Assembly (NCBI GenBank): GCA_000974665.1
Contig: BBSY01000002.1
Span: 124,001 to 188,000 of the forward strand
Direction: 5' to 3'
Source: an alpha proteobacterium U9-1i
Lineage (GTDB): Bacteria > Pseudomonadota > Alphaproteobacteria > Caulobacterales > Aquidulcibacteraceae
Length of the DNA: 64,000 bases
The position numbers and the translations under genes were made by a program. Shown here one piece after another: positions 1 through 64,000 of this stretch. The notes beneath the pieces are model-generated. The model did no database searches, had not been told where the DNA came from, and was given only the letters and a program-made list of their open reading frames with translations. Position 1 is the first letter of the stretch, and every line of letters begins with the position of its first letter.

Positions 1-79
1 CAGCAGATCGACTACTTCTTTCATGCTCTGGATTTTTTCATGCACTGGATTCGGGCTGGCGCAGGAACTGCGCAATTCC

Positions 80-154
80 AACTGCCGACGCGGCATTACG
101 TAATGCCGGGCGCGACCGTTCGATCCCAGGGGCGGACGCTCTAACTGCCGACGC
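80..154. repeat. Palindrome and 12-bp direct repeats upstream of the first gene
   Basis: A perfect 18-bp palindrome with arms CGGCATTAC and GTAATGCCG lies at 91-108. The 12-mer AACTGCCGACGC occurs at 80-91 and again at 143-154. No convincing coding sequence is visible between 1 and 324. The role is unknown; it could be an operator or part of a degenerate intergenic repeat. Confidence 0.5.
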
Positions 155-252
155 CGAAAGCGGACGGCAGCAGTTCGCTTGGGAGAAGTGCTGCATCATG
201 TCGCCCCGGTTGGAGCCCTGCGGGCGTTGATCCGCGCCATCTGCCCGGTCGG

Positions 253-280
253 TTGAATGCAACCGTTGGATGCCTATAAT
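253..280 (+). promoter_or_regulatory. Sigma-70-like promoter for the WD40-TIR gene
   Basis: TTGAAT at 253-258 and TATAAT at 275-280 are separated by 16 bp, which is close to the sigma-70 consensus. A start site near 287 would give a leader of about 38 nt before the ATG at 325. This argues against a TTG start at 280, which overlaps the -10 box. Confidence 0.6.
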
Positions 281-324
281 TGAAATCCCGTTTGATCGGG
301 CCCGCGGCCGTCAGGAGTAGTGCC

Positions 325-3300
325 ATGGCTTCGCCGCGCAGCGTGGCACCTCCGCCCGGAATGCGGCTTGTTCACTCGTTCGGGACCGGCGGATCGATCA
401 TTCATCGAATGGAGTGGTCGCCATGCGGACGCTTCCTTGCCGCGCCCGCGCGCGACGGGCTCATAAGAATCTGGTCGCTCGAGCACCGCCACGTCGTAGA
501 CGAAGTGCGATGTTCAGGTGGAAGCTGGGTCAACGCGGTCGCGTGGTCCCCGAATGCTTCGGCGATGGTCGCCGGTCTCGAAGACGGAACCATTCAGGTA
601 TGGACACGCCATCCGTGGCGCCTTCGCGGATCGGCTCGCAAACACAGCGCCCGCATTGAGTGCCTGCACTGGTCACCAGACGGCAAGCTCATTGCCTCCG
701 CCTCCGGCGATGGGACAGTACGCGTCTGGGATTCTGAGAATCTTCGCAGTCAGCGCGTGTTGGATGATCACCGGGCCTGGGTCAATGCAGTGCGCTGGTC
801 GCCCAGTGGAGACGTTCTTGCAACCGGCGCAGAAGACAACACCATAAGACTTTGGAACGCTGATGGCTCCACTCAAATCGCCACGCTCGCCGGTCACTCC
901 GACTGGATCGTAGACCTCGATTGGGCGCCGGATGGGAAAACCCTTGCAACGGTCGGCGACACCAGCGTGCGCATCTGGGATGTCGCCCTAGGTCAGTTGC
1001 GGTTTGTGCTCCAGGGGCACGCCGACAGCGTCCGATCGGCGTCGTTTTCCCATGACATGTCGATGATCGCTTCTAAGTCTCACGACAACACTGTCATCAT
1101 CTGGGACACGAAGTCATGGCAGCCGCTTTTCCATCTTCCGGAAGGAACGACACGACGTCGCTACGAACCCGAATGCATCATTCGCTTCAACCCCAACCGG
1201 CCACTGCTTGCCACGCTTGGCGAGAACGACACGGCATGCCGCGTCTGGGATGTGGACGCATCAGCGGCCATACCAGTCGAGAGCGAAGCGCCCTTTACGC
1301 ACTACACAAACGCGAAGATCGTGCTGGCCGGCGAACCGGCCGCCGGCAAGACCTGCCTTGCTCACGCGATTGCCGGCCATCCGTTCGTTCCTCAGGCGTC
1401 AACGCACGGCATGCGCGTTTTGCAGCTTCCCCAGGAGCGTCCAGCCACCGTTGGCAACTATCGCCTCGCGCGAGAGCTCTACGTCTGGGACCTCGCGGGG
1501 CAATTTGACTATCACATTGTCCATCAGGTCTTTCTCGAGAACGCTGCAGTTGGACTCATCGTCTTCGACGCGTCCAACCCCCGGCATCCGTTTGAAACCG
1601 CAGAGTACTGGGCAAACGCCTTCAGACGCTCCGCATCGCAGTTCTGCACAGTTCTCCTGGTCGCTGCAAAAATCGACACTGGCCCGATCACCGTATCGCA
1701 AACAAAGATCGGCGCTTTCCTCGCGCAACGCGACATCGTCGCATTCATCGCCACCAGCGCGGCGACGGGAGCGGGTATTGAGCAATTGCGCATGGCGATC
1801 GACGGCGCCGTGCCGTGGGACAGTTTGCCGGTCACGAGCTCTCCCCGGCTATGGGCGGCAATACGGGAAATCGTCATTGAGTTTGCCGAGTCGAGGAGAA
1901 TTCTGATCACGCGCCAGGAACTATTCGACGTTGCGGTTTCGCGGTTGGGTCCGAGCGAAGACGCGCCATCGCAGTTCGATTCTGTACTACGTCAGGTGCA
2001 GGACCAGGGCTTGGTCCATCGCCTGTCCTTTGGCGGATACATCCTCCTGAGGCCTGAGCTTCTCAATGACGCCGCCTCCGCAATCGTGCTCGCCGCGCGG
2101 GAACATCCAGATGGGCTCGGTTGTGTATCCGAAATCGATGTTCTGTCCGGAGCCGTGCTGCGCCAACGCCTCGGGGAGGAGGTTGACGATCCGCATATCC
2201 AGTTTCTGTCGAGGGCGACGTTGCAATTGCTTGTGGAGCGGGATCTCGCGATCCGCGAGAGCGGCCAGCTCGTCTTCCCTTCGAAGGTAATGCGTGAAAA
2301 TCACGACATCACTGAACCGCTTAGATTAGCTGTGCAATACGAGTTTCCGGCGCCCTCCGAGAAGGTCTATGCCGCGCTAGTCGTGAGGCTCTACTACAGT
2401 GGCGCGTTCACTCTCAGATTCTGCTGGACTTCGGGAGCAAGCTTTGCGGATGCGCTCGGAGCGACTTGTCAGATCGAGAGAACAGCATCCAACGCCGGTC
2501 GAGATCGGCTGGAAATCTCATTCGGCGACCGCACGAGCGATGCCACCAAGGTACTGTTTGTCAAGCTTGTTCACGAACACATCCACAAGCAGGTTCCGAA
2601 GGAAGATGTCGAACGCAGCAGCATTTTCACCTGTGCGAGCTGTGGGGAATCCGTCGACAATCCTCGCGCCATCAATGCTCGCCGAAAAAGGGGAGCGACC
2701 CAAATTCCATGCGCATTTTGCGACGCCGCGATCGACCTTGTCGATGTTCTCCACGAGCATTTCGCAGAGCCTGCCAGCATTGCGGCAGCAAGAAATATTG
2801 AGTCCAACATCGAACGCGCTCGCAGTCTGAGCATCAGCAACACAATCCGGGAGGCCAAAGAAGCGATCGGAGAGCACGACGTTTTCCTGGCCTACAACAG
2901 CTCGGACCGGCAGGAGGTCGCCGCGATTGCCGCGCAGCTTCGTGCTCGCGGGCTGAATCCGTGGTTTGACAGAGAACGCATCGCCCCTGGCCGCGCATTT
3001 CAAACCGCACTCGAGGAGGCCATTCGCCTGTCGAAGGCGGCCGCCATATTCATCGGCGCAAAAGGTCCCGCGAAGTGGCAGCAGATGGAGATTCGAGCGT
3101 TTGTCAGTCAACGCGTCGAGCGTGATCTTCCGGTTATCCCTGTCCTGCTTCCCGGCGTCGCGGAGCCGCCTCAGGAACTCCTGTTCCTCCGGGAATTTAC
3201 CTGCGTGAAATTTGCCGATGGCGTTGAGGACGAGAGCGTCATCGACGAACTGGAATGGGGAATTACAGGACAGAGACCGCAGCGCGGCCACTTGAGCTAA
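325..3300 (+). CDS. WD40 / Ras-like (Roc) GTPase / zinc-ribbon / TIR multidomain protein
   Basis: This 991-residue protein starts at an ATG preceded by AGGAG at 313-317. About seven WD40 repeats fill residues 1-320, with units ending in variants such as VRVWD, IRLWN and VIIWD. A Ras/Roc-like GTPase follows, with P-loop GEPAAGKT at 336-343, a G3 DLAGQ motif, a weak G4 AKID and a G5-like TSA. The middle third looks helical or winged-helix and could be COR-like. CxxC pairs at 770-773 and 796-799 form a probable zinc ribbon. From about residue 851 a TIR domain begins (HDVFLAYNSSD), and Glu922 in the KWQQME context matches the usual NADase glutamate position. The likely scheme is sensor, GTPase switch and TIR effector, as in NLR-like conflict proteins. 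The domains are clear, but a defence role is inference. Confidence 0.85.
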   Translation: MASPRSVAPPPGMRLVHSFGTGGSIIHRMEWSPCGRFLAAPARDGLIRIWSLEHRHVVDEVRCSGGSWVNAVAWSPNASAMVAGLEDGTIQVWTRHPWRLRGSARKHSARIECLHWSPDGKLIASASGDGTVRVWDSENLRSQRVLDDHRAWVNAVRWSPSGDVLATGAEDNTIRLWNADGSTQIATLAGHSDWIVDLDWAPDGKTLATVGDTSVRIWDVALGQLRFVLQGHADSVRSASFSHDMSMIASKSHDNTVIIWDTKSWQPLFHLPEGTTRRRYEPECIIRFNPNRPLLATLGENDTACRVWDVDASAAIPVESEAPFTHYTNAKIVLAGEPAAGKTCLAHAIAGHPFVPQASTHGMRVLQLPQERPATVGNYRLARELYVWDLAGQFDYHIVHQVFLENAAVGLIVFDASNPRHPFETAEYWANAFRRSASQFCTVLLVAAKIDTGPITVSQTKIGAFLAQRDIVAFIATSAATGAGIEQLRMAIDGAVPWDSLPVTSSPRLWAAIREIVIEFAESRRILITRQELFDVAVSRLGPSEDAPSQFDSVLRQVQDQGLVHRLSFGGYILLRPELLNDAASAIVLAAREHPDGLGCVSEIDVLSGAVLRQRLGEEVDDPHIQFLSRATLQLLVERDLAIRESGQLVFPSKVMRENHDITEPLRLAVQYEFPAPSEKVYAALVVRLYYSGAFTLRFCWTSGASFADALGATCQIERTASNAGRDRLEISFGDRTSDATKVLFVKLVHEHIHKQVPKEDVERSSIFTCASCGESVDNPRAINARRKRGATQIPCAFCDAAIDLVDVLHEHFAEPASIAAARNIESNIERARSLSISNTIREAKEAIGEHDVFLAYNSSDRQEVAAIAAQLRARGLNPWFDRERIAPGRAFQTALEEAIRLSKAAAIFIGAKGPAKWQQMEIRAFVSQRVERDLPVIPVLLPGVAEPPQELLFLREFTCVKFADGVEDESVIDELEWGITGQRPQRGHLS

Positions 3301-3371
3301 AACGTCACGGGCGAATGAGGGCGGCAATCGCCCCCTATCCCGCAGCAGATTCATCCCAAGAACGGACGCCC

Positions 3372-3403
3372 GCGTGGACTATTCCGAGAGCGGACGTCCA
3401 CGC
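3372..3403. repeat. Inverted repeat downstream of the WD40-TIR gene
   Basis: GCGTGGAC (3372-3379) and GTCCACGC (3396-3403) form an 8-bp stem with a 16-nt loop, 70 bp after the stop codon. No T-run follows, so it is not a clear intrinsic terminator. The surrounding 180 bp also carry AGCGGACG-like words seen in other gaps of this window. Confidence 0.4.
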
Positions 3404-3479
3404 AGGAAAATACAGCGCCGTTAGCACCTGGCCGGTCGAATCGGCGGAGACTTAGCAATCTCGCAATTGGACCCAGTCT

Positions 3480-3854
3480 ATGTCTGATACGATCATTGCA
3501 GCACTCATCGGCGCGGGTGCCGCCATGCTGGCCGCGGTCGTGGGCCCGTCATTGGCTGAAATGCTGCGCGAGGCTTTGGCGCGTATGCGCAACGCTCCGC
3601 CCGAACGCGATGACTCACTGGTTGAGAAGATTGTCGCCGCCGTTGCGGCAGGCAAGCTAACTGGCGATCTCACCGCCAAGAAAGTCGCGGCAGAGTTCGA
3701 CGGATACAGCCCTGCTCACACTCAAACTGTCCTCGCAAATTTTTGCGAAGAGACGGGCTACTGGGTGAAACGTGGACAGCGAGCGCGATTTGTACGGGTT
3801 GCGCGAGGTCGGTATCGCGTGAAGCAGACGCCATCTTTGAAACGCGCTGCATAA
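3480..3854 (+). CDS. Small protein with an N-terminal membrane helix
   Basis: This 124-residue protein starts with a hydrophobic segment (about residues 5-27, rich in Ala, Ile and Val), followed by a charged linker. The C-terminal half resembles a small winged-helix or HTH unit (residues 60-115, basic near the end). I do not recognise the family. It follows the WD40-TIR gene in the same orientation after 180 bp and is convergent with the DUF4062 gene. No strong Shine-Dalgarno sequence precedes the ATG. It might be a partner of the large protein, but nothing in the sequence proves this. Confidence 0.5.
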   Translation: MSDTIIAALIGAGAAMLAAVVGPSLAEMLREALARMRNAPPERDDSLVEKIVAAVAAGKLTGDLTAKKVAAEFDGYSPAHTQTVLANFCEETGYWVKRGQRARFVRVARGRYRVKQTPSLKRAA

Positions 3855-3938
3855 ACCTAGGCCAAGGGCGCAATCTATCCCAAAGGCGGACATCGACTTC
3901 GGAACGCTGCAAAACGGACAGCAACCGCTCGGAGCATC

Positions 3939-3957
3939 CGCCGGCCGTTAGCCGGCG
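3939..3957. terminator. GC-rich hairpin between convergent genes
   Basis: CGCCGGC (3939-3945) and GCCGGCG (3951-3957) enclose the loop CGTTA. It lies between the convergent 3480 and DUF4062 genes, where a terminator is expected, but it lacks a T-run. The same stem is the last hairpin of the leader element at 15540-15556, including the following GA(C/A)GGAG. Confidence 0.35.
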
Positions 3958-3968
3958 ACGGAGTTGGA

Positions 3969-6851
3969 CTACTCGATCAACTCCGCCATGAGTTTCGTCC
4001 AGAATGGGCCCGCATGCAGCCGCACCCAATCGCCCCAATGCTCAGTCATCGGAGACAGCGCCGCCTGAATTCGAAAATAGCTGGCCGGGCTGAGAGCTGC
4101 GTCCGGGGCGACCCCGGCACCCATGAAGCCCGTGGATTCGCGCCCGCGTTCCACGATCTTGCGCCAAGGATCATCCGGCGCGCATTGCCGCTCGATCCTG
4201 GCGAGGATCAGGTGCGACAATTGTTCGAATGTCTGCGTCGCGACGACTTCGCGCAGACGCGTACCCAGATTAGCATTCGTGGCGGCGTCAACTAGGTGGT
4301 CCGCAGCGAAGCGTAGGAACGACAGCTCGCGACCGAGAGGATGCTTGAGCAAGAGGTCCGCATCATCGGCATCAAGCACTTTACCACTCAGGGCCAGATA
4401 ATGGCTGAGGAAACGCGCACTGTCGCACGTTGGCTCTGCAGCGCTTTCGCCAACGCTCGTCGCCGAAAAACGGCCAGGGAGCGCATCTTCGAGTAAGGCG
4501 AGCAGCGGCAGCACTTCGTCGGCCAATCGATCGGTCTCCGCCAAGACCAGAAAAACTTCACGTCCGGCTCGCGAAGACCAATCTTTGAGCGCTTCTAGGA
4601 CTTCGCGCGTGAATGCGATGGATCCGATACTAGTGTGACCACCGCCTACTTCACGCGTCGTTCTCTGCTTGAATTCAAGCAGCCGGCGATTAAGTGCGCG
4701 CAGAGGCGCGTCCGCCCCCTCCAACGCGAAGAAGTGCTCAAACACAAGGTGCTCGCGCCGGCGCCGCGCGAGCCCAACAGAGCCCGCTGCAGCACACGCT
4801 TCCCAAGACGAGGCAAAGGCGAGTGCTCCGGCTCCCACGTCAGTGGCGTCGTGGGGCAGCATCGAGGCGGCGTGAAAGGCAAACTGCCGGTGCCGCCGTG
4901 CTGAAGACAGTCCCGTATCGGCTGATGGCACGTGCGGATAATGCCTTTCGATCAGCGCCCATAATTGATCCTGAGCGACAGCGGGAAAGTTCTCGTCCAT
5001 TAGCTCTATCGCGTAACCGCGTGCGGTCAGCGCGGCGAGTAGAGGTTTGTATCGGCGATCGACATCTGGCGCCCGCTGCTTTGAGAACGGTTTGGACTTG
5101 CTGCGTGCAAACACCAGCGCCGAGGAGTTCACTGCATTGGGCTTCAGCATAGAGTACGCGATCTCCAGCTCGGTTATGCTCATGCCCGCCCGCTGCTGCA
5201 GCCACGCATCCCGTGGCGCTAGGTGCGAGAGCGCGGCCTTTGACGCGAGCGCGCCGTGTCGTTTACCAAGCAGGGCGACAAAGAACGGGTGCGAAGACGC
5301 GATCTCCCGTAGGCACGAGGCGACTTCTTGCGAGGCCTCCACGTCCGAGCGTGGAACGCCCCAGCGCAAGTCTACCAAAGACACCGAAACTCCGCGATCA
5401 GCGGCTCGGCGCTGCAACTCGGGAAGAACGTGCCGGGCGAGTGCTTCGCGCTCGGCCTCAAAGTCCTTAAACGTGGACGAGATGAAAACCTTAACTGCGC
5501 GTCCGGAGAAAACGGTGCCAGGATCAACTGGCTCAAGCCCGACATATTTGATGAAGGCACCCTCGCCCCGGTAGAGCGGGCGTACGAACTTACCTGCGAA
5601 CTTATCCTCAGCGTTGGCGATCAGCACCGGCACTTTGAAGAGACCGCCGCCTGAAATCAGCGTCTCTTCCGCCGCAGCCATGAGCCGGTTTTGGTCATAG
5701 ATCGGCTCGGCGACCGGATAGCGACCTGGCCCGACGATCACACGGTGGACGGTGCCATCCTTGCTCGCGACGATGTGCGGATCGGAGTTCTTCTCGGTGG
5801 TCCAGGACTCGATCGCGTAGCCATCCTCCTCCAGCTTCGACCGTGCGACTTGGGTGGCGAAGTCGAGCAACTCCCAATCCGAAATCTCGATCGTCTGGCG
5901 CAGGTCAAACCTCGTCTCGTCAATCACGCGATCACTGCGCGCATCGACTAGCGCCATCGACTCCAAGACTGGATCGTCGACCCGCAAATCGCCGGGCCCC
6001 AAGTCAAGTCGCACGTGTCCGTCTTGCGGTTCGTTGCGCGATCGGCTGCGCATATGAATCGCTGCGAAGAGCTTGCAGCGGGCGATAATGGGTACGCCAC
6101 GCATCGATGCCGCCAGATCGATAAGACTGGCGCGGCGTTTTGGATCGAAGGTGGTGAGCGGCGTATCGGTCCAAGCGGCGTCGACGTAGATTAGACCGAG
6201 CTGGTTCTTGAATCGCATCGCCAGATGGTGGCTGGGATCCGGACTACGTGAGTGCGCAAGCCCTTGCCAGCCCTTCTTGATCAAGCTGTTCCAGACCTCG
6301 GCTTTCGCGAAGTGCAACAGGCGCGGCGTCGCGAGCATGAGACGGGCGTGAGGATCGTCTTCCTCGAAGCGTTGACCCATGTATTGTTTGCGCCCGTCGG
6401 CATCGACGAAATAGCGCAGACCCGTCTCTTCATCGATCTCAAGGTCTTCGCCCGATCCCAAGCGAAACGTGAGCTTGTTGCCGGGGCGCCAATTCGCAGC
6501 CGTCGCCATCGGTCGTGGCGGCGCGTTGCGCATGCTTGCGGTCATATTTCCCTGCTCGTCTGCAGCGACATCCAGCCAGTCGCAAGGCACGGTAGGCCCA
6601 TGAATCTGATCGACGACCGCCAGATCAATTGCCTCACCGTTGCGGATGTGACGCAAGCCGTCCCGCTCCAGCCCACGCACGAACACTTCGACATCGGTCG
6701 GCGTCATGAAACCGACTGCGGCGAGAAGTCCGTCGGAGCGAAAGGTTGAATTGGGCGCTGCTGATTCAAAGGCGCGGAGCCCGCCAGGCAAGGCCTTCTC
6801 GATCGCGTTGGCTTTCACCACGACGGTGATCGCTTCAACCAGAACACTCAT
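3969..6851 (-). CDS. Large DUF4062-containing protein, candidate conflict-system component
   Basis: A 960-residue protein, with the start set at the ATG at 6851 (N-terminus MSVLVEAITV). The frame stays open upstream to 7013, but that extension is rich in Arg and Ser and looks spurious. The first ~450 residues resemble nothing I know. From about residue 453 comes a DUF4062 signature (KVFISSTFKDFEAERE, then DLRWGV and FFVALLGKRHG). This is the domain found at the front of many large NLR/STAND and TEP1-like proteins. The last ~390 residues look mostly helical, and no P-loop NTPase motif is visible, so a STAND ATPase seems absent. Its neighbours are TIR and HEPN-type proteins, suggesting a sensor or scaffold in a defence island (inference). 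Confidence 0.75.
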   Translation of the reverse strand: MSVLVEAITVVVKANAIEKALPGGLRAFESAAPNSTFRSDGLLAAVGFMTPTDVEVFVRGLERDGLRHIRNGEAIDLAVVDQIHGPTVPCDWLDVAADEQGNMTASMRNAPPRPMATAANWRPGNKLTFRLGSGEDLEIDEETGLRYFVDADGRKQYMGQRFEEDDPHARLMLATPRLLHFAKAEVWNSLIKKGWQGLAHSRSPDPSHHLAMRFKNQLGLIYVDAAWTDTPLTTFDPKRRASLIDLAASMRGVPIIARCKLFAAIHMRSRSRNEPQDGHVRLDLGPGDLRVDDPVLESMALVDARSDRVIDETRFDLRQTIEISDWELLDFATQVARSKLEEDGYAIESWTTEKNSDPHIVASKDGTVHRVIVGPGRYPVAEPIYDQNRLMAAAEETLISGGGLFKVPVLIANAEDKFAGKFVRPLYRGEGAFIKYVGLEPVDPGTVFSGRAVKVFISSTFKDFEAEREALARHVLPELQRRAADRGVSVSLVDLRWGVPRSDVEASQEVASCLREIASSHPFFVALLGKRHGALASKAALSHLAPRDAWLQQRAGMSITELEIAYSMLKPNAVNSSALVFARSKSKPFSKQRAPDVDRRYKPLLAALTARGYAIELMDENFPAVAQDQLWALIERHYPHVPSADTGLSSARRHRQFAFHAASMLPHDATDVGAGALAFASSWEACAAAGSVGLARRRREHLVFEHFFALEGADAPLRALNRRLLEFKQRTTREVGGGHTSIGSIAFTREVLEALKDWSSRAGREVFLVLAETDRLADEVLPLLALLEDALPGRFSATSVGESAAEPTCDSARFLSHYLALSGKVLDADDADLLLKHPLGRELSFLRFAADHLVDAATNANLGTRLREVVATQTFEQLSHLILARIERQCAPDDPWRKIVERGRESTGFMGAGVAPDAALSPASYFRIQAALSPMTEHWGDWVRLHAGPFWTKLMAELIE

Positions 6852-7130
6852 GCCGTGCCTAAGCCACCTAGAAAGTTGGCGGCATGTTGATCTTCGCCAC
6901 CGCGCCAGGAACTCTAGCTGGCTGAGGCGCATCAGCAAGAGCTCTGCTCGACTGCATGAAGCCCGCTGCGCCGAGGTCATGCGGGAATCTGGCAGCGTCT
7001 GCTCTACCAACAAAAACTACAATCGGCGGTCCCGCACCGGCCCTACGCGCTCGCTTCCATAAAGCGGTCGACGCGCCGACAGACGGCCGCACTCAACGCA
7101 ATGTACTCAGCGCTAGGACACGCGCCGCGA

Positions 7131-7748
7131 TCAGCTCGATGAGACTTCGGGAAGCGCAGCCCTATACGGAAGTTTCTTGCTAATCCCATCCAGCATCGGT
7201 GGCCCGCGAAAGCGAAGATTCGGATCAGGCTCATCGAGGCGCATGCCCCATTTGGGACGACCTCCGACGAGTGCAATCACGCGTGGTACGATCTCTGTGA
7301 CGACAGGTTGACACACATCGTGGCGCAAGCCCAGGCCTGCTATCTCCGATACGATCGCCGCTCGTCGTTGTTGGTTGTCGAAGTCCAGAAAGAGAATTGG
7401 TACTCCGTAGCCTATCGCAGCAATTCTTAGCTCCCACATAACCCAATCTGATCGCGTAATACCTGGTCGGCTCGCAACGATTACGATGTCGGAGGTGAAA
7501 ATTCTGGCGGCGACCTCGGCTTGTACATCGAGGTCGGCGACATCTCCACCACGGGGGCCTGCAATCTGCTGTCTTTCGTTCAGCGAAACGTCGTCGATAC
7601 AGTGTCCCTGACTTCGGAGCTTACCAAGAACCTGCTCATACAAGTCGCGGTCCTGACCCCAGCGGTGGCTCATGAATATGCGAATGTACCGTTCTTCTGA
7701 GCCCGGCTTCCAATACGCAAATTGCGGCGTCAACGCGTTCTTTGGCAT
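7131..7748 (-). CDS. TIR-like (DUF1863/ThsB-type) domain protein
   Basis: This 205-residue protein is read from the ATG at 7748, which has GGGAGG five bases upstream. The core begins YIRIFMSHRWGQDRDLYEQ, followed by helix and strand alternation with DIVIVASRPG and SDWVMWELRIA, then VPILFLDF. This is the flavodoxin-like fold of TIR-like domains of the DUF1863/ThsB group. The SDWVMWE segment could supply the conserved Glu after a Trp. ThsB proteins make NAD-derived signals in Thoeris, but no ThsA-like SIR2 or SLOG effector is encoded nearby. It lies 279 bp upstream of the DUF4062 gene on the same strand and 140 bp downstream of the HEPN-like gene. Confidence 0.7.
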   Translation of the reverse strand: MPKNALTPQFAYWKPGSEERYIRIFMSHRWGQDRDLYEQVLGKLRSQGHCIDDVSLNERQQIAGPRGGDVADLDVQAEVAARIFTSDIVIVASRPGITRSDWVMWELRIAAIGYGVPILFLDFDNQQRRAAIVSEIAGLGLRHDVCQPVVTEIVPRVIALVGGRPKWGMRLDEPDPNLRFRGPPMLDGISKKLPYRAALPEVSSS

Positions 7749-7888
7749 CACCACCTCCCACCTTGTTTTCTCAAGGGGTCGCGCCGCGATCGCATCTGGT
7801 CAAGCGAAAAGCAGGCTTCCTGTCGAAGTGGCCGTCGGTGGGTCCCCAGCAGACTTGCGTACGCCCTCCCGCCAGCAGATCGCGGGCG

Positions 7889-8653
7889 CTAGTCGTGCCG
7901 CACCACGCCCTTCACATAGCCGTGGCCCTGGCTGCGTGCGGCGCGCGCGGCATCGAGGGCGTCGGGCGAAGTCAGCACCATCGGTAGGTTGAGAGGATGC
8001 TGGTGTATTTCGGAGTTGATAAGTTCGGCGTCGGCAGCGGCCAGAGTGTTCAACTCGTCGGTGAGTTCGTCGATCTGCCGCCTGCTGAGCTGGCGGAAAA
8101 GTTCACAGGCAAACTCGATCTGCGAACGCGCACGCGCCGCCAACTTCTTGTCCACTGTCTTTCGCCGCGTCGCAACGCCGACCCGCACGTCATTGCCAAC
8201 GCTGGCGTCCAGAACGACCCGCTCAACCTTCCACTCGCCGGTGTAACTTCCGCCCGAACCGAAGTGTGCGATCGCCTTGTCGCGCAAGTCGCAAAGTTCT
8301 TGATGGACGATCTTCTGCTCTGGGTTGAACTTGTCGCGCGGGTCATAACCCCGGCGCTCGTCCGATGTTGTTTTCGTGGCGCGTGCGTAGAGCACGACCG
8401 CATTGCTCAGCAGCGATGCCTCTGTGATGCTCTTGATAAGATTGTCGTCCTGCGGAGGCGTAGCGAGCAGCGCGTCGAGCGCGTCCAGGCATTCGGTCGC
8501 CATCACTAAGTCTGCGTGAAGCGAAGAGAGGTCCTGCGCACGTTGGATTTTGCCGGCGAGCGGCCTAAGGCGCCGCTCCGCAAACAGGCGCTCCGAAAGC
8601 GCCGTGAGATCGTAGACAGAATCGGGCATGCCGAATTCTACCACACGCGCCAC
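7889..8653 (-). CDS. HEPN-like protein with an R-x5-H motif
   Basis: This 254-residue, predominantly helical protein has no signal peptide or membrane segment. Residues 124-130 read RDKAIAH, which fits the R-x4-6-H motif of HEPN ribonucleases, including the polar residue after Arg, in the context HQELCDLRDKAIAHFG. HEPN proteins act in toxin-antitoxin, abortive-infection and other conflict systems. Translation may begin at GTG 8653 or at the ATG at 8629 (MPDSVYDL). It is the first of three same-strand genes (HEPN-like, TIR-like, DUF4062) spread over 4.7 kb. The assignment rests on one motif plus helicity, so the fold is tentative. Confidence 0.55.
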   Translation of the reverse strand: MARVVEFGMPDSVYDLTALSERLFAERRLRPLAGKIQRAQDLSSLHADLVMATECLDALDALLATPPQDDNLIKSITEASLLSNAVVLYARATKTTSDERRGYDPRDKFNPEQKIVHQELCDLRDKAIAHFGSGGSYTGEWKVERVVLDASVGNDVRVGVATRRKTVDKKLAARARSQIEFACELFRQLSRRQIDELTDELNTLAAADAELINSEIHQHPLNLPMVLTSPDALDAARAARSQGHGYVKGVVRHD

Positions 8654-8810
8654 AACCGCTCTTCATGCTCGGCACTCGGCCTCGAAAGGCCGCAAGTCGC
8701 CCGTGCGAAGGTGCGCTCAACCAACGTCCGCTAGCGCCTCCGTCGGCGTAACCGCTGACTTCTGAAAATGCCCCACACCGGACGCTAAGCTCCGAAAATT
8801 TGAGACTTTC

Positions 8811-8958
8811 GACTGGACTACCGCGCGGATTGGAGCGTTCATGGCGCGCTGAACGCCACACGCATGTCGCGGTGCAAACAGGGAATTTATTGGCCGAGAA
8901 CCTTGCTGTTCGCCCCGTATTTCCGGGGCTCGCGGTCGTGCCGGCAAAATTGCCGGCG
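8811..8958 (+). other. Three-hairpin non-coding element, copy A
   Basis: This ~148-nt stretch matches the leader of the DUF3489 gene (copy B, 15415-15557). Both contain the identical 17-mer GCGCGGATTGGAGCGTT (8823-8839 here) and three potential stems. Here these are GCGTT/AACGC (8835-8839/8852-8856), GCCCCG/CGGGGC (8912-8917/8924-8929) and GCCGGCAA/TTGCCGGC (8940-8947/8950-8957). The stems persist while loops and some paired bases change, which suggests structured RNA. No DUF3489 gene follows this copy. Confidence 0.5.
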
Positions 8959-9335
8959 CTGCGAGGATTTTCTCACCGATGCCCGATCTTTTGGTCACCC
9001 CGTTAAGCGCCGGCGCCCTCGCGCTTACGTCGCGAGGTGAAGCCCAAGCGAACTCGATCGCCGCCTGATGGTTCGTGATGCGTCGCGGTCCACCGGGGTC
9101 GCGACGCATCCATCTCGCCAGCGCCTGACACTCGTCCCGATGCGCCTTCACGGCAGTCCGAACGCAGAATACAGAGCTGCTAAGACTGACGCCGGAGCGC
9201 CTTCGTCTCGCTTTCTGGTTGCTTTTGTGAAGATGCGATGATTAAGGGACTTCGAGGGCGGCCAATCAGACATCGGTTTCGTTTCCGGCCTCCTGCGCGG
9301 CGCAGGCGCCGCACAGTGCTTGGGCGACAATAATA
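8959..9335. other. Intergenic stretch after copy A, no convincing gene
   Basis: A possible 29-codon ORF starts at ATG 8979 (MPDLLVTPLS) and ends at 9068. It occupies the place where copy B has its protein gene, but it has no other support. The rest, up to the protease ATG at 9336, shows no coding pattern apart from the hairpin at 9077-9110. Confidence 0.4.
9077..9110. repeat. Perfect 11-bp inverted repeat
   Basis: GATGCGTCGCG (9077-9087) and CGCGACGCATC (9100-9110) form an 11-bp stem with a 12-nt loop. No T-run follows. It sits about 225 bp upstream of the protease gene. It could be an operator, a bidirectional terminator or part of a decayed repeat. Confidence 0.45.
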
Positions 9336-10460
9336 ATGGACAAAAAAAGCGCCCTGGCGACTGCGGCTCGGATCCGCGAGCATCTCGGCAAAGGCGCCGA
9401 CGGCCAGCCCGGCCTTCCCGCCCTCCCTCGCCGTTCAAACGAATCCGGAAACGCGCGGGCTTATTTTCATACGATTGAGTGCGCTTACGACCGCTACGAA
9501 CCGAGCTACAGGCTCGGCGTTGGCATCGCGCGGAGCCTGATCGTCGGCGGCGAGCAGACTTGGAAATTGTCGTTACGCATTGCCTGCGCCGCTGATCTCG
9601 ACCTGCAGCCGCTTTGCGCCGCGATCGTCGAACTCGCTAGACCGAACGATCCCAATTTCAGCGAAGACGACGTCGACTACAAATGGGTCGGCGTTCCAAA
9701 GCTTCACGCCATTCGCGCGGCGGATCGACCGGGCGCGCACACACGACCGGGCGTCACGATCCGTCACGGTCATCCGCGAACCGGATCGGTAGGCACGGTG
9801 TCATGCTTGGTCGTCACACAGGCCGGCCAGACCCACATTCTTACAGCCGGACACGCCGCCACGAGCTTCTGGAACGCCGGCTCAGGCGATGAACTCTGGC
9901 GAAAGGCTAGCAAGTCCGGCGGGCAGATCGCGGTCGCGGCGTTTGGAACTGGCGTGCCGCCGCCAACCGGCCCAGAGCAGATCCTGCTCAACAACGAACC
10001 CATGACGCTGGACTACGCGCTGGCTCCGGTGACGGCCGCCGCGCGATGCGCAAACACTTACCCCGACAGAAGAATGCCCGCCCTTGGCGCGCGAATTGAT
10101 CCCCTCGATCACACCCCCGTTGGGAAAGTGGTGAAGTTCGGTTACGGTACAGGTGCCCGGGAGGGGACGGCGGGGGATTCAGACTTTATCAGCCTTCCAC
10201 TCCTAGATTCGTCGCGGAAGTCCGTCGTCGAATATCACGGGCTGAGGGAAATTGTGCCTGATAACAAGGTCTTCTCCGCTCCCGGCGATAGCGGTGCGCT
10301 GGCCGTCCAAAAAGGCAGCGGTCGCATCTTGGGCATGCTGATTGGCGGCGGCAGCGCCGATCCTCTCGATTATGACGGCAAACTCCCCGATCGGGTTCCT
10401 TCGTTTGCGCTGCCCCTAGGCCCGGTCTTGGATAAGCACCAATTGACGGTGCTCATATGA
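9336..10460 (+). CDS. Trypsin-like (S1-fold) serine protease
   Basis: A 374-residue protein with a chymotrypsin-like triad: His in HILTAGHAAT, Asp in MTLDYALAPV and Ser in FSAPGDSGALAV. No signal peptide is visible, so it is probably cytoplasmic, unlike most trypsin-like proteases. The first ~120 residues form a separate N-terminal domain that I do not recognise. Its stop codon overlaps the start of the next small gene (ATGA), and a CHAT protease gene follows, so the three are probably co-expressed. Stand-alone cytoplasmic trypsin-like proteases beside caspase-like proteins are a hallmark of proteolytic conflict systems (family knowledge). The specific role here is inferred. Confidence 0.8.
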   Translation: MDKKSALATAARIREHLGKGADGQPGLPALPRRSNESGNARAYFHTIECAYDRYEPSYRLGVGIARSLIVGGEQTWKLSLRIACAADLDLQPLCAAIVELARPNDPNFSEDDVDYKWVGVPKLHAIRAADRPGAHTRPGVTIRHGHPRTGSVGTVSCLVVTQAGQTHILTAGHAATSFWNAGSGDELWRKASKSGGQIAVAAFGTGVPPPTGPEQILLNNEPMTLDYALAPVTAAARCANTYPDRRMPALGARIDPLDHTPVGKVVKFGYGTGAREGTAGDSDFISLPLLDSSRKSVVEYHGLREIVPDNKVFSAPGDSGALAVQKGSGRILGMLIGGGSADPLDYDGKLPDRVPSFALPLGPVLDKHQLTVLI

Positions 10461-10693
10461 CCACCAAGATCGAGGCCCTGCGCGCAAAAAGCGCCGTACA
10501 GCAGACCGCCGAGAGAATGCTCGGCATGCGCCTGGGAGCTGGCTTGACCCGCGCGGGCGATGACGATTGGGCGGTGGTGCTGTTTCTGCCGCGCCCTCTT
10601 CCGGAAGCGACCGAGCGCAAGATCGTCGCCGAATTTCCAGAGATGCAGATCAAATTCCGCCGCGACCCGCGCGCGGTGCTTCACGGCAGCTAA
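10457..10693 (+). CDS. Small protein between protease and CHAT genes
   Basis: A 78-residue protein starting within the ATGA overlap with the protease gene, which indicates translational coupling. The sequence suggests a helix followed by an alpha/beta unit (LGAGLTRAGDDDWAVVLFLP, then a basic C-terminus). A loose resemblance to the small domain that precedes some bacterial trypsin-like proteases is possible, but I cannot confirm it. By position it could be an inhibitor, chaperone or adaptor for either protease. No cysteines or membrane segment are present. Confidence 0.65.
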   Translation: MTTKIEALRAKSAVQQTAERMLGMRLGAGLTRAGDDDWAVVLFLPRPLPEATERKIVAEFPEMQIKFRRDPRAVLHGS

Positions 10694-10758
10694 TTGCTCG
10701 TCCGTTAAGGGTGCCGCTGCCGCTCAATCTCCGCTAGCATCGGCGTGGGAACGGGCAA

Positions 10759-13128
10759 ATGCGGGCTTACCTACTTTATCACCCAGATGATGGGGCTCAG
10801 GCACGCGAACTTCGCGTAGCGCTGAGAAAAAACGGCGTCGCCGCTCGGCTGCGCAGTTTCGATAAACCGCCGAGTTCGCGCAGCCTGCGCAACGCCTGGC
10901 TCATATACCTATCATCCGCCGCGAGCGAAGCTTGGGAGCAAGACGCACCACCGGACCAGCGCGCGCAGCTCCAGCAATTGCTCACGCCCAGAGAAGACGG
11001 CTCTAGCCGACTCATTCGCGTGGAACTGCGTCCGCCATCGGGCATCTATGCCGGCGCTGCAGCGGCCGCTCACACGCTCTATTGGGATGGTCCCGCTCCA
11101 ACCGCCGCAGACATCCGCGCAGAGATGCGCGAAGCGGTTTCGGCATCGATGCGCGTTCTATCCGATGTGTCGCGGCTGGCTTGGACAACAACCAAATTTC
11201 TGGCAATTCCCGCTGGGATCGGGATGGTCGCGCTCATCCTATTTATGAACATCATGCTCTTATGGCCGAAGCCGGAGGAGAAATCCGATCCGCCTTCGGC
11301 GCGGTTCGAGCACCTGGGCGCGTTCACGAACGCAGCTGGAGAGACGCTTCCAACCGCGCACGTGCGGCAGGGCCAACCTACACAATTTCACTATCGATTC
11401 CGCCCGCTGGGCGAGGAGAGCGCCGAACTGCACGTCGAGGCTAATCGTGAACTCACGGAATACCTCGCCAGGAACGACAGCGTCGGCGTGCAGTTTGCCT
11501 GTTACCCCTGCGATCTCGACCCGGATTCATTGGGCGTGCGCCAAATTCAGAGCGAGGACTTGGCAGAGTCCGAACTCGTTTTCGCGTTTACGCCAATCGC
11601 ACCGCAACGCGACGGGCGGTCGGCGCTCGATATACGCCCTCATATCGCCCTCACCTTTCTTGACGGCGGCGCCTTGCTTGATCGGTGGGTCATTCCTTTG
11701 CGCGTCCTCGGACCCGAGGAAGTCGCGCCAGACACGAGCGCCAGCGCCCAGGTTTCAAGCCGCACCGGCGAGCACTCAATCTATGAAGGCTATGCCGTCC
11801 GTATGCCGTCCAGAGTGATCCGATTCACCTTCACTGCGGCAAGCCGCACGACGCCGATGGCGGTCGAGATGCGCGCGCCGAATTGGGCGAGCCGCTATCT
11901 ACCTGACGATCCGGCGCTGCAAGTGCGCCGAGACAGTGCGGGATTCATCGTGAGCGCGCCATTACGCACGACGCCGGCGCGTTTCTCCGGGCTCGTCCAA
12001 CGCATGATGGGATCGGTGGAAGGCGCGATGCAAAACGCATTCTCGTCTGATTTACAACTCGGCGCCGAGGATACGTCAAGCCCGTGTGCTTTCGGATCGG
12101 ATCCTGCAGAGAATCAGGCCGCCTCAAGCGAGGCATTCCGTAACTGCATTCGCGAACGTGCGCTCAATGTGCGCGATGCGATGCTGCCCGATGCGATGCG
12201 GCAATTTCTCTACAATTTAGCGCGATGCGGCAGCGTTGACGAGGATACGCTGTCGCTTGTGGTGTTTAGCGGCCATCCGCCGGCGCCATTGCAATTGTTG
12301 CCGGTCGACGAAGTGCACCGGGGCCAGCTGGATCATTGCGATGTCGTCGGCGGCGCGGACGAGCGTGCTCAAACGACCGCACCGAGTGACGATTATTGGG
12401 GGCTTCATTTTCCGCTCGTGTCCTTGCCAGTCGTCAACGAGGATTTGTTCGACACCGATGGGCCCCCTAACGTGTCGCCCTTAAGCCCGCAGCTCTTGGC
12501 AGGCATTTACGCAGCGCCGAGTGGGGCAAATGCCGCGCCCGACATCGATACGTTCAACGCCTTCGCTCAATTTGTCTCGGGCCGCGCGCGCGCGACGGTG
12601 GTGCGAGACGGTCGGCAATTTCTCACCGCCATCAGGGATCGCCGGGGCGACATCGATCTCATCGTGACCAACACGCATGGCATTCGTCGCCCGCCCTACA
12701 GCAACGAGCTGATCTTTTCGGACCTCTCGACCTACGCCATCAACCCCGAAGTGGCCCCGCCTCCGGGATCCGTCGTCAACGCCACCGATCTCTATGGCCA
12801 ATTGAACAGTGTCACCGCTGTTGGCCAGATCGGACTGTCACGCCGGCCATCGGTCATATTGCTTGCATGCGATCTTGCGTGCCGCGACGACGACGAGTTC
12901 TGCATCCCGTCGGTCTTTCTGACGTTCGGCGCTGAGAGCATCATCGCCGCTGAGGCCTCGGTGCCAAGCTCGGTCGCGCATGATCTCGGCCGTATGTTGG
13001 TCGAACGCATCGGCCGCGGCGACCCCGCCCCAATCGCGCTGTTGCAGGCGCGGCAAGAATACTTCCGCACTCACCACAGCGTCTTCCCCCTGCTTTGGGG
13101 TATAGTGGGCGCCGAAGGCCTCTATTGA
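10759..13128 (+). CDS. Membrane-anchored TIR-like / CHAT (caspase-like) protease
   Basis: A 789-residue protein with three parts. Residues 1-110 look like a divergent TIR domain (MRAYLLYHPDDGAQARELR, later LIYLSSAASEAW). One membrane segment spans about 147-169 (FLAIPAGIGMVALILF). A long middle region leads to a C-terminal CHAT peptidase domain, with His640 in VTNTHG and Cys704 in ILLACD forming the caspase-type dyad. The end (VAHDLGRMLVERI, then FPLLWGIVG) is also CHAT-like. It lies 65 bp after the small protein and is convergent with the M23 gene, overlapping it by 7 bp. A cell-envelope or suicide protease controlled by the upstream serine protease is a reasonable inference, not shown. Confidence 0.75.
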   Translation: MRAYLLYHPDDGAQARELRVALRKNGVAARLRSFDKPPSSRSLRNAWLIYLSSAASEAWEQDAPPDQRAQLQQLLTPREDGSSRLIRVELRPPSGIYAGAAAAAHTLYWDGPAPTAADIRAEMREAVSASMRVLSDVSRLAWTTTKFLAIPAGIGMVALILFMNIMLLWPKPEEKSDPPSARFEHLGAFTNAAGETLPTAHVRQGQPTQFHYRFRPLGEESAELHVEANRELTEYLARNDSVGVQFACYPCDLDPDSLGVRQIQSEDLAESELVFAFTPIAPQRDGRSALDIRPHIALTFLDGGALLDRWVIPLRVLGPEEVAPDTSASAQVSSRTGEHSIYEGYAVRMPSRVIRFTFTAASRTTPMAVEMRAPNWASRYLPDDPALQVRRDSAGFIVSAPLRTTPARFSGLVQRMMGSVEGAMQNAFSSDLQLGAEDTSSPCAFGSDPAENQAASSEAFRNCIRERALNVRDAMLPDAMRQFLYNLARCGSVDEDTLSLVVFSGHPPAPLQLLPVDEVHRGQLDHCDVVGGADERAQTTAPSDDYWGLHFPLVSLPVVNEDLFDTDGPPNVSPLSPQLLAGIYAAPSGANAAPDIDTFNAFAQFVSGRARATVVRDGRQFLTAIRDRRGDIDLIVTNTHGIRRPPYSNELIFSDLSTYAINPEVAPPPGSVVNATDLYGQLNSVTAVGQIGLSRRPSVILLACDLACRDDDEFCIPSVFLTFGAESIIAAEASVPSSVAHDLGRMLVERIGRGDPAPIALLQARQEYFRTHHSVFPLLWGIVGAEGLY

Positions 13129-14024
13129 ATTCCGCCGCAGCCGGCGTCCGTAAAGCACGCCGGGTCCAGGCTCGCAGTGTCACGCCAGCGCAAACGCCAG
13201 CACAAATGCGGACCGTTGGCCCGGCCAGTGCGCCCCGTTGCAGCGATGAGCTGACCCGCACTCAGTTCGTCGCCTTCCGAGACCAGAATGCGATTGAGGT
13301 GGAGATAGGCGCTGACCAAGCCCTGACCGTGATCAATCATCAAGATATTGCCATCGACGCGAAACCGACGCGCAAGCGACACACGCCCTCCCATCGGAGC
13401 GCGCACCTGCGTGTTGACGTCGGCGCGCAGGTCCAAGCCGTAGTGCGGCCGATTGCTGATGACTTCGCGCGCGCGATTGTGCACGCGACGTGAATTGCCC
13501 CACGCGCTTGTGGTTTGGAGAAGCGCCAACGGATGTCCGAACGGGTCGGCAGATAGAAAACGCTCACCGAAATCAGGGGGCATCGAGACGGTCCGCAGCG
13601 CCCTGTCCTTCAGCTGCAGCTCCTGCTGCGGCGTCTGCGCGAAATCTTCTCCCGCCAGCGCGACATCCCAAACGTCGCGTACGGCATATTCTCGCGGCCC
13701 AATCGCAATTGGCACGATGCGTTCAGTTCCGCCGGCGCCTGCTATTGTCAGCCGTTGCGCCGCGCGGGCGTCGCGATCAAAGCCCAGCAAGAAATAGCCG
13801 TTGGCGTCAGCACTGAGTTGTACCGTTACGTCCGTCACGGCGCCGGCACGGTCCGAACGCTGCGTCTCGAATCTCAGATTGGCGCTAGGCGTGGTGCGTC
13901 CCAATAGAAAGCCGCCAGGCGCAAGCGATTCCCGCACGACCTCAAAAGGCGGTTCGCCTGTCTGTTGGGCCAAGGCCGTCGGCGCCATTGTCAGGCACAG
14001 TGCAAACGCGAGCGCTTTCCACAT
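13122..14024 (-). CDS. Secreted M23-family (LytM-like) peptidase with altered metal motif
   Basis: A 300-residue exported protein. The start is ATG 14024, with GGAGGG seven bases upstream and a clear signal peptide (MWKALAFALCLTMAPTALAQ). The peptidase domain is in the last ~120 residues, with HYGLDLRAD giving the HxxxD metal pair and APMGGRV before the next strand. The usual HxH near the end (HLHW) is HLCW here, so a cysteine replaces one zinc-binding His. LytM-type enzymes cut peptidoglycan cross-bridges in the periplasm; this one could use Cys as ligand or be a non-catalytic activator. It is convergent with the CHAT gene and otherwise looks like an ordinary chromosomal gene. Confidence 0.8.
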   Translation of the reverse strand: MWKALAFALCLTMAPTALAQQTGEPPFEVVRESLAPGGFLLGRTTPSANLRFETQRSDRAGAVTDVTVQLSADANGYFLLGFDRDARAAQRLTIAGAGGTERIVPIAIGPREYAVRDVWDVALAGEDFAQTPQQELQLKDRALRTVSMPPDFGERFLSADPFGHPLALLQTTSAWGNSRRVHNRAREVISNRPHYGLDLRADVNTQVRAPMGGRVSLARRFRVDGNILMIDHGQGLVSAYLHLNRILVSEGDELSAGQLIAATGRTGRANGPHLCWRLRWRDTASLDPACFTDAGCGGIQ

Positions 14025-14558
14025 GAGTACACCCTCCGCGCGCAATTGGTAGAAGACGCGTTCGTGCGACGTCAAGCCAAGGTCCACTCAATCGCATCGC
14101 AGCGCCGCCCGCTCTCACGGAAGCGAAATTCGAAGCGCAATCAGCGTCATCACGCGCGGACGGGGCCGTCCGCTCCATACAGTGGCGTGTTCTTCGAAAC
14201 AAAAGTGGTCCGTGGCGATCGTGGGCGACACAGGCGAGATCTGCGCGGCGTCCGATTGCTCGCGTGACACAGCGCCCGTTAAACGCAAATCTACCGGTGT
14301 TGATTTCTCGGCGTTTTCTCGGGGCTGTCGGATCATCCGCTTCTGCGCCGTCGCATGGAACCGTGACGTTCTCTTTCTGCCCCACCACCAGACTGGAGCG
14401 TCGCGACCTCAGCCTCACCAAGGCTGCGCTCTGCGAACATCCGCTTCCACGATCCAAGCGCCGGCCGCCGACTTCCGAAAGTGCCCCGAAGCGGAATTGC
14501 ATCGGGGTCGCGCTGGTGACCACGGACATCACATTCGCCGGGCGGGCCACTCCCTCGA
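14025..14558. other. 534-bp gap without a convincing gene
   Basis: Open frames here are compositionally unlike proteins and none matches a known family. A near-perfect palindrome GCGGACGG-GG-CCGTCCGC lies at 14156-14173. Words around 14437-14495 (CATCCGCT, then GACTTCCGAAAGTGCCCC) resemble those at 8733-8775 (CGTCCGCT, then GACTTCTGAAAATGCCCC), suggesting a dispersed degenerate intergenic repeat. Confidence 0.4.
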
Positions 14559-15014
14559 TCACCCCGACGCGAGCACGCGATAGATCTGCGGCAATCTGCG
14601 CATGACTTCGCGCTCGCTCGCCTTTGCCTCAAGCGCCTCACCCGCGATGAACCGCGCCTGAAATCGAACCAGTCGTTGCGATCTCAACGCAGTCGCGGCC
14701 GCCGTAGCGCCAACCAGCGCATTGGCCCAGGTGATGAGAGCTTTCTGCCCGATGAAGAACGTGGGGATCGCTAGATTGGCAAGCGCCCCAGGCGCACCAG
14801 CCACGGCGGCCGTCGAGAGGGCTCGCGTCCAGGCGCCCGTCTCATCAAAACAACGCGCCCAAACTCCGTCGCAAACTTTGAAGCTCTCCAGATCGCGGAC
14901 GCTTCTCCGCACGACGTGCTGGCCAGCCTTCGGTACGAGCAACATCGATGCGCCAACAAATCGAGACGCGGTGCTTGGTTTGAAGTGACCGCCCGTAACC
15001 TCAATACGCGCCAT
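14559..15014 (-). CDS. Hypothetical protein with hydrophobic central segments
   Basis: A 151-residue protein from the ATG at 15014 (MARIEVTGGHFKP). A frame extension to 15119 is open but would run through the divergent promoter region. Two moderately hydrophobic Ala-rich stretches (about residues 80-115) may be membrane-associated, and the C-terminus is basic and amphipathic. I do not recognise the family. It is divergent from the small XRE regulator at 15102, which may control it. Confidence 0.5.
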   Translation of the reverse strand: MARIEVTGGHFKPSTASRFVGASMLLVPKAGQHVVRRSVRDLESFKVCDGVWARCFDETGAWTRALSTAAVAGAPGALANLAIPTFFIGQKALITWANALVGATAAATALRSQRLVRFQARFIAGEALEAKASEREVMRRLPQIYRVLASG

Positions 15015-15101
15015 GCGTCCCGGCCCTCCGCTAAATACTGGTTCGGGATTATACTCGTTGGGTATTAGTTCGGAAGCCGGTTTCGTTCGCAAAGGACCGG
15101 T

Positions 15102-15383
15102 TTGGCCGCCACCCTGCATGATCCGCGCTACCGGGCCCTGATTGCGCTCCTCGTGGACGCGCGCCGGGCGTCTGGCCTGACACAGGAGGCGTTAAGCGGC
15201 CTTGTCGATCGGCCGCAATCTTACTTGGGGAAAATTGAAACCTATCAACGCCGGCTGGACGCGCTCGAGTTGTTCGATCTCATACGCGCCTTGGAGATTT
15301 CGCCGAGCCAGTTCGCGAACAAGGCCGCAGCCGCCGTTGTTCCGCGCCCGGGAGCGCGCCGCTCGAAACGTACAGACGGCTAA
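15102..15383 (+). CDS. Small XRE-family HTH regulator
   Basis: A 93-residue protein, essentially one Cro/C1-type HTH domain (LVDARRASGLTQEALSGLVD, then SYLGKIE) followed by a short basic tail. The start is TTG 15102, with AAGGA at 15092-15096; no ATG lies in frame before the domain. It is divergent from the 14559 gene across 87 bp, a typical regulator and target arrangement. Confidence 0.75.
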   Translation: MAATLHDPRYRALIALLVDARRASGLTQEALSGLVDRPQSYLGKIETYQRRLDALELFDLIRALEISPSQFANKAAAAVVPRPGARRSKRTDG

Positions 15384-15414
15384 GCGGCGGAAGACCGCGC
15401 CTTTTTCCACAATC

Positions 15415-15557
15415 GACTGGACTCGTGCGCGGATTGGAGCGTTGCTGTCGTCGCAATGCCAAAGGAACGCTGACGGAACGCACCCACCGACGCACTGCAA
15501 CATCGCCATGCGCCCCGAATCGTCGGGGCTTGCTCTCGTGCCGGCGCTTAGCCGGCG
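15415..15557 (+). other. Three-hairpin leader element, copy B, upstream of DUF3489 gene
   Basis: The shared 17-mer lies at 15427-15443. Stems are AGCGTT/AACGCT (15438-15443/15466-15471), GCCCCGA/TCGGGGC (15512-15518/15523-15529) and GCCGGC/GCCGGC (15540-15545/15551-15556). The element ends directly before GAAGGAG, the ribosome site of the gene at 15570. A 5' leader that controls translation is plausible. A copy without its gene is at 8811-8958. Confidence 0.5.
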
Positions 15558-15569
15558 AAGGAGCAAGTC

Positions 15570-15860
15570 ATGAGTTCGATAACACAGCCAAAACCCAACA
15601 CGTCCAATAAGCGCTCGTCCTTCAAACAGAAGCCCACCGCCAAGCCTAAGGCGGCCCAGCCCAAAACGAAGATTGATGCGATTATCGCATCGCTGCGCTC
15701 CAGCAAAGGCGCAACTATTCCTGATCTGATGGAGCTGACTGGCTGGCAATCGCATTCCGTTCGCGGCGCGCTGGCAGGCGCCATTCGCAAGCGTGGCTAT
15801 GCGATCAGCTCGACAAAGATCAGCACTGGTCGCGTCTACCGCGCGGAGGTCAGCAAATGA
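15570..15860 (+). CDS. DUF3489 family protein
   Basis: A 96-residue protein with a basic, Lys/Pro-rich N-terminal tail and a C-terminal winged-helix-like unit (IIASLRSSKGATIPDLMELT, then GWQSHSVRGAL and GYAISSTK). This is the DUF3489 pattern, probably DNA-binding. Families of this kind are typically followed in alphaproteobacteria by DUF2924 and a recombinase, as here. Its stop overlaps the next start (ATGA), and GAAGGAG supports the ATG at 15570. Confidence 0.85.
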   Translation: MSSITQPKPNTSNKRSSFKQKPTAKPKAAQPKTKIDAIIASLRSSKGATIPDLMELTGWQSHSVRGALAGAIRKRGYAISSTKISTGRVYRAEVSK

Positions 15861-16069
15861 TCGCGCCCAAGACCGCACGGCGTGCGCTGAGCGCAATCTG
15901 GGAAACAATGGTCGACCTCGCCGAGGCTGGCCACGATCACGTGGTCGGAACACACCGCGACGCGCTTGCCGAAGAGGCAGCAACTATCGCTTCACGCGCG
16001 TCCGACTTGTCGGCGCTGGCCATCGCAGCTGCTGTCCTCGCCAAGTCGCTTCAGGCAACGCGCTCATGA
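15857..16069 (+). CDS. Small helical protein of the DUF3489/DUF2924 cassette
   Basis: A 70-residue, Ala-rich, wholly helical protein (RRALSAIWETMVDLAEAGHD). It overlaps both neighbours by ATGA, so it is part of a translationally coupled operon. No function is recognised; an accessory role for the recombinase is an inference from position. Confidence 0.65.
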   Translation: MIAPKTARRALSAIWETMVDLAEAGHDHVVGTHRDALAEEAATIASRASDLSALAIAAAVLAKSLQATRS

Positions 16070-16506
16070 GCGTCACGCCTCGGTATGCGGAATTCGATGC
16101 CCTAACCTTAGACGAGCTTCGCCAACGCTGGAGAAACGCCTTGGGCGTCGATGTCCCGGCACACAGCTCTCGAGATTTGCTGGCGCGCGCCCTCGCCTAT
16201 CACCTGGAGGCACGACGGGAGGCGATTTCCGTGCGTAGGACCCACGCACGGCTTGGCAAGCTCGCGTCGGCCTTCGAAGCCGACAAGGAGTTTTCGCCAC
16301 CAGATTCTACCTTGCGCCCCGGAGTGATTTTGGTCCGCGACTGGAACGGCAAACGCTTCGCCGTGACAGTGCTCGACAAAGGCTTCCTTTTTGACGGCAA
16401 GCAATTCGGTTCGCTGACCGCGGTCGCCAAGGCCATCACCGGCGTTTCGTGGAGCGGACCACGCTTCTTCAAGCTTACCGATGAACCGAAGGATGCCACC
16501 CTGTGA
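16066..16506 (+). CDS. DUF2924 family protein
   Basis: A 146-residue protein with the DUF2924 pattern: TLDELRQRWRNALG near the start, then LLARALAYHLEARR, then a C-terminal strand-rich part (PGVILVRDWNGK, VTVLDKGFLFDGK, SLTAVAKAITG). The last part resembles RAMA-like modules. The family is regularly linked to large serine recombinases. It starts at ATG 16066 and overlaps the recombinase by GTGA. Confidence 0.85.
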   Translation: MSVTPRYAEFDALTLDELRQRWRNALGVDVPAHSSRDLLARALAYHLEARREAISVRRTHARLGKLASAFEADKEFSPPDSTLRPGVILVRDWNGKRFAVTVLDKGFLFDGKQFGSLTAVAKAITGVSWSGPRFFKLTDEPKDATL

Positions 16507-18089
16507 CCGCCGCGAAGCGATGCGTCGTCTATTCGCGCACGTCTACCGAGGAAGGGCTCGGACAAGAGTTCAACTCACTAGATGCTCAGGCGGAGGCCTG
16601 CGAGGCCTACATCAAGTCGCAGGTTGGTGAAGGCTGGCGGCTCACTCAAACGGCCTACGAAGACGGCGGCTATTCCGGCGGCAGCATGGATCGACCCGCG
16701 TTTCAGCGATTGCTTGCTGATGTCAAAGCCAAGCGCGTGGACATCGTCGTTGTCTACAAAGTCGACCGACTGACACGCTCACTCGCCGACTTTGCAAAGA
16801 TCATGGAAGTGTTGGATGCAGCCAGCGCTTCGTTTGTATCTGTCACGCAATCGTTCAACACAACGACGAGCATGGGACGGCTGACGCTCAACGTGCTGCT
16901 GTCTTTTGCTCAGTTCGAACGCGAAGTGACCGGCGAACGCATTCGCGACAAGCTCGCGGCGTCGAAGGCGAAGGGCATGTGGATGGGCGGCAAGCCGCCG
17001 TTTGGATACGAAGCAGCTGGTCGAACGCTGGCGATCAACGAAGCCGAAGCTGAACGCGTGCGCATGATCTTCAAGCGCTTCGTCCAACTTGGATCTGTTC
17101 TCGAACTCGTCGAAGACCTTCGTCATCGCCGGATCGTTACAAAGAAATGGACCACCAAGAACGGCCTCGAGCTTGGCGGCAATGCGATGACGCGCGGTGG
17201 GCTTTATTGGATGTTGGCCAATCCTATCTATCGCGGAATGATCCGCCACCGCGGGAAGGTTTATCCGGGCCTGCACCCCGCGATCGTTGACGAAGAGACA
17301 TGGAGCGCGGCGGCGGCGTTGCTGTCAAAGTCCGACCCACGCGCGAGTCCTACAACGCCGACGGACCTGCTGCTCGGAAAGGCTTTCGACGACAAGGGTC
17401 ACGCGATGGGCGTGAGCTGGGGCCGCAAGGGCTCAGCTCGGTATCGCTATTACGTGTCGCAACCGGCGCTCAGAGGTCGAAGCGCGGAGGCAGGCAGCCT
17501 GCGTCGGGTCTCTGGCACGGCCCTTGAGGGCGCAACGATCCGAGAAGCGGCGCAATTCATTGATGCGAGTTGGGCGCCAGATGGACCGTTAGCACAACGC
17601 GTTTGCGCGGCGCTGAAGCGCATCGAAGTAGGAGCGCGCCGCCTCGTGCTGCACTTTACTGAGACGGCTATCGATCCGATCGGCATCAGCGCAACGAGCT
17701 ACGAAGTGGAGCACGTGGATGGCCTCGTTCGCGTCATCTGTCCGATTGCGCTCGCCAAACCGAAAAACGCGACTTCTTTGATCGGACGACCGGGAACAGC
17801 GGTGCCGCGGCGGGATCGCGCCCTCATTCGCGCCGTCGCAGTTGCGCGCTCTTGGTCAGAGCGCCTCGACGCGGGCGCGCCCAGATCGATCAAAGCATTG
17901 GCCAGTGCGGAGAGGGCGTGCATTCATTACACGGCAAAGCTCCTTCCGCTTGCCTATTTGGCCCCTGACCTCGTGGATATGATCCTCGACGGCCGTCAGC
18001 CGCCGCGGCTGACGTTGATGGCGCTCATCGCCGAGCCCCTTCCCTTGTCTTGGAACGCGCAGCGCGAGCGCTTTGCTTCGTTCAATTAG
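16503..18089 (+). CDS. Large serine recombinase
   Basis: A 528-residue site-specific recombinase starting at GTG 16503. The resolvase domain (residues 1-150) has the nucleophile serine in VVYSRTSTEEG, plus DRLTRSLADF and LLSFAQFEREVTGERI. The 'recombinase' DNA-binding domain and zinc-ribbon-like region follow (GGKPPFGYE, then GLYWMLANPIYRGMIRHRG). Large serine recombinases integrate and excise phages and islands, or act as family-specific transposases. It is the last of four overlapping genes and looks intact. Whether the cassette is itself a mobile unit cannot be decided without its att sites. Confidence 0.9.
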   Translation: MTAAKRCVVYSRTSTEEGLGQEFNSLDAQAEACEAYIKSQVGEGWRLTQTAYEDGGYSGGSMDRPAFQRLLADVKAKRVDIVVVYKVDRLTRSLADFAKIMEVLDAASASFVSVTQSFNTTTSMGRLTLNVLLSFAQFEREVTGERIRDKLAASKAKGMWMGGKPPFGYEAAGRTLAINEAEAERVRMIFKRFVQLGSVLELVEDLRHRRIVTKKWTTKNGLELGGNAMTRGGLYWMLANPIYRGMIRHRGKVYPGLHPAIVDEETWSAAAALLSKSDPRASPTTPTDLLLGKAFDDKGHAMGVSWGRKGSARYRYYVSQPALRGRSAEAGSLRRVSGTALEGATIREAAQFIDASWAPDGPLAQRVCAALKRIEVGARRLVLHFTETAIDPIGISATSYEVEHVDGLVRVICPIALAKPKNATSLIGRPGTAVPRRDRALIRAVAVARSWSERLDAGAPRSIKALASAERACIHYTAKLLPLAYLAPDLVDMILDGRQPPRLTLMALIAEPLPLSWNAQRERFASFN

Positions 18090-18299
18090 CTCATGACGGA
18101 CCGACGTTCGCGTAGCGATCGAACTCATCTCTGCATGACCGGTGACTAAAACAGGGGGTCATCAACATTGCGCCAGAGATTTCGCCGACACTTGACGGCA
18201 AAGTGCGGCGCTGCAGCGCGTCTCGCACCCCATGTTTGGTCGGCAAAGTCGCGGAAACACCGCGAGAATTTCGAGCGGCGTTGCGCACGCCGGAAAAGA

Positions 18300-18344
18300 T
18301 GGTGGGCGCGACAGGGATCGAACCTGTGACCCCTACGATGTCAA
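18300..18344 (-). other. 3' fragment of tRNA-Val(GAC), probable attachment site scar
   Basis: The minus strand reads from the anticodon loop TTGACAT through CGTAG, the variable region, a T-arm with GGTTCGATCC and an acceptor ending CGCGCCCACCA. Upstream of the loop the pairing strand CTACG is missing (TTGCGA instead), so the 5' half is absent. Such half-tRNA copies are left where tyrosine integrases insert at tRNA 3' ends. The integrase gene starts about 270 bp away on the side where element DNA would lie. Confidence 0.8.
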
Positions 18345-18498
18345 TCGCAATTTTGCCGTTTCACGCTGCTTCAGCTTCGTTCTCCGGAGCATGGCACGAA
18401 TGCGCCTTTTCCCTTATATTTACAGGGAAAACGTCGATTGAGACGACGTGAGACGGAGGACCGCCGCACCGCCCCAGCGCACCGGATTCGCTACCACG

Positions 18499-18567
18499 CC
18501 GCTACCAAATCGAGGGTGTCGCGACCCTCGGCGCAAAATCGAAAAAAATTCGCCGATTTGGTAGCGG
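18499..18567. promoter_or_regulatory. Inverted repeats upstream of integrase, probable arm-type sites
   Basis: CCGCTACCAAATCG (18499-18512) and CGATTTGGTAGCGG (18554-18567) are perfect 14-bp inverted copies. Between them CGAGGGT/ACCCTCG (18511-18517/18524-18530) makes a smaller hairpin. A partial CGCTACCA occurs at 18490-18497. Repeats of this sort beside an att core are typical integrase or excisionase binding sites; an operator controlling the integrase gene is the alternative. Confidence 0.5.
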
Positions 18568-18612
18568 TTCGGAAGCGACTTGGAAGCGGGTGCGGGCCGG
18601 CAGCAAGACGAC

Positions 18613-19872
18613 ATGGTTCGCAAGAGCACTTCAGCCAAAAAAGCATTCACCGATCTGCGCGTGCGCGCACTGGTCAAGGGCCAACTTGGCGATCATCTGG
18701 ACGGCGCAACGCCCGGCCTCTTCTTGCGCGTCGGCAAACGTGGCGCGAGCTGGTCATTGCTTTATCGCGTGACCGGCCATGGCGGCGATAGCCCCTCGGG
18801 GCACAAGACCAAGGGGCCGATGCGAAGGCTGCATCTGGGGGATTACCCCAATGTGAGTCTTGCTGCCGCGCGCGTCAAAGCACACTCTCTTATGCAAGTC
18901 GCCGAGGGCGGCGAAGATCCCAAACGGGAAGCAGCAAGAACCACCAGCAGCTCTAGGACGCTGGCCTGGCTCGTCGATCAGTATGTCGAACAATACGCCA
19001 CGAAGGCGTTGGCCTCGGGACAAGTCGGCGGCTGGGTTCTTAAACGGCATTGGACCCCCCACTTCGGAAAGCGGGCCTACGCCTCGATCACCCGCTCAGA
19101 ACTTACCGAGCGGCTTAAGTTGATCGCCGCATCGCCAGACCACGGTCCCGGTGCGGCTCTTGAGGCCCGGCGCTGGATCATGGGTCTCTACAGCTGGGCC
19201 ATCAAAGAAGAACTGATCTCCCACAATCCAGCCGTTGGACTCATTGGCCGCGAAGGGCTTCGACAAAAGCCCGAAGACCTGCGGCCGCGCGAGCGCGTCC
19301 TTGCGATCGATGAAGCGCGTGCGGTCTATCGAGCCACGTTCAAGATGCCCGCGCCTTGGGGCGAACTTGCGCGCGTCCTGCTACTGTCACTCTCGCGGCT
19401 CAGCGAATTTTCGAAGGCGGAGCGAGGTTGGTTCGACCGCGTCGGCCGCAATCTTGAGGTTCCGGGCACAGGCCACAAAAACCGGCACCCCAAAACAATA
19501 CCTCTGACAGATCTGACTTTCGCGCTCCTGGATGAACGGCCTCATGGCGAAGAAGGGCCATATCTCTTCTCGACGACCGAAGGACAAAAGCCAATCTATA
19601 GCTTCGCTGACAATTACGCGAACAGGCTTCGCGCGCTGACAGCCAAGGAGCTGGGCCGAGAGTTGCCACACTTCACGCTGCATGATTTTCGTCGGTCCGG
19701 ATCAACGCATTTGACCGGCTTAGGCGTGAACGAAGAAGTCGTTGAAATGCTGCTCGGCCACAAGATTAAGGGCGTGCGCGGCATCTACATGAAACACAAA
19801 TTCCTCGAAGAACGACGCAACGCCTTGTGTCTCTGGGAGAAAACACTGGGTGCTCCGGGCGTCGCGCCCTAA
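18613..19872 (+). CDS. Tyrosine-type integrase (P4-like)
   Basis: A 419-residue integrase from ATG 18613; the frame is open from TTG 18580. The N-terminal DUF4102-type arm-binding domain (AFTDLRVRALVKG, then GLFLRVGKRGASWSLLYR) leads to a SAM-like core-binding region and a C-terminal catalytic domain. Near the end HDFRRSGSTHLTGLG gives the H-x-x-R box, and MLLGHKIKGVRGIYMKHK gives the second His and the nucleophilic Tyr. The first catalytic Arg lies in LLLSLSRLSEF, where R-x-x-E is typical. It acts on the tRNA-Val att site next door. Confidence 0.9.
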   Translation: MVRKSTSAKKAFTDLRVRALVKGQLGDHLDGATPGLFLRVGKRGASWSLLYRVTGHGGDSPSGHKTKGPMRRLHLGDYPNVSLAAARVKAHSLMQVAEGGEDPKREAARTTSSSRTLAWLVDQYVEQYATKALASGQVGGWVLKRHWTPHFGKRAYASITRSELTERLKLIAASPDHGPGAALEARRWIMGLYSWAIKEELISHNPAVGLIGREGLRQKPEDLRPRERVLAIDEARAVYRATFKMPAPWGELARVLLLSLSRLSEFSKAERGWFDRVGRNLEVPGTGHKNRHPKTIPLTDLTFALLDERPHGEEGPYLFSTTEGQKPIYSFADNYANRLRALTAKELGRELPHFTLHDFRRSGSTHLTGLGVNEEVVEMLLGHKIKGVRGIYMKHKFLEERRNALCLWEKTLGAPGVAP

Positions 19873-19986
19873 AAGGTACAAGTTCAGAGAGGGATTTGTT
19901 AAAGGACGAGAGCACTAGACCGCCGCGCGCCGCCACGGAAGTGAATCGCCATTCCAACTTGAACGATCCGAGGAACTTTGACGCCT

Positions 19987-20694
19987 TCAGGCAATCCCTC
20001 GCGACAACGCGGTGTGCGCCTCAAGCGCCGCCCGCTCTTCGCCGATCCCAAGCGCGACTAGGCAGCGCACGATCAACGCTTGGGTTTCATCGGCTCCCCA
20101 ACAAGCATGGGGGCACGTGACTTCGCGCATGCCAGAGCAGATTGCGCTCAGGATCAACGTCAGGGCGGCCCGCTGCGCACTGCTCTCGGCAATACAGTCG
20201 AATTCGCCCTGATGGAGTTCTTTCAGAAGGACGCGGCCAATCAGCGACTCTTGCCCTCCGGCCGCGCGAATCCGGCGCTCCAAAATCACCGCTTGCTCGG
20301 GATAGCGCGCCGCCGTCTCGAACATCGCGCCGATGGCAGCAGCTACGCGCGCACCAGGCGTGGACAGATTTCCCACCGCTTGGTTTATGCGCTCGGCGGC
20401 GCGCGCTTCGACACTTTGCGTGACAGCTTCGACCAGCGCGGCCTTGTCGCAGAAATAGTTGTACACCGTGCCTTTGGCCAATCCGGCCCGGGCCGCAATC
20501 CTGTCAACGGCGACACACTCGCGAAGGTCCGCTCCCAAGACGCGTTCGGCCGCCTCGAGTATGGCTTGCCGATGGACCTTCTTTTGCAGCTCCCGCTTTC
20601 CCACATGAGAACCGGAGCCATTGTTGGCGCGAGGCAATCCTCCAACTGCGCTGTGCATTCTCATCCAGGTCATGTCCACCAGCCGTTCATTCAA
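19987..20694 (-). CDS. TetR/AcrR-family regulator
   Basis: A protein of up to 235 residues whose HTH lies at about residues 55-80 (RIAARAGLAKGTVYNYFCDK), a textbook TetR recognition region, followed by a helical ligand domain. TTG 20694 overlaps the preceding stop, but ATG 20673 or 20664 could also be used. It is the last gene of a four-gene minus-strand operon with the zinc ribbon and two ferritin-like proteins, so it may regulate that operon. Ligand unknown. Confidence 0.8.
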   Translation of the reverse strand: MNERLVDMTWMRMHSAVGGLPRANNGSGSHVGKRELQKKVHRQAILEAAERVLGADLRECVAVDRIAARAGLAKGTVYNYFCDKAALVEAVTQSVEARAAERINQAVGNLSTPGARVAAAIGAMFETAARYPEQAVILERRIRAAGGQESLIGRVLLKELHQGEFDCIAESSAQRAALTLILSAICSGMREVTCPHACWGADETQALIVRCLVALGIGEERAALEAHTALSRGIA

Positions 20695-20981
20695 TAGATG
20701 ACCTTGGCGATCAGCATCCCCTCTTCTTCAACCAGTTCGAGCCGGGACATGCATGGCATGCAATAGACCCGGTCACCCGCGCGCAGCTCTTTCGTCGACC
20801 GAATAACGACCTTGCAAACCGGACAGAGCGCCTCATTGGGCCCAAGCTTGTCTCCGGCGCCACGCCAGCGCCGGTAGAAGCGGCGGAAGCGTTTGGGCAC
20901 CTCATTGAAGCCTGTTTCTTCGAGCTCAAACGTCTGGCGCGGTCGGCGAGCTGAAGTCGGCAATTCGAGTGGGTCCGTCAT
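20691..20981 (-). CDS. Small zinc-ribbon protein
   Basis: A 96-residue protein with CPVC and CMPC pairs 25 residues apart, forming a probable zinc ribbon, preceded by a basic segment (PKRFRRFYRRWRG). It overlaps the ferritin-like gene upstream and the TetR gene downstream by 4 bp each. Such proteins may bind nucleic acid or assist metalloprotein assembly. The family is not recognised. Confidence 0.65.
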   Translation of the reverse strand: MTDPLELPTSARRPRQTFELEETGFNEVPKRFRRFYRRWRGAGDKLGPNEALCPVCKVVIRSTKELRAGDRVYCMPCMSRLELVEEEGMLIAKVIY

Positions 20982-21754
20982 GAACGAAAGCCCAGACGTG
21001 CGACAGCGGCAAGATAGTCTCCGGCCAAGTCGGGCCGATCGTCACGCTCGACACCCAATTCACCGAGCGTCTCGGCGAACGTGTTGATCACCAGCGAATC
21101 CAGTTCGCGTTTGATTTGATTCAGCCGGTCATGGGTGTGTGGCGCCATAAGCAAGCGCCTGCCGAGATCGTTTTCACCAAAACCCATGTGCCTGCGCTCG
21201 TCGGAGACGATGCCGCGCAGCATTTCCGCCGTCACAGGATCGGCCGTGCCGGCATGATGGCGGAAAACCGTGTATTCCAAACATTCAAGAATGACATTCT
21301 GCGCGAACACCGACGCCTCCCAGTCGCGCGCATCGACAAATTCCAGCAGCCGCTCCTTGAACTTGAGAAGACTGCGATTGGCCCGTTGCTCGATCTCGGC
21401 ATCCGGATCGGCGACGCCGAGCTGCTTCATGCGATGGAGCAGAACTTCAAGATGGCGTCCTTCGTCGACGACCTGCGTCGCCAGAAAGATCTTCGCCCCG
21501 CGGTCCGGGGCAAATCCGATCATGCCGCTTGAGGCATCGAGCGCCGCGGTCTCACCCACACAATAATTGCATAGGGTTGTTATGAGCCCCTGGCGCTGAC
21601 GCTCGGTGAGTTCGGTTTCTCTGAGGCCTGGGCTCACGCCGTACGGGCGGCCGTGGAGGTAGCCCTCCACGGCCTCAAACCAGAACTCGAACGAGTGCAC
21701 GGTGTTGCGAAACTCCGCTTCGCCGAGTTCGTGCGGGTTGTCTGTTTCCGGCAC
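20978..21754 (-). CDS. Ferritin-like diiron-carboxylate protein A
   Basis: A 258-residue all-helical protein with two ferritin-type half-sites: Glu in GETAALDA plus DEGRH, and Glu in ILECLEYTVF plus DERRH. The E...ExxH repeat binds a diiron centre, as in R2-like, AurF-like and related oxidases. The start is GTG 21754, with GAGG upstream. It is a paralogue of the next gene upstream (shared DERRHxGFGEN). The divergent neighbour is a B12-dependent ribonucleotide reductase. The substrate is unknown; an oxidase, a metallation role or O2 scavenging are all possible. Confidence 0.7.
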   Translation of the reverse strand: MPETDNPHELGEAEFRNTVHSFEFWFEAVEGYLHGRPYGVSPGLRETELTERQRQGLITTLCNYCVGETAALDASSGMIGFAPDRGAKIFLATQVVDEGRHLEVLLHRMKQLGVADPDAEIEQRANRSLLKFKERLLEFVDARDWEASVFAQNVILECLEYTVFRHHAGTADPVTAEMLRGIVSDERRHMGFGENDLGRRLLMAPHTHDRLNQIKRELDSLVINTFAETLGELGVERDDRPDLAGDYLAAVARLGFRS

Positions 21755-21765
21755 CGGGGCGCGCC

Positions 21766-22638
21766 TCAGTTCGGCGATTGATATTCGAGGCCGATACGGC
21801 CGAGCCTTGTCTTGAACTCCTTCAGCACTGTCGCCGACAGCGCGCTTTCCATTTCCTCATTAGAGGCCTCCGCCAGATTGAGCCCCTGATAGGTCGGGCC
21901 CGCTCTATCTTTCTGCGGCGCGCCCGTGCGGGCTTCGGCCGGGCTTCCATTTCGAGCAAACGCTTCGTGGAACGTCGCCAACATATGCTTGGTCATCTCG
22001 CGCTGCATGCGCTGCACTTCCGGTTTCTTCTCCGGATAACGCCGGATGAGTTCGCCAATGCGGTTTTCGCCGAAGCCCACATGGCGCCGCTCGTCAGCAA
22101 TCGTCCCGGACAGTGTGTGCGCGAATTTCGGATTGGACGCCTCGGCCCCCGCATGCAGCATTTCGAACACCGAGAACGCCATGCCTTCGAGCACGATGTT
22201 CTGACCAACGACGCCGGCGACGAAGTCCTTCTTGTCGATCTTTTCCAACAGCACTTCGGCAAACTTGCCGAGATGGGGATTGATGTAAGTCTTGATCGTG
22301 GTTTCCAGATCGTTCGGCTTCACGCCTAAGTCGTAAAGACGCTGGGTGAAGATCTCGACGTGGCGGCCTTCGTCGAGCGTTTGCGTCGCCAAGAAGGTCT
22401 TGCTCGCTTGATCTGGCGCGGCGTTCACCAGCCCAGATGACGCTGCAAGCGCGCAGCGTTCGCCGGCAATCAATTGCACCGTCGTTCGTATCTGCTGTTC
22501 GCGATAATCATCGTTCTGGAGCAGCTCCGCCGGCTCGCTCTCATCCGGTCCATGGCCATAGACGGTGTCCTCAAGATAGCCTTGCGGACAGGATTCAAGC
22601 CATTTTTGAATCGAATAGTTCGCTAGAAAATCCGCCAT
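21766..22638 (-). CDS. Ferritin-like diiron-carboxylate protein B
   Basis: A 290-residue paralogue of protein A. Half-sites are Glu in GERCALAA with DEGRHVE, and Glu in VLEGMAFSVFE with DERRHVGFGENRI. It starts at ATG 22638 with GGAGG eight bases upstream. It is the first gene of the four-gene operon and faces nrdJ across a 351-bp region holding two FNR boxes, so expression is probably tied to low oxygen. The C-terminal ~50 residues are an extra, less conserved tail. Function unknown; two copies suggest a heterodimer. Confidence 0.7.
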   Translation of the reverse strand: MADFLANYSIQKWLESCPQGYLEDTVYGHGPDESEPAELLQNDDYREQQIRTTVQLIAGERCALAASSGLVNAAPDQASKTFLATQTLDEGRHVEIFTQRLYDLGVKPNDLETTIKTYINPHLGKFAEVLLEKIDKKDFVAGVVGQNIVLEGMAFSVFEMLHAGAEASNPKFAHTLSGTIADERRHVGFGENRIGELIRRYPEKKPEVQRMQREMTKHMLATFHEAFARNGSPAEARTGAPQKDRAGPTYQGLNLAEASNEEMESALSATVLKEFKTRLGRIGLEYQSPN

Positions 22639-22770
22639 CGCATAGACCTCCCTGCTTTCGACATTGACGCGTCACTTCGCTTGCGCGGGTAGGCGCGAAC
22701 GGCCGCTTCGCGGACAAACGCCCGCGAAACCTGTGGAGGCAAACATGCAAGCTATAGAGCGGTGTGCGCC

Positions 22771-22796
22771 TCGCGATTGATGATCATCAATCGCGA
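22771..22796. promoter_or_regulatory. FNR-type box in a 26-bp perfect palindrome
   Basis: TTGATGATCATCAA (22777-22790) fits TTGAT-N4-ATCAA exactly, and the symmetry extends to TCGCGA on both sides, giving a perfect 26-bp palindrome. It is about 145 bp from the ferritin-like B start and about 205 bp from nrdJ. Confidence 0.8.
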
Positions 22797-22854
22797 CTGC
22801 GATGTGTCGCCGCAGATCGATGCTGGCGACACCTTCGCTGACGACGCGACGCCT

Positions 22855-22868
22855 TTGATCTCCATCAA
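22855..22868. promoter_or_regulatory. FNR-type box upstream of nrdJ
   Basis: TTGATCTCCATCAA is an exact match to the FNR/DNR consensus. It is centred about 128 bp upstream of the chosen nrdJ start at 22990. Confidence 0.75.
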
Positions 22869-22989
22869 GCCGCTCATCGACATGCGCTAAGAAGTGCGCT
22901 GCGTTGTCACCCCATACGCGGATTTACCTCCGCATTATGTTCGACTCACCGAGACTGTCACGCCTTAGAGTGTGAAGTGGAGCCGTGAC

Positions 22990-25206
22990 ATGCCGTTCGA
23001 TGCCGAAATCTCAGCCGAAATCTGGAACGCGAAGTATCGCTTTCGCGTCGATGGAGATGGGGGCGATGGCGGCGTCGAAGCGACGTGGTCGCGCGTCGCG
23101 GCAGCGATCGCTGAAGCCGAGCCCGCGCGCGCACGGCGACACTGGCGCAGGCAATTTGAGACCGCGCTCTCCGACTTTAGATTTTTGCCAGCGGGGCGCA
23201 TCATCGCGGGGGCCGGAACGGGGCGCACGGTCACCTTGTTCAACTGCTTCGTCATGGGGACCATCCCCGACAATCTCGACGGCATCTTTGAGCATTTGCG
23301 CGAAGCAGCCCTTACCATGCAGCAGGGCGGCGGCGTTGGGATGGATTTTTCCACCATCCGCCCCGCGGGCGCGCCGGTGCGCGGCGTTGGCGCGCAAGCA
23401 TCGGGACCGCTCTCCTTCATGGACGCATGGGACGCTATGTGCCGGACCGTGATGTCGGCCGGGCAACGCCGCGGCGCAATGATGGGCTGTTTGCGCATCG
23501 ACCACCCCGACATCGAACACTTCATCGACGCCAAGCGCGACCCGGCCCGGCTGCGCAACTTCAATGTTTCGGTGCTCGTCACCGACGCCTTCATGGCGGC
23601 ATTGTCGGCTGATCAGGACTGGCCACTGCAATTCGACGGTCAGACCTATAGAATAGTACGAGCGCGGGATTTGTGGGCGCGCTTGATGCGCGCGACCTAC
23701 GATGTCGCCGAGCCTGGCGTCATTTTCATTGACCGGGTCAATGCGGAAAACAACCTCGCTTATTGCGAGACGGTGTCGGCGACCAATCCGTGCGGAGAGC
23801 AACCACTGCCGCCCTACGGCGCTTGCCTCTTGGGCTCGATCAATCTCTCACGCCTGGTCAAACGCCCCTTCGAGCCAGACGCTGCGATTGATCTCGAAGA
23901 TCTGGAACAGCTTACCGCGACGGCGGTTCGCCTGCTGGACAATGTCATTGACGTCTCGCGTTATCCGCTGCGCGAGCAGGAAGAAGAAGCGAAGTCGAAG
24001 CGCCGCATCGGACTTGGCGTGACCGGGCTCGCTGACGCGCTGATCTTCTGCAACGCGCGGTATGGGGCCGCTGACGGACTTGCGTTGACCGAAGGTTGGC
24101 TGCGCTCGATCCGAACGGCCGCCTATCGCGCCTCGGCGAAGCTTGCAGCGGAGAAAGGCGCATTTCCGGCCTATGACGCAGCCATTCTAGACCGGCCGAC
24201 GCTTGCTTCACTGGACGAAGAAACACGCGGACTGATCGCCGAACACGGTCTGCGTAATGGCTGCCTCACCACCATCGCCCCGACCGGCACCATCTCTCTG
24301 CTCGCCGGCAACACATCGTCGGGCATAGAGCCGGTGTTTGCGTTCTCCTATCAGCGCCGCGTCCGCCAACAGGACAATTCGTTCATCGAGGAGCCCGTCC
24401 AGGACTATGCGCTCACGCTATGGCGGCGCTTGCATGGTGATACGCCGCCGCCAGAGCATAGCTTTGTCAGCGCTCAAACCCTGACCCCCGCCGATCACCT
24501 GGCAATGCAGGCGACGGCGCAACGTTTCATCGACAGCTCGATTTCGAAGACGGTCAATTGTCCGGAAGATATTCCGTTCGAGGAGTTCTCCGACATTTAT
24601 GCGCGTGCGTTCGACCTCGGCTGCAAGGGCTGCACTACGTATCGGCCGAACGCGGTCACCGGCTCGATCCTCTCGGTTGAGAAGCCGGACCAGAATGCGC
24701 CGCTTTCCCCTCCGCCCGCGGCGCTGGCGGCGCGGCCGGAGACGCTGATCGGCTCGACTTACAAAATCAAATGGCCGGAAAGCGAGCACGCGCTCTATGT
24801 CACCATCAACGATATCGAAGAGAATGGCGCGCGCCGGCCCTTCGAGATTTTCGTCAACTCCAAGAACATGGAGCACTACGCCTGGACCTTGGCGCTGACA
24901 CGCATGATCTCAGCCGTCTTCCGGCGCGGCGGTGATGTGACGTTCGTGGCTGAAGAACTGAAGGCGGTGTTCGATCCGCGCGGCGGCTCGTGGCTCAATG
25001 GGCGCTATGTGCCCTCACTTTTGGCCGCCATCGGCGATGTCATCCAGCGGCACTTGGACAGTGACACGGTCTCGGCGCCGGCGGCCGTGACGGTCGCGCC
25101 CCCGCAAACCCGCCCGCGCTTTTGCCCCAAGTGTAGCGCGGCCTCTCTTATCCGCAGCGAGGGCTGCGACAAGTGCCTGGAGTGTGGCTACTCAAAGTGT
25201 TCGTGA
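22990..25206 (+). CDS. nrdJ: Adenosylcobalamin-dependent (class II) ribonucleotide reductase
   Basis: A 738-residue enzyme that reduces ribonucleotides with a B12-derived radical, without a diiron subunit and with or without oxygen. GGGVGMDFSTIRP and NPCGEQPLPPYGACLLGSIN are hallmark segments, with the NPCGEQ cysteine in the active site. The C-terminus has a CxxC...CxxC tail (FCPKCSAAS to CLECGYSKC) typical of the redox/zinc end. ATG 22990 with TGGAG at 22978-22982 is preferred over GTG 22972. Two FNR boxes upstream suggest anaerobic induction, supplying dNTPs when class I enzymes fail. The gene is convergent with the hemerythrin-like gene. Confidence 0.93.
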   Translation: MPFDAEISAEIWNAKYRFRVDGDGGDGGVEATWSRVAAAIAEAEPARARRHWRRQFETALSDFRFLPAGRIIAGAGTGRTVTLFNCFVMGTIPDNLDGIFEHLREAALTMQQGGGVGMDFSTIRPAGAPVRGVGAQASGPLSFMDAWDAMCRTVMSAGQRRGAMMGCLRIDHPDIEHFIDAKRDPARLRNFNVSVLVTDAFMAALSADQDWPLQFDGQTYRIVRARDLWARLMRATYDVAEPGVIFIDRVNAENNLAYCETVSATNPCGEQPLPPYGACLLGSINLSRLVKRPFEPDAAIDLEDLEQLTATAVRLLDNVIDVSRYPLREQEEEAKSKRRIGLGVTGLADALIFCNARYGAADGLALTEGWLRSIRTAAYRASAKLAAEKGAFPAYDAAILDRPTLASLDEETRGLIAEHGLRNGCLTTIAPTGTISLLAGNTSSGIEPVFAFSYQRRVRQQDNSFIEEPVQDYALTLWRRLHGDTPPPEHSFVSAQTLTPADHLAMQATAQRFIDSSISKTVNCPEDIPFEEFSDIYARAFDLGCKGCTTYRPNAVTGSILSVEKPDQNAPLSPPPAALAARPETLIGSTYKIKWPESEHALYVTINDIEENGARRPFEIFVNSKNMEHYAWTLALTRMISAVFRRGGDVTFVAEELKAVFDPRGGSWLNGRYVPSLLAAIGDVIQRHLDSDTVSAPAAVTVAPPQTRPRFCPKCSAASLIRSEGCDKCLECGYSKCS

Positions 25207-25210
25207 AGGT

Positions 25211-25759
25211 CTATTTGCCCGTCGCCGCAACCCGGCGGCGGCGGGCCATGAACCGCCGGCCCAGCATTTCAATATCGCTCTCGCTGAAGCGGCGGCGCGC
25301 CAATGGGATGATCACGGCGTTCTCCAGCGCCAAGTGACGACGCTCATGGTGCGCGAAGGCGACGAGCGCTTCAGCGCCCCCTTCGATCGCCTGCGGCGGC
25401 CGGCGCACTAGCAGACACGCATTGAGCACGTCGCGGACGCGCTCTGAGAGTGATTTGTCCTCCGCGTGTTCGCGCGCGAGGCGGCCAAGCACATCCTCGA
25501 TTTCGTCCTCGGCAAGACACCGGCGGCGCAACAGCGGAAACACATCCTCTTCCTCGTCGATCACATGCAAAGTGAGATCGAAGCGAATGAAATCGACAAG
25601 CGCTGTGATCACCGAGGCGTCGAAGTCGGAGGCCGCAGCGAGCTCCTCCAACGCCCGGCACATGCGCCGGTGATTGAGATGCTCGGCGAGCAGGAATTCG
25701 ATCGCATCGCTGGGCGGGACCGGGCGCACACCTCGATCGCGAAGATCGCCGGAGGTCAT
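25211..25759 (-). CDS. Hemerythrin-like (HHE) protein at the end of the nar operon
   Basis: A 182-residue helical protein from ATG 25759. His/Glu pairs (FLLAEHLNHRRM, LTLHVIDEEEDVFP, FAHHERRHLALENAVIIP) fit an HHE/hemerythrin four-helix bundle with a diiron site. Such proteins sense or bind O2 or NO, or repair iron centres. The start overlaps the previous stop (ATGA), so it is the last gene of the narK-to-HHE operon. A role in protecting or repairing iron-sulfur enzymes against NO is inferred from context. Confidence 0.75.
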   Translation of the reverse strand: MTSGDLRDRGVRPVPPSDAIEFLLAEHLNHRRMCRALEELAAASDFDASVITALVDFIRFDLTLHVIDEEEDVFPLLRRRCLAEDEIEDVLGRLAREHAEDKSLSERVRDVLNACLLVRRPPQAIEGGAEALVAFAHHERRHLALENAVIIPLARRRFSESDIEMLGRRFMARRRRVAATGK

Positions 25760-26052
25760 AAGATGCTCTCCAATTGCAAGCGAAAAGCAATCATACGCGC
25801 CGCGCAGGCCGCGCCTGGATCGCTCGCATCTCTTGCCGCCGAGATGAGGCTCGCCCAAGCTTCCTCATCTGCTTCGGCCATGAAATCGGAGACGGCGATA
25901 CGGAGAAACTGGGCCTCACTCTCTCCGCGCCGGCCGGCCTCGGAGGCCAATTGCGACGCTGTGGATGGATCATGATCGCTGAGCCAGGCGCTGAGATCGG
26001 CGCTCGATTTTCCGCGGAGTGCAAGCAGGTCGCCAAGCATGAGATCGGTCAT
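25756..26052 (-). CDS. Small helical protein in the nar operon
   Basis: A 98-residue, Ala-rich, acidic helical protein (SEAGRRGESEAQFLRIAVSD). It overlaps ppiC and the hemerythrin-like gene by ATGA on each side, which supports it being translated. The family is not recognised. It could assist nitrate reductase maturation like the neighbouring NarJ and PpiC, but this is only positional. Confidence 0.6.
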   Translation of the reverse strand: MTDLMLGDLLALRGKSSADLSAWLSDHDPSTASQLASEAGRRGESEAQFLRIAVSDFMAEADEEAWASLISAARDASDPGAACAARMIAFRLQLESIL

Positions 26053-26933
26053 GAAGGCGCCCCGCTCAGCAGCGCGAGGCCTTCGATCGTGGCGCTCGAC
26101 GCTAGAGCGCCAACATAACGGGCTGACGCCGCCACTTCCGACCGCGCGCGAAGCGCCGCGCGAATGTCGTCCACAACCGCTTCAAATGGCAGCAGCCGCT
26201 CCGCGGCAAGACGATCCAGACGCACCACATGCCAACCATGGCGCGTGCGAAGCGGCGCAGGCGCCACCGACCCAGGTTCCAGAGCGAGAACGAAACGCTC
26301 GAACTCGGGCGCCAGATCGCCGCGCGTGAGCTGGCCAAGCGCGCCGCCTTCGGCCGCGGTGGGGCAGGACGAATATGAGCGGGCGAGCTGGCTGAAATCG
26401 CCGCCGGCATGGAGCTGCTCGATCAGTTCAAGCGCGCGCTGGTGGGCGGCGACCCACGCCGCAGCGTCCGCCGCCTCGGCTTCAATCAGAATATGCGATG
26501 CTTCGAAGAGCTCCGGCGCCGTGAACCGGCTCGTCGAGCCTTCATAAACCCGGCGGCACTCGGCCTCGCTTGGCTCCACGCCCGGCGCTTCGGCGGCCAG
26601 GACCTGGCGAATGAGCGCTTCATCGGCCGTCTCTTCCCTATCCTGCCCGTCAATTAGCGGCTGAGGCTGCAAGCCCAATTCACGCGCGCGGCGAAGAAGA
26701 AGGTGACGGATGACGAGCGCGCGCGCGGCCATGGCGCGCGCCTCAGGCCCCGACGAAGCAGCATGGTTTTGTGCTTCCGCGGCGATGGCGCTCTCGTCGA
26801 TGTGGACGCCGTCCACATAAATTGGCGGGGCGCCGACGTGGCGCTGCGCCGCAGGGCTTGGGGCGTGGCCGCAGCCTGCGAACGCCTCCTTGGGCGCCTC
26901 ATCTGGAATTGTGCGGATCAAAGTATGTTTCAT
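26049..26933 (-). CDS. PpiC-type peptidyl-prolyl isomerase of the nar operon
   Basis: A 294-residue parvulin-type protein starting at ATG 26933 inside the narI stop (ATGA). An N-terminal SurA-like helical region precedes the rotamase domain (ELFEASHILIEAEA, FSQLARSYSSCPTAAEGGAL, ELGQLTRG-like segment, TRHGWHVVRLDR). It has no signal peptide, so it is probably cytoplasmic. PpiC homologues (NifM- or NarN-like) are common next to narGHJI and help nitrate reductase assembly. The same frame is open far upstream within narI, but that part is an out-of-frame shadow. Confidence 0.8.
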   Translation of the reverse strand: MKHTLIRTIPDEAPKEAFAGCGHAPSPAAQRHVGAPPIYVDGVHIDESAIAAEAQNHAASSGPEARAMAARALVIRHLLLRRARELGLQPQPLIDGQDREETADEALIRQVLAAEAPGVEPSEAECRRVYEGSTSRFTAPELFEASHILIEAEAADAAAWVAAHQRALELIEQLHAGGDFSQLARSYSSCPTAAEGGALGQLTRGDLAPEFERFVLALEPGSVAPAPLRTRHGWHVVRLDRLAAERLLPFEAVVDDIRAALRARSEVAASARYVGALASSATIEGLALLSGAPS

Positions 26934-27634
26934 TTGGCGCTCCGCACCGCCAAGTGCTTGGACCGTACGATCTGCCAGCCGCGGCGATTGAGATACCAGA
27001 CCGGCGCTGAAAGCATGTGCACCAGGCGCGTGAACGGAAACACCAGCAGAATGGTCAATCCCAGCGTCAGGTGCGCTTTGAAGATCCAGTGGGCGTCGGC
27101 GACATAGTCCGCGGCGCCCGCGCGGAGCGTGAAGATGCTCTGCGCCCAGTTCATGAATTTCACCATCTCCACGCCGTCGCGATGCTCGAGCGAGATCGGA
27201 ATGGTGGCGAGGCCCAGACAGAGCTGCGCCATCAGCAGAACCAGGATCGCCGTGTCGCCGAAGCTCGATGTCGCTCTGATGCGCGCATCGAACAAACGCC
27301 GGTGCAGCAACAACAAGCCGCCGGCCAGACACATTGCTCCTGCTACGCCGCCGGCGACGATGGCCAGCATCTGCTTTGCCCCGTGGCTGACGCCGAGGGC
27401 GTCCCACACCGCAATTGGCGTCAAAAGGCCGACGAAGTGCCCGGCAAAGATCGCCAACACGCCAACGTGAAACAGCACCGAGCCAAGCACGAGCTGGCGG
27501 CGACGCAGCAATTGTGAGGAGCCCGTGCGCCATGTGTATTGTTCACGGTCGAACCGCAGCACCGACCCGATCGCCAAGACAGCGAGCGCGACGTACGGGT
27601 AAAATCCAAACAGTGCTTGATTGAGCCAATCCAT
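26930..27634 (-). CDS. narI: Respiratory nitrate reductase gamma subunit (cytochrome b)
   Basis: A 234-residue membrane protein with five hydrophobic helices. His pairs in FHVGVLAIFAGHF and HWIFKAHL plus RLVHML fit the bis-His ligation of two b haems. It oxidises quinol and passes electrons to NarH. The start is ATG 27634 with GAGGA upstream. It is separated from narJ by a porin gene, which is unusual since narJ and narI are normally adjacent. Confidence 0.92.
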   Translation of the reverse strand: MDWLNQALFGFYPYVALAVLAIGSVLRFDREQYTWRTGSSQLLRRRQLVLGSVLFHVGVLAIFAGHFVGLLTPIAVWDALGVSHGAKQMLAIVAGGVAGAMCLAGGLLLLHRRLFDARIRATSSFGDTAILVLLMAQLCLGLATIPISLEHRDGVEMVKFMNWAQSIFTLRAGAADYVADAHWIFKAHLTLGLTILLVFPFTRLVHMLSAPVWYLNRRGWQIVRSKHLAVRSAK

Positions 27635-27643
27635 GATCAATCC

Positions 27644-28858
27644 TCAGTAGCGGTATTCGAGCGTGAGCCAGAGTTTGGTGCGGTCGGCAAAGCGCGGATC
27701 CTCGCCGTCGAACGCCGCCGCCTTGGCCTCGAACGAAACATGTTCGCTCAACCCAAAACGTACCGACGCATCAAATTCGGAACCAAAGTCCACTTCCCCG
27801 CCGTCATCGGTGAAGTCGTGGGCGCGGAGCGTGAATGTGACGGGCTGACCGCCGCGCCATGGCTCTGTGCTGTAGGCGACACTCGCATTGAGGTCGCGCA
27901 CGCCGTCGACTGGCGTCGTCAAGAACACATCGGCCCATCCCTGAAAGGCGTGAAGCGTCGCCAGCGGCGTTGTGAAGCCGCGCGCGTCATCGCCTTCGAG
28001 GCGCTCGCCAGCCACCGCGACGGTCCAGTGATCCCGGCGCACGGCGAGTTCAGCGTGCTGATAGCCCAAATCGAAATCTGCGCTGTTTGAACCGTACTCG
28101 CTTTGCGCCGCAGCCTCGAGCGTGAGACGCGGCCGGAACGCGCCCACATCCCATTCGTTGGACCAGCGCACCCCGTAGGTCTGGTTCGACTGGGCCGGCG
28201 CATCGCGGCCGAAGTCGAGCAAGAGGGCGTAGAAATTAGCCCTGCCCCAAGGCAGATCGACATCGGCCTCGATCACGTGGGAGTCGCTCTCCCATTCGCC
28301 TTGCGGACTATCGTCCCCGAAGATGCGGCGGACATTGTCGATATAGATATAGGTGAGCGCCGCGTGCTCGAACGGGCGAGCATCCAGCCGAAGCGCGTCG
28401 AATGTCTGCTCGTTCTGGCGGAATCCGACATTTCCAATAAAGCGCGCATTGTTGAGCACGATGCGCTGACGCCCCAGCACGGCGCGGCGACCCTCGGCGC
28501 CCGACCAGGAAACTTGCAGCCTGTTGAGCTCGAACGCCTCAGGGTCTGCAATCACTGCGTACTGAGCAGCGCCATTTACGGTGTCGTTGAAGTCGTCGCT
28601 CAACTGCGCGACGCCCTCGACTTCACCCAAGACCCGGAATCCGCGCCAGGCGGGTGTTTCATATCCCAAGCGCGCGCGCAGCGTCAGCGCATCAGCGTCG
28701 GCGAGCCCATCTTGCGATACGCTCTCATAACGCAGGCGCGTGTCGACGATGATGTCGCCTGCATTGGCGGGCGTTTGAGCCTGCGCCGCCTCAGTCATCG
28801 CCATTGCGCCGAGCGCACTGAGTGCGAGCGCGGCCATTCTTAACGCCATGACGCTCAC
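27644..28858 (-). CDS. Outer-membrane porin-like protein between narJ and narI
   Basis: A 404-residue beta-barrel-type protein from GTG 28858, which overlaps the narJ stop (GTGA) and has AAGGAG eight bases upstream. A signal peptide (ALRMAALALSALGAMAM, ending AAQAQ) is followed by alternating strands and a C-terminal aromatic residue (LTLEYRY). It resembles alginate-export/AlgE-type porins. Placed within the nar operon it could let nitrate or nitrite through the outer membrane (inference). Confidence 0.75.
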   Translation of the reverse strand: MSVMALRMAALALSALGAMAMTEAAQAQTPANAGDIIVDTRLRYESVSQDGLADADALTLRARLGYETPAWRGFRVLGEVEGVAQLSDDFNDTVNGAAQYAVIADPEAFELNRLQVSWSGAEGRRAVLGRQRIVLNNARFIGNVGFRQNEQTFDALRLDARPFEHAALTYIYIDNVRRIFGDDSPQGEWESDSHVIEADVDLPWGRANFYALLLDFGRDAPAQSNQTYGVRWSNEWDVGAFRPRLTLEAAAQSEYGSNSADFDLGYQHAELAVRRDHWTVAVAGERLEGDDARGFTTPLATLHAFQGWADVFLTTPVDGVRDLNASVAYSTEPWRGGQPVTFTLRAHDFTDDGGEVDFGSEFDASVRFGLSEHVSFEAKAAAFDGEDPRFADRTKLWLTLEYRY

Positions 28859-29529
28859 GCAGCACTCTCCTTCATCCGCCCAACCAGTGCGGCCTTTGGG
28901 CAATCGACCTTGTCTGGACCGAATGTCACCTGCTCTTCGGCCCAGGCCTGATCGAGCGCTTCCAGATCATCCGGATTGTCCTCGGGCTCCTGCAGGAGCG
29001 CCTTTACAGCCTCTGGATTGCGGTCGGCGTCTACAATCGCGACCAATGCATCGAAGACGAGCGCGTAATTGGAGTCCCGCTTCTTCAAGCGCTCACGCAA
29101 CGCCTCAAGCACGTGCGCCGCCTGCCCGAGCAACGCCGCCGCTTCATCGGCCGGGCGCTGCGACAGGAACTCAAGAAACACCGGAAGGTGATCCGGCAAT
29201 TCCTTCGCCGTGAGTTCGAGGCCGTGTGAGGAATAGAGCTTTAGAAGCTCGACCATGGCTTGGCCGCGATCGCGGCTCTCGCCATGGATGTGCTCGTAAA
29301 GCTGCAGCGAAAGCGAACGGGTCCGGTCGAACAAATCCACGTAACGCGCTTGAGCATCGTAGAGATCGTCCTGCTCCAACTCACGCGCCAATGGCGCGAG
29401 GCCTCGCACCAGAGCCATTGGTACGATCCCGCCAACGGCCAAGGCCGCCATCGCCGGCGGCACGAGTGCGGCGATTTCGGCGGTCGGGTAACTCAACATC
29501 ACCGCCAGCGCGCGATAGGTATTGGCCAT
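28855..29529 (-). CDS. narJ: Nitrate reductase assembly chaperone
   Basis: A 224-residue TorD/NarJ-type chaperone from ATG 29529 (MANTYRALAVMLSYPTAE). The segments ARYVDLFDRTRSLSLQLYEH and HGESRDRGQAM are typical of NarJ, which binds apo-NarG and helps insert molybdenum cofactor and iron-sulfur clusters. The gene begins 2 bp after the narH stop. Confidence 0.92.
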   Translation of the reverse strand: MANTYRALAVMLSYPTAEIAALVPPAMAALAVGGIVPMALVRGLAPLARELEQDDLYDAQARYVDLFDRTRSLSLQLYEHIHGESRDRGQAMVELLKLYSSHGLELTAKELPDHLPVFLEFLSQRPADEAAALLGQAAHVLEALRERLKKRDSNYALVFDALVAIVDADRNPEAVKALLQEPEDNPDDLEALDQAWAEEQVTFGPDKVDCPKAALVGRMKESAA

Positions 29530-29531
29530 TG

Positions 29532-31052
29532 TCAGACCTCCATCGGATTTTTGGCGACGCGCCTTTTTGTAGGGCCGAATAGGCCGAGTTCGGTGCGCCC
29601 GCCGGACGCCTCGTTGCCGAAACTGAAGCCGCAAGCGCCGCGCAGCTCGTAGGCGTCCTCCGCCCCTTCCCGGTGCGAAGTCGGAATGACGAAGCGATCC
29701 TCATAATTCGCGATCGCCATGATCTGATACATGTCTTCGATCGCCGCCGGCGTCAGCTTCACGCGAGCGGCCACGCCATGATCAATGACGCCGTCAATCG
29801 TCTTGGCGCGCATATAGGCGCGCATCGCCAGCATGCGCTCGAGCGCGGTTACGATCGGCGCCTCCTCGCCTGCTGTCAGCATATTAGCGAGGTATTGGAC
29901 GGGGATGCGCAGGCTCTTCACGTCGGGCATGACGCCGTCATGTTCGATCGCGCCCAATGACGCCGCCGATTGAATCGGCGACAGCGGCGGCACGTACCAG
30001 ACCATCGGCAGCGTGCGATATTCTGGGTGCAGCGGGAACGCGACGCGCCAATCGATCGCCATTTTGTAGATCGGACTGCGGCGCGCCGCTTCCAGCCAAG
30101 CTTCCGGCACGCCATCGGCGCGCGCCTGCGCGATCACGTTCGGGTCGTGCGGGTCAAGAAATATCTCAAGCTGCTTTTCGTAGAGATCCTTCTCGTCGAC
30201 GCTTGCGGCTTCCTCGATACGGTCGGCATCGTAGAGGATAACGCCCAAATAGCGGATGCGCCCGACGCACGTCTCCGAACACACTGTCGGTTGCCCGGAC
30301 TCGATGCGCGGATAGCAGAACGTGCATTTCTCGGATTTGCCGCTCGACCAATTGTAATAGATCTTCTTGTAGGGACAGGCTGAGACACACATGCGCCAGC
30401 CCCGACACTTGTCCTGATCGATCAGAACGATGCCATCTTCCTCGCGCTTGTAGATCGCCCCCGACGGGCACGCCGCAACGCACGACGGATTGAGGCAGTG
30501 CTCGCACAAGCGCGGCAGGTACATAAGAAAGGTGTTCTCGAACTGGCCGTATATTTCCTTTTGGACGTTCTCGAAATTTGCGTCCTTCGAACGCTTGGAG
30601 AATTCGCCGCCCAGAATCTCTTCCCAGTTGGGGCCTCTCTCGATCTTCTCCATGCGCTCACCGGTGATCTTCGAACGCGGACGCGCGGTCGGAAACGCCT
30701 GCATCTCCGGGGCGGTTTGCAGGTGCGCGTAGTCGAAGTCGAACGGCTCGTAATAATCGTCAATTTCGGGAAGATCGGGGTTGGCGAAAATCTTGGCGAG
30801 GATGCGCCACTTCGGCCCCATGCGCGGCTCAAGCTTTCCGCTCTTGGTGCGCGTCCAGCCGCCGTTCCAGCGTTTTTGATTTTCCCAATCACGCGGATAG
30901 CCGACGCCAGGCTTGGATTCGACATTGTTGAACCATGCGTACTCGACGCCCTCGCGATTGGTCCAAACGTTCTTGCAAGTCACCGAGCAGGTGTGACACC
31001 CGATGCATTTATCGAGATTCAGCACCATGCCGATCTGAGCGCGCACCTTCAT
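29532..31052 (-). CDS. narH: Nitrate reductase beta subunit (iron-sulfur)
   Basis: A 506-residue subunit with four cysteine groups for FeS clusters: CIGCHTCSVTCKNVW near the N-terminus, CEHCLNPSCVAACP, CRGWRMCVSACP (the Trp in place of a Cys marks the 3Fe-4S cluster) and CTFCYPRIE...CSETC. It relays electrons from NarI haem to NarG. It starts in an ATGA overlap with narG. Confidence 0.96.
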   Translation of the reverse strand: MKVRAQIGMVLNLDKCIGCHTCSVTCKNVWTNREGVEYAWFNNVESKPGVGYPRDWENQKRWNGGWTRTKSGKLEPRMGPKWRILAKIFANPDLPEIDDYYEPFDFDYAHLQTAPEMQAFPTARPRSKITGERMEKIERGPNWEEILGGEFSKRSKDANFENVQKEIYGQFENTFLMYLPRLCEHCLNPSCVAACPSGAIYKREEDGIVLIDQDKCRGWRMCVSACPYKKIYYNWSSGKSEKCTFCYPRIESGQPTVCSETCVGRIRYLGVILYDADRIEEAASVDEKDLYEKQLEIFLDPHDPNVIAQARADGVPEAWLEAARRSPIYKMAIDWRVAFPLHPEYRTLPMVWYVPPLSPIQSAASLGAIEHDGVMPDVKSLRIPVQYLANMLTAGEEAPIVTALERMLAMRAYMRAKTIDGVIDHGVAARVKLTPAAIEDMYQIMAIANYEDRFVIPTSHREGAEDAYELRGACGFSFGNEASGGRTELGLFGPTKRRVAKNPMEV

Positions 31053-34000
31053 CGGCTGGCCTCCACTTCGGCGAGCGGTTTGTCGAGCCAGTCGACCTTG
31101 TCCATCTTGCGCACGATGACAAACTCGTCGCGGTTCGAACCGACCGTGCCGTAATAGTTGAAGCCGTAGGCGAGCTGGGCGTAGCCGCCGATCATATGGG
31201 TCGGCTTCAGCACGGTGCGCGTCACCGAATTGTGGATGCCGCCGCGATGTCCGGTAAGTTCGGAACCGGGCGTGTTCACGATCTTCTCCTGCGCGTGATA
31301 CATGAAAGCCGTGCCTTCACGAATGCGCTGAGAGACCACGGCGCGCGCAGTCAGCGCGCCGTTTGAGTTGAACGCCTCTATCCAGTCATTGTCCTTGATG
31401 TTGCCGCGCGCTGCATCCTTCTCCGATATCCACACGACAGGGCCGCCGCGGTTGAGCGTCAGCATCAAGAGATTGTCCGAGTACGTGGAATGGATGCCCC
31501 ATTTCTGGTGCGGGGTGATGAAGTTGAGCGTGATTTCCTTCTCGCCGTTGGAGCGGAATTTGTGCGACGCCCCGGTGGTCTTAAGGTCGATCGGCGGCTT
31601 GTAGACGCAAAGACCCTCGCCGAACGCCCGCATCCAAAGATGGTCTTGATATAGCTGTTGGCGTCCCGTCAGCGTCCGCCACGGGATGAGTTCATGCACG
31701 TTGGTGTAGCCGGCATTGTAACAAACCTTCTCGCTTTCGATTCCGGACCAAATTGGCGAGGAGATGATCTTGCGCGGCTGCGCCACCACATCGCGGAAAC
31801 GGATCTTCTCGTCTTCCTTCGGCAAGGCCAGATGCGCGTGTTCGCGCCCGGTTTGTTTTTCCAGCGACTGCCAGGATTTGACGGCAACCTCGCCGTTTGT
31901 CTCTGGCGCGAGCATCAGGATGGTCTCGCAGGCATCGATGTCGGTCTCTATCTTGGCCAGGCCCTTTGTCGGCCCATCGGCGACTTCTCCGTTCAACGCC
32001 TTCAGATGTTCGATTTCGTGATCGGTGTTCCAGCCCAAGCCCTTGCCGCCATTGCCGACCTTGGCCATGAGCGGGCCGAGCGCGGTGAAGCGCCGGTAGA
32101 GGTTGGGATAATCGCGCTCGACGACGGTGATCTGGGGACCGGTCTTACCCGGGATGAGCTTGCACTCCCCTTTCCACCAATCATGCACGTCGAACGGCTG
32201 GGCCATTTCACCTGGGCTGTCATGCTGGATCGGCGTCAGCACCACATCCTTTTCGACGCCCAGAACCTCGGGACAAACTTCAGAGAACGCCTTGGCGATC
32301 GACTTGAAGATCTCCCAGTCCGACTTGCACTCCCAGACCGGATCAACCGCCGCTGTGAGCGGGTGGATGAAGGGATGCATGTCTGAGGTGTTGAGATCGT
32401 TCTTCTCGTACCAGGTCGCGGTCGGCAGGACGATGTCGCTATAGACAGCCGTCGTCGACATCCGGAAGTCGATGGTGACCAGAAGATCGAGCTTTCCCTC
32501 AGGCCCCTCGTCGCGCCATTTGACGTCGACGGGCTTGCGCCGGCCGGTGACGCCCAAGTCCTTGCCGAGCACGCCATTCGACGTGCCGAGCAGATGCTTC
32601 AGAAAATATTCGTGACCCTTGCCTGAAGAGCCCAAGAGATTGGAGCGCCACACAAACATGTTGCGCGGCCAGTTGTCAGGATGGTCTGGATCCATGCAGC
32701 TCATTTCGAGGCGTTTGGATTCCAATTCTCGGGCGGCGTATTCGCGCGGATCAATCCCTTCGCGTTCGGCGGCCTTCGCGACATCAAGCGGGTTGGTCTT
32801 GAGCGCCGGCGCCGATGGGAGCCAGCCCATGCGCTCGGCCTTGGCGTTGTAGTCGATGAAAGTCGCCCCCCAATCGCCATCCGGCGCCGTTGGCGAGAGG
32901 ATTTCCTTTACGTCGAGCGTCTCGTAGCGCCACTGATCGCTATGGGCGTAAAAGAAGCTGGTTGAGTTTTGCTGGCGCGGCGGGCGCGCCCAGTCGGTCG
33001 CAAACGCCAGCGGCGCCCATCCGGTCTGCGGCCGCAATTTTTCTTGTCCGACATAGTGCGACCAGCCGCCGCCGGATTGTCCGATGCAGCCGCACATCGC
33101 GAGGAGATTGATCACCCCGCGATAATTCATGTCCATGTGATACCAATGGTTCATCGCCGCGCCGATGATCACCATCGACTTGCCATTGGTCTTTTCGGCA
33201 TTGGTGGCGAAACCGCGCGCGACCGCGATCACCTGCTCGCGCGGGACCGTTGTGACCTTTTCCGCCCAGGCGGGCGTGTAGGGCTCAATATCATCATAAC
33301 TCGACGGCAGGTGTTCGCCGCCGAAGCCCTGATCGACGCCGTAATTGGCGAGGAAGAGATCGTAGACGGACGCGACCAATGTCTCGCCGTCCTTCAGCAT
33401 GAGGCGCTTCACCGGCACGCGGCGCATCAGCGTATCGGGGTGATCGGTCGAGGCAAAACCATTCGACGCGGTATTGGCGAAATACGGGAAAAGCACTTCG
33501 GCCACGTCGTCGTGCGCGCCCTTCAGGCCAACGCGCAATTTTACCTGAGCGCCTTCAGCGGTTTTCTCCTCGAGATTCCACTTGCCGTCCTCACCCCAGC
33601 GGAAACCGATCGAACCGGTCGGCACGACTGGCGCGCCAGTCGCTTCATCGATGCCAATGGTTTTCCAATCGGGATTGTTGTCTTGCGCCAGAGCGTCATC
33701 GAAATCCGACGCCCGCAACAGGCGCTCGGGCACATAGCGGCCATCCTTCTTCACCAGCCGCACGAGCAGCGGCATGTCGGTGTAGCGGCGCACGTAATCC
33801 TTGAAGTACGGCACTTCTCGGTCGCGATGGAATTCCGTCAGCACGACATGGCCCAGAGCCATGGCGAGCGCGGCGTCCGTGCCCTGCTTCACCGAGATCC
33901 AAAGATCGGCGAACTTCGAGGCTTCTGAATAGTCCGGGCAAATGACGACGGATTTGGCCCCCTTATAGCGAACCTCGGTATAGAAATGCGCATCCGGCGT

Positions 34001-34780
34001 GCGCGTTTGGGGAACGTTCGAGCCCCAGACCAGGATGAAGCCGGAATTATACCAGTCGGCAGATTCTGGAACGTCGGTTTGTTCGCCCCAGGTCTGCGGA
34101 CTCGCAGGCGGCAAATCGCAATACCAATCATAGAATGAGCCGCATGCGCCGCCCAAGAGCTGCAGATACCGCGCGCCGGCGGCATAGGAGATCATCGACA
34201 TCGCCGGGATCGGCGAGAAGCCGAACACACGATCGGGCCCGTGCCTTTTGACGGTGTAGGCGTTGGCCGCGGCGATCAGCTCCGTGACTTCATCCCAAGT
34301 CGCGCGCACCAAGCCACCGCCGCCCCGGATCGAGGTGTAGGATTTGCGTTGCTGCGGGTTCTCGACAATCGACGCCCAAGCCTGAACCGGCGGCATCGTC
34401 TTGCGCGCCGCGCGCCAAAGCTTCAGCAGCCGGCCGCGCACCATCGGGTATTTCACGCGGTTGCCGGAATAGAGGTACCAAGAATAGCTCGCGCCGCGCG
34501 CGCAGCCGCGCGGTTCATGGTTGGGCAGGTCGGGACGCGTGCGCGGATAATCAGTCTGTTGCGTTTCCCAGGTGACGATGCCGCCCTTGACGTAGATCTT
34601 CCACGAACAGGACCCCGTGCAGTTCACGCCGTGCGTCGAGCGCACGATCTTGTCGTGCTGCCAGCGCCGCCGGTAGGCCTCTTCCCAGGAGCGGTCCTCG
34701 TCGTTCATCACGCCGTGGCCGCTCGCATAGAGTTCGGTCTTGCGCGTGAAGAAGGCCAAGCGGTCGAGTGTGTGGCTCAT
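31049..34780 (-). CDS. narG: Respiratory nitrate reductase alpha subunit
   Basis: A 1243-residue catalytic subunit, the usual length for the membrane-bound enzyme. The N-terminal HGVNCTGSCSWKIYVK motif marks the FS0 cluster (His ligand plus cysteines), and YNSGFILVWGSNVPQTRTPD lies in the molybdenum-bis-MGD region. It reduces nitrate to nitrite on the cytoplasmic face. There is no twin-arginine signal, as expected for an inward-facing enzyme. It follows narK after 13 bp. Confidence 0.97.
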   Translation of the reverse strand: MSHTLDRLAFFTRKTELYASGHGVMNDEDRSWEEAYRRRWQHDKIVRSTHGVNCTGSCSWKIYVKGGIVTWETQQTDYPRTRPDLPNHEPRGCARGASYSWYLYSGNRVKYPMVRGRLLKLWRAARKTMPPVQAWASIVENPQQRKSYTSIRGGGGLVRATWDEVTELIAAANAYTVKRHGPDRVFGFSPIPAMSMISYAAGARYLQLLGGACGSFYDWYCDLPPASPQTWGEQTDVPESADWYNSGFILVWGSNVPQTRTPDAHFYTEVRYKGAKSVVICPDYSEASKFADLWISVKQGTDAALAMALGHVVLTEFHRDREVPYFKDYVRRYTDMPLLVRLVKKDGRYVPERLLRASDFDDALAQDNNPDWKTIGIDEATGAPVVPTGSIGFRWGEDGKWNLEEKTAEGAQVKLRVGLKGAHDDVAEVLFPYFANTASNGFASTDHPDTLMRRVPVKRLMLKDGETLVASVYDLFLANYGVDQGFGGEHLPSSYDDIEPYTPAWAEKVTTVPREQVIAVARGFATNAEKTNGKSMVIIGAAMNHWYHMDMNYRGVINLLAMCGCIGQSGGGWSHYVGQEKLRPQTGWAPLAFATDWARPPRQQNSTSFFYAHSDQWRYETLDVKEILSPTAPDGDWGATFIDYNAKAERMGWLPSAPALKTNPLDVAKAAEREGIDPREYAARELESKRLEMSCMDPDHPDNWPRNMFVWRSNLLGSSGKGHEYFLKHLLGTSNGVLGKDLGVTGRRKPVDVKWRDEGPEGKLDLLVTIDFRMSTTAVYSDIVLPTATWYEKNDLNTSDMHPFIHPLTAAVDPVWECKSDWEIFKSIAKAFSEVCPEVLGVEKDVVLTPIQHDSPGEMAQPFDVHDWWKGECKLIPGKTGPQITVVERDYPNLYRRFTALGPLMAKVGNGGKGLGWNTDHEIEHLKALNGEVADGPTKGLAKIETDIDACETILMLAPETNGEVAVKSWQSLEKQTGREHAHLALPKEDEKIRFRDVVAQPRKIISSPIWSGIESEKVCYNAGYTNVHELIPWRTLTGRQQLYQDHLWMRAFGEGLCVYKPPIDLKTTGASHKFRSNGEKEITLNFITPHQKWGIHSTYSDNLLMLTLNRGGPVVWISEKDAARGNIKDNDWIEAFNSNGALTARAVVSQRIREGTAFMYHAQEKIVNTPGSELTGHRGGIHNSVTRTVLKPTHMIGGYAQLAYGFNYYGTVGSNRDEFVIVRKMDKVDWLDKPLAEVEASR

Positions 34781-34793
34781 GTGCGTTCAGGTC

Positions 34794-37544
34794 CTATTCC
34801 GCAGCGACGTTGACGGGCGACGCCGGCGACACGCCTTTGTTCTCGACATCGAAGAGCAAGCCGCCGCGCCGCGCGTAGACGAACCACGTGATGGCAAGGC
34901 AGGAGACGTAGAAGAGAAGGAAGCCGATAAGAGCGGCGGTCGCGCTGCCGGTCTCAGCAATCGAAAAACCAAAGCTCTTCGGAATGAAGAAGGCGCCATA
35001 GGCGGCGATGGCGGACGTGAAACCGGTAATGGCCGCGGATTCTTTCTCCGCCTGCTTCAACTGCTCCTGGGGGGAAGCTTGAGGCGAAAGCCGCGCGATC
35101 TCTTTCCGCATGATGGCCGGTATCATTTGGAACGTGGATGCGTTGCCGACGCCGCTCGCGAAGAAGAGCAGCATGAAGCAGGCGAAGAAGCCCCAGAACG
35201 CGCCGGGCGCGGTCTTGTTAGCAAGGAAGTAGATGACGCCGATCGTGCCCAGCATCATCATGGCGAAGACAGCGAGCGTCACCCGCGCGCCGCCGAAGCG
35301 ATCGGATATCCAGCCAGTGAAGGAGCGCGACAAGGCGCCGACCAGCGGCCCGAGGAAGGCGATCTGCAGCACATTGATTTCGGGAAACTGCGTGCTGGTC
35401 AGCAGGGGGAACGCGGCGGAGAAGCCGATAAACGAGCCGAACGTCCCGGTATAGAGCCAGCACATGATCCAGTTTTGCGTGCGCGTGAAGATCACCGATT
35501 GCTCAGCAAAGGAGGCCTTCGCGGTCGACAGATCGTTCATGCCGAACCAAGCCATGAAGGCGGACACGACAATGAACGGGACCCAAATGAAGCCGGCGTT
35601 CTGCATGAACATCGTGCCGCCAGCTTGCGTGGTTTGTCCGGCGCCGCCGAAACTCCCAAACACCGCCATGGTGATGGCGATCGGCACCAGGAATTGCATG
35701 GCGCTGACGCCTAGATTGCCGAGCCCGGCGTTGAGCGCCAACGCATTGCCCTTCTCAGCGCGCGGAAAGAAGAAGCCGATATTTGACATTGAGCTCGCGA
35801 AATTGCCGCCGCCCAATCCGCACAGAAGCGCCAAGCCCAGCATGATCCAGTAGGGCGTCTCAGCGTTCTGGACGGCAAAGCCAATGCCAAGCGCGGGTGC
35901 AAGCAGCGACCATGTCGTCAGCGTCGTCCAGAGCCGCCCGCCAAACACAGGCACCATGAACGAATAGAAGATGCGAAGCGTGGCGCCTGAAAGACCCGGC
36001 AGTGCAGCAAGCCAGAAAAGCTGATCGGTTGTGTAGTCAAAGCCAATGGCCGGGAGCTTGGCCACGACCACCGACCACACCATCCAGACGGCAAACGACA
36101 GGAAAAGCGAAGGTACGGAGAGCCATAAGTTGCGCGCGGCGATGGCTCTCCCCTTCGCCTTCCAGAATGCTGCGTCGTCGGGGCGCCAATCGGTGATGAG
36201 CCCAGCCATCGCCGGCTTGTGCTTGGCCGGCTCGTGGATCGGCTGCATTTCTGGAAATTGCGGCAGGACGTCGAGCATCTGGCCCGCGGCTTCGCGCTCC
36301 ATTTGGCGGACCGCAAAGTGCATCCAGACAAGAGAAGCGGACACGATGAGGAAGAGCAGCATGAAGCAGCTCGTCCAGATGCCGGTCAGATCATTCAGCA
36401 TGCCGAAGGCGATCGGCAGCACGAAGCCGCCAAGACCGCCGATCATGCCGACAAGACCGCCAACCGCGCCGACGTCCTTCGGATAATAGACCGGGATGTG
36501 CTTGAACACCGCCGCCTTGCCCAAGCTCATGAAGAACCCAAGCACGAAAACGATGATGGTGAAGCCGACGAGGCTTGTCTCCAGCCGGAAGGCAATCGGG
36601 CCTTCGATGCCGTCGATCACATAAGCGGTCGGTGGGTAGGAAAGCAGAAACGTCGCCGCGATGCCGACCAGGAAGGTCCAATACATCACTTGCCGCGCGC
36701 CAACCTTGTCCGAGAGATGCCCGCCATAGATCCGAAACAGTGACGCCGGCACCGAGAACGCCGCCGCGACCATGCCCGCGGTCTTCAAGTCGAGATCGTA
36801 GACGCCGACCAGATAGCGCGGCAGCCACAGCGACAGAGCGACGAACGCGCCGAACACGAAGAAGTAATAGAGCGAGAAGCGCCACACCTGGACGTTCTTC
36901 AGCGGCTCGAACTGCGCCAGCATCGAGCGTGGGCGAGCGCCGCTACGCCGCCGTGCGATCAGCTCGGGATCATCCTTCGTGAATAAGTAAGAGCCAATTG
37001 CGATCGCGACTAATGCGATTGACCAATATTGCGCGACGGCTTCCCAGCCGAATGCAAGCAGCACGAAGGGCGCGACGAACTTGGTGACGGCGGCGCCGAC
37101 ATTGCCGGCGCCAAAAATGCCAAGCGCGGTGCCTTGCTTTTCCGCCGGATAGAATTTCGACACATAGGTGATGCCAACGGCGAATGAGCCGCCAGCAATG
37201 CCCACGCCCAACGCTGCGAGCAGGAATTGCGGATAGGTCTCGGCGTATGAGAGCAGGAAGGTGGCCGCCGCGGCCGCGAGCATGACCAAGAGGTAGACAA
37301 GCCGCCCGCCGAACTGGTCGGTCCAAACGCCAAGCACCAGCCGAATGAGCGATCCGGTCAGGATCGGCGTGCCGATCAGAAGGCCGAATTGCGTCTCGGA
37401 CAGGCCGAGATCTTGCTGAATCTGGACGCCGATGATCGAGAAAATGGTCCAAACGGCAAAGCACGCTGTGAAAGCGATGGTGCTCAGCCAAAGCGCGCCA
37501 TCTGCGCCGCTCTGTTTGGCGGGTTGCTCGCTCAGTGACATCAT
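34794..37544 (-). CDS. narK: Fused NarK1-NarK2 nitrate/nitrite transporter
   Basis: A 916-residue protein with two complete MFS transporter units. The first (about residues 10-430) resembles NarK1-type nitrate/proton symporters; the second (about 470-890) resembles NarK2-type nitrate/nitrite antiporters, with the Gly-rich signature GLALLCGLGGGNFASSMSN. A loop of ~40 residues joins them. Such fusions are known from Paracoccus and relatives. It is the first gene of the operon, and an FNR box centred 84 bp upstream fits activation with a 40-nt leader. Confidence 0.93.
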   Translation of the reverse strand: MMSLSEQPAKQSGADGALWLSTIAFTACFAVWTIFSIIGVQIQQDLGLSETQFGLLIGTPILTGSLIRLVLGVWTDQFGGRLVYLLVMLAAAAATFLLSYAETYPQFLLAALGVGIAGGSFAVGITYVSKFYPAEKQGTALGIFGAGNVGAAVTKFVAPFVLLAFGWEAVAQYWSIALVAIAIGSYLFTKDDPELIARRRSGARPRSMLAQFEPLKNVQVWRFSLYYFFVFGAFVALSLWLPRYLVGVYDLDLKTAGMVAAAFSVPASLFRIYGGHLSDKVGARQVMYWTFLVGIAATFLLSYPPTAYVIDGIEGPIAFRLETSLVGFTIIVFVLGFFMSLGKAAVFKHIPVYYPKDVGAVGGLVGMIGGLGGFVLPIAFGMLNDLTGIWTSCFMLLFLIVSASLVWMHFAVRQMEREAAGQMLDVLPQFPEMQPIHEPAKHKPAMAGLITDWRPDDAAFWKAKGRAIAARNLWLSVPSLFLSFAVWMVWSVVVAKLPAIGFDYTTDQLFWLAALPGLSGATLRIFYSFMVPVFGGRLWTTLTTWSLLAPALGIGFAVQNAETPYWIMLGLALLCGLGGGNFASSMSNIGFFFPRAEKGNALALNAGLGNLGVSAMQFLVPIAITMAVFGSFGGAGQTTQAGGTMFMQNAGFIWVPFIVVSAFMAWFGMNDLSTAKASFAEQSVIFTRTQNWIMCWLYTGTFGSFIGFSAAFPLLTSTQFPEINVLQIAFLGPLVGALSRSFTGWISDRFGGARVTLAVFAMMMLGTIGVIYFLANKTAPGAFWGFFACFMLLFFASGVGNASTFQMIPAIMRKEIARLSPQASPQEQLKQAEKESAAITGFTSAIAAYGAFFIPKSFGFSIAETGSATAALIGFLLFYVSCLAITWFVYARRGGLLFDVENKGVSPASPVNVAAE

Positions 37545-37621
37545 GACGGTCGCCCCGTTCGCCGCGGCGCCTAAGCGCCGTCCTTCGTGGAAACCATCAC
37601 CATCATTCGCGAGCGAAGCAT

Positions 37622-37635
37622 TTGATGTGGATCAA
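37622..37635. promoter_or_regulatory. FNR-type box for the narK operon
   Basis: TTGATGTGGATCAA is an exact consensus match centred about 84 bp upstream of the narK ATG. Activation from -41.5 would put the transcription start near 37587. Confidence 0.8.
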
Positions 37636-37765
37636 GCGGCGGCGGTCCGCGCGCGAGAAAAGCGCACCTGTGCGAGCCGGCCGCAGGCTTGATTGATCGA
37701 TGTCCTGCCTATGCCTTGCGGAATATCAAGCTGGGGCTTGGCATTGGTTAAGCCGCCGCTCTCAC

Positions 37766-37779
37766 TTGATCTGCATCAA
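37766..37779. promoter_or_regulatory. FNR-type box for the regulator and molybdenum cofactor operon
   Basis: TTGATCTGCATCAA is an exact match centred about 60 bp upstream of GTG 37833. A start site 41.5 bp downstream falls near 37814, which supports GTG 37833 over the TTG at 37806. It suggests autoregulation of the Crp/Fnr gene. Confidence 0.75.
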
Positions 37780-37832
37780 ATCGCTCGGCGCCGAACGGCG
37801 CCAGATTGACCTCGCCAAGGCGGGAGAGCGGC

Positions 37833-38603
37833 GTGCGCGCGAGTGAGATCGAGAGAGTGAAGGGACTGCCGCTCTTTGCGGATGTGGCGCCCGACACGTT
37901 CCGCGTCGCAACCGCAGGCGCCCATCTGCAACGGTTTCCGCCCGGCACAATGCTCCTGCTTGAGGGCGATCCTGTAGATTTTCTCTACGTTCTTCTGGAC
38001 GGCCAGGTTGAGCTCCACGGCACCTGGAATGACCACGAGACCGTGCTCACCATCCTAAGGCCGGTTTCCACGTTCATCCTGGCGGCGGTTGTTCTCGACG
38101 CAGCCGCGCTCATGTCAGCGCGCACTTTGGAGCGCTGCGAAATCCTGATGATTCCAGGCGACGCGATCCGCACCGCGATGCGGCTCGATACGCGTTTTGC
38201 CATGGCGGTCTCACGCGATCTTGCCGGTTGCTATCGCGGGCTTGTGCGCAACATCAAGAATATCAAGCTGCGCAATGGCGCCGAGCGGCTCGCCAATTAC
38301 TTGCTCGCCTTACGCGCCGCCGACAATTCAGGCGGTGTTGTGCGCCTTCATCACGAAAAGCGCGTGCTCGCATCTCTTCTCGGCATGACGCCTGAGAACC
38401 TGTCACGATCTTTTGCAGCGTTGCAGCAGCACGGCGTTACGGTCCAGGGCGCGGTCGTCAGCCTCGGCAGTATCGCTGCGCTCGAAAACCTCGCGAAGCC
38501 CGACCCCCTCATTGACAATCATGCGCCCCGCGGCGGCGATATCGTCGCCGACGCCGACGCTGAGATCTGGCTCTCGGAACTCTCTCGGTCGAATCCCAGA
38601 TGA
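37833..38603 (+). CDS. Crp/Fnr-family regulator without an iron-sulfur cluster (DNR/NnrR-like)
   Basis: A 256-residue regulator starting at GTG 37833, with GGGAG six bases upstream. A cyclic-nucleotide-fold sensor domain with the pattern PPGTMLLLEGDPVDFLYVLL precedes an HTH whose recognition segment (MTPENLSRSFA) has the E-x-x-S-R residues that read TTGAT half-sites. The two cysteines are scattered (ERCEIL and AGCYRG) and do not form the FNR cluster, so direct O2 sensing by a 4Fe-4S centre is unlikely. A DNR-like NO/haem sensor is the more probable class. It overlaps mobA by ATGA and faces the narK operon. Confidence 0.85.
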   Translation: MRASEIERVKGLPLFADVAPDTFRVATAGAHLQRFPPGTMLLLEGDPVDFLYVLLDGQVELHGTWNDHETVLTILRPVSTFILAAVVLDAAALMSARTLERCEILMIPGDAIRTAMRLDTRFAMAVSRDLAGCYRGLVRNIKNIKLRNGAERLANYLLALRAADNSGGVVRLHHEKRVLASLLGMTPENLSRSFAALQQHGVTVQGAVVSLGSIAALENLAKPDPLIDNHAPRGGDIVADADAEIWLSELSRSNPR

Positions 38604-39211
38604 ACCGCCCATGCTCAATCTCTGAAACGCGCATTGCCGGGGTTCTGCTCGCTGGCGGCAAGTCGTCGCGCTTTGGCGGCGAAAAGGCGATCGCTCTCTT
38701 CGGCGGCAAGACCTTGATGGAAGTCGTTGTGCTGGCGTTCAAGGACTTGCCGAGATTTGCCGTGAGCGCACAACCTGCGTCGGCAGCCGCCGCGCGCGCA
38801 CACGCCTGGGGCGTCTCAGTCCTCAGCGACGATGTATCCGCGCCCGCAGGCCCTCTTACGGGCGTCGCTGCGGGACTGGATTGGGCAAAGCATGAAGGCT
38901 TTGACTTCATCGCAACCGCGCCATGCGATGCGCCGCTCCTGCCCGGCGACTTTGTCCAACGCCTAGCGGATGGCATCGGCGCCGCACCGGCCGCCTATGC
39001 GCTCACCTGCCAAGGCGAACATCCGCTGTGCGCGCTCTGGCGCGTTGACCTGCTTGAACCTCTCAAAGCCCGCCTTGACGCCGGTGAGCATCCGGCGGCG
39101 AGAGCATTCCTGCGGGAGATCGGCGCCGCGGCCGTTCATTTCGATGACGCCTTGGCCTTCGCCAACGCCAATACGACCGCTGCGCTCGCCGAACTGGAGC
39201 GCAGCGCATGA
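38600..39211 (+). CDS. mobA: Molybdenum cofactor guanylyltransferase
   Basis: A 203-residue nucleotidyltransferase. The N-terminal [17 protein letters not shown] is the GTP-binding signature, and [12 protein letters not shown] carries the metal-binding Asp. It adds GMP to molybdopterin to make the MGD form needed by NarG. It overlaps the regulator (ATGA) and moaA. Confidence 0.92.
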
Positions 39212-40200
39212 AGCCGCTCATCGATCCTTTCGGTCGCGCCATCACCTATCTTCGCGTGTCGGTGACCGACCGCTGCGATTTACGTTGCATCTATTGCATG
39301 AGCGAGCGCATGCGCTTTTTGCCGCGCAACGAACTCCTCTCTATCGAAGAACTCGATCGGCTTTGCACCGCTTTTATCGAACGCGGCGTCCGGCGCCTGC
39401 GGTTCACCGGCGGCGAGCCCCTCGTCCGCCGCGGCTTTATAGACCTCTTGCAGAGCGTCAAACGCCATCTAGGCGCGGGCCTTGATGAGATCACAATCAC
39501 CACCAATGGCGTTCAGCTCGCCGAGTTCGCTCTGCCCCTCTTCGAAGCGGGCGTGCGGCGCGTCAATGTCTCGGTCGATTCACTCGACCGTGACAATTTC
39601 AAGCACATCACGCGCCGCGATCGTCTGGAGCAGGTCTTGAATGGCCTCGATGCGGCCGAGCGCGCTGGCCTCAAGGTCAAGATCAACACGGTCGCACTGA
39701 AACACGACAACGCCCATGAAATACCGGAACTGGTGAAGTGGGCTCATGGCCGGGGCTTCGACATCACTTTGATTGAGACCATGCCGCTCGGCGAAATCGA
39801 CGAAGACCGCACCGACCAATTCCTGTCGCTTGCCCGCGTGCGCGAGGATATGGCGAGCTATTGGCGTTTGACCGACTTGCCCGATCGCACCGGGGGCCCG
39901 GCGCGCTACGTGCGCGTCGAGGATACGGGCGGCCGCCTCGGCTTCATCACGCCCCTCACCCACAATTTTTGCGAAGCCTGCTCACGCGTGCGTCTCACCT
40001 GCACGGGCAGACTCTATCTTTGCCTCGGCCACGAAACCTCCGTCGATCTGCGCGACCCCTTGCGCGTCAATGGCGGCGATTCAGCGCTTCAAGCGGCGAT
40101 CGACGGCGCCATCGCCTTGCGGCCCAAAGGTCATGATTTTCACATCGAGCGGCTCCGCGTGCCCGCAACCGCGCGCCACATGTCGGTGACAGGCGGATGA
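39208..40200 (+). CDS. moaA: GTP 3',8-cyclase
   Basis: A 330-residue radical-SAM enzyme for the first step of molybdopterin synthesis. CDLRCIYCM binds the SAM cluster, the C-terminal [20 protein letters not shown] region carries the second cluster, and the protein ends in GG as required for function. FTGGEPLVR is the SAM-binding glycine motif. ATGA overlap with both neighbours. Confidence 0.96.
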
Positions 40201-40451
40201 CACGATTGCTTTTCTTTGGACGTTTGCGCGACGTCGCCGGTGAAAGCGAACGCCTGGTCGACCTTCCAGCCGACATTGGCACAGTGGGCGAACTGCGTGC
40301 ATGGCTTGCGAATGATGACGCCGATCTCGGCGCCGCATTGCAGGCGGGCGGCATCCACGTCGTCGTCGATCAAGTCCTTCGCAACGGCCCGGCCGTGAGC
40401 GTTCGCGGCGCACGTGAGATTGCCTTCATGCCTCCATTGAGCGGAGGCTAG
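40197..40451 (+). CDS. moaD: Molybdopterin synthase small subunit
   Basis: An 84-residue ubiquitin-like protein ending in the Gly-Gly that is thiocarboxylated (PPLSGG). It donates sulfur with MoaE to precursor Z. The start overlaps moaA (ATGA). Confidence 0.93.
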
Positions 40452-40452
40452 A

Positions 40453-41187
40453 GTGACAGAGACGGTCGTCCTCCTCTGCTTGGCAATCGCCGCCGCCGCG
40501 GCGCTCTACGCCTCGGTCGGACATGGCGGCGCCTCAGCTTATATCGCTCTTATGGCGCTCACGGGTCTCGCGCCTGAAGAGGTGCGGCCTGCAGCGCTTG
40601 TTCTCAATATTCTGGTTGCCGGCTTAGGCGCATGGCGGTTCGTCCGCGCCGGCAGATTCGATTGGCGCGTGTTTTGGCCCTTCGCCGCGGCCGCGATTCC
40701 AGCGGCGTTCCTTGCGGGAAGCGTCGATGTGCCCGAGCACATTTACCGCCCGCTGCTGGCCATAGCGCTCGCAGCGGCCGCAGCGCGTTATCTCATCTGG
40801 CCTCAACTTGATGCGATCAAATCGAGTGCGCCGCCTAGCGCATTGGTTGCTTTGCCCGCGGGCGCATTGCTCGGCGCGCTAGCGGGGCTGACCGGCATTG
40901 GCGGCGGCGTCTATCTTTCTCCGCTTCTGGTCTTCGCCGGCTGGGCCGACCCACAGCGGGCGACCGGGATCGCGGCGTGCTTCATCGTCGTCAACTCCGC
41001 GGCCGGACTGGCGGGCCGCGCGTCCTCGCTGGCGGCGCTGCCCGATTATCTTCCCTGGATGGCGGTGGCGGCGATCATCGGCGCGTTCATCGGCACGAAC
41101 TGGAGCCTCAAGGGTCTGAGCAAGAGTGGCGTGCTGCGCGTGCTTGGCGTCGTGCTCGGCATCGCCGCGGCGGCGTTGGCGACATGA
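40453..41187 (+). CDS. TauE/SafE-family membrane permease
   Basis: A 244-residue membrane protein with about eight hydrophobic helices and the TauE/SafE signatures (SVGHGGASAYIALM and GLTGIGGGVYLSPLL). It starts at GTG 40453, with GGAG six bases upstream, 1 bp after the moaD stop. Family members export sulfite or organosulfonates. Inside a molybdenum cofactor operon it could move a sulfur compound or oxyanion such as molybdate (inference). Confidence 0.8.
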   Translation: MTETVVLLCLAIAAAAALYASVGHGGASAYIALMALTGLAPEEVRPAALVLNILVAGLGAWRFVRAGRFDWRVFWPFAAAAIPAAFLAGSVDVPEHIYRPLLAIALAAAAARYLIWPQLDAIKSSAPPSALVALPAGALLGALAGLTGIGGGVYLSPLLVFAGWADPQRATGIAACFIVVNSAAGLAGRASSLAALPDYLPWMAVAAIIGAFIGTNWSLKGLSKSGVLRVLGVVLGIAAAALAT

Positions 41188-41642
41188 TCCGCGCTTCTGT
41201 CAGCCTTGAGCCGTTCTCGCCGGATGCAGAAGTCGCGCGCTTCTCATCCTTGCGCGGCGATGCGAGCGGCGCTGCCGTCACCTTCATCGGCTATTGCCGT
41301 GGGCGGTCGAAGAACCGTGCGGTCACCCAACTTGAGCTTGAGCACTATCCGGGCTTCACCGAGGCCGAGATCAACCGCCTGGCGACAGCGACCGGACAAA
41401 AGCACGATGTGAGCGACCTGCTCGTCATCCATCGCGCCGGCGCCGTCGCCGCCGGCGAACCGATCGTGCTGGTGGCCGCCATGAGCGCCCATCGCGCCGC
41501 CGCTTTCGCGGCCGTCGAAGAACTCATGGATTATCTCAAAACCGACGCGCCGTTCTGGAAACGTGAGACCGGACCTGACGGCGCGCACTGGATCGAACCG
41601 ACGGCGGAGGATCGCATCCGCCGGGAGGAGCGTGCGAAATGA
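41184..41642 (+). CDS. moaE: Molybdopterin synthase large subunit
   Basis: A 152-residue protein from ATG 41184. VTFIGYCRGRSKNRAV, LELEHYPGFTEAEI, then DAPFWKRE near the end are MoaE hallmarks, with the active-site Lys in FWKRE. It pairs with MoaD to form molybdopterin. ATGA overlap with the TauE-like gene. The same frame is open far upstream inside the TauE-like gene, but MoaE family length supports this start. Confidence 0.93.
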   Translation: MIRASVSLEPFSPDAEVARFSSLRGDASGAAVTFIGYCRGRSKNRAVTQLELEHYPGFTEAEINRLATATGQKHDVSDLLVIHRAGAVAAGEPIVLVAAMSAHRAAAFAAVEELMDYLKTDAPFWKRETGPDGAHWIEPTAEDRIRREERAK

Positions 41643-42181
41643 AGGATCATGCCTGCCGGATTGACGAGTCGCTGCCGTTCAAGCCAGTCAATGTAGCATT
41701 GCTCACCGTCTCCGACACGCGCGATGTCGAAAGCGACACCTCCGGCGCCCTGCTCGCCGATCTCATCACCAGAGATGGTCATCGGATCGCTGAGCGGGCC
41801 CTTGTTCGCGATGATGTCGAAGAGATTCGTGGCCGGGTGGGCGCGTGGCTTCGGGCGGAGAACATCGATGTCGTCGTGACGACTGGTGGAACTGGGCTCA
41901 CCGGCCGGGACATCACGCCAGAGGCGCTGCGTCCCCTGTTTGAGAAGGAGATCGAGGGGTTCGCGGTCGTTTGGCATATGTTGAGTTTTGAGAGCGTCGG
42001 GCTCTCGACGTTGCAGTCGCGCGCTTGCGCGGGCATCGCGAATGGTAAGTTCATTTTCGCCTTGCCAGGATCGAACGGCGCCTGCCGGGACGGCTGGGAG
42101 AAAATCATCCGCTGGCAACTCGATAGCCGTCACACGCCCTGCAATCTCGTTGAAATCATGCCGCGTCTATTGGAGCGCTGA
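41639..42181 (+). CDS. moaB: MoaB/MogA-family molybdopterin adenylyltransferase
   Basis: A 180-residue protein with [18 protein letters not shown] near the N-terminus and the substrate loop [19 protein letters not shown], followed by SRACAGI and FALPGSN. It adenylates molybdopterin before metal insertion. The length and sequence favour MoaB over MogA. Overlaps moaE by ATGA. Confidence 0.9.
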
Positions 42182-42182
42182 A

Positions 42183-42668
42183 ATGGAGAGATCGCTCACC
42201 CATCTCGACGAGCACGGCCGCGCTCGCATGGTCGATGTCGGCGCAAAGCCCGCGACGGAGCGCCAAGCCATCGCGAGCGGACGCATTCGCATGCAGGCGC
42301 AAACGCTGCGGCGTGCGCTAAGCGGCGAAACCCCAAAGGGCGATGTGCGCGCCATCGCCGAGATCGCGGGTGTCATGGCCGGAAAGCGCACCTCGGACCT
42401 CATCCCATTGTGTCATCCTTTGGCGTTGAGCAGTCTCATTGTCGACGTCGCGCCAGATGAGAGCATTCCTGGGTTTGTCGTCACCGCCAACGCGCGCCTA
42501 ACCGGCCAGACCGGCGTTGAGATGGAGGCGCTGACCGCGGTCTCGGTGGCGTGCCTTACGCTCTACGACATGCTGAAGGCGGTTGATCGCAGCATGACGA
42601 TCGAGGCGATCAGCGTGACCGAGAAGCATGGCGGGGCGAGCGGCGACTATCTCAGGGGCGATGCATGA
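42183..42668 (+). CDS. moaC: Cyclic pyranopterin monophosphate synthase
   Basis: A 161-residue enzyme with [28 protein letters not shown] (catalytic region) and [20 protein letters not shown]. It completes precursor Z formation after MoaA. The start is ATG 42183, 1 bp after the moaB stop. Confidence 0.95.
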
Positions 42669-43852
42669 TCAGCGTCGCCGAGGCGCGCGCGCTCATGCTG
42701 GCAAGCGCTGCCCCATGCAGCACCGTCAACGTATCCCTGCGCTCCGCCTTGGCCCGCTCCTTACGTGAAGACGTGGTGGCATCGCGTGATCAGCCGCCGT
42801 TTCGCGCGTCGGCCATGGACGGGTATGCGCTCCGCGCCATCGACACGCCCGGCCCTTTGCGGATGATCGGCGAAGCCGGCGCCGGGCGTGCGCTGGGTCG
42901 CCCGCTCGGCGTCGGTGAATGCGCGCGGATTTTCACGGGCGCGCCCCTTCCGGCCGGCGCCGATTGCGTCCTCATACAAGAGGACGCCGCGCGCGACGGC
43001 GAAATCGTGACCGCGCCGCTTGTCGAAAAGGGCCGGCATGTGCGCTCCGCCGGCGTGGATTTCAGATCCGGCGATCGTCTTCTGCAAGCTGGCGCGCTCA
43101 TCGATGCCGCCGCGATTGCGCTCGCCGCCGCCGCCGGACGCACGTCTTTATTGGTGTCGCGCCGACCCAGGGTGGCGGTGTTAAGCGGCGGCGACGAACT
43201 CGTCTCCCCCGGCCAATCGCCCGCGCAAGATCAGATCTTCGATTCAATGAGCGTCGGGATCGCGGCCTTGGCGGAGCAATGGGGCGGCGATGCCACGGGC
43301 ATCGGGCCGCTTGCAGATCGCGCCCCGGACATTGCCAATGCCATAAGCGAGGCCATCGCGGCACACGACCTCACCGTGATCGTTGGCGGCGCCTCTGTCG
43401 GCGACCATGATCACGCCCGCCCCGCCGTGCGCGACCTCGGCGGCGTGTTTTTATTCGAGAAGGTCGCCTTGCGGCCGGGAAAGCCCACCTGGTTTGCGCG
43501 CATTGGCGGACGGCTGGTGCTCGGCTTGCCTGGTAATCCCGCCTCAGCCTTTGTGTGCGCCCGCCTCTTCTTGCGTCCGCTCATCGAGCAAATGTGCGGG
43601 CGCGATCCCATGATGTCGGCGGGTGTTGGCAAAGCCCGCACCCGAACGCCGCTCAGCGCCAACGGATCGCGCGAGACCTATCTTCGCGCCGCCCCCGCCA
43701 CCGACGAGAGCGGTCAAGCCTGGATCGCAGCGCCGGCCAAACAGGATTCATCGCTTCTCTCGGTATTCGCTGGCGCCCAAGCCTTGATCGTGCGCGCGCC
43801 AGACGCGCCCGAAGCTCCGGCCGGCGCCCTGGTCGATGTGCTCTATCCTTGA
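42665..43852 (+). CDS. moeA: Molybdopterin molybdotransferase
   Basis: A 395-residue enzyme inserting molybdenum into adenylated molybdopterin. Conserved parts are [31 protein letters not shown], and [14 protein letters not shown] in the active-site domain, then [16 protein letters not shown]. It overlaps moaC by ATGA and is the last gene of this operon. Confidence 0.95.
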
Positions 43853-43880
43853 TCGCTGCGCGCTTGCGCCGCATCGCCAG

Positions 43881-43894
43881 TTGACCAACATCAA
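43881..43894. promoter_or_regulatory. FNR-type box upstream of hemN
   Basis: TTGACCAACATCAA has one mismatch to the consensus and is centred about 40 bp upstream of the hemN ATG. Activation from -41.5 would make the transcript start at or next to the ATG. Confidence 0.65.
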
Positions 43895-43927
43895 TCGCTC
43901 TCCGCGCCGGGGGGCCAATCATGCGCC

Positions 43928-45256
43928 ATGGATCCGCACCTTATCCCCTACGCGGAGCGGCAAGCGCCGCGTTACACATCCTATCCGAGCGCCAATCATT
44001 TTGACGCGGCCGTCGATGCAAAAATCTTTAGGCGATGGCTGGGGTCGATCGGCGAACGCGCCACGCTCTCGCTCTACCTTCACATCCCCTACTGCCGGCA
44101 GCTCTGTTGGTATTGCGGCTGCAACACCTTCCTGACACGAGGCGGCGACAGCGGTGACTTTGTCACGTCGATGATGATGGAGATCGACCTTGTCGCCTCG
44201 GCGCTGGGTTCGCGTACAGTCGATGAAGTGCATTGGGGCGGCGGCACACCCAACGTGCTCTCGGCAGCGGAGTTCTTGCGCCTCGTCCACCATATCGACT
44301 TCTGGTTCGACATTCTGCCAGGCGCCAGGCACGCCATCGAACTTGATCCGCGTCACGTCACGGCAGAGCTTGCCCGCGCCTATGCCGCCGCGGGCGTCAG
44401 CCGCGTGTCGCTCGGCGTTCAGGATTTGAATGCGCACGTTCAAGAGGCGATCGGGCGCGTGCAGCCGTTCGAGCAAGTCCGCGACGCGGTCAAGACACTG
44501 CGCGAAGCGGGGCTGAACGAACTTAGCTTTGACCTCATCTATGGCTTGCCGCTGCAGACATGCGCGGACGTGGCGCGAACCATCAAATTGGCGGCGGAAT
44601 TGAAGCCACAGCGCATCGCGCTCTTCGGCTACGCGCACGTGCCGTGGTTTAAGCGCCGGCAGCGTCTGATCAATGCCGAGGCCTTGCCCGGCGTCAGCGA
44701 GCGCTACGACCAGGCCGAACTGGCGCGGCGCATGCTCTGCGAGCTAGGCTATGAGAGCGTCGGCCTCGATCACTTCGCGCTTCCCAGCGATCCGCTCGCG
44801 GCGGCCGCACGCGCAAGCTCTCTGCATCGCAATTTCCAAGGCTACGTCGCCAACGAAAGCAATGCGGTGCTGGGCTTTGGCCCCTCGGCCATCTCTCAGT
44901 TTCCGGGCGGCTACGCGCAGAACATTTCCACCATTGGCGCGTGGCGCCATGCGGTTGAGGCTGGGACATTGCCGATCGCGCGCGGACATGCGCTGAACGC
45001 CGAAGACTTACGCCGCCGCGCTATCGTCCAATCGATCATGTGCAATCTCGAAGTCGATCTGGCGCCGTGGGGCGGTTGGGACATGTTTCCCGATGCGTAT
45101 AGCGACCTCGCTCCGCTCGCCGCGGCGGGCATAGTCGAGATCAGTGGCGGTAGGCTCAAAGTGCCTTCGCCGATGCGCCAATTTTCCCGTCTCGCGGCGA
45201 TGGCGTTTGACGCCTACGCCTCGCCTTCCGCCACGCCCCATTCGCGCGCCGTCTGA
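43928..45256 (+). CDS. hemN: Oxygen-independent coproporphyrinogen III oxidase
   Basis: A 442-residue radical-SAM enzyme that makes haem under anaerobiosis. The N-terminal APRYTSYPSANHF and the cluster motif HIPYCRQLCWYCGC (CxxxCxxC) are diagnostic, with WGGGTPN as the SAM loop. It begins an operon of hemN, nnrS, ubiM, a ThDP enzyme and an FAD oxidase. The only SD-like run (GGGGGG, 43909-43914) is 13 nt from the ATG, in line with a leaderless transcript. Confidence 0.94.
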   Translation: MDPHLIPYAERQAPRYTSYPSANHFDAAVDAKIFRRWLGSIGERATLSLYLHIPYCRQLCWYCGCNTFLTRGGDSGDFVTSMMMEIDLVASALGSRTVDEVHWGGGTPNVLSAAEFLRLVHHIDFWFDILPGARHAIELDPRHVTAELARAYAAAGVSRVSLGVQDLNAHVQEAIGRVQPFEQVRDAVKTLREAGLNELSFDLIYGLPLQTCADVARTIKLAAELKPQRIALFGYAHVPWFKRRQRLINAEALPGVSERYDQAELARRMLCELGYESVGLDHFALPSDPLAAAARASSLHRNFQGYVANESNAVLGFGPSAISQFPGGYAQNISTIGAWRHAVEAGTLPIARGHALNAEDLRRRAIVQSIMCNLEVDLAPWGGWDMFPDAYSDLAPLAAAGIVEISGGRLKVPSPMRQFSRLAAMAFDAYASPSATPHSRAV

Positions 45257-45267
45257 AACTAGAGGCC

Positions 45268-46452
45268 ATGACCACAACGACAGCAGAACGATACCGGGCC
45301 TATCAGGGCCATCCACTCTTCAGCATGGGCTTTCGCCCCTTCTTCCTGCTCGCCACGCTCTGGGCCGCCCTTGTGGTTCCGGTCTGGGTTGCAGCCTTTG
45401 CAGGATGGCTGCCGATCGAGCACTTCAACCGCGACTGGCATGCACATGAGATGCTGTTCGGCTATTTGAGCGGCGTCATCGCCGGCTTCCTGTTGACGGT
45501 GGTGCCGAACTGGACGGGACGGCTTCCGGTGACCGGCGCACCGCTTATGGCGCTTGTCCTTTTATGGTGCGCCGGACGAGCGTCGATGCTCATCCCGGGC
45601 TTCGCCGCGGGTTCAATCGTTGACAGCGCCTTCCTCTTCGTCTTCGCGGCCGTGATCGGGCGTGAGATCATTGCGGGCCGCAATATTCGAAACGCGCCGG
45701 TGCTCGTGCTGCTTACGGTGCTCGCCAGCGCCAACCTGCTCTCGCATTTGCGCGGCGTCGATCCAGAGCTGGCGCTGCTCGGCGAGCGCATCGGCATCGC
45801 CGTTGTCGCAACGCTCGTGGCGCTGATCGGCGGGCGCCTCGTGCCGAGCTTCACGCGCAATTGGATGGCCAAGCAAAAACTCCTTCCCGAGCCCGCATCG
45901 CCAAGCCGCTTCGACGCGGTCACGCTCGCGATTGGCGCGATCGGCCTGACCATTTGGGCTATTTCGCCGACACTCTACGCTGCAGGCTTGGCGCTCACGC
46001 TCGCGGGCGCGCTTCACTTTATACGGCTGGCGCGCTGGCAAGGCTGGCGGACATCAAAAGAGCCCTTAGTGCTCATCCTTCACCTTGGATATTTCTGGCT
46101 TGCATTGGGGCTCTTGCTACAGGGTCTCGCGATCCTCGCCCCGTCCGTTGTGCCGGCGGCGTCTGGCCTTCACGCCATCACCGCCGGCGCCTTCGGCGTC
46201 ATGACGCTTGCGGTGATGACGCGCGCGAGTCTGGGGCACACTGGACAGAAGCTTGCCGCGACGCCGCGCATCAGCGCCATCTACATCCTGGTCAATCTCG
46301 CCACATTGGTCCGCGTCGCAGCGCCATTCCTCCCCGAGCATTACACCGTGCTGTTGGTGCTATCGGCGGCGCTTTGGAGCGGCGCTTTTGGGTGGTTTGT
46401 CTTTGTCTATGCCCCGCTTTTGCTGCGGTCACGCCAAGCAAGCACGGCGTGA
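45268..46452 (+). CDS. nnrS: NnrS family membrane protein
   Basis: A 394-residue protein with about twelve hydrophobic helices. HPLFSMGFRPFFLLA near the start, NRDWHAHEMLFGYLSG and FLLTVVPNWTGRLPVTG are NnrS hallmarks with conserved His residues. NnrS is a haem- and copper-containing protein that helps cells tolerate NO during denitrification. Its presence suggests NO stress from nitrite produced by NarGHI. Confidence 0.93.
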   Translation: MTTTTAERYRAYQGHPLFSMGFRPFFLLATLWAALVVPVWVAAFAGWLPIEHFNRDWHAHEMLFGYLSGVIAGFLLTVVPNWTGRLPVTGAPLMALVLLWCAGRASMLIPGFAAGSIVDSAFLFVFAAVIGREIIAGRNIRNAPVLVLLTVLASANLLSHLRGVDPELALLGERIGIAVVATLVALIGGRLVPSFTRNWMAKQKLLPEPASPSRFDAVTLAIGAIGLTIWAISPTLYAAGLALTLAGALHFIRLARWQGWRTSKEPLVLILHLGYFWLALGLLLQGLAILAPSVVPAASGLHAITAGAFGVMTLAVMTRASLGHTGQKLAATPRISAIYILVNLATLVRVAAPFLPEHYTVLLVLSAALWSGAFGWFVFVYAPLLLRSRQASTA

Positions 46453-46469
46453 GCGCGAAGGAAGCTCAG

Positions 46470-47645
46470 ATGAGCGATTATGATCTGATCATCGTTGGCG
46501 CCGGACCCGCGGGCCTCAGCCTCGCCGCGCGGCTAGCGGGAGCGCCGCTCCGCATCGCGCTTATTGACAAGTCGTCCGAAGCAGCACTGAGCGAACCTGC
46601 CTATGATGGGCGCGAGATCGCGCTCACCCGCGCATCCATCGAACGACTGCGCACACTTGGCGCTTGGCAGCGCCTTGGGGCAAAGGAAGCCGCCCCGCTC
46701 GTGCGCGCCGAAGTGCTGGACGGCGCCTCGTCTTTCGTCTTGCCCTTCACCGATCGCCGCGCGCGCGAGCCGTTGGGGGCGCTCGTCTCAAACGCCGCGC
46801 TCCGCCGTGCCTTGTTCGAGTGTGTCCAAGTTCAAGGCGATTGCGATCTGTTCGCGGGGCGTACGGCGCATATCGGCGACATCGATGACAAAGGCGCCAG
46901 CCTGCGACTGCAAAATGAAAGCACGCTCGCAGGCAAGCTCATAGTGGCGGCGGACACCCGGTTCTCGTCCTTGCGCCAGTGCCAGGGCATTGGCGCGCAC
47001 ATAGTCGACTTTGGCCGCACCATGCTGGTTTGCCGCGTGCGCCACACACAGGCGCACAACAACGTCGCCACCGAATGGTTCGATCGCGGCCAAACCATTG
47101 CGATGTTGCCGCTGCTGGAGGGCCAATCATCCTTCGTACTGACCCTCGACACGCTCGACATGGCGGGAATCAAAGCATTGAGCGCGGAAGCGTTCGCACG
47201 CGAGATAGAACGCCGCACGCAACGCCGCTGGGGCGAGATCACGCTGACCAGCGAGCGCTTCTATTATCCCTTAATTGCCGTCTATGCCGATCGCTTCGTT
47301 GCGCCCAGATTTGCACTGCTGGGCGATGCTGCGGTCGGCATGCATCCAGTCACCGCGCATGGCTTCAATTTCGGCCTGAAGGGCGCGTTTGCGCTTGGGC
47401 GCGAGATCCTCGCCACGCACCGGGAGGGTCGCGATATTGGCGCCAGCCGGGGCCTTGCCCGTTACGAGCGAGATCATAGGCGCGCCACGCTCCCGCTCTT
47501 TGCCGCCACCAACGCCATCGCTAAACTCTACGCTGACGAACGCATGGTCGCGCGTTGGGCGCGCGGCGCGGGCCTTCGCCTGATGAACGCCGCACCGGGT
47601 GCGCGTCGGATCGTGGAAGCGAGCCTCAGCGGCGCGCACGCATGA
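46470..47645 (+). CDS. ubiM: UbiM-type ubiquinone biosynthesis FAD monooxygenase
   Basis: A 391-residue flavoprotein from ATG 46470, with GAAGGAAG upstream. LIIVGAGPAGLSLA binds FAD at the N-terminus. YDGREIALTRAS, NNVATEWFDRGQTIAMLP and LGDAAVGMHPVTAHGFNFGL match UbiM (DMQ hydroxylase of the UbiH/Coq6 superfamily) as I recall it. It would hydroxylate C5 of the ubiquinone ring and so supply quinone for NarI. A UbiH/UbiF relative is the alternative. The same frame is open further upstream within nnrS, but that part is a shadow. Confidence 0.8.
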   Translation: MSDYDLIIVGAGPAGLSLAARLAGAPLRIALIDKSSEAALSEPAYDGREIALTRASIERLRTLGAWQRLGAKEAAPLVRAEVLDGASSFVLPFTDRRAREPLGALVSNAALRRALFECVQVQGDCDLFAGRTAHIGDIDDKGASLRLQNESTLAGKLIVAADTRFSSLRQCQGIGAHIVDFGRTMLVCRVRHTQAHNNVATEWFDRGQTIAMLPLLEGQSSFVLTLDTLDMAGIKALSAEAFAREIERRTQRRWGEITLTSERFYYPLIAVYADRFVAPRFALLGDAAVGMHPVTAHGFNFGLKGAFALGREILATHREGRDIGASRGLARYERDHRRATLPLFAATNAIAKLYADERMVARWARGAGLRLMNAAPGARRIVEASLSGAHA

Positions 47646-49177
47646 AAGCGGCCCAGAGCCTCCTGGCCCTCGCCGCGCGCGAGGGCGTACGCGCCTGCTT
47701 TGCCAATCCTGGCACCTCCGAAATGCATCTCGTCGCCGCGCTCGATTCCGCGCCGGACATCCGTCCGGTCTTATGTCTGTTCGAGGGGGTGGCGACGGGC
47801 GCAGCCGATGGGTACGGCCGCATGATGCAGGCGCCGGCGCTGACGCTGCTGCATCTGGGGCCTGGTCTCGGCAACGGCCTCGCCAATTTGCACAACGCCT
47901 ATCGCGCGCGAACGCCGATCGTTTCGCTGATCGGCGAACACGCCACCTATCATCGCGTCAACAACCCACCTCTCGCCAGCGACATCGCATCGATCGCGCG
48001 GCCAATGTCGGGATGGCTGAGGACCGCCGAAAGCGCCGCCGAGCTGCTTATCCTCACCCAGGAGGCGATCGAAGCAGCGCGTCAAACCGGTCCGGCAACG
48101 CTCATTCTTCCGGCCGATATCGCCTGGAGCGATGAAGAACCCGCCGCGCCCGCGCCACCGCTCAAACAGCGCGAGAGCTTCGATGATGGCCATTTGGAGG
48201 AAGCCGCGCGTTTGCTTGGGCCGCGCACCTTGCTCTTGCTGGGCGGGCGGTTTTTGTCCGCCAACGCGTGCGCCGCCGCGCAACGCATCGCCGCCAAGAC
48301 TGGCGCGCTCGCTTTGATCGAGACATTCCCTGTGCGCGTCCGACGAGAAGGTCTAGGAGCGAGCCTGAAACGCCTGCCCTATCTCAGCGAAATGGCTGCC
48401 GCTTCTCTTTCTCACATCGATACGGTCATTCTCGCGGGCGCCGCCTATCCAGTGGCGTTCTTCGCCCTTCCCGGCCGGCCCACCAGGCTTGCGCCCGATC
48501 ATGCGCGCGTCCTGAAGCTCGCCGCGCCCGGCTTCAACATCGAGCGCGCGCTCACTTCGATCGCAGCTCTCATGCACGCCAATATTGATCTGCCTCGCGC
48601 CGGTGAGGCGCCCGTCAAGCCCAATGGCGGCGGCGGCATCGATCCCATGACCTTGGCGCAGAGCATCGCCGCAACATTGCCGGACAACGCCATAGTCTGC
48701 GACGAGTCCAACACGGCTGGGCTCTTCTGTTACGAGGCCGCGGCGTCAGCTGTAGCGCACGACTGGCTGACACTGACGGGCGGCGCGATTGGTCAGGGGC
48801 TGCCGTTGGCGACGGGCGCGGCCATCGCATGTCCAGACCGGCGCGTGATCGCGCTCGAGGCCGATGGCAGCGCGCTCTATACGATCCAAGCCTTGTGGAC
48901 GCAGGCGCGCGAGCGCCTCAACATCACCAACGTCATCCTCAACAATGGCGCCTACGCCATCTTGCGTTTGGAAATGATGCGCGCGGGCATCAACGAATTA
49001 TCGGAAGCCGCGGGCGCTCTGTTCGACCTTAAACATCCGGCGATCGATTTTTGTGCGCTGGCGCGCGGCTTCGGCGTGCCCGCCGAGCGGGTCGAAACGG
49101 CAGCCAAACTTGTCGCGGCGCTCGAACGCAGTTTCGTCACGCCGGGCCCCGCCCTGATCGAGGTGATGATCCGGTGA
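47642..49177 (+). CDS. ThDP-dependent enzyme, acetolactate-synthase-like
   Basis: A 511-residue enzyme starting in an ATGA overlap with ubiM. Glu48 in LFEGVATGAADGYGR is the catalytic cofactor-activating residue, NPPLASDIASIARPM lies in the linker region, and EADGSALYTIQALWTQ...NVILNN is the ThDP/metal motif (G-D-G variant ADG). It groups with IlvB-like large subunits, but without an IlvN-type regulatory partner nearby. Substrate and product are unclear; carboligation or decarboxylation of a 2-oxoacid is expected. The downstream FAD oxidase may generate the 2-oxoacid. Confidence 0.8.
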   Translation: MKAAQSLLALAAREGVRACFANPGTSEMHLVAALDSAPDIRPVLCLFEGVATGAADGYGRMMQAPALTLLHLGPGLGNGLANLHNAYRARTPIVSLIGEHATYHRVNNPPLASDIASIARPMSGWLRTAESAAELLILTQEAIEAARQTGPATLILPADIAWSDEEPAAPAPPLKQRESFDDGHLEEAARLLGPRTLLLLGGRFLSANACAAAQRIAAKTGALALIETFPVRVRREGLGASLKRLPYLSEMAAASLSHIDTVILAGAAYPVAFFALPGRPTRLAPDHARVLKLAAPGFNIERALTSIAALMHANIDLPRAGEAPVKPNGGGGIDPMTLAQSIAATLPDNAIVCDESNTAGLFCYEAAASAVAHDWLTLTGGAIGQGLPLATGAAIACPDRRVIALEADGSALYTIQALWTQARERLNITNVILNNGAYAILRLEMMRAGINELSEAAGALFDLKHPAIDFCALARGFGVPAERVETAAKLVAALERSFVTPGPALIEVMIR

Positions 49178-50565
49178 GCACATTACCCAACGCGCTCAGC
49201 GCCCAGCTTCAGACATTGCTGGGCGCGCGCTTCAGCCTCGCTGAGGCGATTCGCAACCAGCACGCAGGCGCGGGCATGCACTTGCCGGCGTTGCCGCCGC
49301 AAGCCGTCGCCATGGTGCAGAACCTGGAAGAGATTATCGCCATCGTGCGCGCCTGCGCCGAGCATGGCGCCCCGATCATCCCCTATGGCGCGGGCACTTC
49401 GCTCGAATGCCATGTGGGCGCCCCGCGCGGCGGCATCGCGATTGACGTCTCGGGCATGAAGCAGCTGCTGCGCTTGAGTCTCGAAGATCAGGATTGCACG
49501 GTGCAGGCGGGCCTCACGCGCCTCGCCTTGAACGAGGAGCTCAGACACACGGGTCTCTTCTTCCCGGTCGATCCGGGCGCAGACGCCACGATCGGCGGCA
49601 TGGCCTCTACGCGTGCTTCGGGCACGACGACGTTGCGCTATGGCGGCATGCGCGAAAACGTCATCGCGCTTACGGTCGTCACCGCCGATGGCCGCGTCAT
49701 CAAGACCGCCAACCGCGCACGCAAGTCGGCGGCGGGGTACGATCTCACCCACCTATTTGTCGGCAGTGAAGGCACGCTCGGGGTCATTGCCGAGGTGACA
49801 TTGAGGCTCCACCCGGTTCCCGAGGCGGCAAGTGCAGCGGTGTGTTCGTTCGAGACCGCGCACGGCGCGACAGCGACGGTGATTGAAGCCGTTCAATGCG
49901 GCTTGCCTTTGGCGCGCGCGGAATATCTCGACGCCGCAGCGATCGGTGCAGTGAACCGCGCATTCTCGACCGGTCACCCGGAGCGCGAGACGCTTTTTCT
50001 GGAGTTCCACGGATCGCCGCGTGAGGTGGAGGATTGCGCCGCCCGCGCCCACGCGATCGCCGATGAGCATGGCGGCAGCGCGTTTCGCTGGGCGCTCGAC
50101 AGTGAAGCGCGCGCCGACCTTTGGAAAGCGCGGCACAATGCAGGTCTGGCGGCGCTGGCTTTGAGACCAGGTGCGCGACCATGGTCGACGGACGTCTGCG
50201 TGCCCATCAGCCAGCTTTCAGACTGCATCGACGCCGCCAAGCGCGATATCGCCGCCCTCTCCTTTCCGGCCATCGTGCTGGGACATATTGGCGATGGCAA
50301 CTTCCACGTTGTCCTCTTGATTGACGCCGCGAGCGCCGAGGAAGTCGCCGCTGCCAAAAGCTTCAATGACAAGCTCGTCGCGCGTGCGATCGTCATGGAC
50401 GGCACCTGCACCGGCGAACACGGCATTGGCCTCGGCAAGCGCGAGTCGCTGCGTGAAGAGCTTGGGCCGGCAGTCGATGTCATGACGGACATCAAGCTTG
50501 CGCTCGACCGGCGCTGGATCATGAACCCCGACAAGATCTTCAAGTCGCTGGGCCACTTCAACTGA
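49174..50565 (+). CDS. FAD-linked oxidase (D-lactate/glycolate dehydrogenase type)
   Basis: A 463-residue PCMH-type flavoprotein starting at GTG 49174, overlapping the ThDP gene (GTGA). PIIPYGAGTSLECHVGAP and FPVDPGADATIGGMASTRASG bind FAD; VLGHIGDGNFHVVLL and DGTCTGEHGIGLGKR carry the conserved His residues of GlcD/Dld-type enzymes. It would oxidise a 2-hydroxyacid to a 2-oxoacid and pass electrons to the quinone pool. Convergent with tnaA, with an 8-bp overlap. Confidence 0.85.
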   Translation: MSTLPNALSAQLQTLLGARFSLAEAIRNQHAGAGMHLPALPPQAVAMVQNLEEIIAIVRACAEHGAPIIPYGAGTSLECHVGAPRGGIAIDVSGMKQLLRLSLEDQDCTVQAGLTRLALNEELRHTGLFFPVDPGADATIGGMASTRASGTTTLRYGGMRENVIALTVVTADGRVIKTANRARKSAAGYDLTHLFVGSEGTLGVIAEVTLRLHPVPEAASAAVCSFETAHGATATVIEAVQCGLPLARAEYLDAAAIGAVNRAFSTGHPERETLFLEFHGSPREVEDCAARAHAIADEHGGSAFRWALDSEARADLWKARHNAGLAALALRPGARPWSTDVCVPISQLSDCIDAAKRDIAALSFPAIVLGHIGDGNFHVVLLIDAASAEEVAAAKSFNDKLVARAIVMDGTCTGEHGIGLGKRESLREELGPAVDVMTDIKLALDRRWIMNPDKIFKSLGHFN

Positions 50566-51925
50566 GCGGGGCGAAGATCGCGGTGAAATGCCTGAGCGCT
50601 TTGGGCTCGCGCACGATGCGCAAGCCCTTCAGCGTCTTGCGCTTTTCATGCACGGCGAGGATCGTCTCCACGGCATAATCAGCATGAGATTGCGTGTAGA
50701 CGCGCCGCGGCATCGCCAAGCGCACCAATTCAAGCCGCGCGGCGCGCTCGCCGCCGTCGGGCTGGCGGCCGAACATAACGCTGCCGATCTCGCACCCGCG
50801 CACGCCGCCCTCTTCGTAGAGCGCCACCGCTAGCGCCTGGCCGGGATAGGCGAGCGCAGGGATGTGGGAAAGCATGGCGCCGGCGTCCAGAAAGACCGCA
50901 TGCCCGCCGGCTGGGCGCACCACCGGCACACCGGCCGCGATCAAACGCTCCAGCACATATTCATTCACGCGCACGCGATAACGCAAATAGTCTTCATCCA
51001 CGATCTCGCTCAAACCCTGGGCGATGGCGTCGAGGTCGCGTCCGGCGAGGCCCCCATAAGTCGGGAAACCTTCGGTCAGGATGAGCCGGGTTCGCGCGCG
51101 CTCGGCGAAATCATCGTCGTTGAGCGCAAGCCAGCCGCCAATATTTGCGAACGCGTCCTTTTTTGCCGACATCGTCATGCCGTCAGCGCAGGCGAAGATC
51201 TCGCGCACGATGTCAGGTACGGGGCGATCGCCTTGCCCCGGCTCCCTTTGCTTGATGAACCAGGCATTCTCAGCAAAGCGGCAGCCGTCGATGATGAAGA
51301 GCTTGTCGTGCGCGTGCGCCAAAGCGGCGACGCGTTTGATGTTGGCAAGACTGGCGGGCTGTCCGCCACCGGCATTGTTGGTGATGGTCATCATCACACA
51401 CGGGATGCGATCGCCTTCGGCGGCCAGCAACTTTTCGAGCCGCTCAACATCCATATTGCCCTTGAACGGGTAATCCGAAGCGGGCTCGTCCGCCTCGGCG
51501 CCCAGGAGATCGAGAGCGATCGCGCCTGTGGCTTCGATATTGGCGCGCGTCGTATCGAAATGGGTATTGGAGGGAATGAGACGGTCCGCTCCACCGAGCA
51601 AGGCGAACAGGATGGCTTCTGCGGCCCGCCCCTGGTGGGTCGGGATGACGTGCTTGAACGGCATCAGCCGTTTCACCGCGGCCTCGAAACGCCCGAAGGA
51701 GGTTGAGCCGGCATAAGATTCATCGCCGCGCATCAGCGCCGCCCATTGTTCGGCGCTCATCGCGGCGACACCTGAATCGGTCAAGAGATCGATGATGATG
51801 TCTTCAGCGCGGATGGAAAAGAGATTGTACCCAGCACGGAGAAGTATCTCCTTGCGCTCTGCCATGCTCGTCATCCGGATCGGTTCAACGGATTTGATCC
51901 GGAAGGGCTCGATAATGGTGCGCAT
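50558..51925 (-). CDS. tnaA: Tryptophanase
   Basis: A 455-residue PLP enzyme of the tryptophanase/tyrosine phenol-lyase family. The cofactor lysine lies in MSAKKDAFANIGG. Two positions separate the subfamilies: CEIGSV (Ile where tyrosine phenol-lyase has Arg) and LRHFTA near the C-terminus (His where tyrosine phenol-lyase has Phe). Both agree with tryptophanase, so it should cleave tryptophan to indole, pyruvate and ammonia. ATG 51925 is preferred over 51934 because the N-terminus then matches the family. An FNR box is centred 43 bp upstream. Confidence 0.88.
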   Translation of the reverse strand: MRTIIEPFRIKSVEPIRMTSMAERKEILLRAGYNLFSIRAEDIIIDLLTDSGVAAMSAEQWAALMRGDESYAGSTSFGRFEAAVKRLMPFKHVIPTHQGRAAEAILFALLGGADRLIPSNTHFDTTRANIEATGAIALDLLGAEADEPASDYPFKGNMDVERLEKLLAAEGDRIPCVMMTITNNAGGGQPASLANIKRVAALAHAHDKLFIIDGCRFAENAWFIKQREPGQGDRPVPDIVREIFACADGMTMSAKKDAFANIGGWLALNDDDFAERARTRLILTEGFPTYGGLAGRDLDAIAQGLSEIVDEDYLRYRVRVNEYVLERLIAAGVPVVRPAGGHAVFLDAGAMLSHIPALAYPGQALAVALYEEGGVRGCEIGSVMFGRQPDGGERAARLELVRLAMPRRVYTQSHADYAVETILAVHEKRKTLKGLRIVREPKALRHFTAIFAPLS

Positions 51926-51961
51926 GGCGAACAAGCTTAGGACTTGATCGGACAGCGCCGT

Positions 51962-51975
51962 TTGATGCGCATCAA
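51962..51975. promoter_or_regulatory. FNR-type box upstream of tnaA
   Basis: TTGATGCGCATCAA is an exact match centred about 43 bp from the tnaA ATG and just downstream of the small gene 51980-52195. A start about 41.5 bp away would coincide with the tnaA start codon. Confidence 0.75.
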
Positions 51976-51979
51976 GACG

Positions 51980-52195
51980 TCAGATGAACCGGAACCCAAG
52001 CGGTGACGAGGCGAGCTTCTCGCCCGTCAGCAGCCGCACCACGATCAACGCCTCCCCGTCACGGACTTCATGGCCCGGCAAGCCGGTCACGAGCGGATGC
52101 GTCCTCAGGATTGTCAGCCAGATGGTTGGAAAGTCACTGCCGCGGCCGCGCGCCAACTCGCACTGATGCAACAGGTCGAGAGCCGCTCTGTCCAT
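51980..52195 (-). CDS. Small protein under FNR-type control
   Basis: A 71-residue protein from ATG 52195, with GGGGAG eight bases upstream (MDRAALDLLHQCELARGR). The C-terminal part is rich in beta-prone residues (EALIVVRLLTGEKLASSPLG). Family unknown. An FNR box lies about 54 bp upstream, and the gene precedes tnaA on the same strand, so it may be a member of the same unit. The only support is context and start quality. Confidence 0.5.
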   Translation of the reverse strand: MDRAALDLLHQCELARGRGSDFPTIWLTILRTHPLVTGLPGHEVRDGEALIVVRLLTGEKLASSPLGFRFI

Positions 52196-52242
52196 CAACA
52201 CATCTCCCCAGCGTCAGCGTGGCGGCGGTTCGAGAACGCGTA

Positions 52243-52256
52243 TTGATTGCGATCAA
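52243..52256. promoter_or_regulatory. FNR-type box between the 51980 gene and the CMD gene
   Basis: TTGATTGCGATCAA is an exact match centred about 54 bp upstream of the ATG at 52195 and about 236 bp upstream of the CMD-family gene on the other strand. Confidence 0.75.
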
Positions 52257-52312
52257 AGACAAGGACCCGAAAGTCCGATCCAGGCCCTGCGACGTTGCAA
52301 CGCGCTCCAAGC

Positions 52313-52326
52313 TTGACCTTCATCAA
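52313..52326. promoter_or_regulatory. FNR-type box upstream of the CMD gene
   Basis: TTGACCTTCATCAA has one mismatch to the consensus and is centred about 166 bp upstream of the ATG at 52486. Together with 52243-52256 it makes a pair of boxes in one divergent promoter region, as at 22771-22868. Confidence 0.65.
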
Positions 52327-52485
52327 ACGCATCATTTTGGCGGCGTGTTTTTCTGAGTTCGGCGCCCCCGCGCGCTGAATGGCCAGCCGCCCGCACCGTG
52401 GAGGCGCGGAACGCTCGGTCAGGCACGCCGCTCCGCGTCACAACGGAGCGGCTTGCTCTTTGCGCTGAAGGAACGGGCGACACAG

Positions 52486-52833
52486 ATGACAACCGATTAT
52501 GGCGCACGCATTGCCGAGATCGACGAGTACGCCATCGAATTGCGCAAGCTCATCCCCGATACTGTCAGTGCGTTCGCCGGCTTGTCGAAGGCCGCGCAAG
52601 CGCCCGGATCGCTCGACAAGAAAACCAAGGAATTGCTCGCGCTCGCCATTTCCGTGGCGATCCGCTGTGATGGCTGCGTGGCCTATCATACGCGCGGCGC
52701 GCACCGCACCGGCGCGACGCGCCTTGAAGTGGCTGAGACGCTTGGCGTCGCCATTCAAATGGGCGGCGGCCCCAGCATGAATTATGCAGCCGACGCGCTG
52801 CGCGCGTTCGACCAATTCAACGCCAAAGCCTGA
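52486..52833 (+). CDS. Carboxymuconolactone-decarboxylase-family (AhpD-like) protein
   Basis: A 115-residue helical protein with the CMD/AhpD signature: SLDKKTKELLALAISVAIRC then CDGCVAYHTRGA, a CxxC pair followed by a conserved His. Such proteins act as alkylhydroperoxidase-type disulfide reductases. ATG 52486 (MTTDYGARI) is chosen; the frame extends to a TTG at 52453. FNR-type boxes upstream suggest induction with the rest of the cargo. Confidence 0.85.
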   Translation: MTTDYGARIAEIDEYAIELRKLIPDTVSAFAGLSKAAQAPGSLDKKTKELLALAISVAIRCDGCVAYHTRGAHRTGATRLEVAETLGVAIQMGGGPSMNYAADALRAFDQFNAKA

Positions 52834-52914
52834 TCGCGCGCCCGAACCGCTTGATCGTCCCAATTCATCATGACCAAGCGCCAGCTGCGCAAGGTGCGTG
52901 AGATCGGCGCGGAT

Positions 52915-53958
52915 CTACGTCACGCCATTGATGTCGGCTTCAAGCTTACTGATCTCGTCTAATACCCACGCGATGTCTGGCGGGTCGTGGAACATCATGC
53001 CCGCCATCGCCTCATAGTCGACCTCGATCAGGCGTCGCAACTTCGCTTGCGGCGTCAGCAGAATGGCGCCGCGTTTGGCCTCCACGAGCCTATCTGCAGG
53101 CGCGGGAAACATCTTCATCTTGGTCTGGCGCACGTCCTCAAGCAGCGTGTCGTCGCGCACCGCGACGTAGCCTATTTTGGTGTCACGCATCATCGCGACA
53201 TCGTAATAATGGCGCGCCATGTGGTTGCGATCGGAAGGCTTCCAGTCGGGATTGTCACGCATGCGGCAATGATTGCCGTGGAGGATGAGCGCCTTCTCGA
53301 GGAAGGTGCGTTCGGCTTCGATCATCGCCACGGCCTTGGTGGCCAAGTCCCAATCTGCGCCCAGCACACGTTGCACATAAGGTTCGACGGCGCGCTCCGC
53401 GCACGGGGTGATGGCGCCGCGAGCGCCAACCTCGATCTTGACCCAAGGCGCGATGTAGCTGTTTGCGTCCAACAGCGATGGATAGTGAATTTGCAGCGTG
53501 CAGCCGTCCTCATCGGCGCCGTCAACCTCGACGCGGCACATCGGCAGCATGGCGGCGAGCTTCGTGCGCATGCGGCCGGACACAAAGGCGCAGCACTTCT
53601 CCATCGCCGCATCGGTCGCCTTCTTGCGCTTCGTCGCCGAAGCCTGCGCCAGTGGATCGGCCTCGTCCGGGATCATCAATCCACGCCGCGAAACAACAAT
53701 GTCGATGTCTTCCGAGAAACGCTTGATGAGGCCGTAGCCCTTGGAGAGCGAAGTGCCGCCCTTGAAATAGAGCTTAGGACGCGCCGATCGGCCAAAACCC
53801 ATGAACATCGCGTCGATCGAACGGCAGACCCAGAAGTCCTTCTCGATCGCCTGCATGCTCGCGCCCAGGCTCTGCGCCGCGGCGTTGAACGCGTCGCGCC
53901 GATCGCGCGCCCCCAGCGCGTCGAACTCGGCGAATGCGGAATTGATGCTGCGCGACAA
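52915..53958 (-). CDS. AbiEii-type nucleotidyltransferase toxin
   Basis: A 347-residue protein of the AbiEii/AbiGii family. FKGGTSLSKGYGLIKRFSEDIDI carries the GS...D-x-D nucleotidyltransferase motif; basic helical regions follow. It starts at TTG 53958 with AAAGG upstream, 11 bp after the antitoxin stop. AbiEii is the toxin of a type IV toxin-antitoxin and abortive-infection system and transfers nucleotides to RNA in some members. It is downstream of its antitoxin, as usual. Confidence 0.88.
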   Translation of the reverse strand: MSRSINSAFAEFDALGARDRRDAFNAAAQSLGASMQAIEKDFWVCRSIDAMFMGFGRSARPKLYFKGGTSLSKGYGLIKRFSEDIDIVVSRRGLMIPDEADPLAQASATKRKKATDAAMEKCCAFVSGRMRTKLAAMLPMCRVEVDGADEDGCTLQIHYPSLLDANSYIAPWVKIEVGARGAITPCAERAVEPYVQRVLGADWDLATKAVAMIEAERTFLEKALILHGNHCRMRDNPDWKPSDRNHMARHYYDVAMMRDTKIGYVAVRDDTLLEDVRQTKMKMFPAPADRLVEAKRGAILLTPQAKLRRLIEVDYEAMAGMMFHDPPDIAWVLDEISKLEADINGVT

Positions 53959-53969
53959 CGAGCGGCCTT

Positions 53970-54593
53970 TCAGGCGCTCAATGTGCCACGATTCCGTAGA
54001 ATCTCACGCGCAGGTCCAAGCGCCCACACGGGCAGGCGCCGCAGGTTAGCGGCGAGCGCGGATGTCGCTGCGTCGGAGGCGGTGCGCGCAATCTTCGCGG
54101 CTGCTTCATTGAGATCGAAACCGCTGTCGCGCGCCCATGCCAAAGCCTGCACGATCACGGCGGCGTCGGTGTTTAGAAGCGGGGCAAGCTTTACGCCGCT
54201 TGGCCGAAACCTGACGCGCAAGGTCCCCACGGTGCGGTCGCCAAGTTTGCGGCTGGCCATGTAGGCGGGCCGCGAAAGCACGGCCGTGGTGAGCCCCAGA
54301 GCGTTCGCCGCCGCCAGGTTATCGGGCGCGGCGGTTGCGCCAACGCGACGGGCGGCGGCGGCGGCGACATCATCGGCGGCGGCGGGTGCATTCCCGCCCA
54401 AAAGCTTGCTTTGGCGCGGCCAGTCATAGAGCCCCCGCCCCACCCGGCGCAGGGTTCCGGCCTTGACCAGGCGCGACAACGCCTGATCCACCGCAGCCCG
54501 GCCGCCGAGGTCCACGAAGTCGGCCGGGGTAAAGATCATTCCCCCTCGACCATGACCTCGCACACGGCGCATTATTTTTGCTGGTAAATCCAT
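53970..54593 (-). CDS. AbiEi-type antitoxin
   Basis: A 207-residue DUF6088/AbiEi-like antitoxin from ATG 54593. An N-terminal winged-helix (FTPADFVDLGGRAAVDQALS, then LVKAGTLRRVGRGLYDWP) binds DNA, and the C-terminal half covers the AbiEi conserved region. It would neutralise the toxin and repress the operon through the palindrome at 54623-54651. Confidence 0.87.
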   Translation of the reverse strand: MDLPAKIMRRVRGHGRGGMIFTPADFVDLGGRAAVDQALSRLVKAGTLRRVGRGLYDWPRQSKLLGGNAPAAADDVAAAAARRVGATAAPDNLAAANALGLTTAVLSRPAYMASRKLGDRTVGTLRVRFRPSGVKLAPLLNTDAAVIVQALAWARDSGFDLNEAAAKIARTASDAATSALAANLRRLPVWALGPAREILRNRGTLSA

Positions 54594-54622
54594 TGCTTAG
54601 ATGTGCTTTCAGCGTCTTTCTA

Positions 54623-54651
54623 TGTCAGAAATATATTGATTTTTTCTGACA
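54623..54651. promoter_or_regulatory. Operator-like inverted repeat of the AbiE operon
   Basis: TGTCAGAAA (54623-54631) and TTTCTGACA (54643-54651) are perfect 9-bp inverted copies with an 11-bp AT-rich spacer, 30-58 bp upstream of the antitoxin ATG. It is probably the site for AbiEi autoregulation. Confidence 0.65.
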
Positions 54652-54679
54652 AGGCAAGGGCGCGTTCTGGCCCCGCTGC

Positions 54680-55222
54680 TCACCTCCCGTGCTGGCGCGG
54701 GCGATGTCGCAGGGCCAGGAGCAGCCATTTGAGCTGACCGCGATCGAAGCGCCGGACAGCGGCGTCCTCCATCACGCTTGAGCCGGCCATTCGGACGCCG
54801 GGAACCAAGCCCTCGCGCAGGCGCCGCGCCACCGTCGCGCGCGACACGCCGAAAAGGGTTTGGATGTCCTTGTACGTGAACCAGAGCTGGGCCTGCGGCA
54901 GCGCTTCGAGCGCCGCGACGACGCTCTCATGGGCTTCGTCCGAATAGGCAGGCATGTCATCCACGCAAAGCACACGCGATGGCCGCTCGTCGATCTTGCG
55001 CGCGCAGTTGCTGCTCAAGGCGGGCTTGGCCGCAATAGGTCTGACAGTCGGCGGCGCCGCCTTGACCTCGACGGGAGCGGCAATCGCTTCAGCGTCCACC
55101 ACATCAAACAATGAAAGTTGCCTTGACCCCGCATGCTTCTTGTCGCCGTCGCGCGCGCGGGCGCCTGTCGGCGGCTTCGCCGGCGAAACGGCGACAATGG
55201 CGCCCTGTTCACCGGCCGTCAT
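54680..55222 (-). CDS. HTH-domain protein at the end of the Trb operon
   Basis: A 180-residue protein from ATG 55222, overlapping the trbI end by 14 bp. A flexible Ala/Pro/Lys-rich N-terminal half (containing RQLSLFDVVDAEAIAAP) leads to a C-terminal HTH (LFGVSRATVARRLREGLVPG) like excisionase or MerR-type wings. A regulator of transfer or integration is plausible. It is the last gene of the module. The frame extends to 55420, but the upstream part is an Arg-rich antisense shadow of trbI. Confidence 0.6.
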   Translation of the reverse strand: MTAGEQGAIVAVSPAKPPTGARARDGDKKHAGSRQLSLFDVVDAEAIAAPVEVKAAPPTVRPIAAKPALSSNCARKIDERPSRVLCVDDMPAYSDEAHESVVAALEALPQAQLWFTYKDIQTLFGVSRATVARRLREGLVPGVRMAGSSVMEDAAVRRFDRGQLKWLLLALRHRPRQHGR

Positions 55223-56300
55223 TTCGGCTCTCGCGATAGGGACGCAAGGTAATGTCGCGCATGACCAGGACGCGCACGGGCGCGCCGGCGCGCACGCGCA
55301 AGGTCGGACGCACCTGGAGTTCGCGGTCGATGATCCGTCCGCCAGTGCGCGCCGCCTCCTGCGCGGCCGCATCGGCGATATTTTGTGAGAGCGAGGCGCC
55401 GTCATCCTCGTTTTCGGCATTGTTGGCGACGACGCTGATGATCGCTGACATGCCGATCGCGCCGATCAGACGATCGAGATGCAGATCGGTGCGGTCTGAA
55501 AGGCCAGAAGCGCCCGCTGGATCGGCGCCTTGCATGCCGTGCAGACTGATCGACCAGCCGTTGGGCAGAATGAGACGATTCCAAATTAACAGAATCCTGC
55601 GGTCGCCATAGCGCACGCCATTATCGTACGTGCCGATCAGGCGCGAACCTTGTGGGATGAGCAGATGCCTGCCGGTGACGCTATCAAACACAGGCGCCGT
55701 CACCTGTGCGATCACCCTGCCCGGCAGATCGGAATTGAGTTCGGTGGCAAGGGCTGCCGGGATCACCGCGCCCGCCATCACTTCATAGCGCGAGCGCGGC
55801 GGGCGTAGGCGCGAGGGCAAACGCTCATCGTCGGGTTGGGCGGTTGCTGTTTCGCGCTCGGCGTTGAACAGTATCGGCGCCATGCGCGCGATGTCTTGTG
55901 GGTCGGGGCGGGGCGGCGCGGACGGCGGCGCGCTCGCGCCCGACTGCCCAGACCATGCCCGGTCAGAGGGCGCCGCCAGGGTTTCTGCGGGTTCTTCTTC
56001 CAGTAGTATCTCATCTGAGTTGCCGCCTTGAAGATCAGCGCTCGCATATTGGCCGGGCGCGGACTGGATCGATTCTGGCGGACCGCCCGCGGTGGCGATG
56101 GCTTCATCGTCGCGTCCGCGATTGGCTGGGGATGCGCTCAGACCAAACAGCAACGCCGCGGCGACGACTGAGCCCAGTATGACGGCGCCGCCCAACAGTA
56201 CTTTGCGTGACAAGCGCTTTGGCGACGGCGGACGGGTGCGGATGGCGAGATCCGGTTGCGGCGGCGATGGGTCCGCGCGGGCGGCTTGGGCTTCGCTCAT
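55209..56300 (-). CDS. trbI: Type IV secretion protein TrbI (VirB10-like)
   Basis: A 363-residue protein with one N-terminal membrane helix (VLLGGAVILGSVVAAALLFG) after a cytoplasmic Pro-rich tail, then a Pro-rich periplasmic linker and the C-terminal VirB10 barrel domain (IPQGSRLIGTYDNGVRYGDR, LPNGWSISLHGMQG). It spans both membranes in the mating channel core. It overlaps trbG (ATGA). Confidence 0.92.
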   Translation of the reverse strand: MSEAQAARADPSPPQPDLAIRTRPPSPKRLSRKVLLGGAVILGSVVAAALLFGLSASPANRGRDDEAIATAGGPPESIQSAPGQYASADLQGGNSDEILLEEEPAETLAAPSDRAWSGQSGASAPPSAPPRPDPQDIARMAPILFNAERETATAQPDDERLPSRLRPPRSRYEVMAGAVIPAALATELNSDLPGRVIAQVTAPVFDSVTGRHLLIPQGSRLIGTYDNGVRYGDRRILLIWNRLILPNGWSISLHGMQGADPAGASGLSDRTDLHLDRLIGAIGMSAIISVVANNAENEDDGASLSQNIADAAAQEAARTGGRIIDRELQVRPTLRVRAGAPVRVLVMRDITLRPYRESRNDGR

Positions 56301-57187
56301 GGCCAGCCTCGCCGCATCCGCCTCGTCGGCGGCGTGTTTGTTGTGCGTTCAATGCGGACCACGACGGGGGCGCGTACGCCAAGGCGAAGTTCAGCGGCAT
56401 CGAAGATGCGGTCGACCATGTAACGCCGGCCATCGATGCGATAATTGGTGAGTTCAACGCCTTCGGGCGTGATGACAAAGAGCGGCGGCAGATCCACAGA
56501 TTCAGTGTCAGCGTCGAACTCGATCCAGGTGCGGCGTCCATCGTCAAAGACGCGCCTCGGCGCCCATGCGGGACGTGCGCCCCGCGTGGTGCGAATGCGA
56601 TACTCGAAATTGAAGGCGCCAGCGCTCGTGAGCGGCGCGCGATCCGAACCGCTTTCTGGGTAGCACCAGGCGATCTGGGCCGAATAGGCTTCGCCCGCAT
56701 GGGCGACAGCCTCCACCAGATAGGTGCGCCGGTCGGTGACCAGCACGATATTGGTGCGAAGCCCGGCGGCGTTCGGTTTGACGAGGAGAATGGTGCGCGC
56801 ACCTTCCGCGCCTTCGCTCGTCGTTTCGCTTAACTGCCAGCGTGAGGTGTCGCCCGCGGCGGCGTCCTCCAGAGTCTCGCCTTCCTCCAAGAGGATGGTC
56901 GAGATGAAGCTTGGATTGGCGTAAAGTTCGTAGAGAGCGCCAGGTGCATAGGTGTAGATGTAGCGCGCGGACGAAAAGCCCTCGCGCTCGGGACGCTGAC
57001 GCGCCGCGCCGTTGGCGTCCGTCCAAACTTGCGGGACGCTTACCGGTCGGCCCCGCGGGCGAGCCGGCATGATCTCCGCCGCTGTCGGCTGAAGCGGCCG
57101 GCACGCCTGTTGCGCGTCTTGTGCAGGGGCGCTCGACGCATAGGCGAGCGCACTGAGGCTCACCACCACGAAAAGAAGCTGTCTCAT
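56297..57187 (-). CDS. trbG: Type IV secretion protein TrbG (VirB9-like)
   Basis: A 296-residue exported protein from ATG 57187 with signal peptide MRQLLFVVVSLSALAYASSA. The conserved parts VWTDANGA, YIYTYAPGALYELYANP and the C-terminal VITPEGVELTNYRIDGRRY fit VirB9/CagX family outer-membrane core components. Overlaps trbF by ATGA. Confidence 0.9.
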   Translation of the reverse strand: MRQLLFVVVSLSALAYASSAPAQDAQQACRPLQPTAAEIMPARPRGRPVSVPQVWTDANGAARQRPEREGFSSARYIYTYAPGALYELYANPSFISTILLEEGETLEDAAAGDTSRWQLSETTSEGAEGARTILLVKPNAAGLRTNIVLVTDRRTYLVEAVAHAGEAYSAQIAWCYPESGSDRAPLTSAGAFNFEYRIRTTRGARPAWAPRRVFDDGRRTWIEFDADTESVDLPPLFVITPEGVELTNYRIDGRRYMVDRIFDAAELRLGVRAPVVVRIERTTNTPPTRRMRRGWP

Positions 57188-57867
57188 CGCACACGGCTCC
57201 ACGAGAAATCGGAGATCAGAAGCCCCAAGGGGTTGATCGCGATGTCATCGGCATTGCGCGGCGGGCGCGTCGTCACCGTGAAGACGCCGCTAAAAGCCTC
57301 GCCGTCATCCATGCCCGAGCCATTGGTGCTGCGCTCGATCCAGCTCACTTCGTAAGAGCGGTCCGAGCGCGCGATGATCGAGCGGATGTAAACCGTGCGA
57401 CCGACGCGCCCGAGCGAGAGGAAGGGATCGTCCCGGCGCGCGATCTCGGTCAGTTGCGCCGCAGCTTGCGGCGTCAGGAATTTATAGGCTTCGAGCCAGT
57501 TTTCTCTGAGCACGACGCCGTCAGTCGGCAGCGAGCGCACCAGACGCACGAAGCGGCCAAGATGATAGGCGGTTTGCGCTTCGCTCGGGCTCCAGCGCCC
57601 ATCGGCAACGCGCACGTTGAGGACCTGGCCTTGGGGATCGACCTCGACCACGTGAACAAAAGTGCGCTGTTGCAGCGCGACGATCGTGAGGCCGATCGCG
57701 AGAGCGCCCGCCAAGCCAAGGCACGCGAAGGCCACGCGCCGCCAGGTGCGCGCGGAGAGCACAGCTGAACCCATGCGCGCGTCCCATTCCTGTTGGGCGC
57801 GCCGGTAAGGCGTCTCCGCTGGCGCAGGCTTGGTGTTGGCGACCGGCGCTCTGAAAGGAAAGCTCAT
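57184..57867 (-). CDS. trbF: Type IV secretion protein TrbF (VirB8-like)
   Basis: A 227-residue protein from ATG 57867, with a membrane helix at about residues 45-67 (VAFACLGLAGALAIGLTIV) and the periplasmic VirB8 domain (TPYRRAQQEWDARMGS before; FLTPQAAAQLTE and SYEVSWIERS after). It is an inner-membrane scaffold of the transfer channel. The same frame is open upstream into trbL as a shadow. Confidence 0.9.
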   Translation of the reverse strand: MSFPFRAPVANTKPAPAETPYRRAQQEWDARMGSAVLSARTWRRVAFACLGLAGALAIGLTIVALQQRTFVHVVEVDPQGQVLNVRVADGRWSPSEAQTAYHLGRFVRLVRSLPTDGVVLRENWLEAYKFLTPQAAAQLTEIARRDDPFLSLGRVGRTVYIRSIIARSDRSYEVSWIERSTNGSGMDDGEAFSGVFTVTTRPPRNADDIAINPLGLLISDFSWSRVR

Positions 57868-58898
57868 GTCTTGGCTCCTCCGCTCGGCGCGGGCGGCGGC
57901 GCTGGCTTTGGCTGCATGCCCGCATAATTGATCGCGGCTTGTCCGCCGCCGCGTTGGGCGCCGCCGCCGCCGCCAACGCGGCGCGCGGCGCGGCCCGCGA
58001 AACGTGCGCCCGCGGCGAGAGCGCCTGCGCCCTTGGCGATCGTCCACCCTGTCACCGCCGTGTAACCGACAGCGTGCGTGACCGCGCCTTGGCCCGCGCG
58101 CATCGCATCGGCGCCGGCAAGATGTGGCTGGCCCTGCACAACCTCGCTGGCGAGGTTTGGCGCAAACCAGGCAAGCGTCATCACTGTTAGCCCAAACAGC
58201 AGCACGTTGAGGACGCCGCCATCGTCGAGCGTCATGGTCGCCGGCAGGCTGTCGACGAACGTGACCGAGATCGAGGCGACGAAGGCCAACACAAAAAGAC
58301 GGATCGCGGATCCGACCACCCAGCCGATCGGACGCTCCGCCACCCATGAGGTGCCGCTGAAGACGCCCCACGGCAATGCCACGAACGACGCAAGCGCGCC
58401 CAGCTTGAAAGCGATGAGCGCGACGAAGACCTGCAACGCCAGCAAGAAGAAGCCGAGCATGGCCGTAAAAGCCGCGACATAGATGACGATGAGCGGCCCG
58501 AAATCGGTGATGATGTTCATGCCCTCGCCAAGAGCTGCGGTGCGCCCAAACATTTCGACGCCGATCTCGGCGACGCGGCCAGGATTGTGCAGATCGGCCA
58601 TGCTCATGCCGTCGCCGCCGGCCTTTAATCCCAGCATGGCGCCCGATTGATTGATCGCGGTCGAAAGCGCGTCCCAATTGTTGATGAGGAACGCGAAGAA
58701 CCCGACGAACAGCACCTTCCTGAAGAAGGCCGCCATCGGCGCTTCCTGCGCCAAAGCCCATTGCGCGCCCGCAAGCGTGATCGAGATGATGATGAGCGCA
58801 TTCAAGACGTAAGCGATGTCGCCAGCGATAAGGCCGAAGCCAGAGTCCGCGAGCGCAAGGAAGCGGTCGAGGAAGGTGTTGACGGTCGCCGGGTCCAT
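57864..58898 (-). CDS. trbL: Type IV secretion protein TrbL (VirB6-like)
   Basis: A 344-residue polytopic membrane protein (about five to six helices; FLALADSGFGLIAGDIAYVL then IIISITLAGAQWALAQE near the start). The C-terminal third is Ala/Gly/Pro-rich and soluble. It forms part of the inner-membrane channel. It overlaps trbF by ATGA and lies 17 bp downstream of trbJ. Confidence 0.88.
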   Translation of the reverse strand: MDPATVNTFLDRFLALADSGFGLIAGDIAYVLNALIIISITLAGAQWALAQEAPMAAFFRKVLFVGFFAFLINNWDALSTAINQSGAMLGLKAGGDGMSMADLHNPGRVAEIGVEMFGRTAALGEGMNIITDFGPLIVIYVAAFTAMLGFFLLALQVFVALIAFKLGALASFVALPWGVFSGTSWVAERPIGWVVGSAIRLFVLAFVASISVTFVDSLPATMTLDDGGVLNVLLFGLTVMTLAWFAPNLASEVVQGQPHLAGADAMRAGQGAVTHAVGYTAVTGWTIAKGAGALAAGARFAGRAARRVGGGGGAQRGGGQAAINYAGMQPKPAPPPAPSGGAKT

Positions 58899-58915
58899 GC
58901 GCGCTCCCTCCTCGC

Positions 58916-59635
58916 TCAGAAGGCCGTGCGCGCGGGATCTATCGCGCGGCGCTGCTCTGTCGGGAAAGCCCGGCGGCGGATTTCCCCAGCGCGCTCTTCG
59001 CGCGCGAGCCGCTCCATGCGCTCGGTTTCAAGCGCGCGGCCTTGCACGATAAGCAGTGCGTGGATCTCAGCGAGTTGGGCCGCTTGCAGACCCAGCAATT
59101 GATTGCCGGCCTGGATTGCGCCTGTCTGGCCTTCAGCGGCCGATGACGATTGCATGGCCCGGTCGATGCGCCCGCGCGCGCCCTCGATGGAACGAGCGGC
59201 GCGCGCCTCGGCCGCCATGGCACGCTCAAGGCTGGCGCGGCTTTCGTCAAGCCAGCGGTCGGATTGAGCGAGCACGTCTTCAAGATCGTGCTCGGCCCAG
59301 CTTTCAGGATAGAGCGTGCGCAGATCATCGCCCAATTGATCGGCTTCGAAGGCAAGGCCTTCGACGCTTTCGAACAAGGCGCGCGCCTCGCCGATTGATT
59401 GTGAGAGTTCCGGCGAGAGCTGCAGCGGATTCTGGCGCAGCATCGCTGTCGCCTGCTCAATCTGCGTCACCTGGTTTCGCAATTGTTCGACCATGTGCGA
59501 GACCTGGGTGATGCTCTGGGCCAAATTGGCCGGATCGATCACCGCCATCTGCGCACGCGCGGGCGTCGCAGGGCCAGAGGCGATGGCAAGCGCGATAAGG
59601 CTCGCGGCGATCCATGTGCGAGATGAGAAACGCAT
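58916..59635 (-). CDS. trbJ: Type IV secretion protein TrbJ (VirB5-like)
   Basis: A 239-residue exported helical protein from ATG 59635, with strong GGAGGAG upstream and a signal peptide ending TPARAQ. Coiled-coil regions (SITQVSHMVEQLRNQVTQIE; SQSIGEARALFESVEG) fit TrbJ. It is a pilus-tip or periplasmic component. The frame is open to 59752, but the signal peptide fixes the start. Confidence 0.88.
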   Translation of the reverse strand: MRFSSRTWIAASLIALAIASGPATPARAQMAVIDPANLAQSITQVSHMVEQLRNQVTQIEQATAMLRQNPLQLSPELSQSIGEARALFESVEGLAFEADQLGDDLRTLYPESWAEHDLEDVLAQSDRWLDESRASLERAMAAEARAARSIEGARGRIDRAMQSSSAAEGQTGAIQAGNQLLGLQAAQLAEIHALLIVQGRALETERMERLAREERAGEIRRRAFPTEQRRAIDPARTAF

Positions 59636-59646
59636 GAACTCTCCTC

Positions 59647-62109
59647 CTATTCTGCGGCGATCGGTTGTGATTCGAACTGTTGGATGGGTGCTGCGCTGTT
59701 GAAGCGCCGCGCGGCCTCGGCGGCGGCGTTGAGGCCGCGCGCATCGAGCCACGCTGGCGCGAACGCGGCCCCCGGCGCGCGCTTGGCGACCTCATCGATG
59801 AGCGTGTGATCTTCGGGGCGTGAGGCGCCAACAAAGGCGAGGGCCGCAGGACCTAAGCCCAACTCAAACAAGCGACAGCCTTCGCGGCTGACAATGTAAT
59901 AGTCGCGCTTGGGCGTTGCATTGGCGATCAGCGCGATCTGGCGGCTGTTCAAGCCAAGCCGCTCATAGAAGGCGCGGGACCTGGGCTCGCGCGCGCGGTC
60001 ATTGGGAAGATAGATGCGCGTCGGACACGCTTCGATAATGGTCGAGGCGATTCCGCTTGCTTCAACGTCGGCAAGCTCTTGGCTCGCGAACACGACAGCG
60101 ACGTTGCGCTTGCGCAGTGTCTTCAGCCATTCCTGGATTTGCGCCGAGAAGAAGGCGTCGCGCAGGAAGAGCCAGGCTTCGTCGAGGATGAGCAAGGTGG
60201 GCTTGCCGTCGAAGCGGCGCCCAAGAATGCGAAAGAGTGCGGCGAGCACCGCCCCTGCCGCGGCGCCCTTCTTCATCAGCTCGTTCATTTCGAACGCCTG
60301 CACGCGACCGTGCGCCAGACTGGAACGGTCGTGGTCGAGGATGCGCCCGTGGGGACCTGCATGGGTATAAGGCGCGAGTGCTGCGCGCGCCGAGGCGTCC
60401 TGCACCAAGGCCGCAAACAGAGTGAGCGTGCGGTCTTCGCTGGCGCGCGCCGCGAGAAGCTCGAGTACGCGCCACAGTTCGCGACGCAGATCCGGCGTGA
60501 CCGCGACATTGGCGCCTTCGATCAGCCCTGCGATCCAGTCGAGCGCCCAGGCGCGCTCGTCGGCGTCGTCCACGCGCTCAAGCGGCTGCAAACCCAAGGC
60601 GCCGTCTTCACCCAAATCGAAGAAGTCGCCGGCCAATCCCAAGATGGTGGCGCGGCACGAACGCTCCTTGTCGAAGACATAAACTTGCGCGCCCTCGTAG
60701 CGGAGCCATTGCGCCGCGAGCGTCGCCAGCAGCACCGATTTTCCGGCGCCCGTGGGACCGACCACCATGGTGTGGCCAACATCGCCGACATGGAGGTTAA
60801 GGCGGAATGGCGTAGCGCCATCGGTCGCCGTCAACATGAGCGGCGGCGCATCAAGATGGGCGTTGCGCTCCGGTCCCGCCCACACGGCTGAGAGAGGCAG
60901 AAGATGCGCCAGGCTTGGCGTGAGGATGATGGGGCGGCGTGCGTCCGCATAGGCTTGTCCCGGCAAGCCGCCGAGCCAGGCCTCGACCGCGTTGACGCCT
61001 TCGACTTGCGTGACGAAGCCCAGGCCATCGGCGACTTGCTGGACGCGGGCGACGCTTTGCTTCAGCGCTTCCTCGCCCTCTTCGGCCAGCACGATGGTGA
61101 GCGTGGTGTAGCCCGCAGAGACGGCATCGGCGCCCAGTTCCTGCAGCGCCGCATCGGCGTCGTCGGCCTGGTTCGACGCATCATTGTCGAAGAGCGCGGA
61201 TTCTTCTTTAAAGAGCGCCTCGCGCAACAACGTCGCCAGTCCTTTGCGCTTGGAGAACCAACGCTTCCTGATTTTCTCGAGTTCGCGCCGCGCCTCTTCG
61301 CGGTCGAGCGGCAGGAAGCGCGTCACCCACCGATAGGCGATCGGCAAGCGATTGAGCGCGTCCAAGAGACCTGGCTCGGTCTCGGTGACGTAAGAGCGCA
61401 CCGAAATGATCGCGAGATCGAGACAACCGAGTTTGGGCGCGAGCCCGCCGACAAGCGCGGTGTCGCTGATCAGCGCGTCGATGTGGAACGGCGTCTTAGG
61501 CGCGGCGACACGGTGCGGACGATCCGAGACGCAATCGTGGAGGTAGCTCAGCGTTTCTTCGTCGCTCAGCCAGCGCGCAGATGGCGTCATCGTCTCGAGG
61601 AGATCACGAAGCTGGTCGGTCTCGCTTTCGAATTGCGTGAGCAGACGGCGATAGTCGATCTGGTTTGCAGCGCCGGTCTCGCCGCCTTCGAAGAGGACGC
61701 TTTCAAGCTTGCCCTGCCGCTCCGCCGGCGCCAGCCAAGCGAGCGTCAGGAAATAGCGGCTCTCAAAGCGCGCGCCGGCCTGTTCAAACACAGCGCGGCG
61801 CTCTTCATCGATCAGCCAAGAGAGCGCATCGGGCCACAAGCTGTCTGGATAGCCGGGCGCATGGGCGCGGCGCGCTTCGACGTGCAAACACCAACCTGAG
61901 CCGAAACGGCGGAGCGCATTGTTGAGACGCGCGCTCTGACCCATCAGCTCCGAGGACGTCGATGAATCGAGATCGGGTCCGCGGAAGGTGAGCGTGCGCT
62001 GAAAGGCGCCGTCCTTGTTCAAGACGACGCCGGGCGCGACGAGACCCGCCCAGGGCAGATAATCGGAGAGTCTTGCGCCGATTTGCTTGTAGGGCCGGAG
62101 ATCGAGCAT
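59647..62109 (-). CDS. trbE: Type IV secretion ATPase TrbE (VirB4-like)
   Basis: An 820-residue ATPase, the usual length. N-terminal VAPGVVLNKDGAFQRTLTFR, Walker A MVVGPTGAGKSVLLATLA and Walker B LLILDEAWLFL, followed by FASQELADVE, are diagnostic. It energises pilus assembly and DNA transfer. Confidence 0.95.
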   Translation of the reverse strand: MLDLRPYKQIGARLSDYLPWAGLVAPGVVLNKDGAFQRTLTFRGPDLDSSTSSELMGQSARLNNALRRFGSGWCLHVEARRAHAPGYPDSLWPDALSWLIDEERRAVFEQAGARFESRYFLTLAWLAPAERQGKLESVLFEGGETGAANQIDYRRLLTQFESETDQLRDLLETMTPSARWLSDEETLSYLHDCVSDRPHRVAAPKTPFHIDALISDTALVGGLAPKLGCLDLAIISVRSYVTETEPGLLDALNRLPIAYRWVTRFLPLDREEARRELEKIRKRWFSKRKGLATLLREALFKEESALFDNDASNQADDADAALQELGADAVSAGYTTLTIVLAEEGEEALKQSVARVQQVADGLGFVTQVEGVNAVEAWLGGLPGQAYADARRPIILTPSLAHLLPLSAVWAGPERNAHLDAPPLMLTATDGATPFRLNLHVGDVGHTMVVGPTGAGKSVLLATLAAQWLRYEGAQVYVFDKERSCRATILGLAGDFFDLGEDGALGLQPLERVDDADERAWALDWIAGLIEGANVAVTPDLRRELWRVLELLAARASEDRTLTLFAALVQDASARAALAPYTHAGPHGRILDHDRSSLAHGRVQAFEMNELMKKGAAAGAVLAALFRILGRRFDGKPTLLILDEAWLFLRDAFFSAQIQEWLKTLRKRNVAVVFASQELADVEASGIASTIIEACPTRIYLPNDRAREPRSRAFYERLGLNSRQIALIANATPKRDYYIVSREGCRLFELGLGPAALAFVGASRPEDHTLIDEVAKRAPGAAFAPAWLDARGLNAAAEAARRFNSAAPIQQFESQPIAAE

Positions 62110-62119
62110 CGGTTTCTAC

Positions 62120-62383
62120 TCAGCTCGCGAAATAGATTGGCTTGGCGAGATGACGCGGCCAGGTTTCCAAAAACCAGGGATCGCGCGCGGCCGCCCAGGC
62201 AGCGCACCCTTGCAGCACGATCCAGAGCGGCGCCCCGATGATCGGTTGCTGCAGACCGAACGCGATCGCCGCGCACACCGTGCCATTGAGAATCGCGAAA
62301 CCGCGCGGCACGCCCGCCATCAGGATTGGGCGCGTGAGCGAGGTCCGAAGCGGCGTCACATAGTTTTCGGGGATGTCGTCCAT
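62120..62383 (-). CDS. trbD: Type IV secretion protein TrbD (VirB3-like)
   Basis: An 87-residue membrane protein from ATG 62383 with the VirB3/TrbD pattern TPLRTSLTRPILMAGVPRG and two hydrophobic helices. It is the usual partner of TrbE. Confidence 0.9.
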   Translation of the reverse strand: MDDIPENYVTPLRTSLTRPILMAGVPRGFAILNGTVCAAIAFGLQQPIIGAPLWIVLQGCAAWAAARDPWFLETWPRHLAKPIYFAS

Positions 62384-62396
62384 CAACGTCGCTCCG

Positions 62397-62711
62397 TCAG
62401 ATCATCGCGCCGCCGGCAAAGCCGAAGAAGGTGAGGCCCCAGCTCACCGCCGCGAACATGATGGCGATGCCCAAGCCCGCCCAAGCGAGCTTCCTGACAC
62501 CGCCGCCGCCTTCGGAAAAAGCGATGGTGACGCCGGCGATGACGATGGCGATGACGCCCGCCGCGCGCGCGACAGGACCGGTGATGGAATCGACCACCTG
62601 TTCGAGCGGGCCTTCCCAGGGCATGCCCGAGCCCGCCGCATGCGCCGATGTGGCGAAGGCCATGACAATGCACGCGGCCGCTGTTGCGTGCAGAAACGCC
62701 GAGACTTTCAT
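62397..62711 (-). CDS. trbC: Type IV secretion pilin TrbC (VirB2-like)
   Basis: A 104-residue protein with a signal peptide (AACIVMAFATSAHAAG) and two hydrophobic helices (ARAAGVIAIVIAGVTIAF; LGIAIMFAAVSWGLTFFGF), as in conjugative pilins. ATG 62711 overlaps the trbB stop region (ATGA). Confidence 0.9.
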   Translation of the reverse strand: MKVSAFLHATAAACIVMAFATSAHAAGSGMPWEGPLEQVVDSITGPVARAAGVIAIVIAGVTIAFSEGGGGVRKLAWAGLGIAIMFAAVSWGLTFFGFAGGAMI

Positions 62712-63649
62712 CTCGTCCCTCCTTTTTGGTCCCAGAGATCGATGATTTCGGTGATGGCGCGCCCGCCTTCGCGGCGCGCAATGAAGACGACCATGTCGAC
62801 CGCGGAATTGATCAGCCGGGTCGGCGGTGTTGGTCTCGCTTCCATGCAGAGGTCTTCCAGGCGCGAAAGCGCATCCTCCGCCGAATTGGCGTGGAGGCTC
62901 AAGAGCCCGCCCGGATGACCGGTGTTCCAAGCCTTCAACACTTCAAGCGCCGCACCATCGCGCACTTCGCCGACGACGATGCGGTCAGGACGCAGGCGCA
63001 ATGTCATCTGCACGAGATCGCGAAGGCCGATCTCAGGCGCCGTGCGCTTGGTCAGCAATTGAACTGTGTTTGGACTGGAGCATTGGAGCTCGGCCGTGTC
63101 TTCCAAGATGACGACACGGCAGCCGTCGAACGAAGGCTCCGCAAGCAACGCATTCAGAAGCGTCGTCTTGCCCGATCCCGTGCCCCCGGCGACGACGATG
63201 TTTCGGCGAAGCGCCACAGCCGACGCCAAAAGGTGTGCTTGCGCCTCCGTGGCGATGCCGGCTTCGATATAGTCATCCAGGCGATAGATAAGCCGCGGGC
63301 GTTTGCGGATGGCGAGGATCGGCGTGCTCGCGAGCGGGGGCAAGACTGCCTGCACGCGGGCGGCGCTGTCAGGCAGGATGGTTGCGAGCATCGGCCGGTC
63401 CTCGCCAACGGTCTCGCCGGCTTCGTGCGCCAGCAAACGAATGGCGGCCTCGCGGTCAGGCGCGGAGAGTGTGTAAGTGGTGCGTTCGAGCCCGCCGCCG
63501 GCGCGGTCGAACCAGATGGCGCCGTCTTCATTGACGAGCGCCTCGACGACATCATCGGCGTCGAGCGCATCGGCGATGGCCGCACCAAGCGCGCGCTGCA
63601 GAGCCGAGCGCCGGCGCGCAGCGCCAATCGAGGCGACCGCGGCGTTCAT
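62708..63649 (-). CDS. trbB: Conjugal transfer ATPase TrbB (VirB11-like)
   Basis: A 313-residue hexameric secretion ATPase with Walker A VAGGTGSGKTTLLNALL, the His box near HPGGLLSLHANSA, and LRLRPDRIVVGEVRDGAA. It powers pilus biogenesis. ATGA overlap with the gene upstream. Confidence 0.95.
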   Translation of the reverse strand: MNAAVASIGAARRRSALQRALGAAIADALDADDVVEALVNEDGAIWFDRAGGGLERTTYTLSAPDREAAIRLLAHEAGETVGEDRPMLATILPDSAARVQAVLPPLASTPILAIRKRPRLIYRLDDYIEAGIATEAQAHLLASAVALRRNIVVAGGTGSGKTTLLNALLAEPSFDGCRVVILEDTAELQCSSPNTVQLLTKRTAPEIGLRDLVQMTLRLRPDRIVVGEVRDGAALEVLKAWNTGHPGGLLSLHANSAEDALSRLEDLCMEARPTPPTRLINSAVDMVVFIARREGGRAITEIIDLWDQKGGTR

Positions 63650-64000
63650 GTCGCGCTCTCCAGCGTTCCGCGGTGCGCCGCATCTCCGCGATTGAGCGCG
63701 GGCGTCACCAGTTCGCGCGAGGCGACGGATTTGCCGGGGCTGAGCCCTTGGGCGACAAAATCCAGAAACCGTTCAAAGCGTGCATCGGCGCTGGCAGCCG
63801 CGCTTTCTTCTAAGCTCGGATCAATCGGCGGGTTATGCTCAAGCCAGACCCGCACGAAGAGCAGCAGCACTTCTTTCAGGATGAGCGCTTCGCCGATCGC
63901 CTTGTCGAGCCGCGCATCGGTGCGAAAACGCTCGCGTTCGGCGGTGCTGGCGCTCTCAAGCGTGCGTTTATCGAAACGCGCTTTCACAGCGTCCGCGATC
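63646..64000 (-). CDS. Hypothetical protein upstream of trbB, possibly running off the edge
   Basis: The frame gives at least 113 residues from GTG 63987 and stays open to the window edge, so the true start may lie outside. The sequence is charged and helical (ESASTAERERFRTDARLDKA), with a hydrophobic stretch (ILKEVLLLFVRVWLE). It overlaps trbB by ATGA, so it belongs to the transfer operon. Family not recognised; in many related elements this position holds a CopG-like regulator, but no ribbon-helix-helix is seen here. Confidence 0.6.
   Translation of the reverse strand, partial: IADAVKARFDKRTLESASTAERERFRTDARLDKAIGEALILKEVLLLFVRVWLEHNPPIDPSLEESAAASADARFERFLDFVAQGLSPGKSVASRELVTPALNRGDAAHRGTLESAT

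Follow-up and report, generated by a model that had tools for sequence, protein, structure and literature searches.

A NAL1-like serine protease gene, a coupled small gene, and a divergent CHAT protein gene in a variable region of an alphaproteobacterial genome

Gene structure and surroundings of the A-B-C locus

The window, that is, the complete 64,000-nucleotide stretch of DNA that was analyzed, harbors three co-directional open reading frames (ORFs) of 374, 78, and 789 codons, here termed A, B, and C, at the positions given by an earlier sequence-only reading (Table 1). A and B are coupled by an ATGA sequence at 10457-10460, and a gap of 65 bp separates B from C. All three genes scored positive in a codon usage analysis that used 12 other ORFs of the window as the reference, and the frame of B reached +31.9 bits, compared to -37.0 and -29.7 bits for the other two forward frames. 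The overlap with A and the fitting codon usage confirmed that the 78-residue protein is the product of a real coupled small gene. A consensus scan of the plus strand revealed no promoter- or terminator-like consensus between the three genes, and counts of such sites in the A-B-C region were no higher than in shuffled sequences.

Table 1. Positions of genes, domains, and catalytic codons of the A-B-C locus in the window
Feature	Position	Strand	Basis
Gene A, NAL1-like serine protease, 374 aa	9336..10460	+	ORF, family profile, model
A residues 1-125, predicted N-terminal alpha/beta domain	9336..9710	+	Model, profile alignment
A residues 139-374, catalytic domain, trypsin fold	9750..10457	+	Profile, model fold match
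H173 codon (A triad)	9852..9854	+	28/28 rows
D226 codon (A triad)	10011..10013	+	28/28 rows
S319 codon (A triad)	10290..10292	+	27/28 rows
Gene B (small partner, 78 aa; proposed separate copy of the N-terminal domain of A-type proteases)	10457..10693	+	Frame, model, place/size
Gene C, 789-aa protein, CHAT protease domain at C terminus	10759..13128	+	ORF, CHAT profiles
C residues 1-134, N-terminal region, TIR unsupported	10759..11160	+	Pfam, solved-TIR sequence search
C residues 145-163, probable membrane helix (hydrophobic segment)	11191..11247	+	Kyte-Doolittle scan
C residues 622-780, CHAT domain match	12622..13098	+	PF12770, relatives' profile
H640 codon (CHAT dyad)	12676..12678	+	9/9 rows
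C704 codon (CHAT dyad)	12868..12870	+	9/9 rows

The locus is situated in a variable region, since this region is absent upstream of the ribonucleotide reductase gene in four genomes of the same genus. A close ribonucleotide reductase gene was present in four of the seven same-genus genomes, and the approximately 17 kb upstream of it contained no match to the window left of about position 22,860 and none to the 18 kb left of the window. A type II secretion gene on the left side had only distant matches in the seven genomes. A WD40-Roc GTPase-TIR protein of 1006 aa is encoded at 280-3300 (plus strand; TIR_2, E 3.6e-20). Three adjacent minus-strand genes (3969-8653) encode a DUF4062 protein of 1014 aa (3969-7013), a ThsB-like TIR protein of 207 aa (7131-7754), and a 254-aa protein that showed no clear family affiliation, and they possibly represent a separate TIR-based unit. 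To the right of A-B-C, a large serine recombinase (16503-18089, plus strand) and, close to it, a tyrosine integrase (18580-19872, plus strand) could be observed, and a protein kinase-HD domain protein (L203:14279-16603, plus strand) is encoded immediately left of the window. PADLOC matched two of nine scanned proteins, both with TIR domains (the ThsB match was weak), and none of its models matched A, B, or C. The scanned neighboring proteins included no MBL-fold nuclease and no NucA-type endonuclease domain. That the variable region constitutes a defense island is only suggested.

A NAL1-like protease family with a recurring small partner

Searches with the single sequence of A recovered only A itself among 385 genomes of the class. 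At an E value of 0.1, 24 of 398 phylum genomes were reported, namely, the window genome and 23 genomes with matches judged to be due to chance. The best of these matches (E 4.0e-4) contained an internal stop; of the 23, 19 were retrieved and rescored, and a single one of these genomes (G752) recurred in the profile search, at another place. Plasmids gave no match at E 0.01 and, at E 10, a single row attributed to chance, phages gave none at E 10, and genome_contigs gave none. None of the single-sequence homolog candidates of A, B, or C was trusted, as they represented weak or chance rows. The family of A was reached via PHROG 20754 ("protease") followed by profile searches. This route identified 6 of 150 relatives and 9 of 388 phylum genomes (window genome included in both counts), 8 plasmid records, of which 6 were fetched, and 71 viral loci, with the protease ORF being located in 70. 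The A-type family thus occurs in bacteria, on an archaeal plasmid, and on viral contigs. The 71 IMG/VR contigs (L132-L202) encode NAL1-like proteases, mostly with a fused N-terminal domain and without a separate small partner.

NAL1 was the best match both to the family profile and to the predicted model of A (PDB 7y77, 8pmi, and others), with 16 to 18% identity across the aligned residues. A gave no score on the NAL1 Pfam models PF25608 and PF25819 up to E 10. Within the family, L062 and L107 exceeded the Nal1_C cutoff and L133 exceeded the NAL1_N cutoff, L125 was narrowly below the cutoff, and L110 and L112 showed nothing of note. H173 and D226 were found in all 28 aligned family members, and S319 was Ser in 27 and Thr in 1. 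A family protein in which Thr takes the place of the catalytic Ser is encoded at L065:5774-6757 (minus strand). A belongs with the NAL1-like proteases, and its trypsin-fold domain bears the His-Asp-Ser triad. No membrane segment was detected in A. The elements of its modeled N-terminal domain begin at residue 41 and comprise a helix (41-52), a strand at 60-65, two short strands, a strand at 79-84, a further helix (90-101), and a strand at 113-117; residues 36-57 were predicted with low confidence. A sequence profile built from nine N-terminal domains missed that of A itself (E 16).

The sequence-only reading had recognized the coupled small gene, which stands, but overlooked the protease and its small partner as a recurring unit. 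In L062, L064, L125, and the Rubrobacter plasmid L107, a 71- to 77-codon ORF was found directly 3' of the protease gene. The small partners were initially chosen by eye and then checked by leaving each one out, and the leave-one-out profile recovered L062, L064, L107, and L125 with E values of 7e-12, 4e-12, 6e-7, and 8e-7, respectively. Two Rhizobium plasmids contained a similar small gene divergent to the protease gene (L109, E 3e-4; L108, E 0.0075). On both plasmids, at about 2000-5600, radical SAM and HEXXH peptide-modification genes precede the A-type protease gene. Since these six scored, a small partner was detectable in 6 of 20 cellular or plasmid A-type loci. The small ORFs downstream of the L063 and L110 proteases gave no score on the small-family profile, and none of 70 viral-contig loci had a match at E 0.1 or better. 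The small family proved to be homologous to the A-type N-terminal domain. Thus, the pair of an A-type protease and a small gene recurs, and the small partner is related to a domain of the protease.

B itself is the weakest link in this picture. With its 78 residues, it adjoins A and lies within the size range of partners (about 70 to 81 codons). It obtained an E value of 11 in the leave-one-out test. With the last small-family profile, B ranked first among 959 ORFs of the window (E 1.3), and 10 of 5,000 shuffles scored equally or better; two earlier profiles had placed it at rank 3 (E 0.57, 2 of 3,000 shuffles) and rank 8 (E 1.6, 6 of 3,000). A model of B with good confidence for so small a protein (pLDDT 86, pTM 0.72), predicted from a four-row alignment with three partners as rows, displayed a helix at 4-22, strands at 27-34 and 37-44, a helix at 50-59, and a strand at 64-69. 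This alpha-beta-beta-alpha-beta succession is that of the A-type N-terminal domain when the predicted models are compared by order of elements alone. PDB searches with the model of B returned nothing specific, the B sequence gave three weak rows only against plasmids at E 10, and the sequence of a partner of B gave none at E 0.1. Among the Pfam models searched, no Trypco1 or Trypco2 match was obtained for B up to E 10. B resembles a separately encoded version of the N-terminal domain of A, and we infer that it belongs to the small family.

The CHAT protein and the search for a conserved trio

Residues 622-780 of C matched PF12770 with an E value of 4.1e-4 and 20.3 bits, below the cutoff of 24 (23.3 in another scan). 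C alone matched a profile of the CHAT domains of 35 relatives with an E value of 1.9e-8, and H640 and C704 aligned with the invariant His and Cys in all nine rows. The proposed assignment as a caspase-type protease with a His640/Cys704 dyad was therefore upheld, and C is, judged by sequence, a divergent CHAT protein with a His-Cys dyad. The single membrane helix proposed for C is likely: one Kyte-Doolittle hydrophobic segment (145-163), located between an N-terminal region and the remainder of the protein, scored barely above the threshold used; 15 of the relatives' 40 CHAT ORFs carry such a segment within the first 93 residues. A divergent TIR-like N terminus, which had been suggested as well, was not supported at the sequence level: for residues 1-134, neither the Pfam TIR models (up to E 10) nor a sequence comparison with solved TIR domains gave a match. 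Outside the CHAT domain, the other 550 residues of C matched no profile. No full-length homolog of C was found in relatives, phylum genomes, plasmids, genome_contigs, or viral_contigs. In detail, the search among 101 relatives returned C itself, that among 398 phylum genomes at E 0.01 returned C and two short weak rows, plasmids gave no match at 0.01 and two rows at E 10, and genome_contigs and viral_contigs gave none.

The locus thus encodes two protease folds with retained catalytic residues, the triad in A and H640/C704 in C. The sequence-only reading had named a lack of joint conservation as evidence against the trio, and this is what was observed: the three genes were not kept together as far as we searched. 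None of the 40 CHAT regions (6 to 16 kb) contained an A-type protease, and none of 91 other A-type regions contained a CHAT gene. The A-type and CHAT profiles each recovered their own protein of the window. The 40 regions covered 41 of the 45 CHAT matches that remained after setting aside the window's own from a total of 46; the four matches left out lie in G094 and G851, two per genome. The 91 A-type regions (4 to 13 kb each, some ending at a contig edge and one partly masked) remained from 107 scanned protease loci after removal of the window's own 2 and of 14 short duplicates.

Proposed mechanism and comparison with known systems

The best explanation that we can offer, and one that we hold tentatively, is a regulatory protease module made up of A and B that, together with C, would act as a two-step proteolytic switch. 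B would act on A because members of the small family accompany A-type but not CHAT genes and are similar to the A-type N-terminal domain. C would be the target or effector because it is adjacent and because both folds have been published as switches. Since C lies directly 3' of A-B in a variable region, a two-step switch appears to be the most likely arrangement. In the mechanism that we infer, B, coupled to A in translation, would bind A in place of or against its own N-terminal domain and thereby set the activity or assembly of A. A trigger would release A from B, and the freed protease would cut or free C (or the reverse), possibly resulting in cell damage or arrest, perhaps upon infection. 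By analogy with known uses of these folds (PMC12799240, PMC13236601, PMC7159879), a role of A-B-C in immune proteolysis is plausible. A bolder version, in which a NAL1-type protease with a trans-acting free N-terminal domain is a recurrent, as yet undescribed prokaryotic switch that is here wired to a membrane caspase-fold protease and kills or arrests the cell on infection, we consider rather unlikely.

There is a considerable chance, though still short of an even one, that A-B stands as an independent module and C is an unrelated neighbor in the variable region, with no three-gene system. The mutual absence of A-type and CHAT genes from each other's regions elsewhere speaks for this reading; moreover, a partner without CHAT occurs in L062, L064, L107, L125, L108, and L109, and 65 bp separate B from C. 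However, A, B, and C share one strand with a small gap and no terminator-like site between them, and the searches yielded no full homolog of C that would reveal its usual gene company. With regard to the action of B, we favor control of activity among inhibition, assembly, and folding help. Assembly, in which homotypic contact with the N-terminal domain of A would recruit or oligomerize the protease, is improbable: the homology of the small family to that domain fits, as does the principle of shared domains on adjacent genes stated for effector-associated domains (EADs; PMC7159879, PMC8195603), but B is one domain only, without a sensor or effector, and sequence cannot tell assembly from inhibition. 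We give still less credence to the view that B is outside the small-partner family and its position coincidental; its sequence scores are not significant, but its place, strand, and size are right, it ranked first of 959, and its predicted elements have the expected order. It is very improbable that B assists the folding of A in the manner of a protease pro region provided in trans.

If the tentative reading of A-B as a regulatory module is true, the small partner, as the enzyme's own domain set free, would be a simple natural control element, and a link to a membrane CHAT protease would extend the established roles of these folds in bacterial immunity by a step between two proteases. NAL1 has been studied as a plant growth protease, and one recent paper calls it plant specific (PMC12915138); the related family is also bacterial, archaeal-plasmid, and viral. 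Neither a bacterial NAL1-like protease with a small partner nor a trio of a trypsin-like protease and a TIR/CHAT membrane protein was found in the open-license papers searched.

Like rice NARROW LEAF 1 (NAL1), A combines a trypsin-fold triad domain with a predicted N-terminal domain; identity to NAL1 is low, however, and the NAL1 Pfam models give no score for A. We know of no separate small partner of NAL1. C resembles TPR-CHAT/Csx29 and other CHAT proteases (PF12770) in its C-terminal CHAT domain with a His-Cys dyad, whereas no TPR or CRISPR partner was detected for it. EACC1-caspase and NucA-trypsin systems are predictions (PMC7159879). The former, a two-gene system, likewise pairs a small gene with a membrane-associated caspase-superfamily gene downstream of it. 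There, the helix lies in the small 5' gene and the caspase domain at the N terminus of the 3' product, whereas here the hydrophobic helix is in C, B is modeled as a soluble alpha/beta protein, CHAT is C-terminal, and an extra serine protease precedes. In Canu and trypsin-nuclease pairs, trypsin- and caspase-activated nucleases make caspase-fold or trypsin-like proteases defense switches (PMC12799240); unlike in these pairs, two proteases adjoin here, and no MBL-fold nuclease was among the scanned neighbors. With LypC and the NucA-trypsin systems (PMC13236601 and PMC7159879), A shares a trypsin-like peptidase, a fold used in bacterial conflict or lysis. Unlike in the latter, no NucA-type endonuclease is present in A, B, C, or the scanned neighbors. 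Compared with LypC as described, A lacks an endonuclease domain, and no CARD-NLR partner was recognized beside it. In LypABC of Caulobacter, mutation of the peptidase site abolishes lysis for LypA and LypC alike, whereas LypC endonuclease mutants retain it (PMC13236601), and L112, with trypsin and Endonuclease_NS domains and thus the LypC layout by description, belongs to the family that was used to find A.
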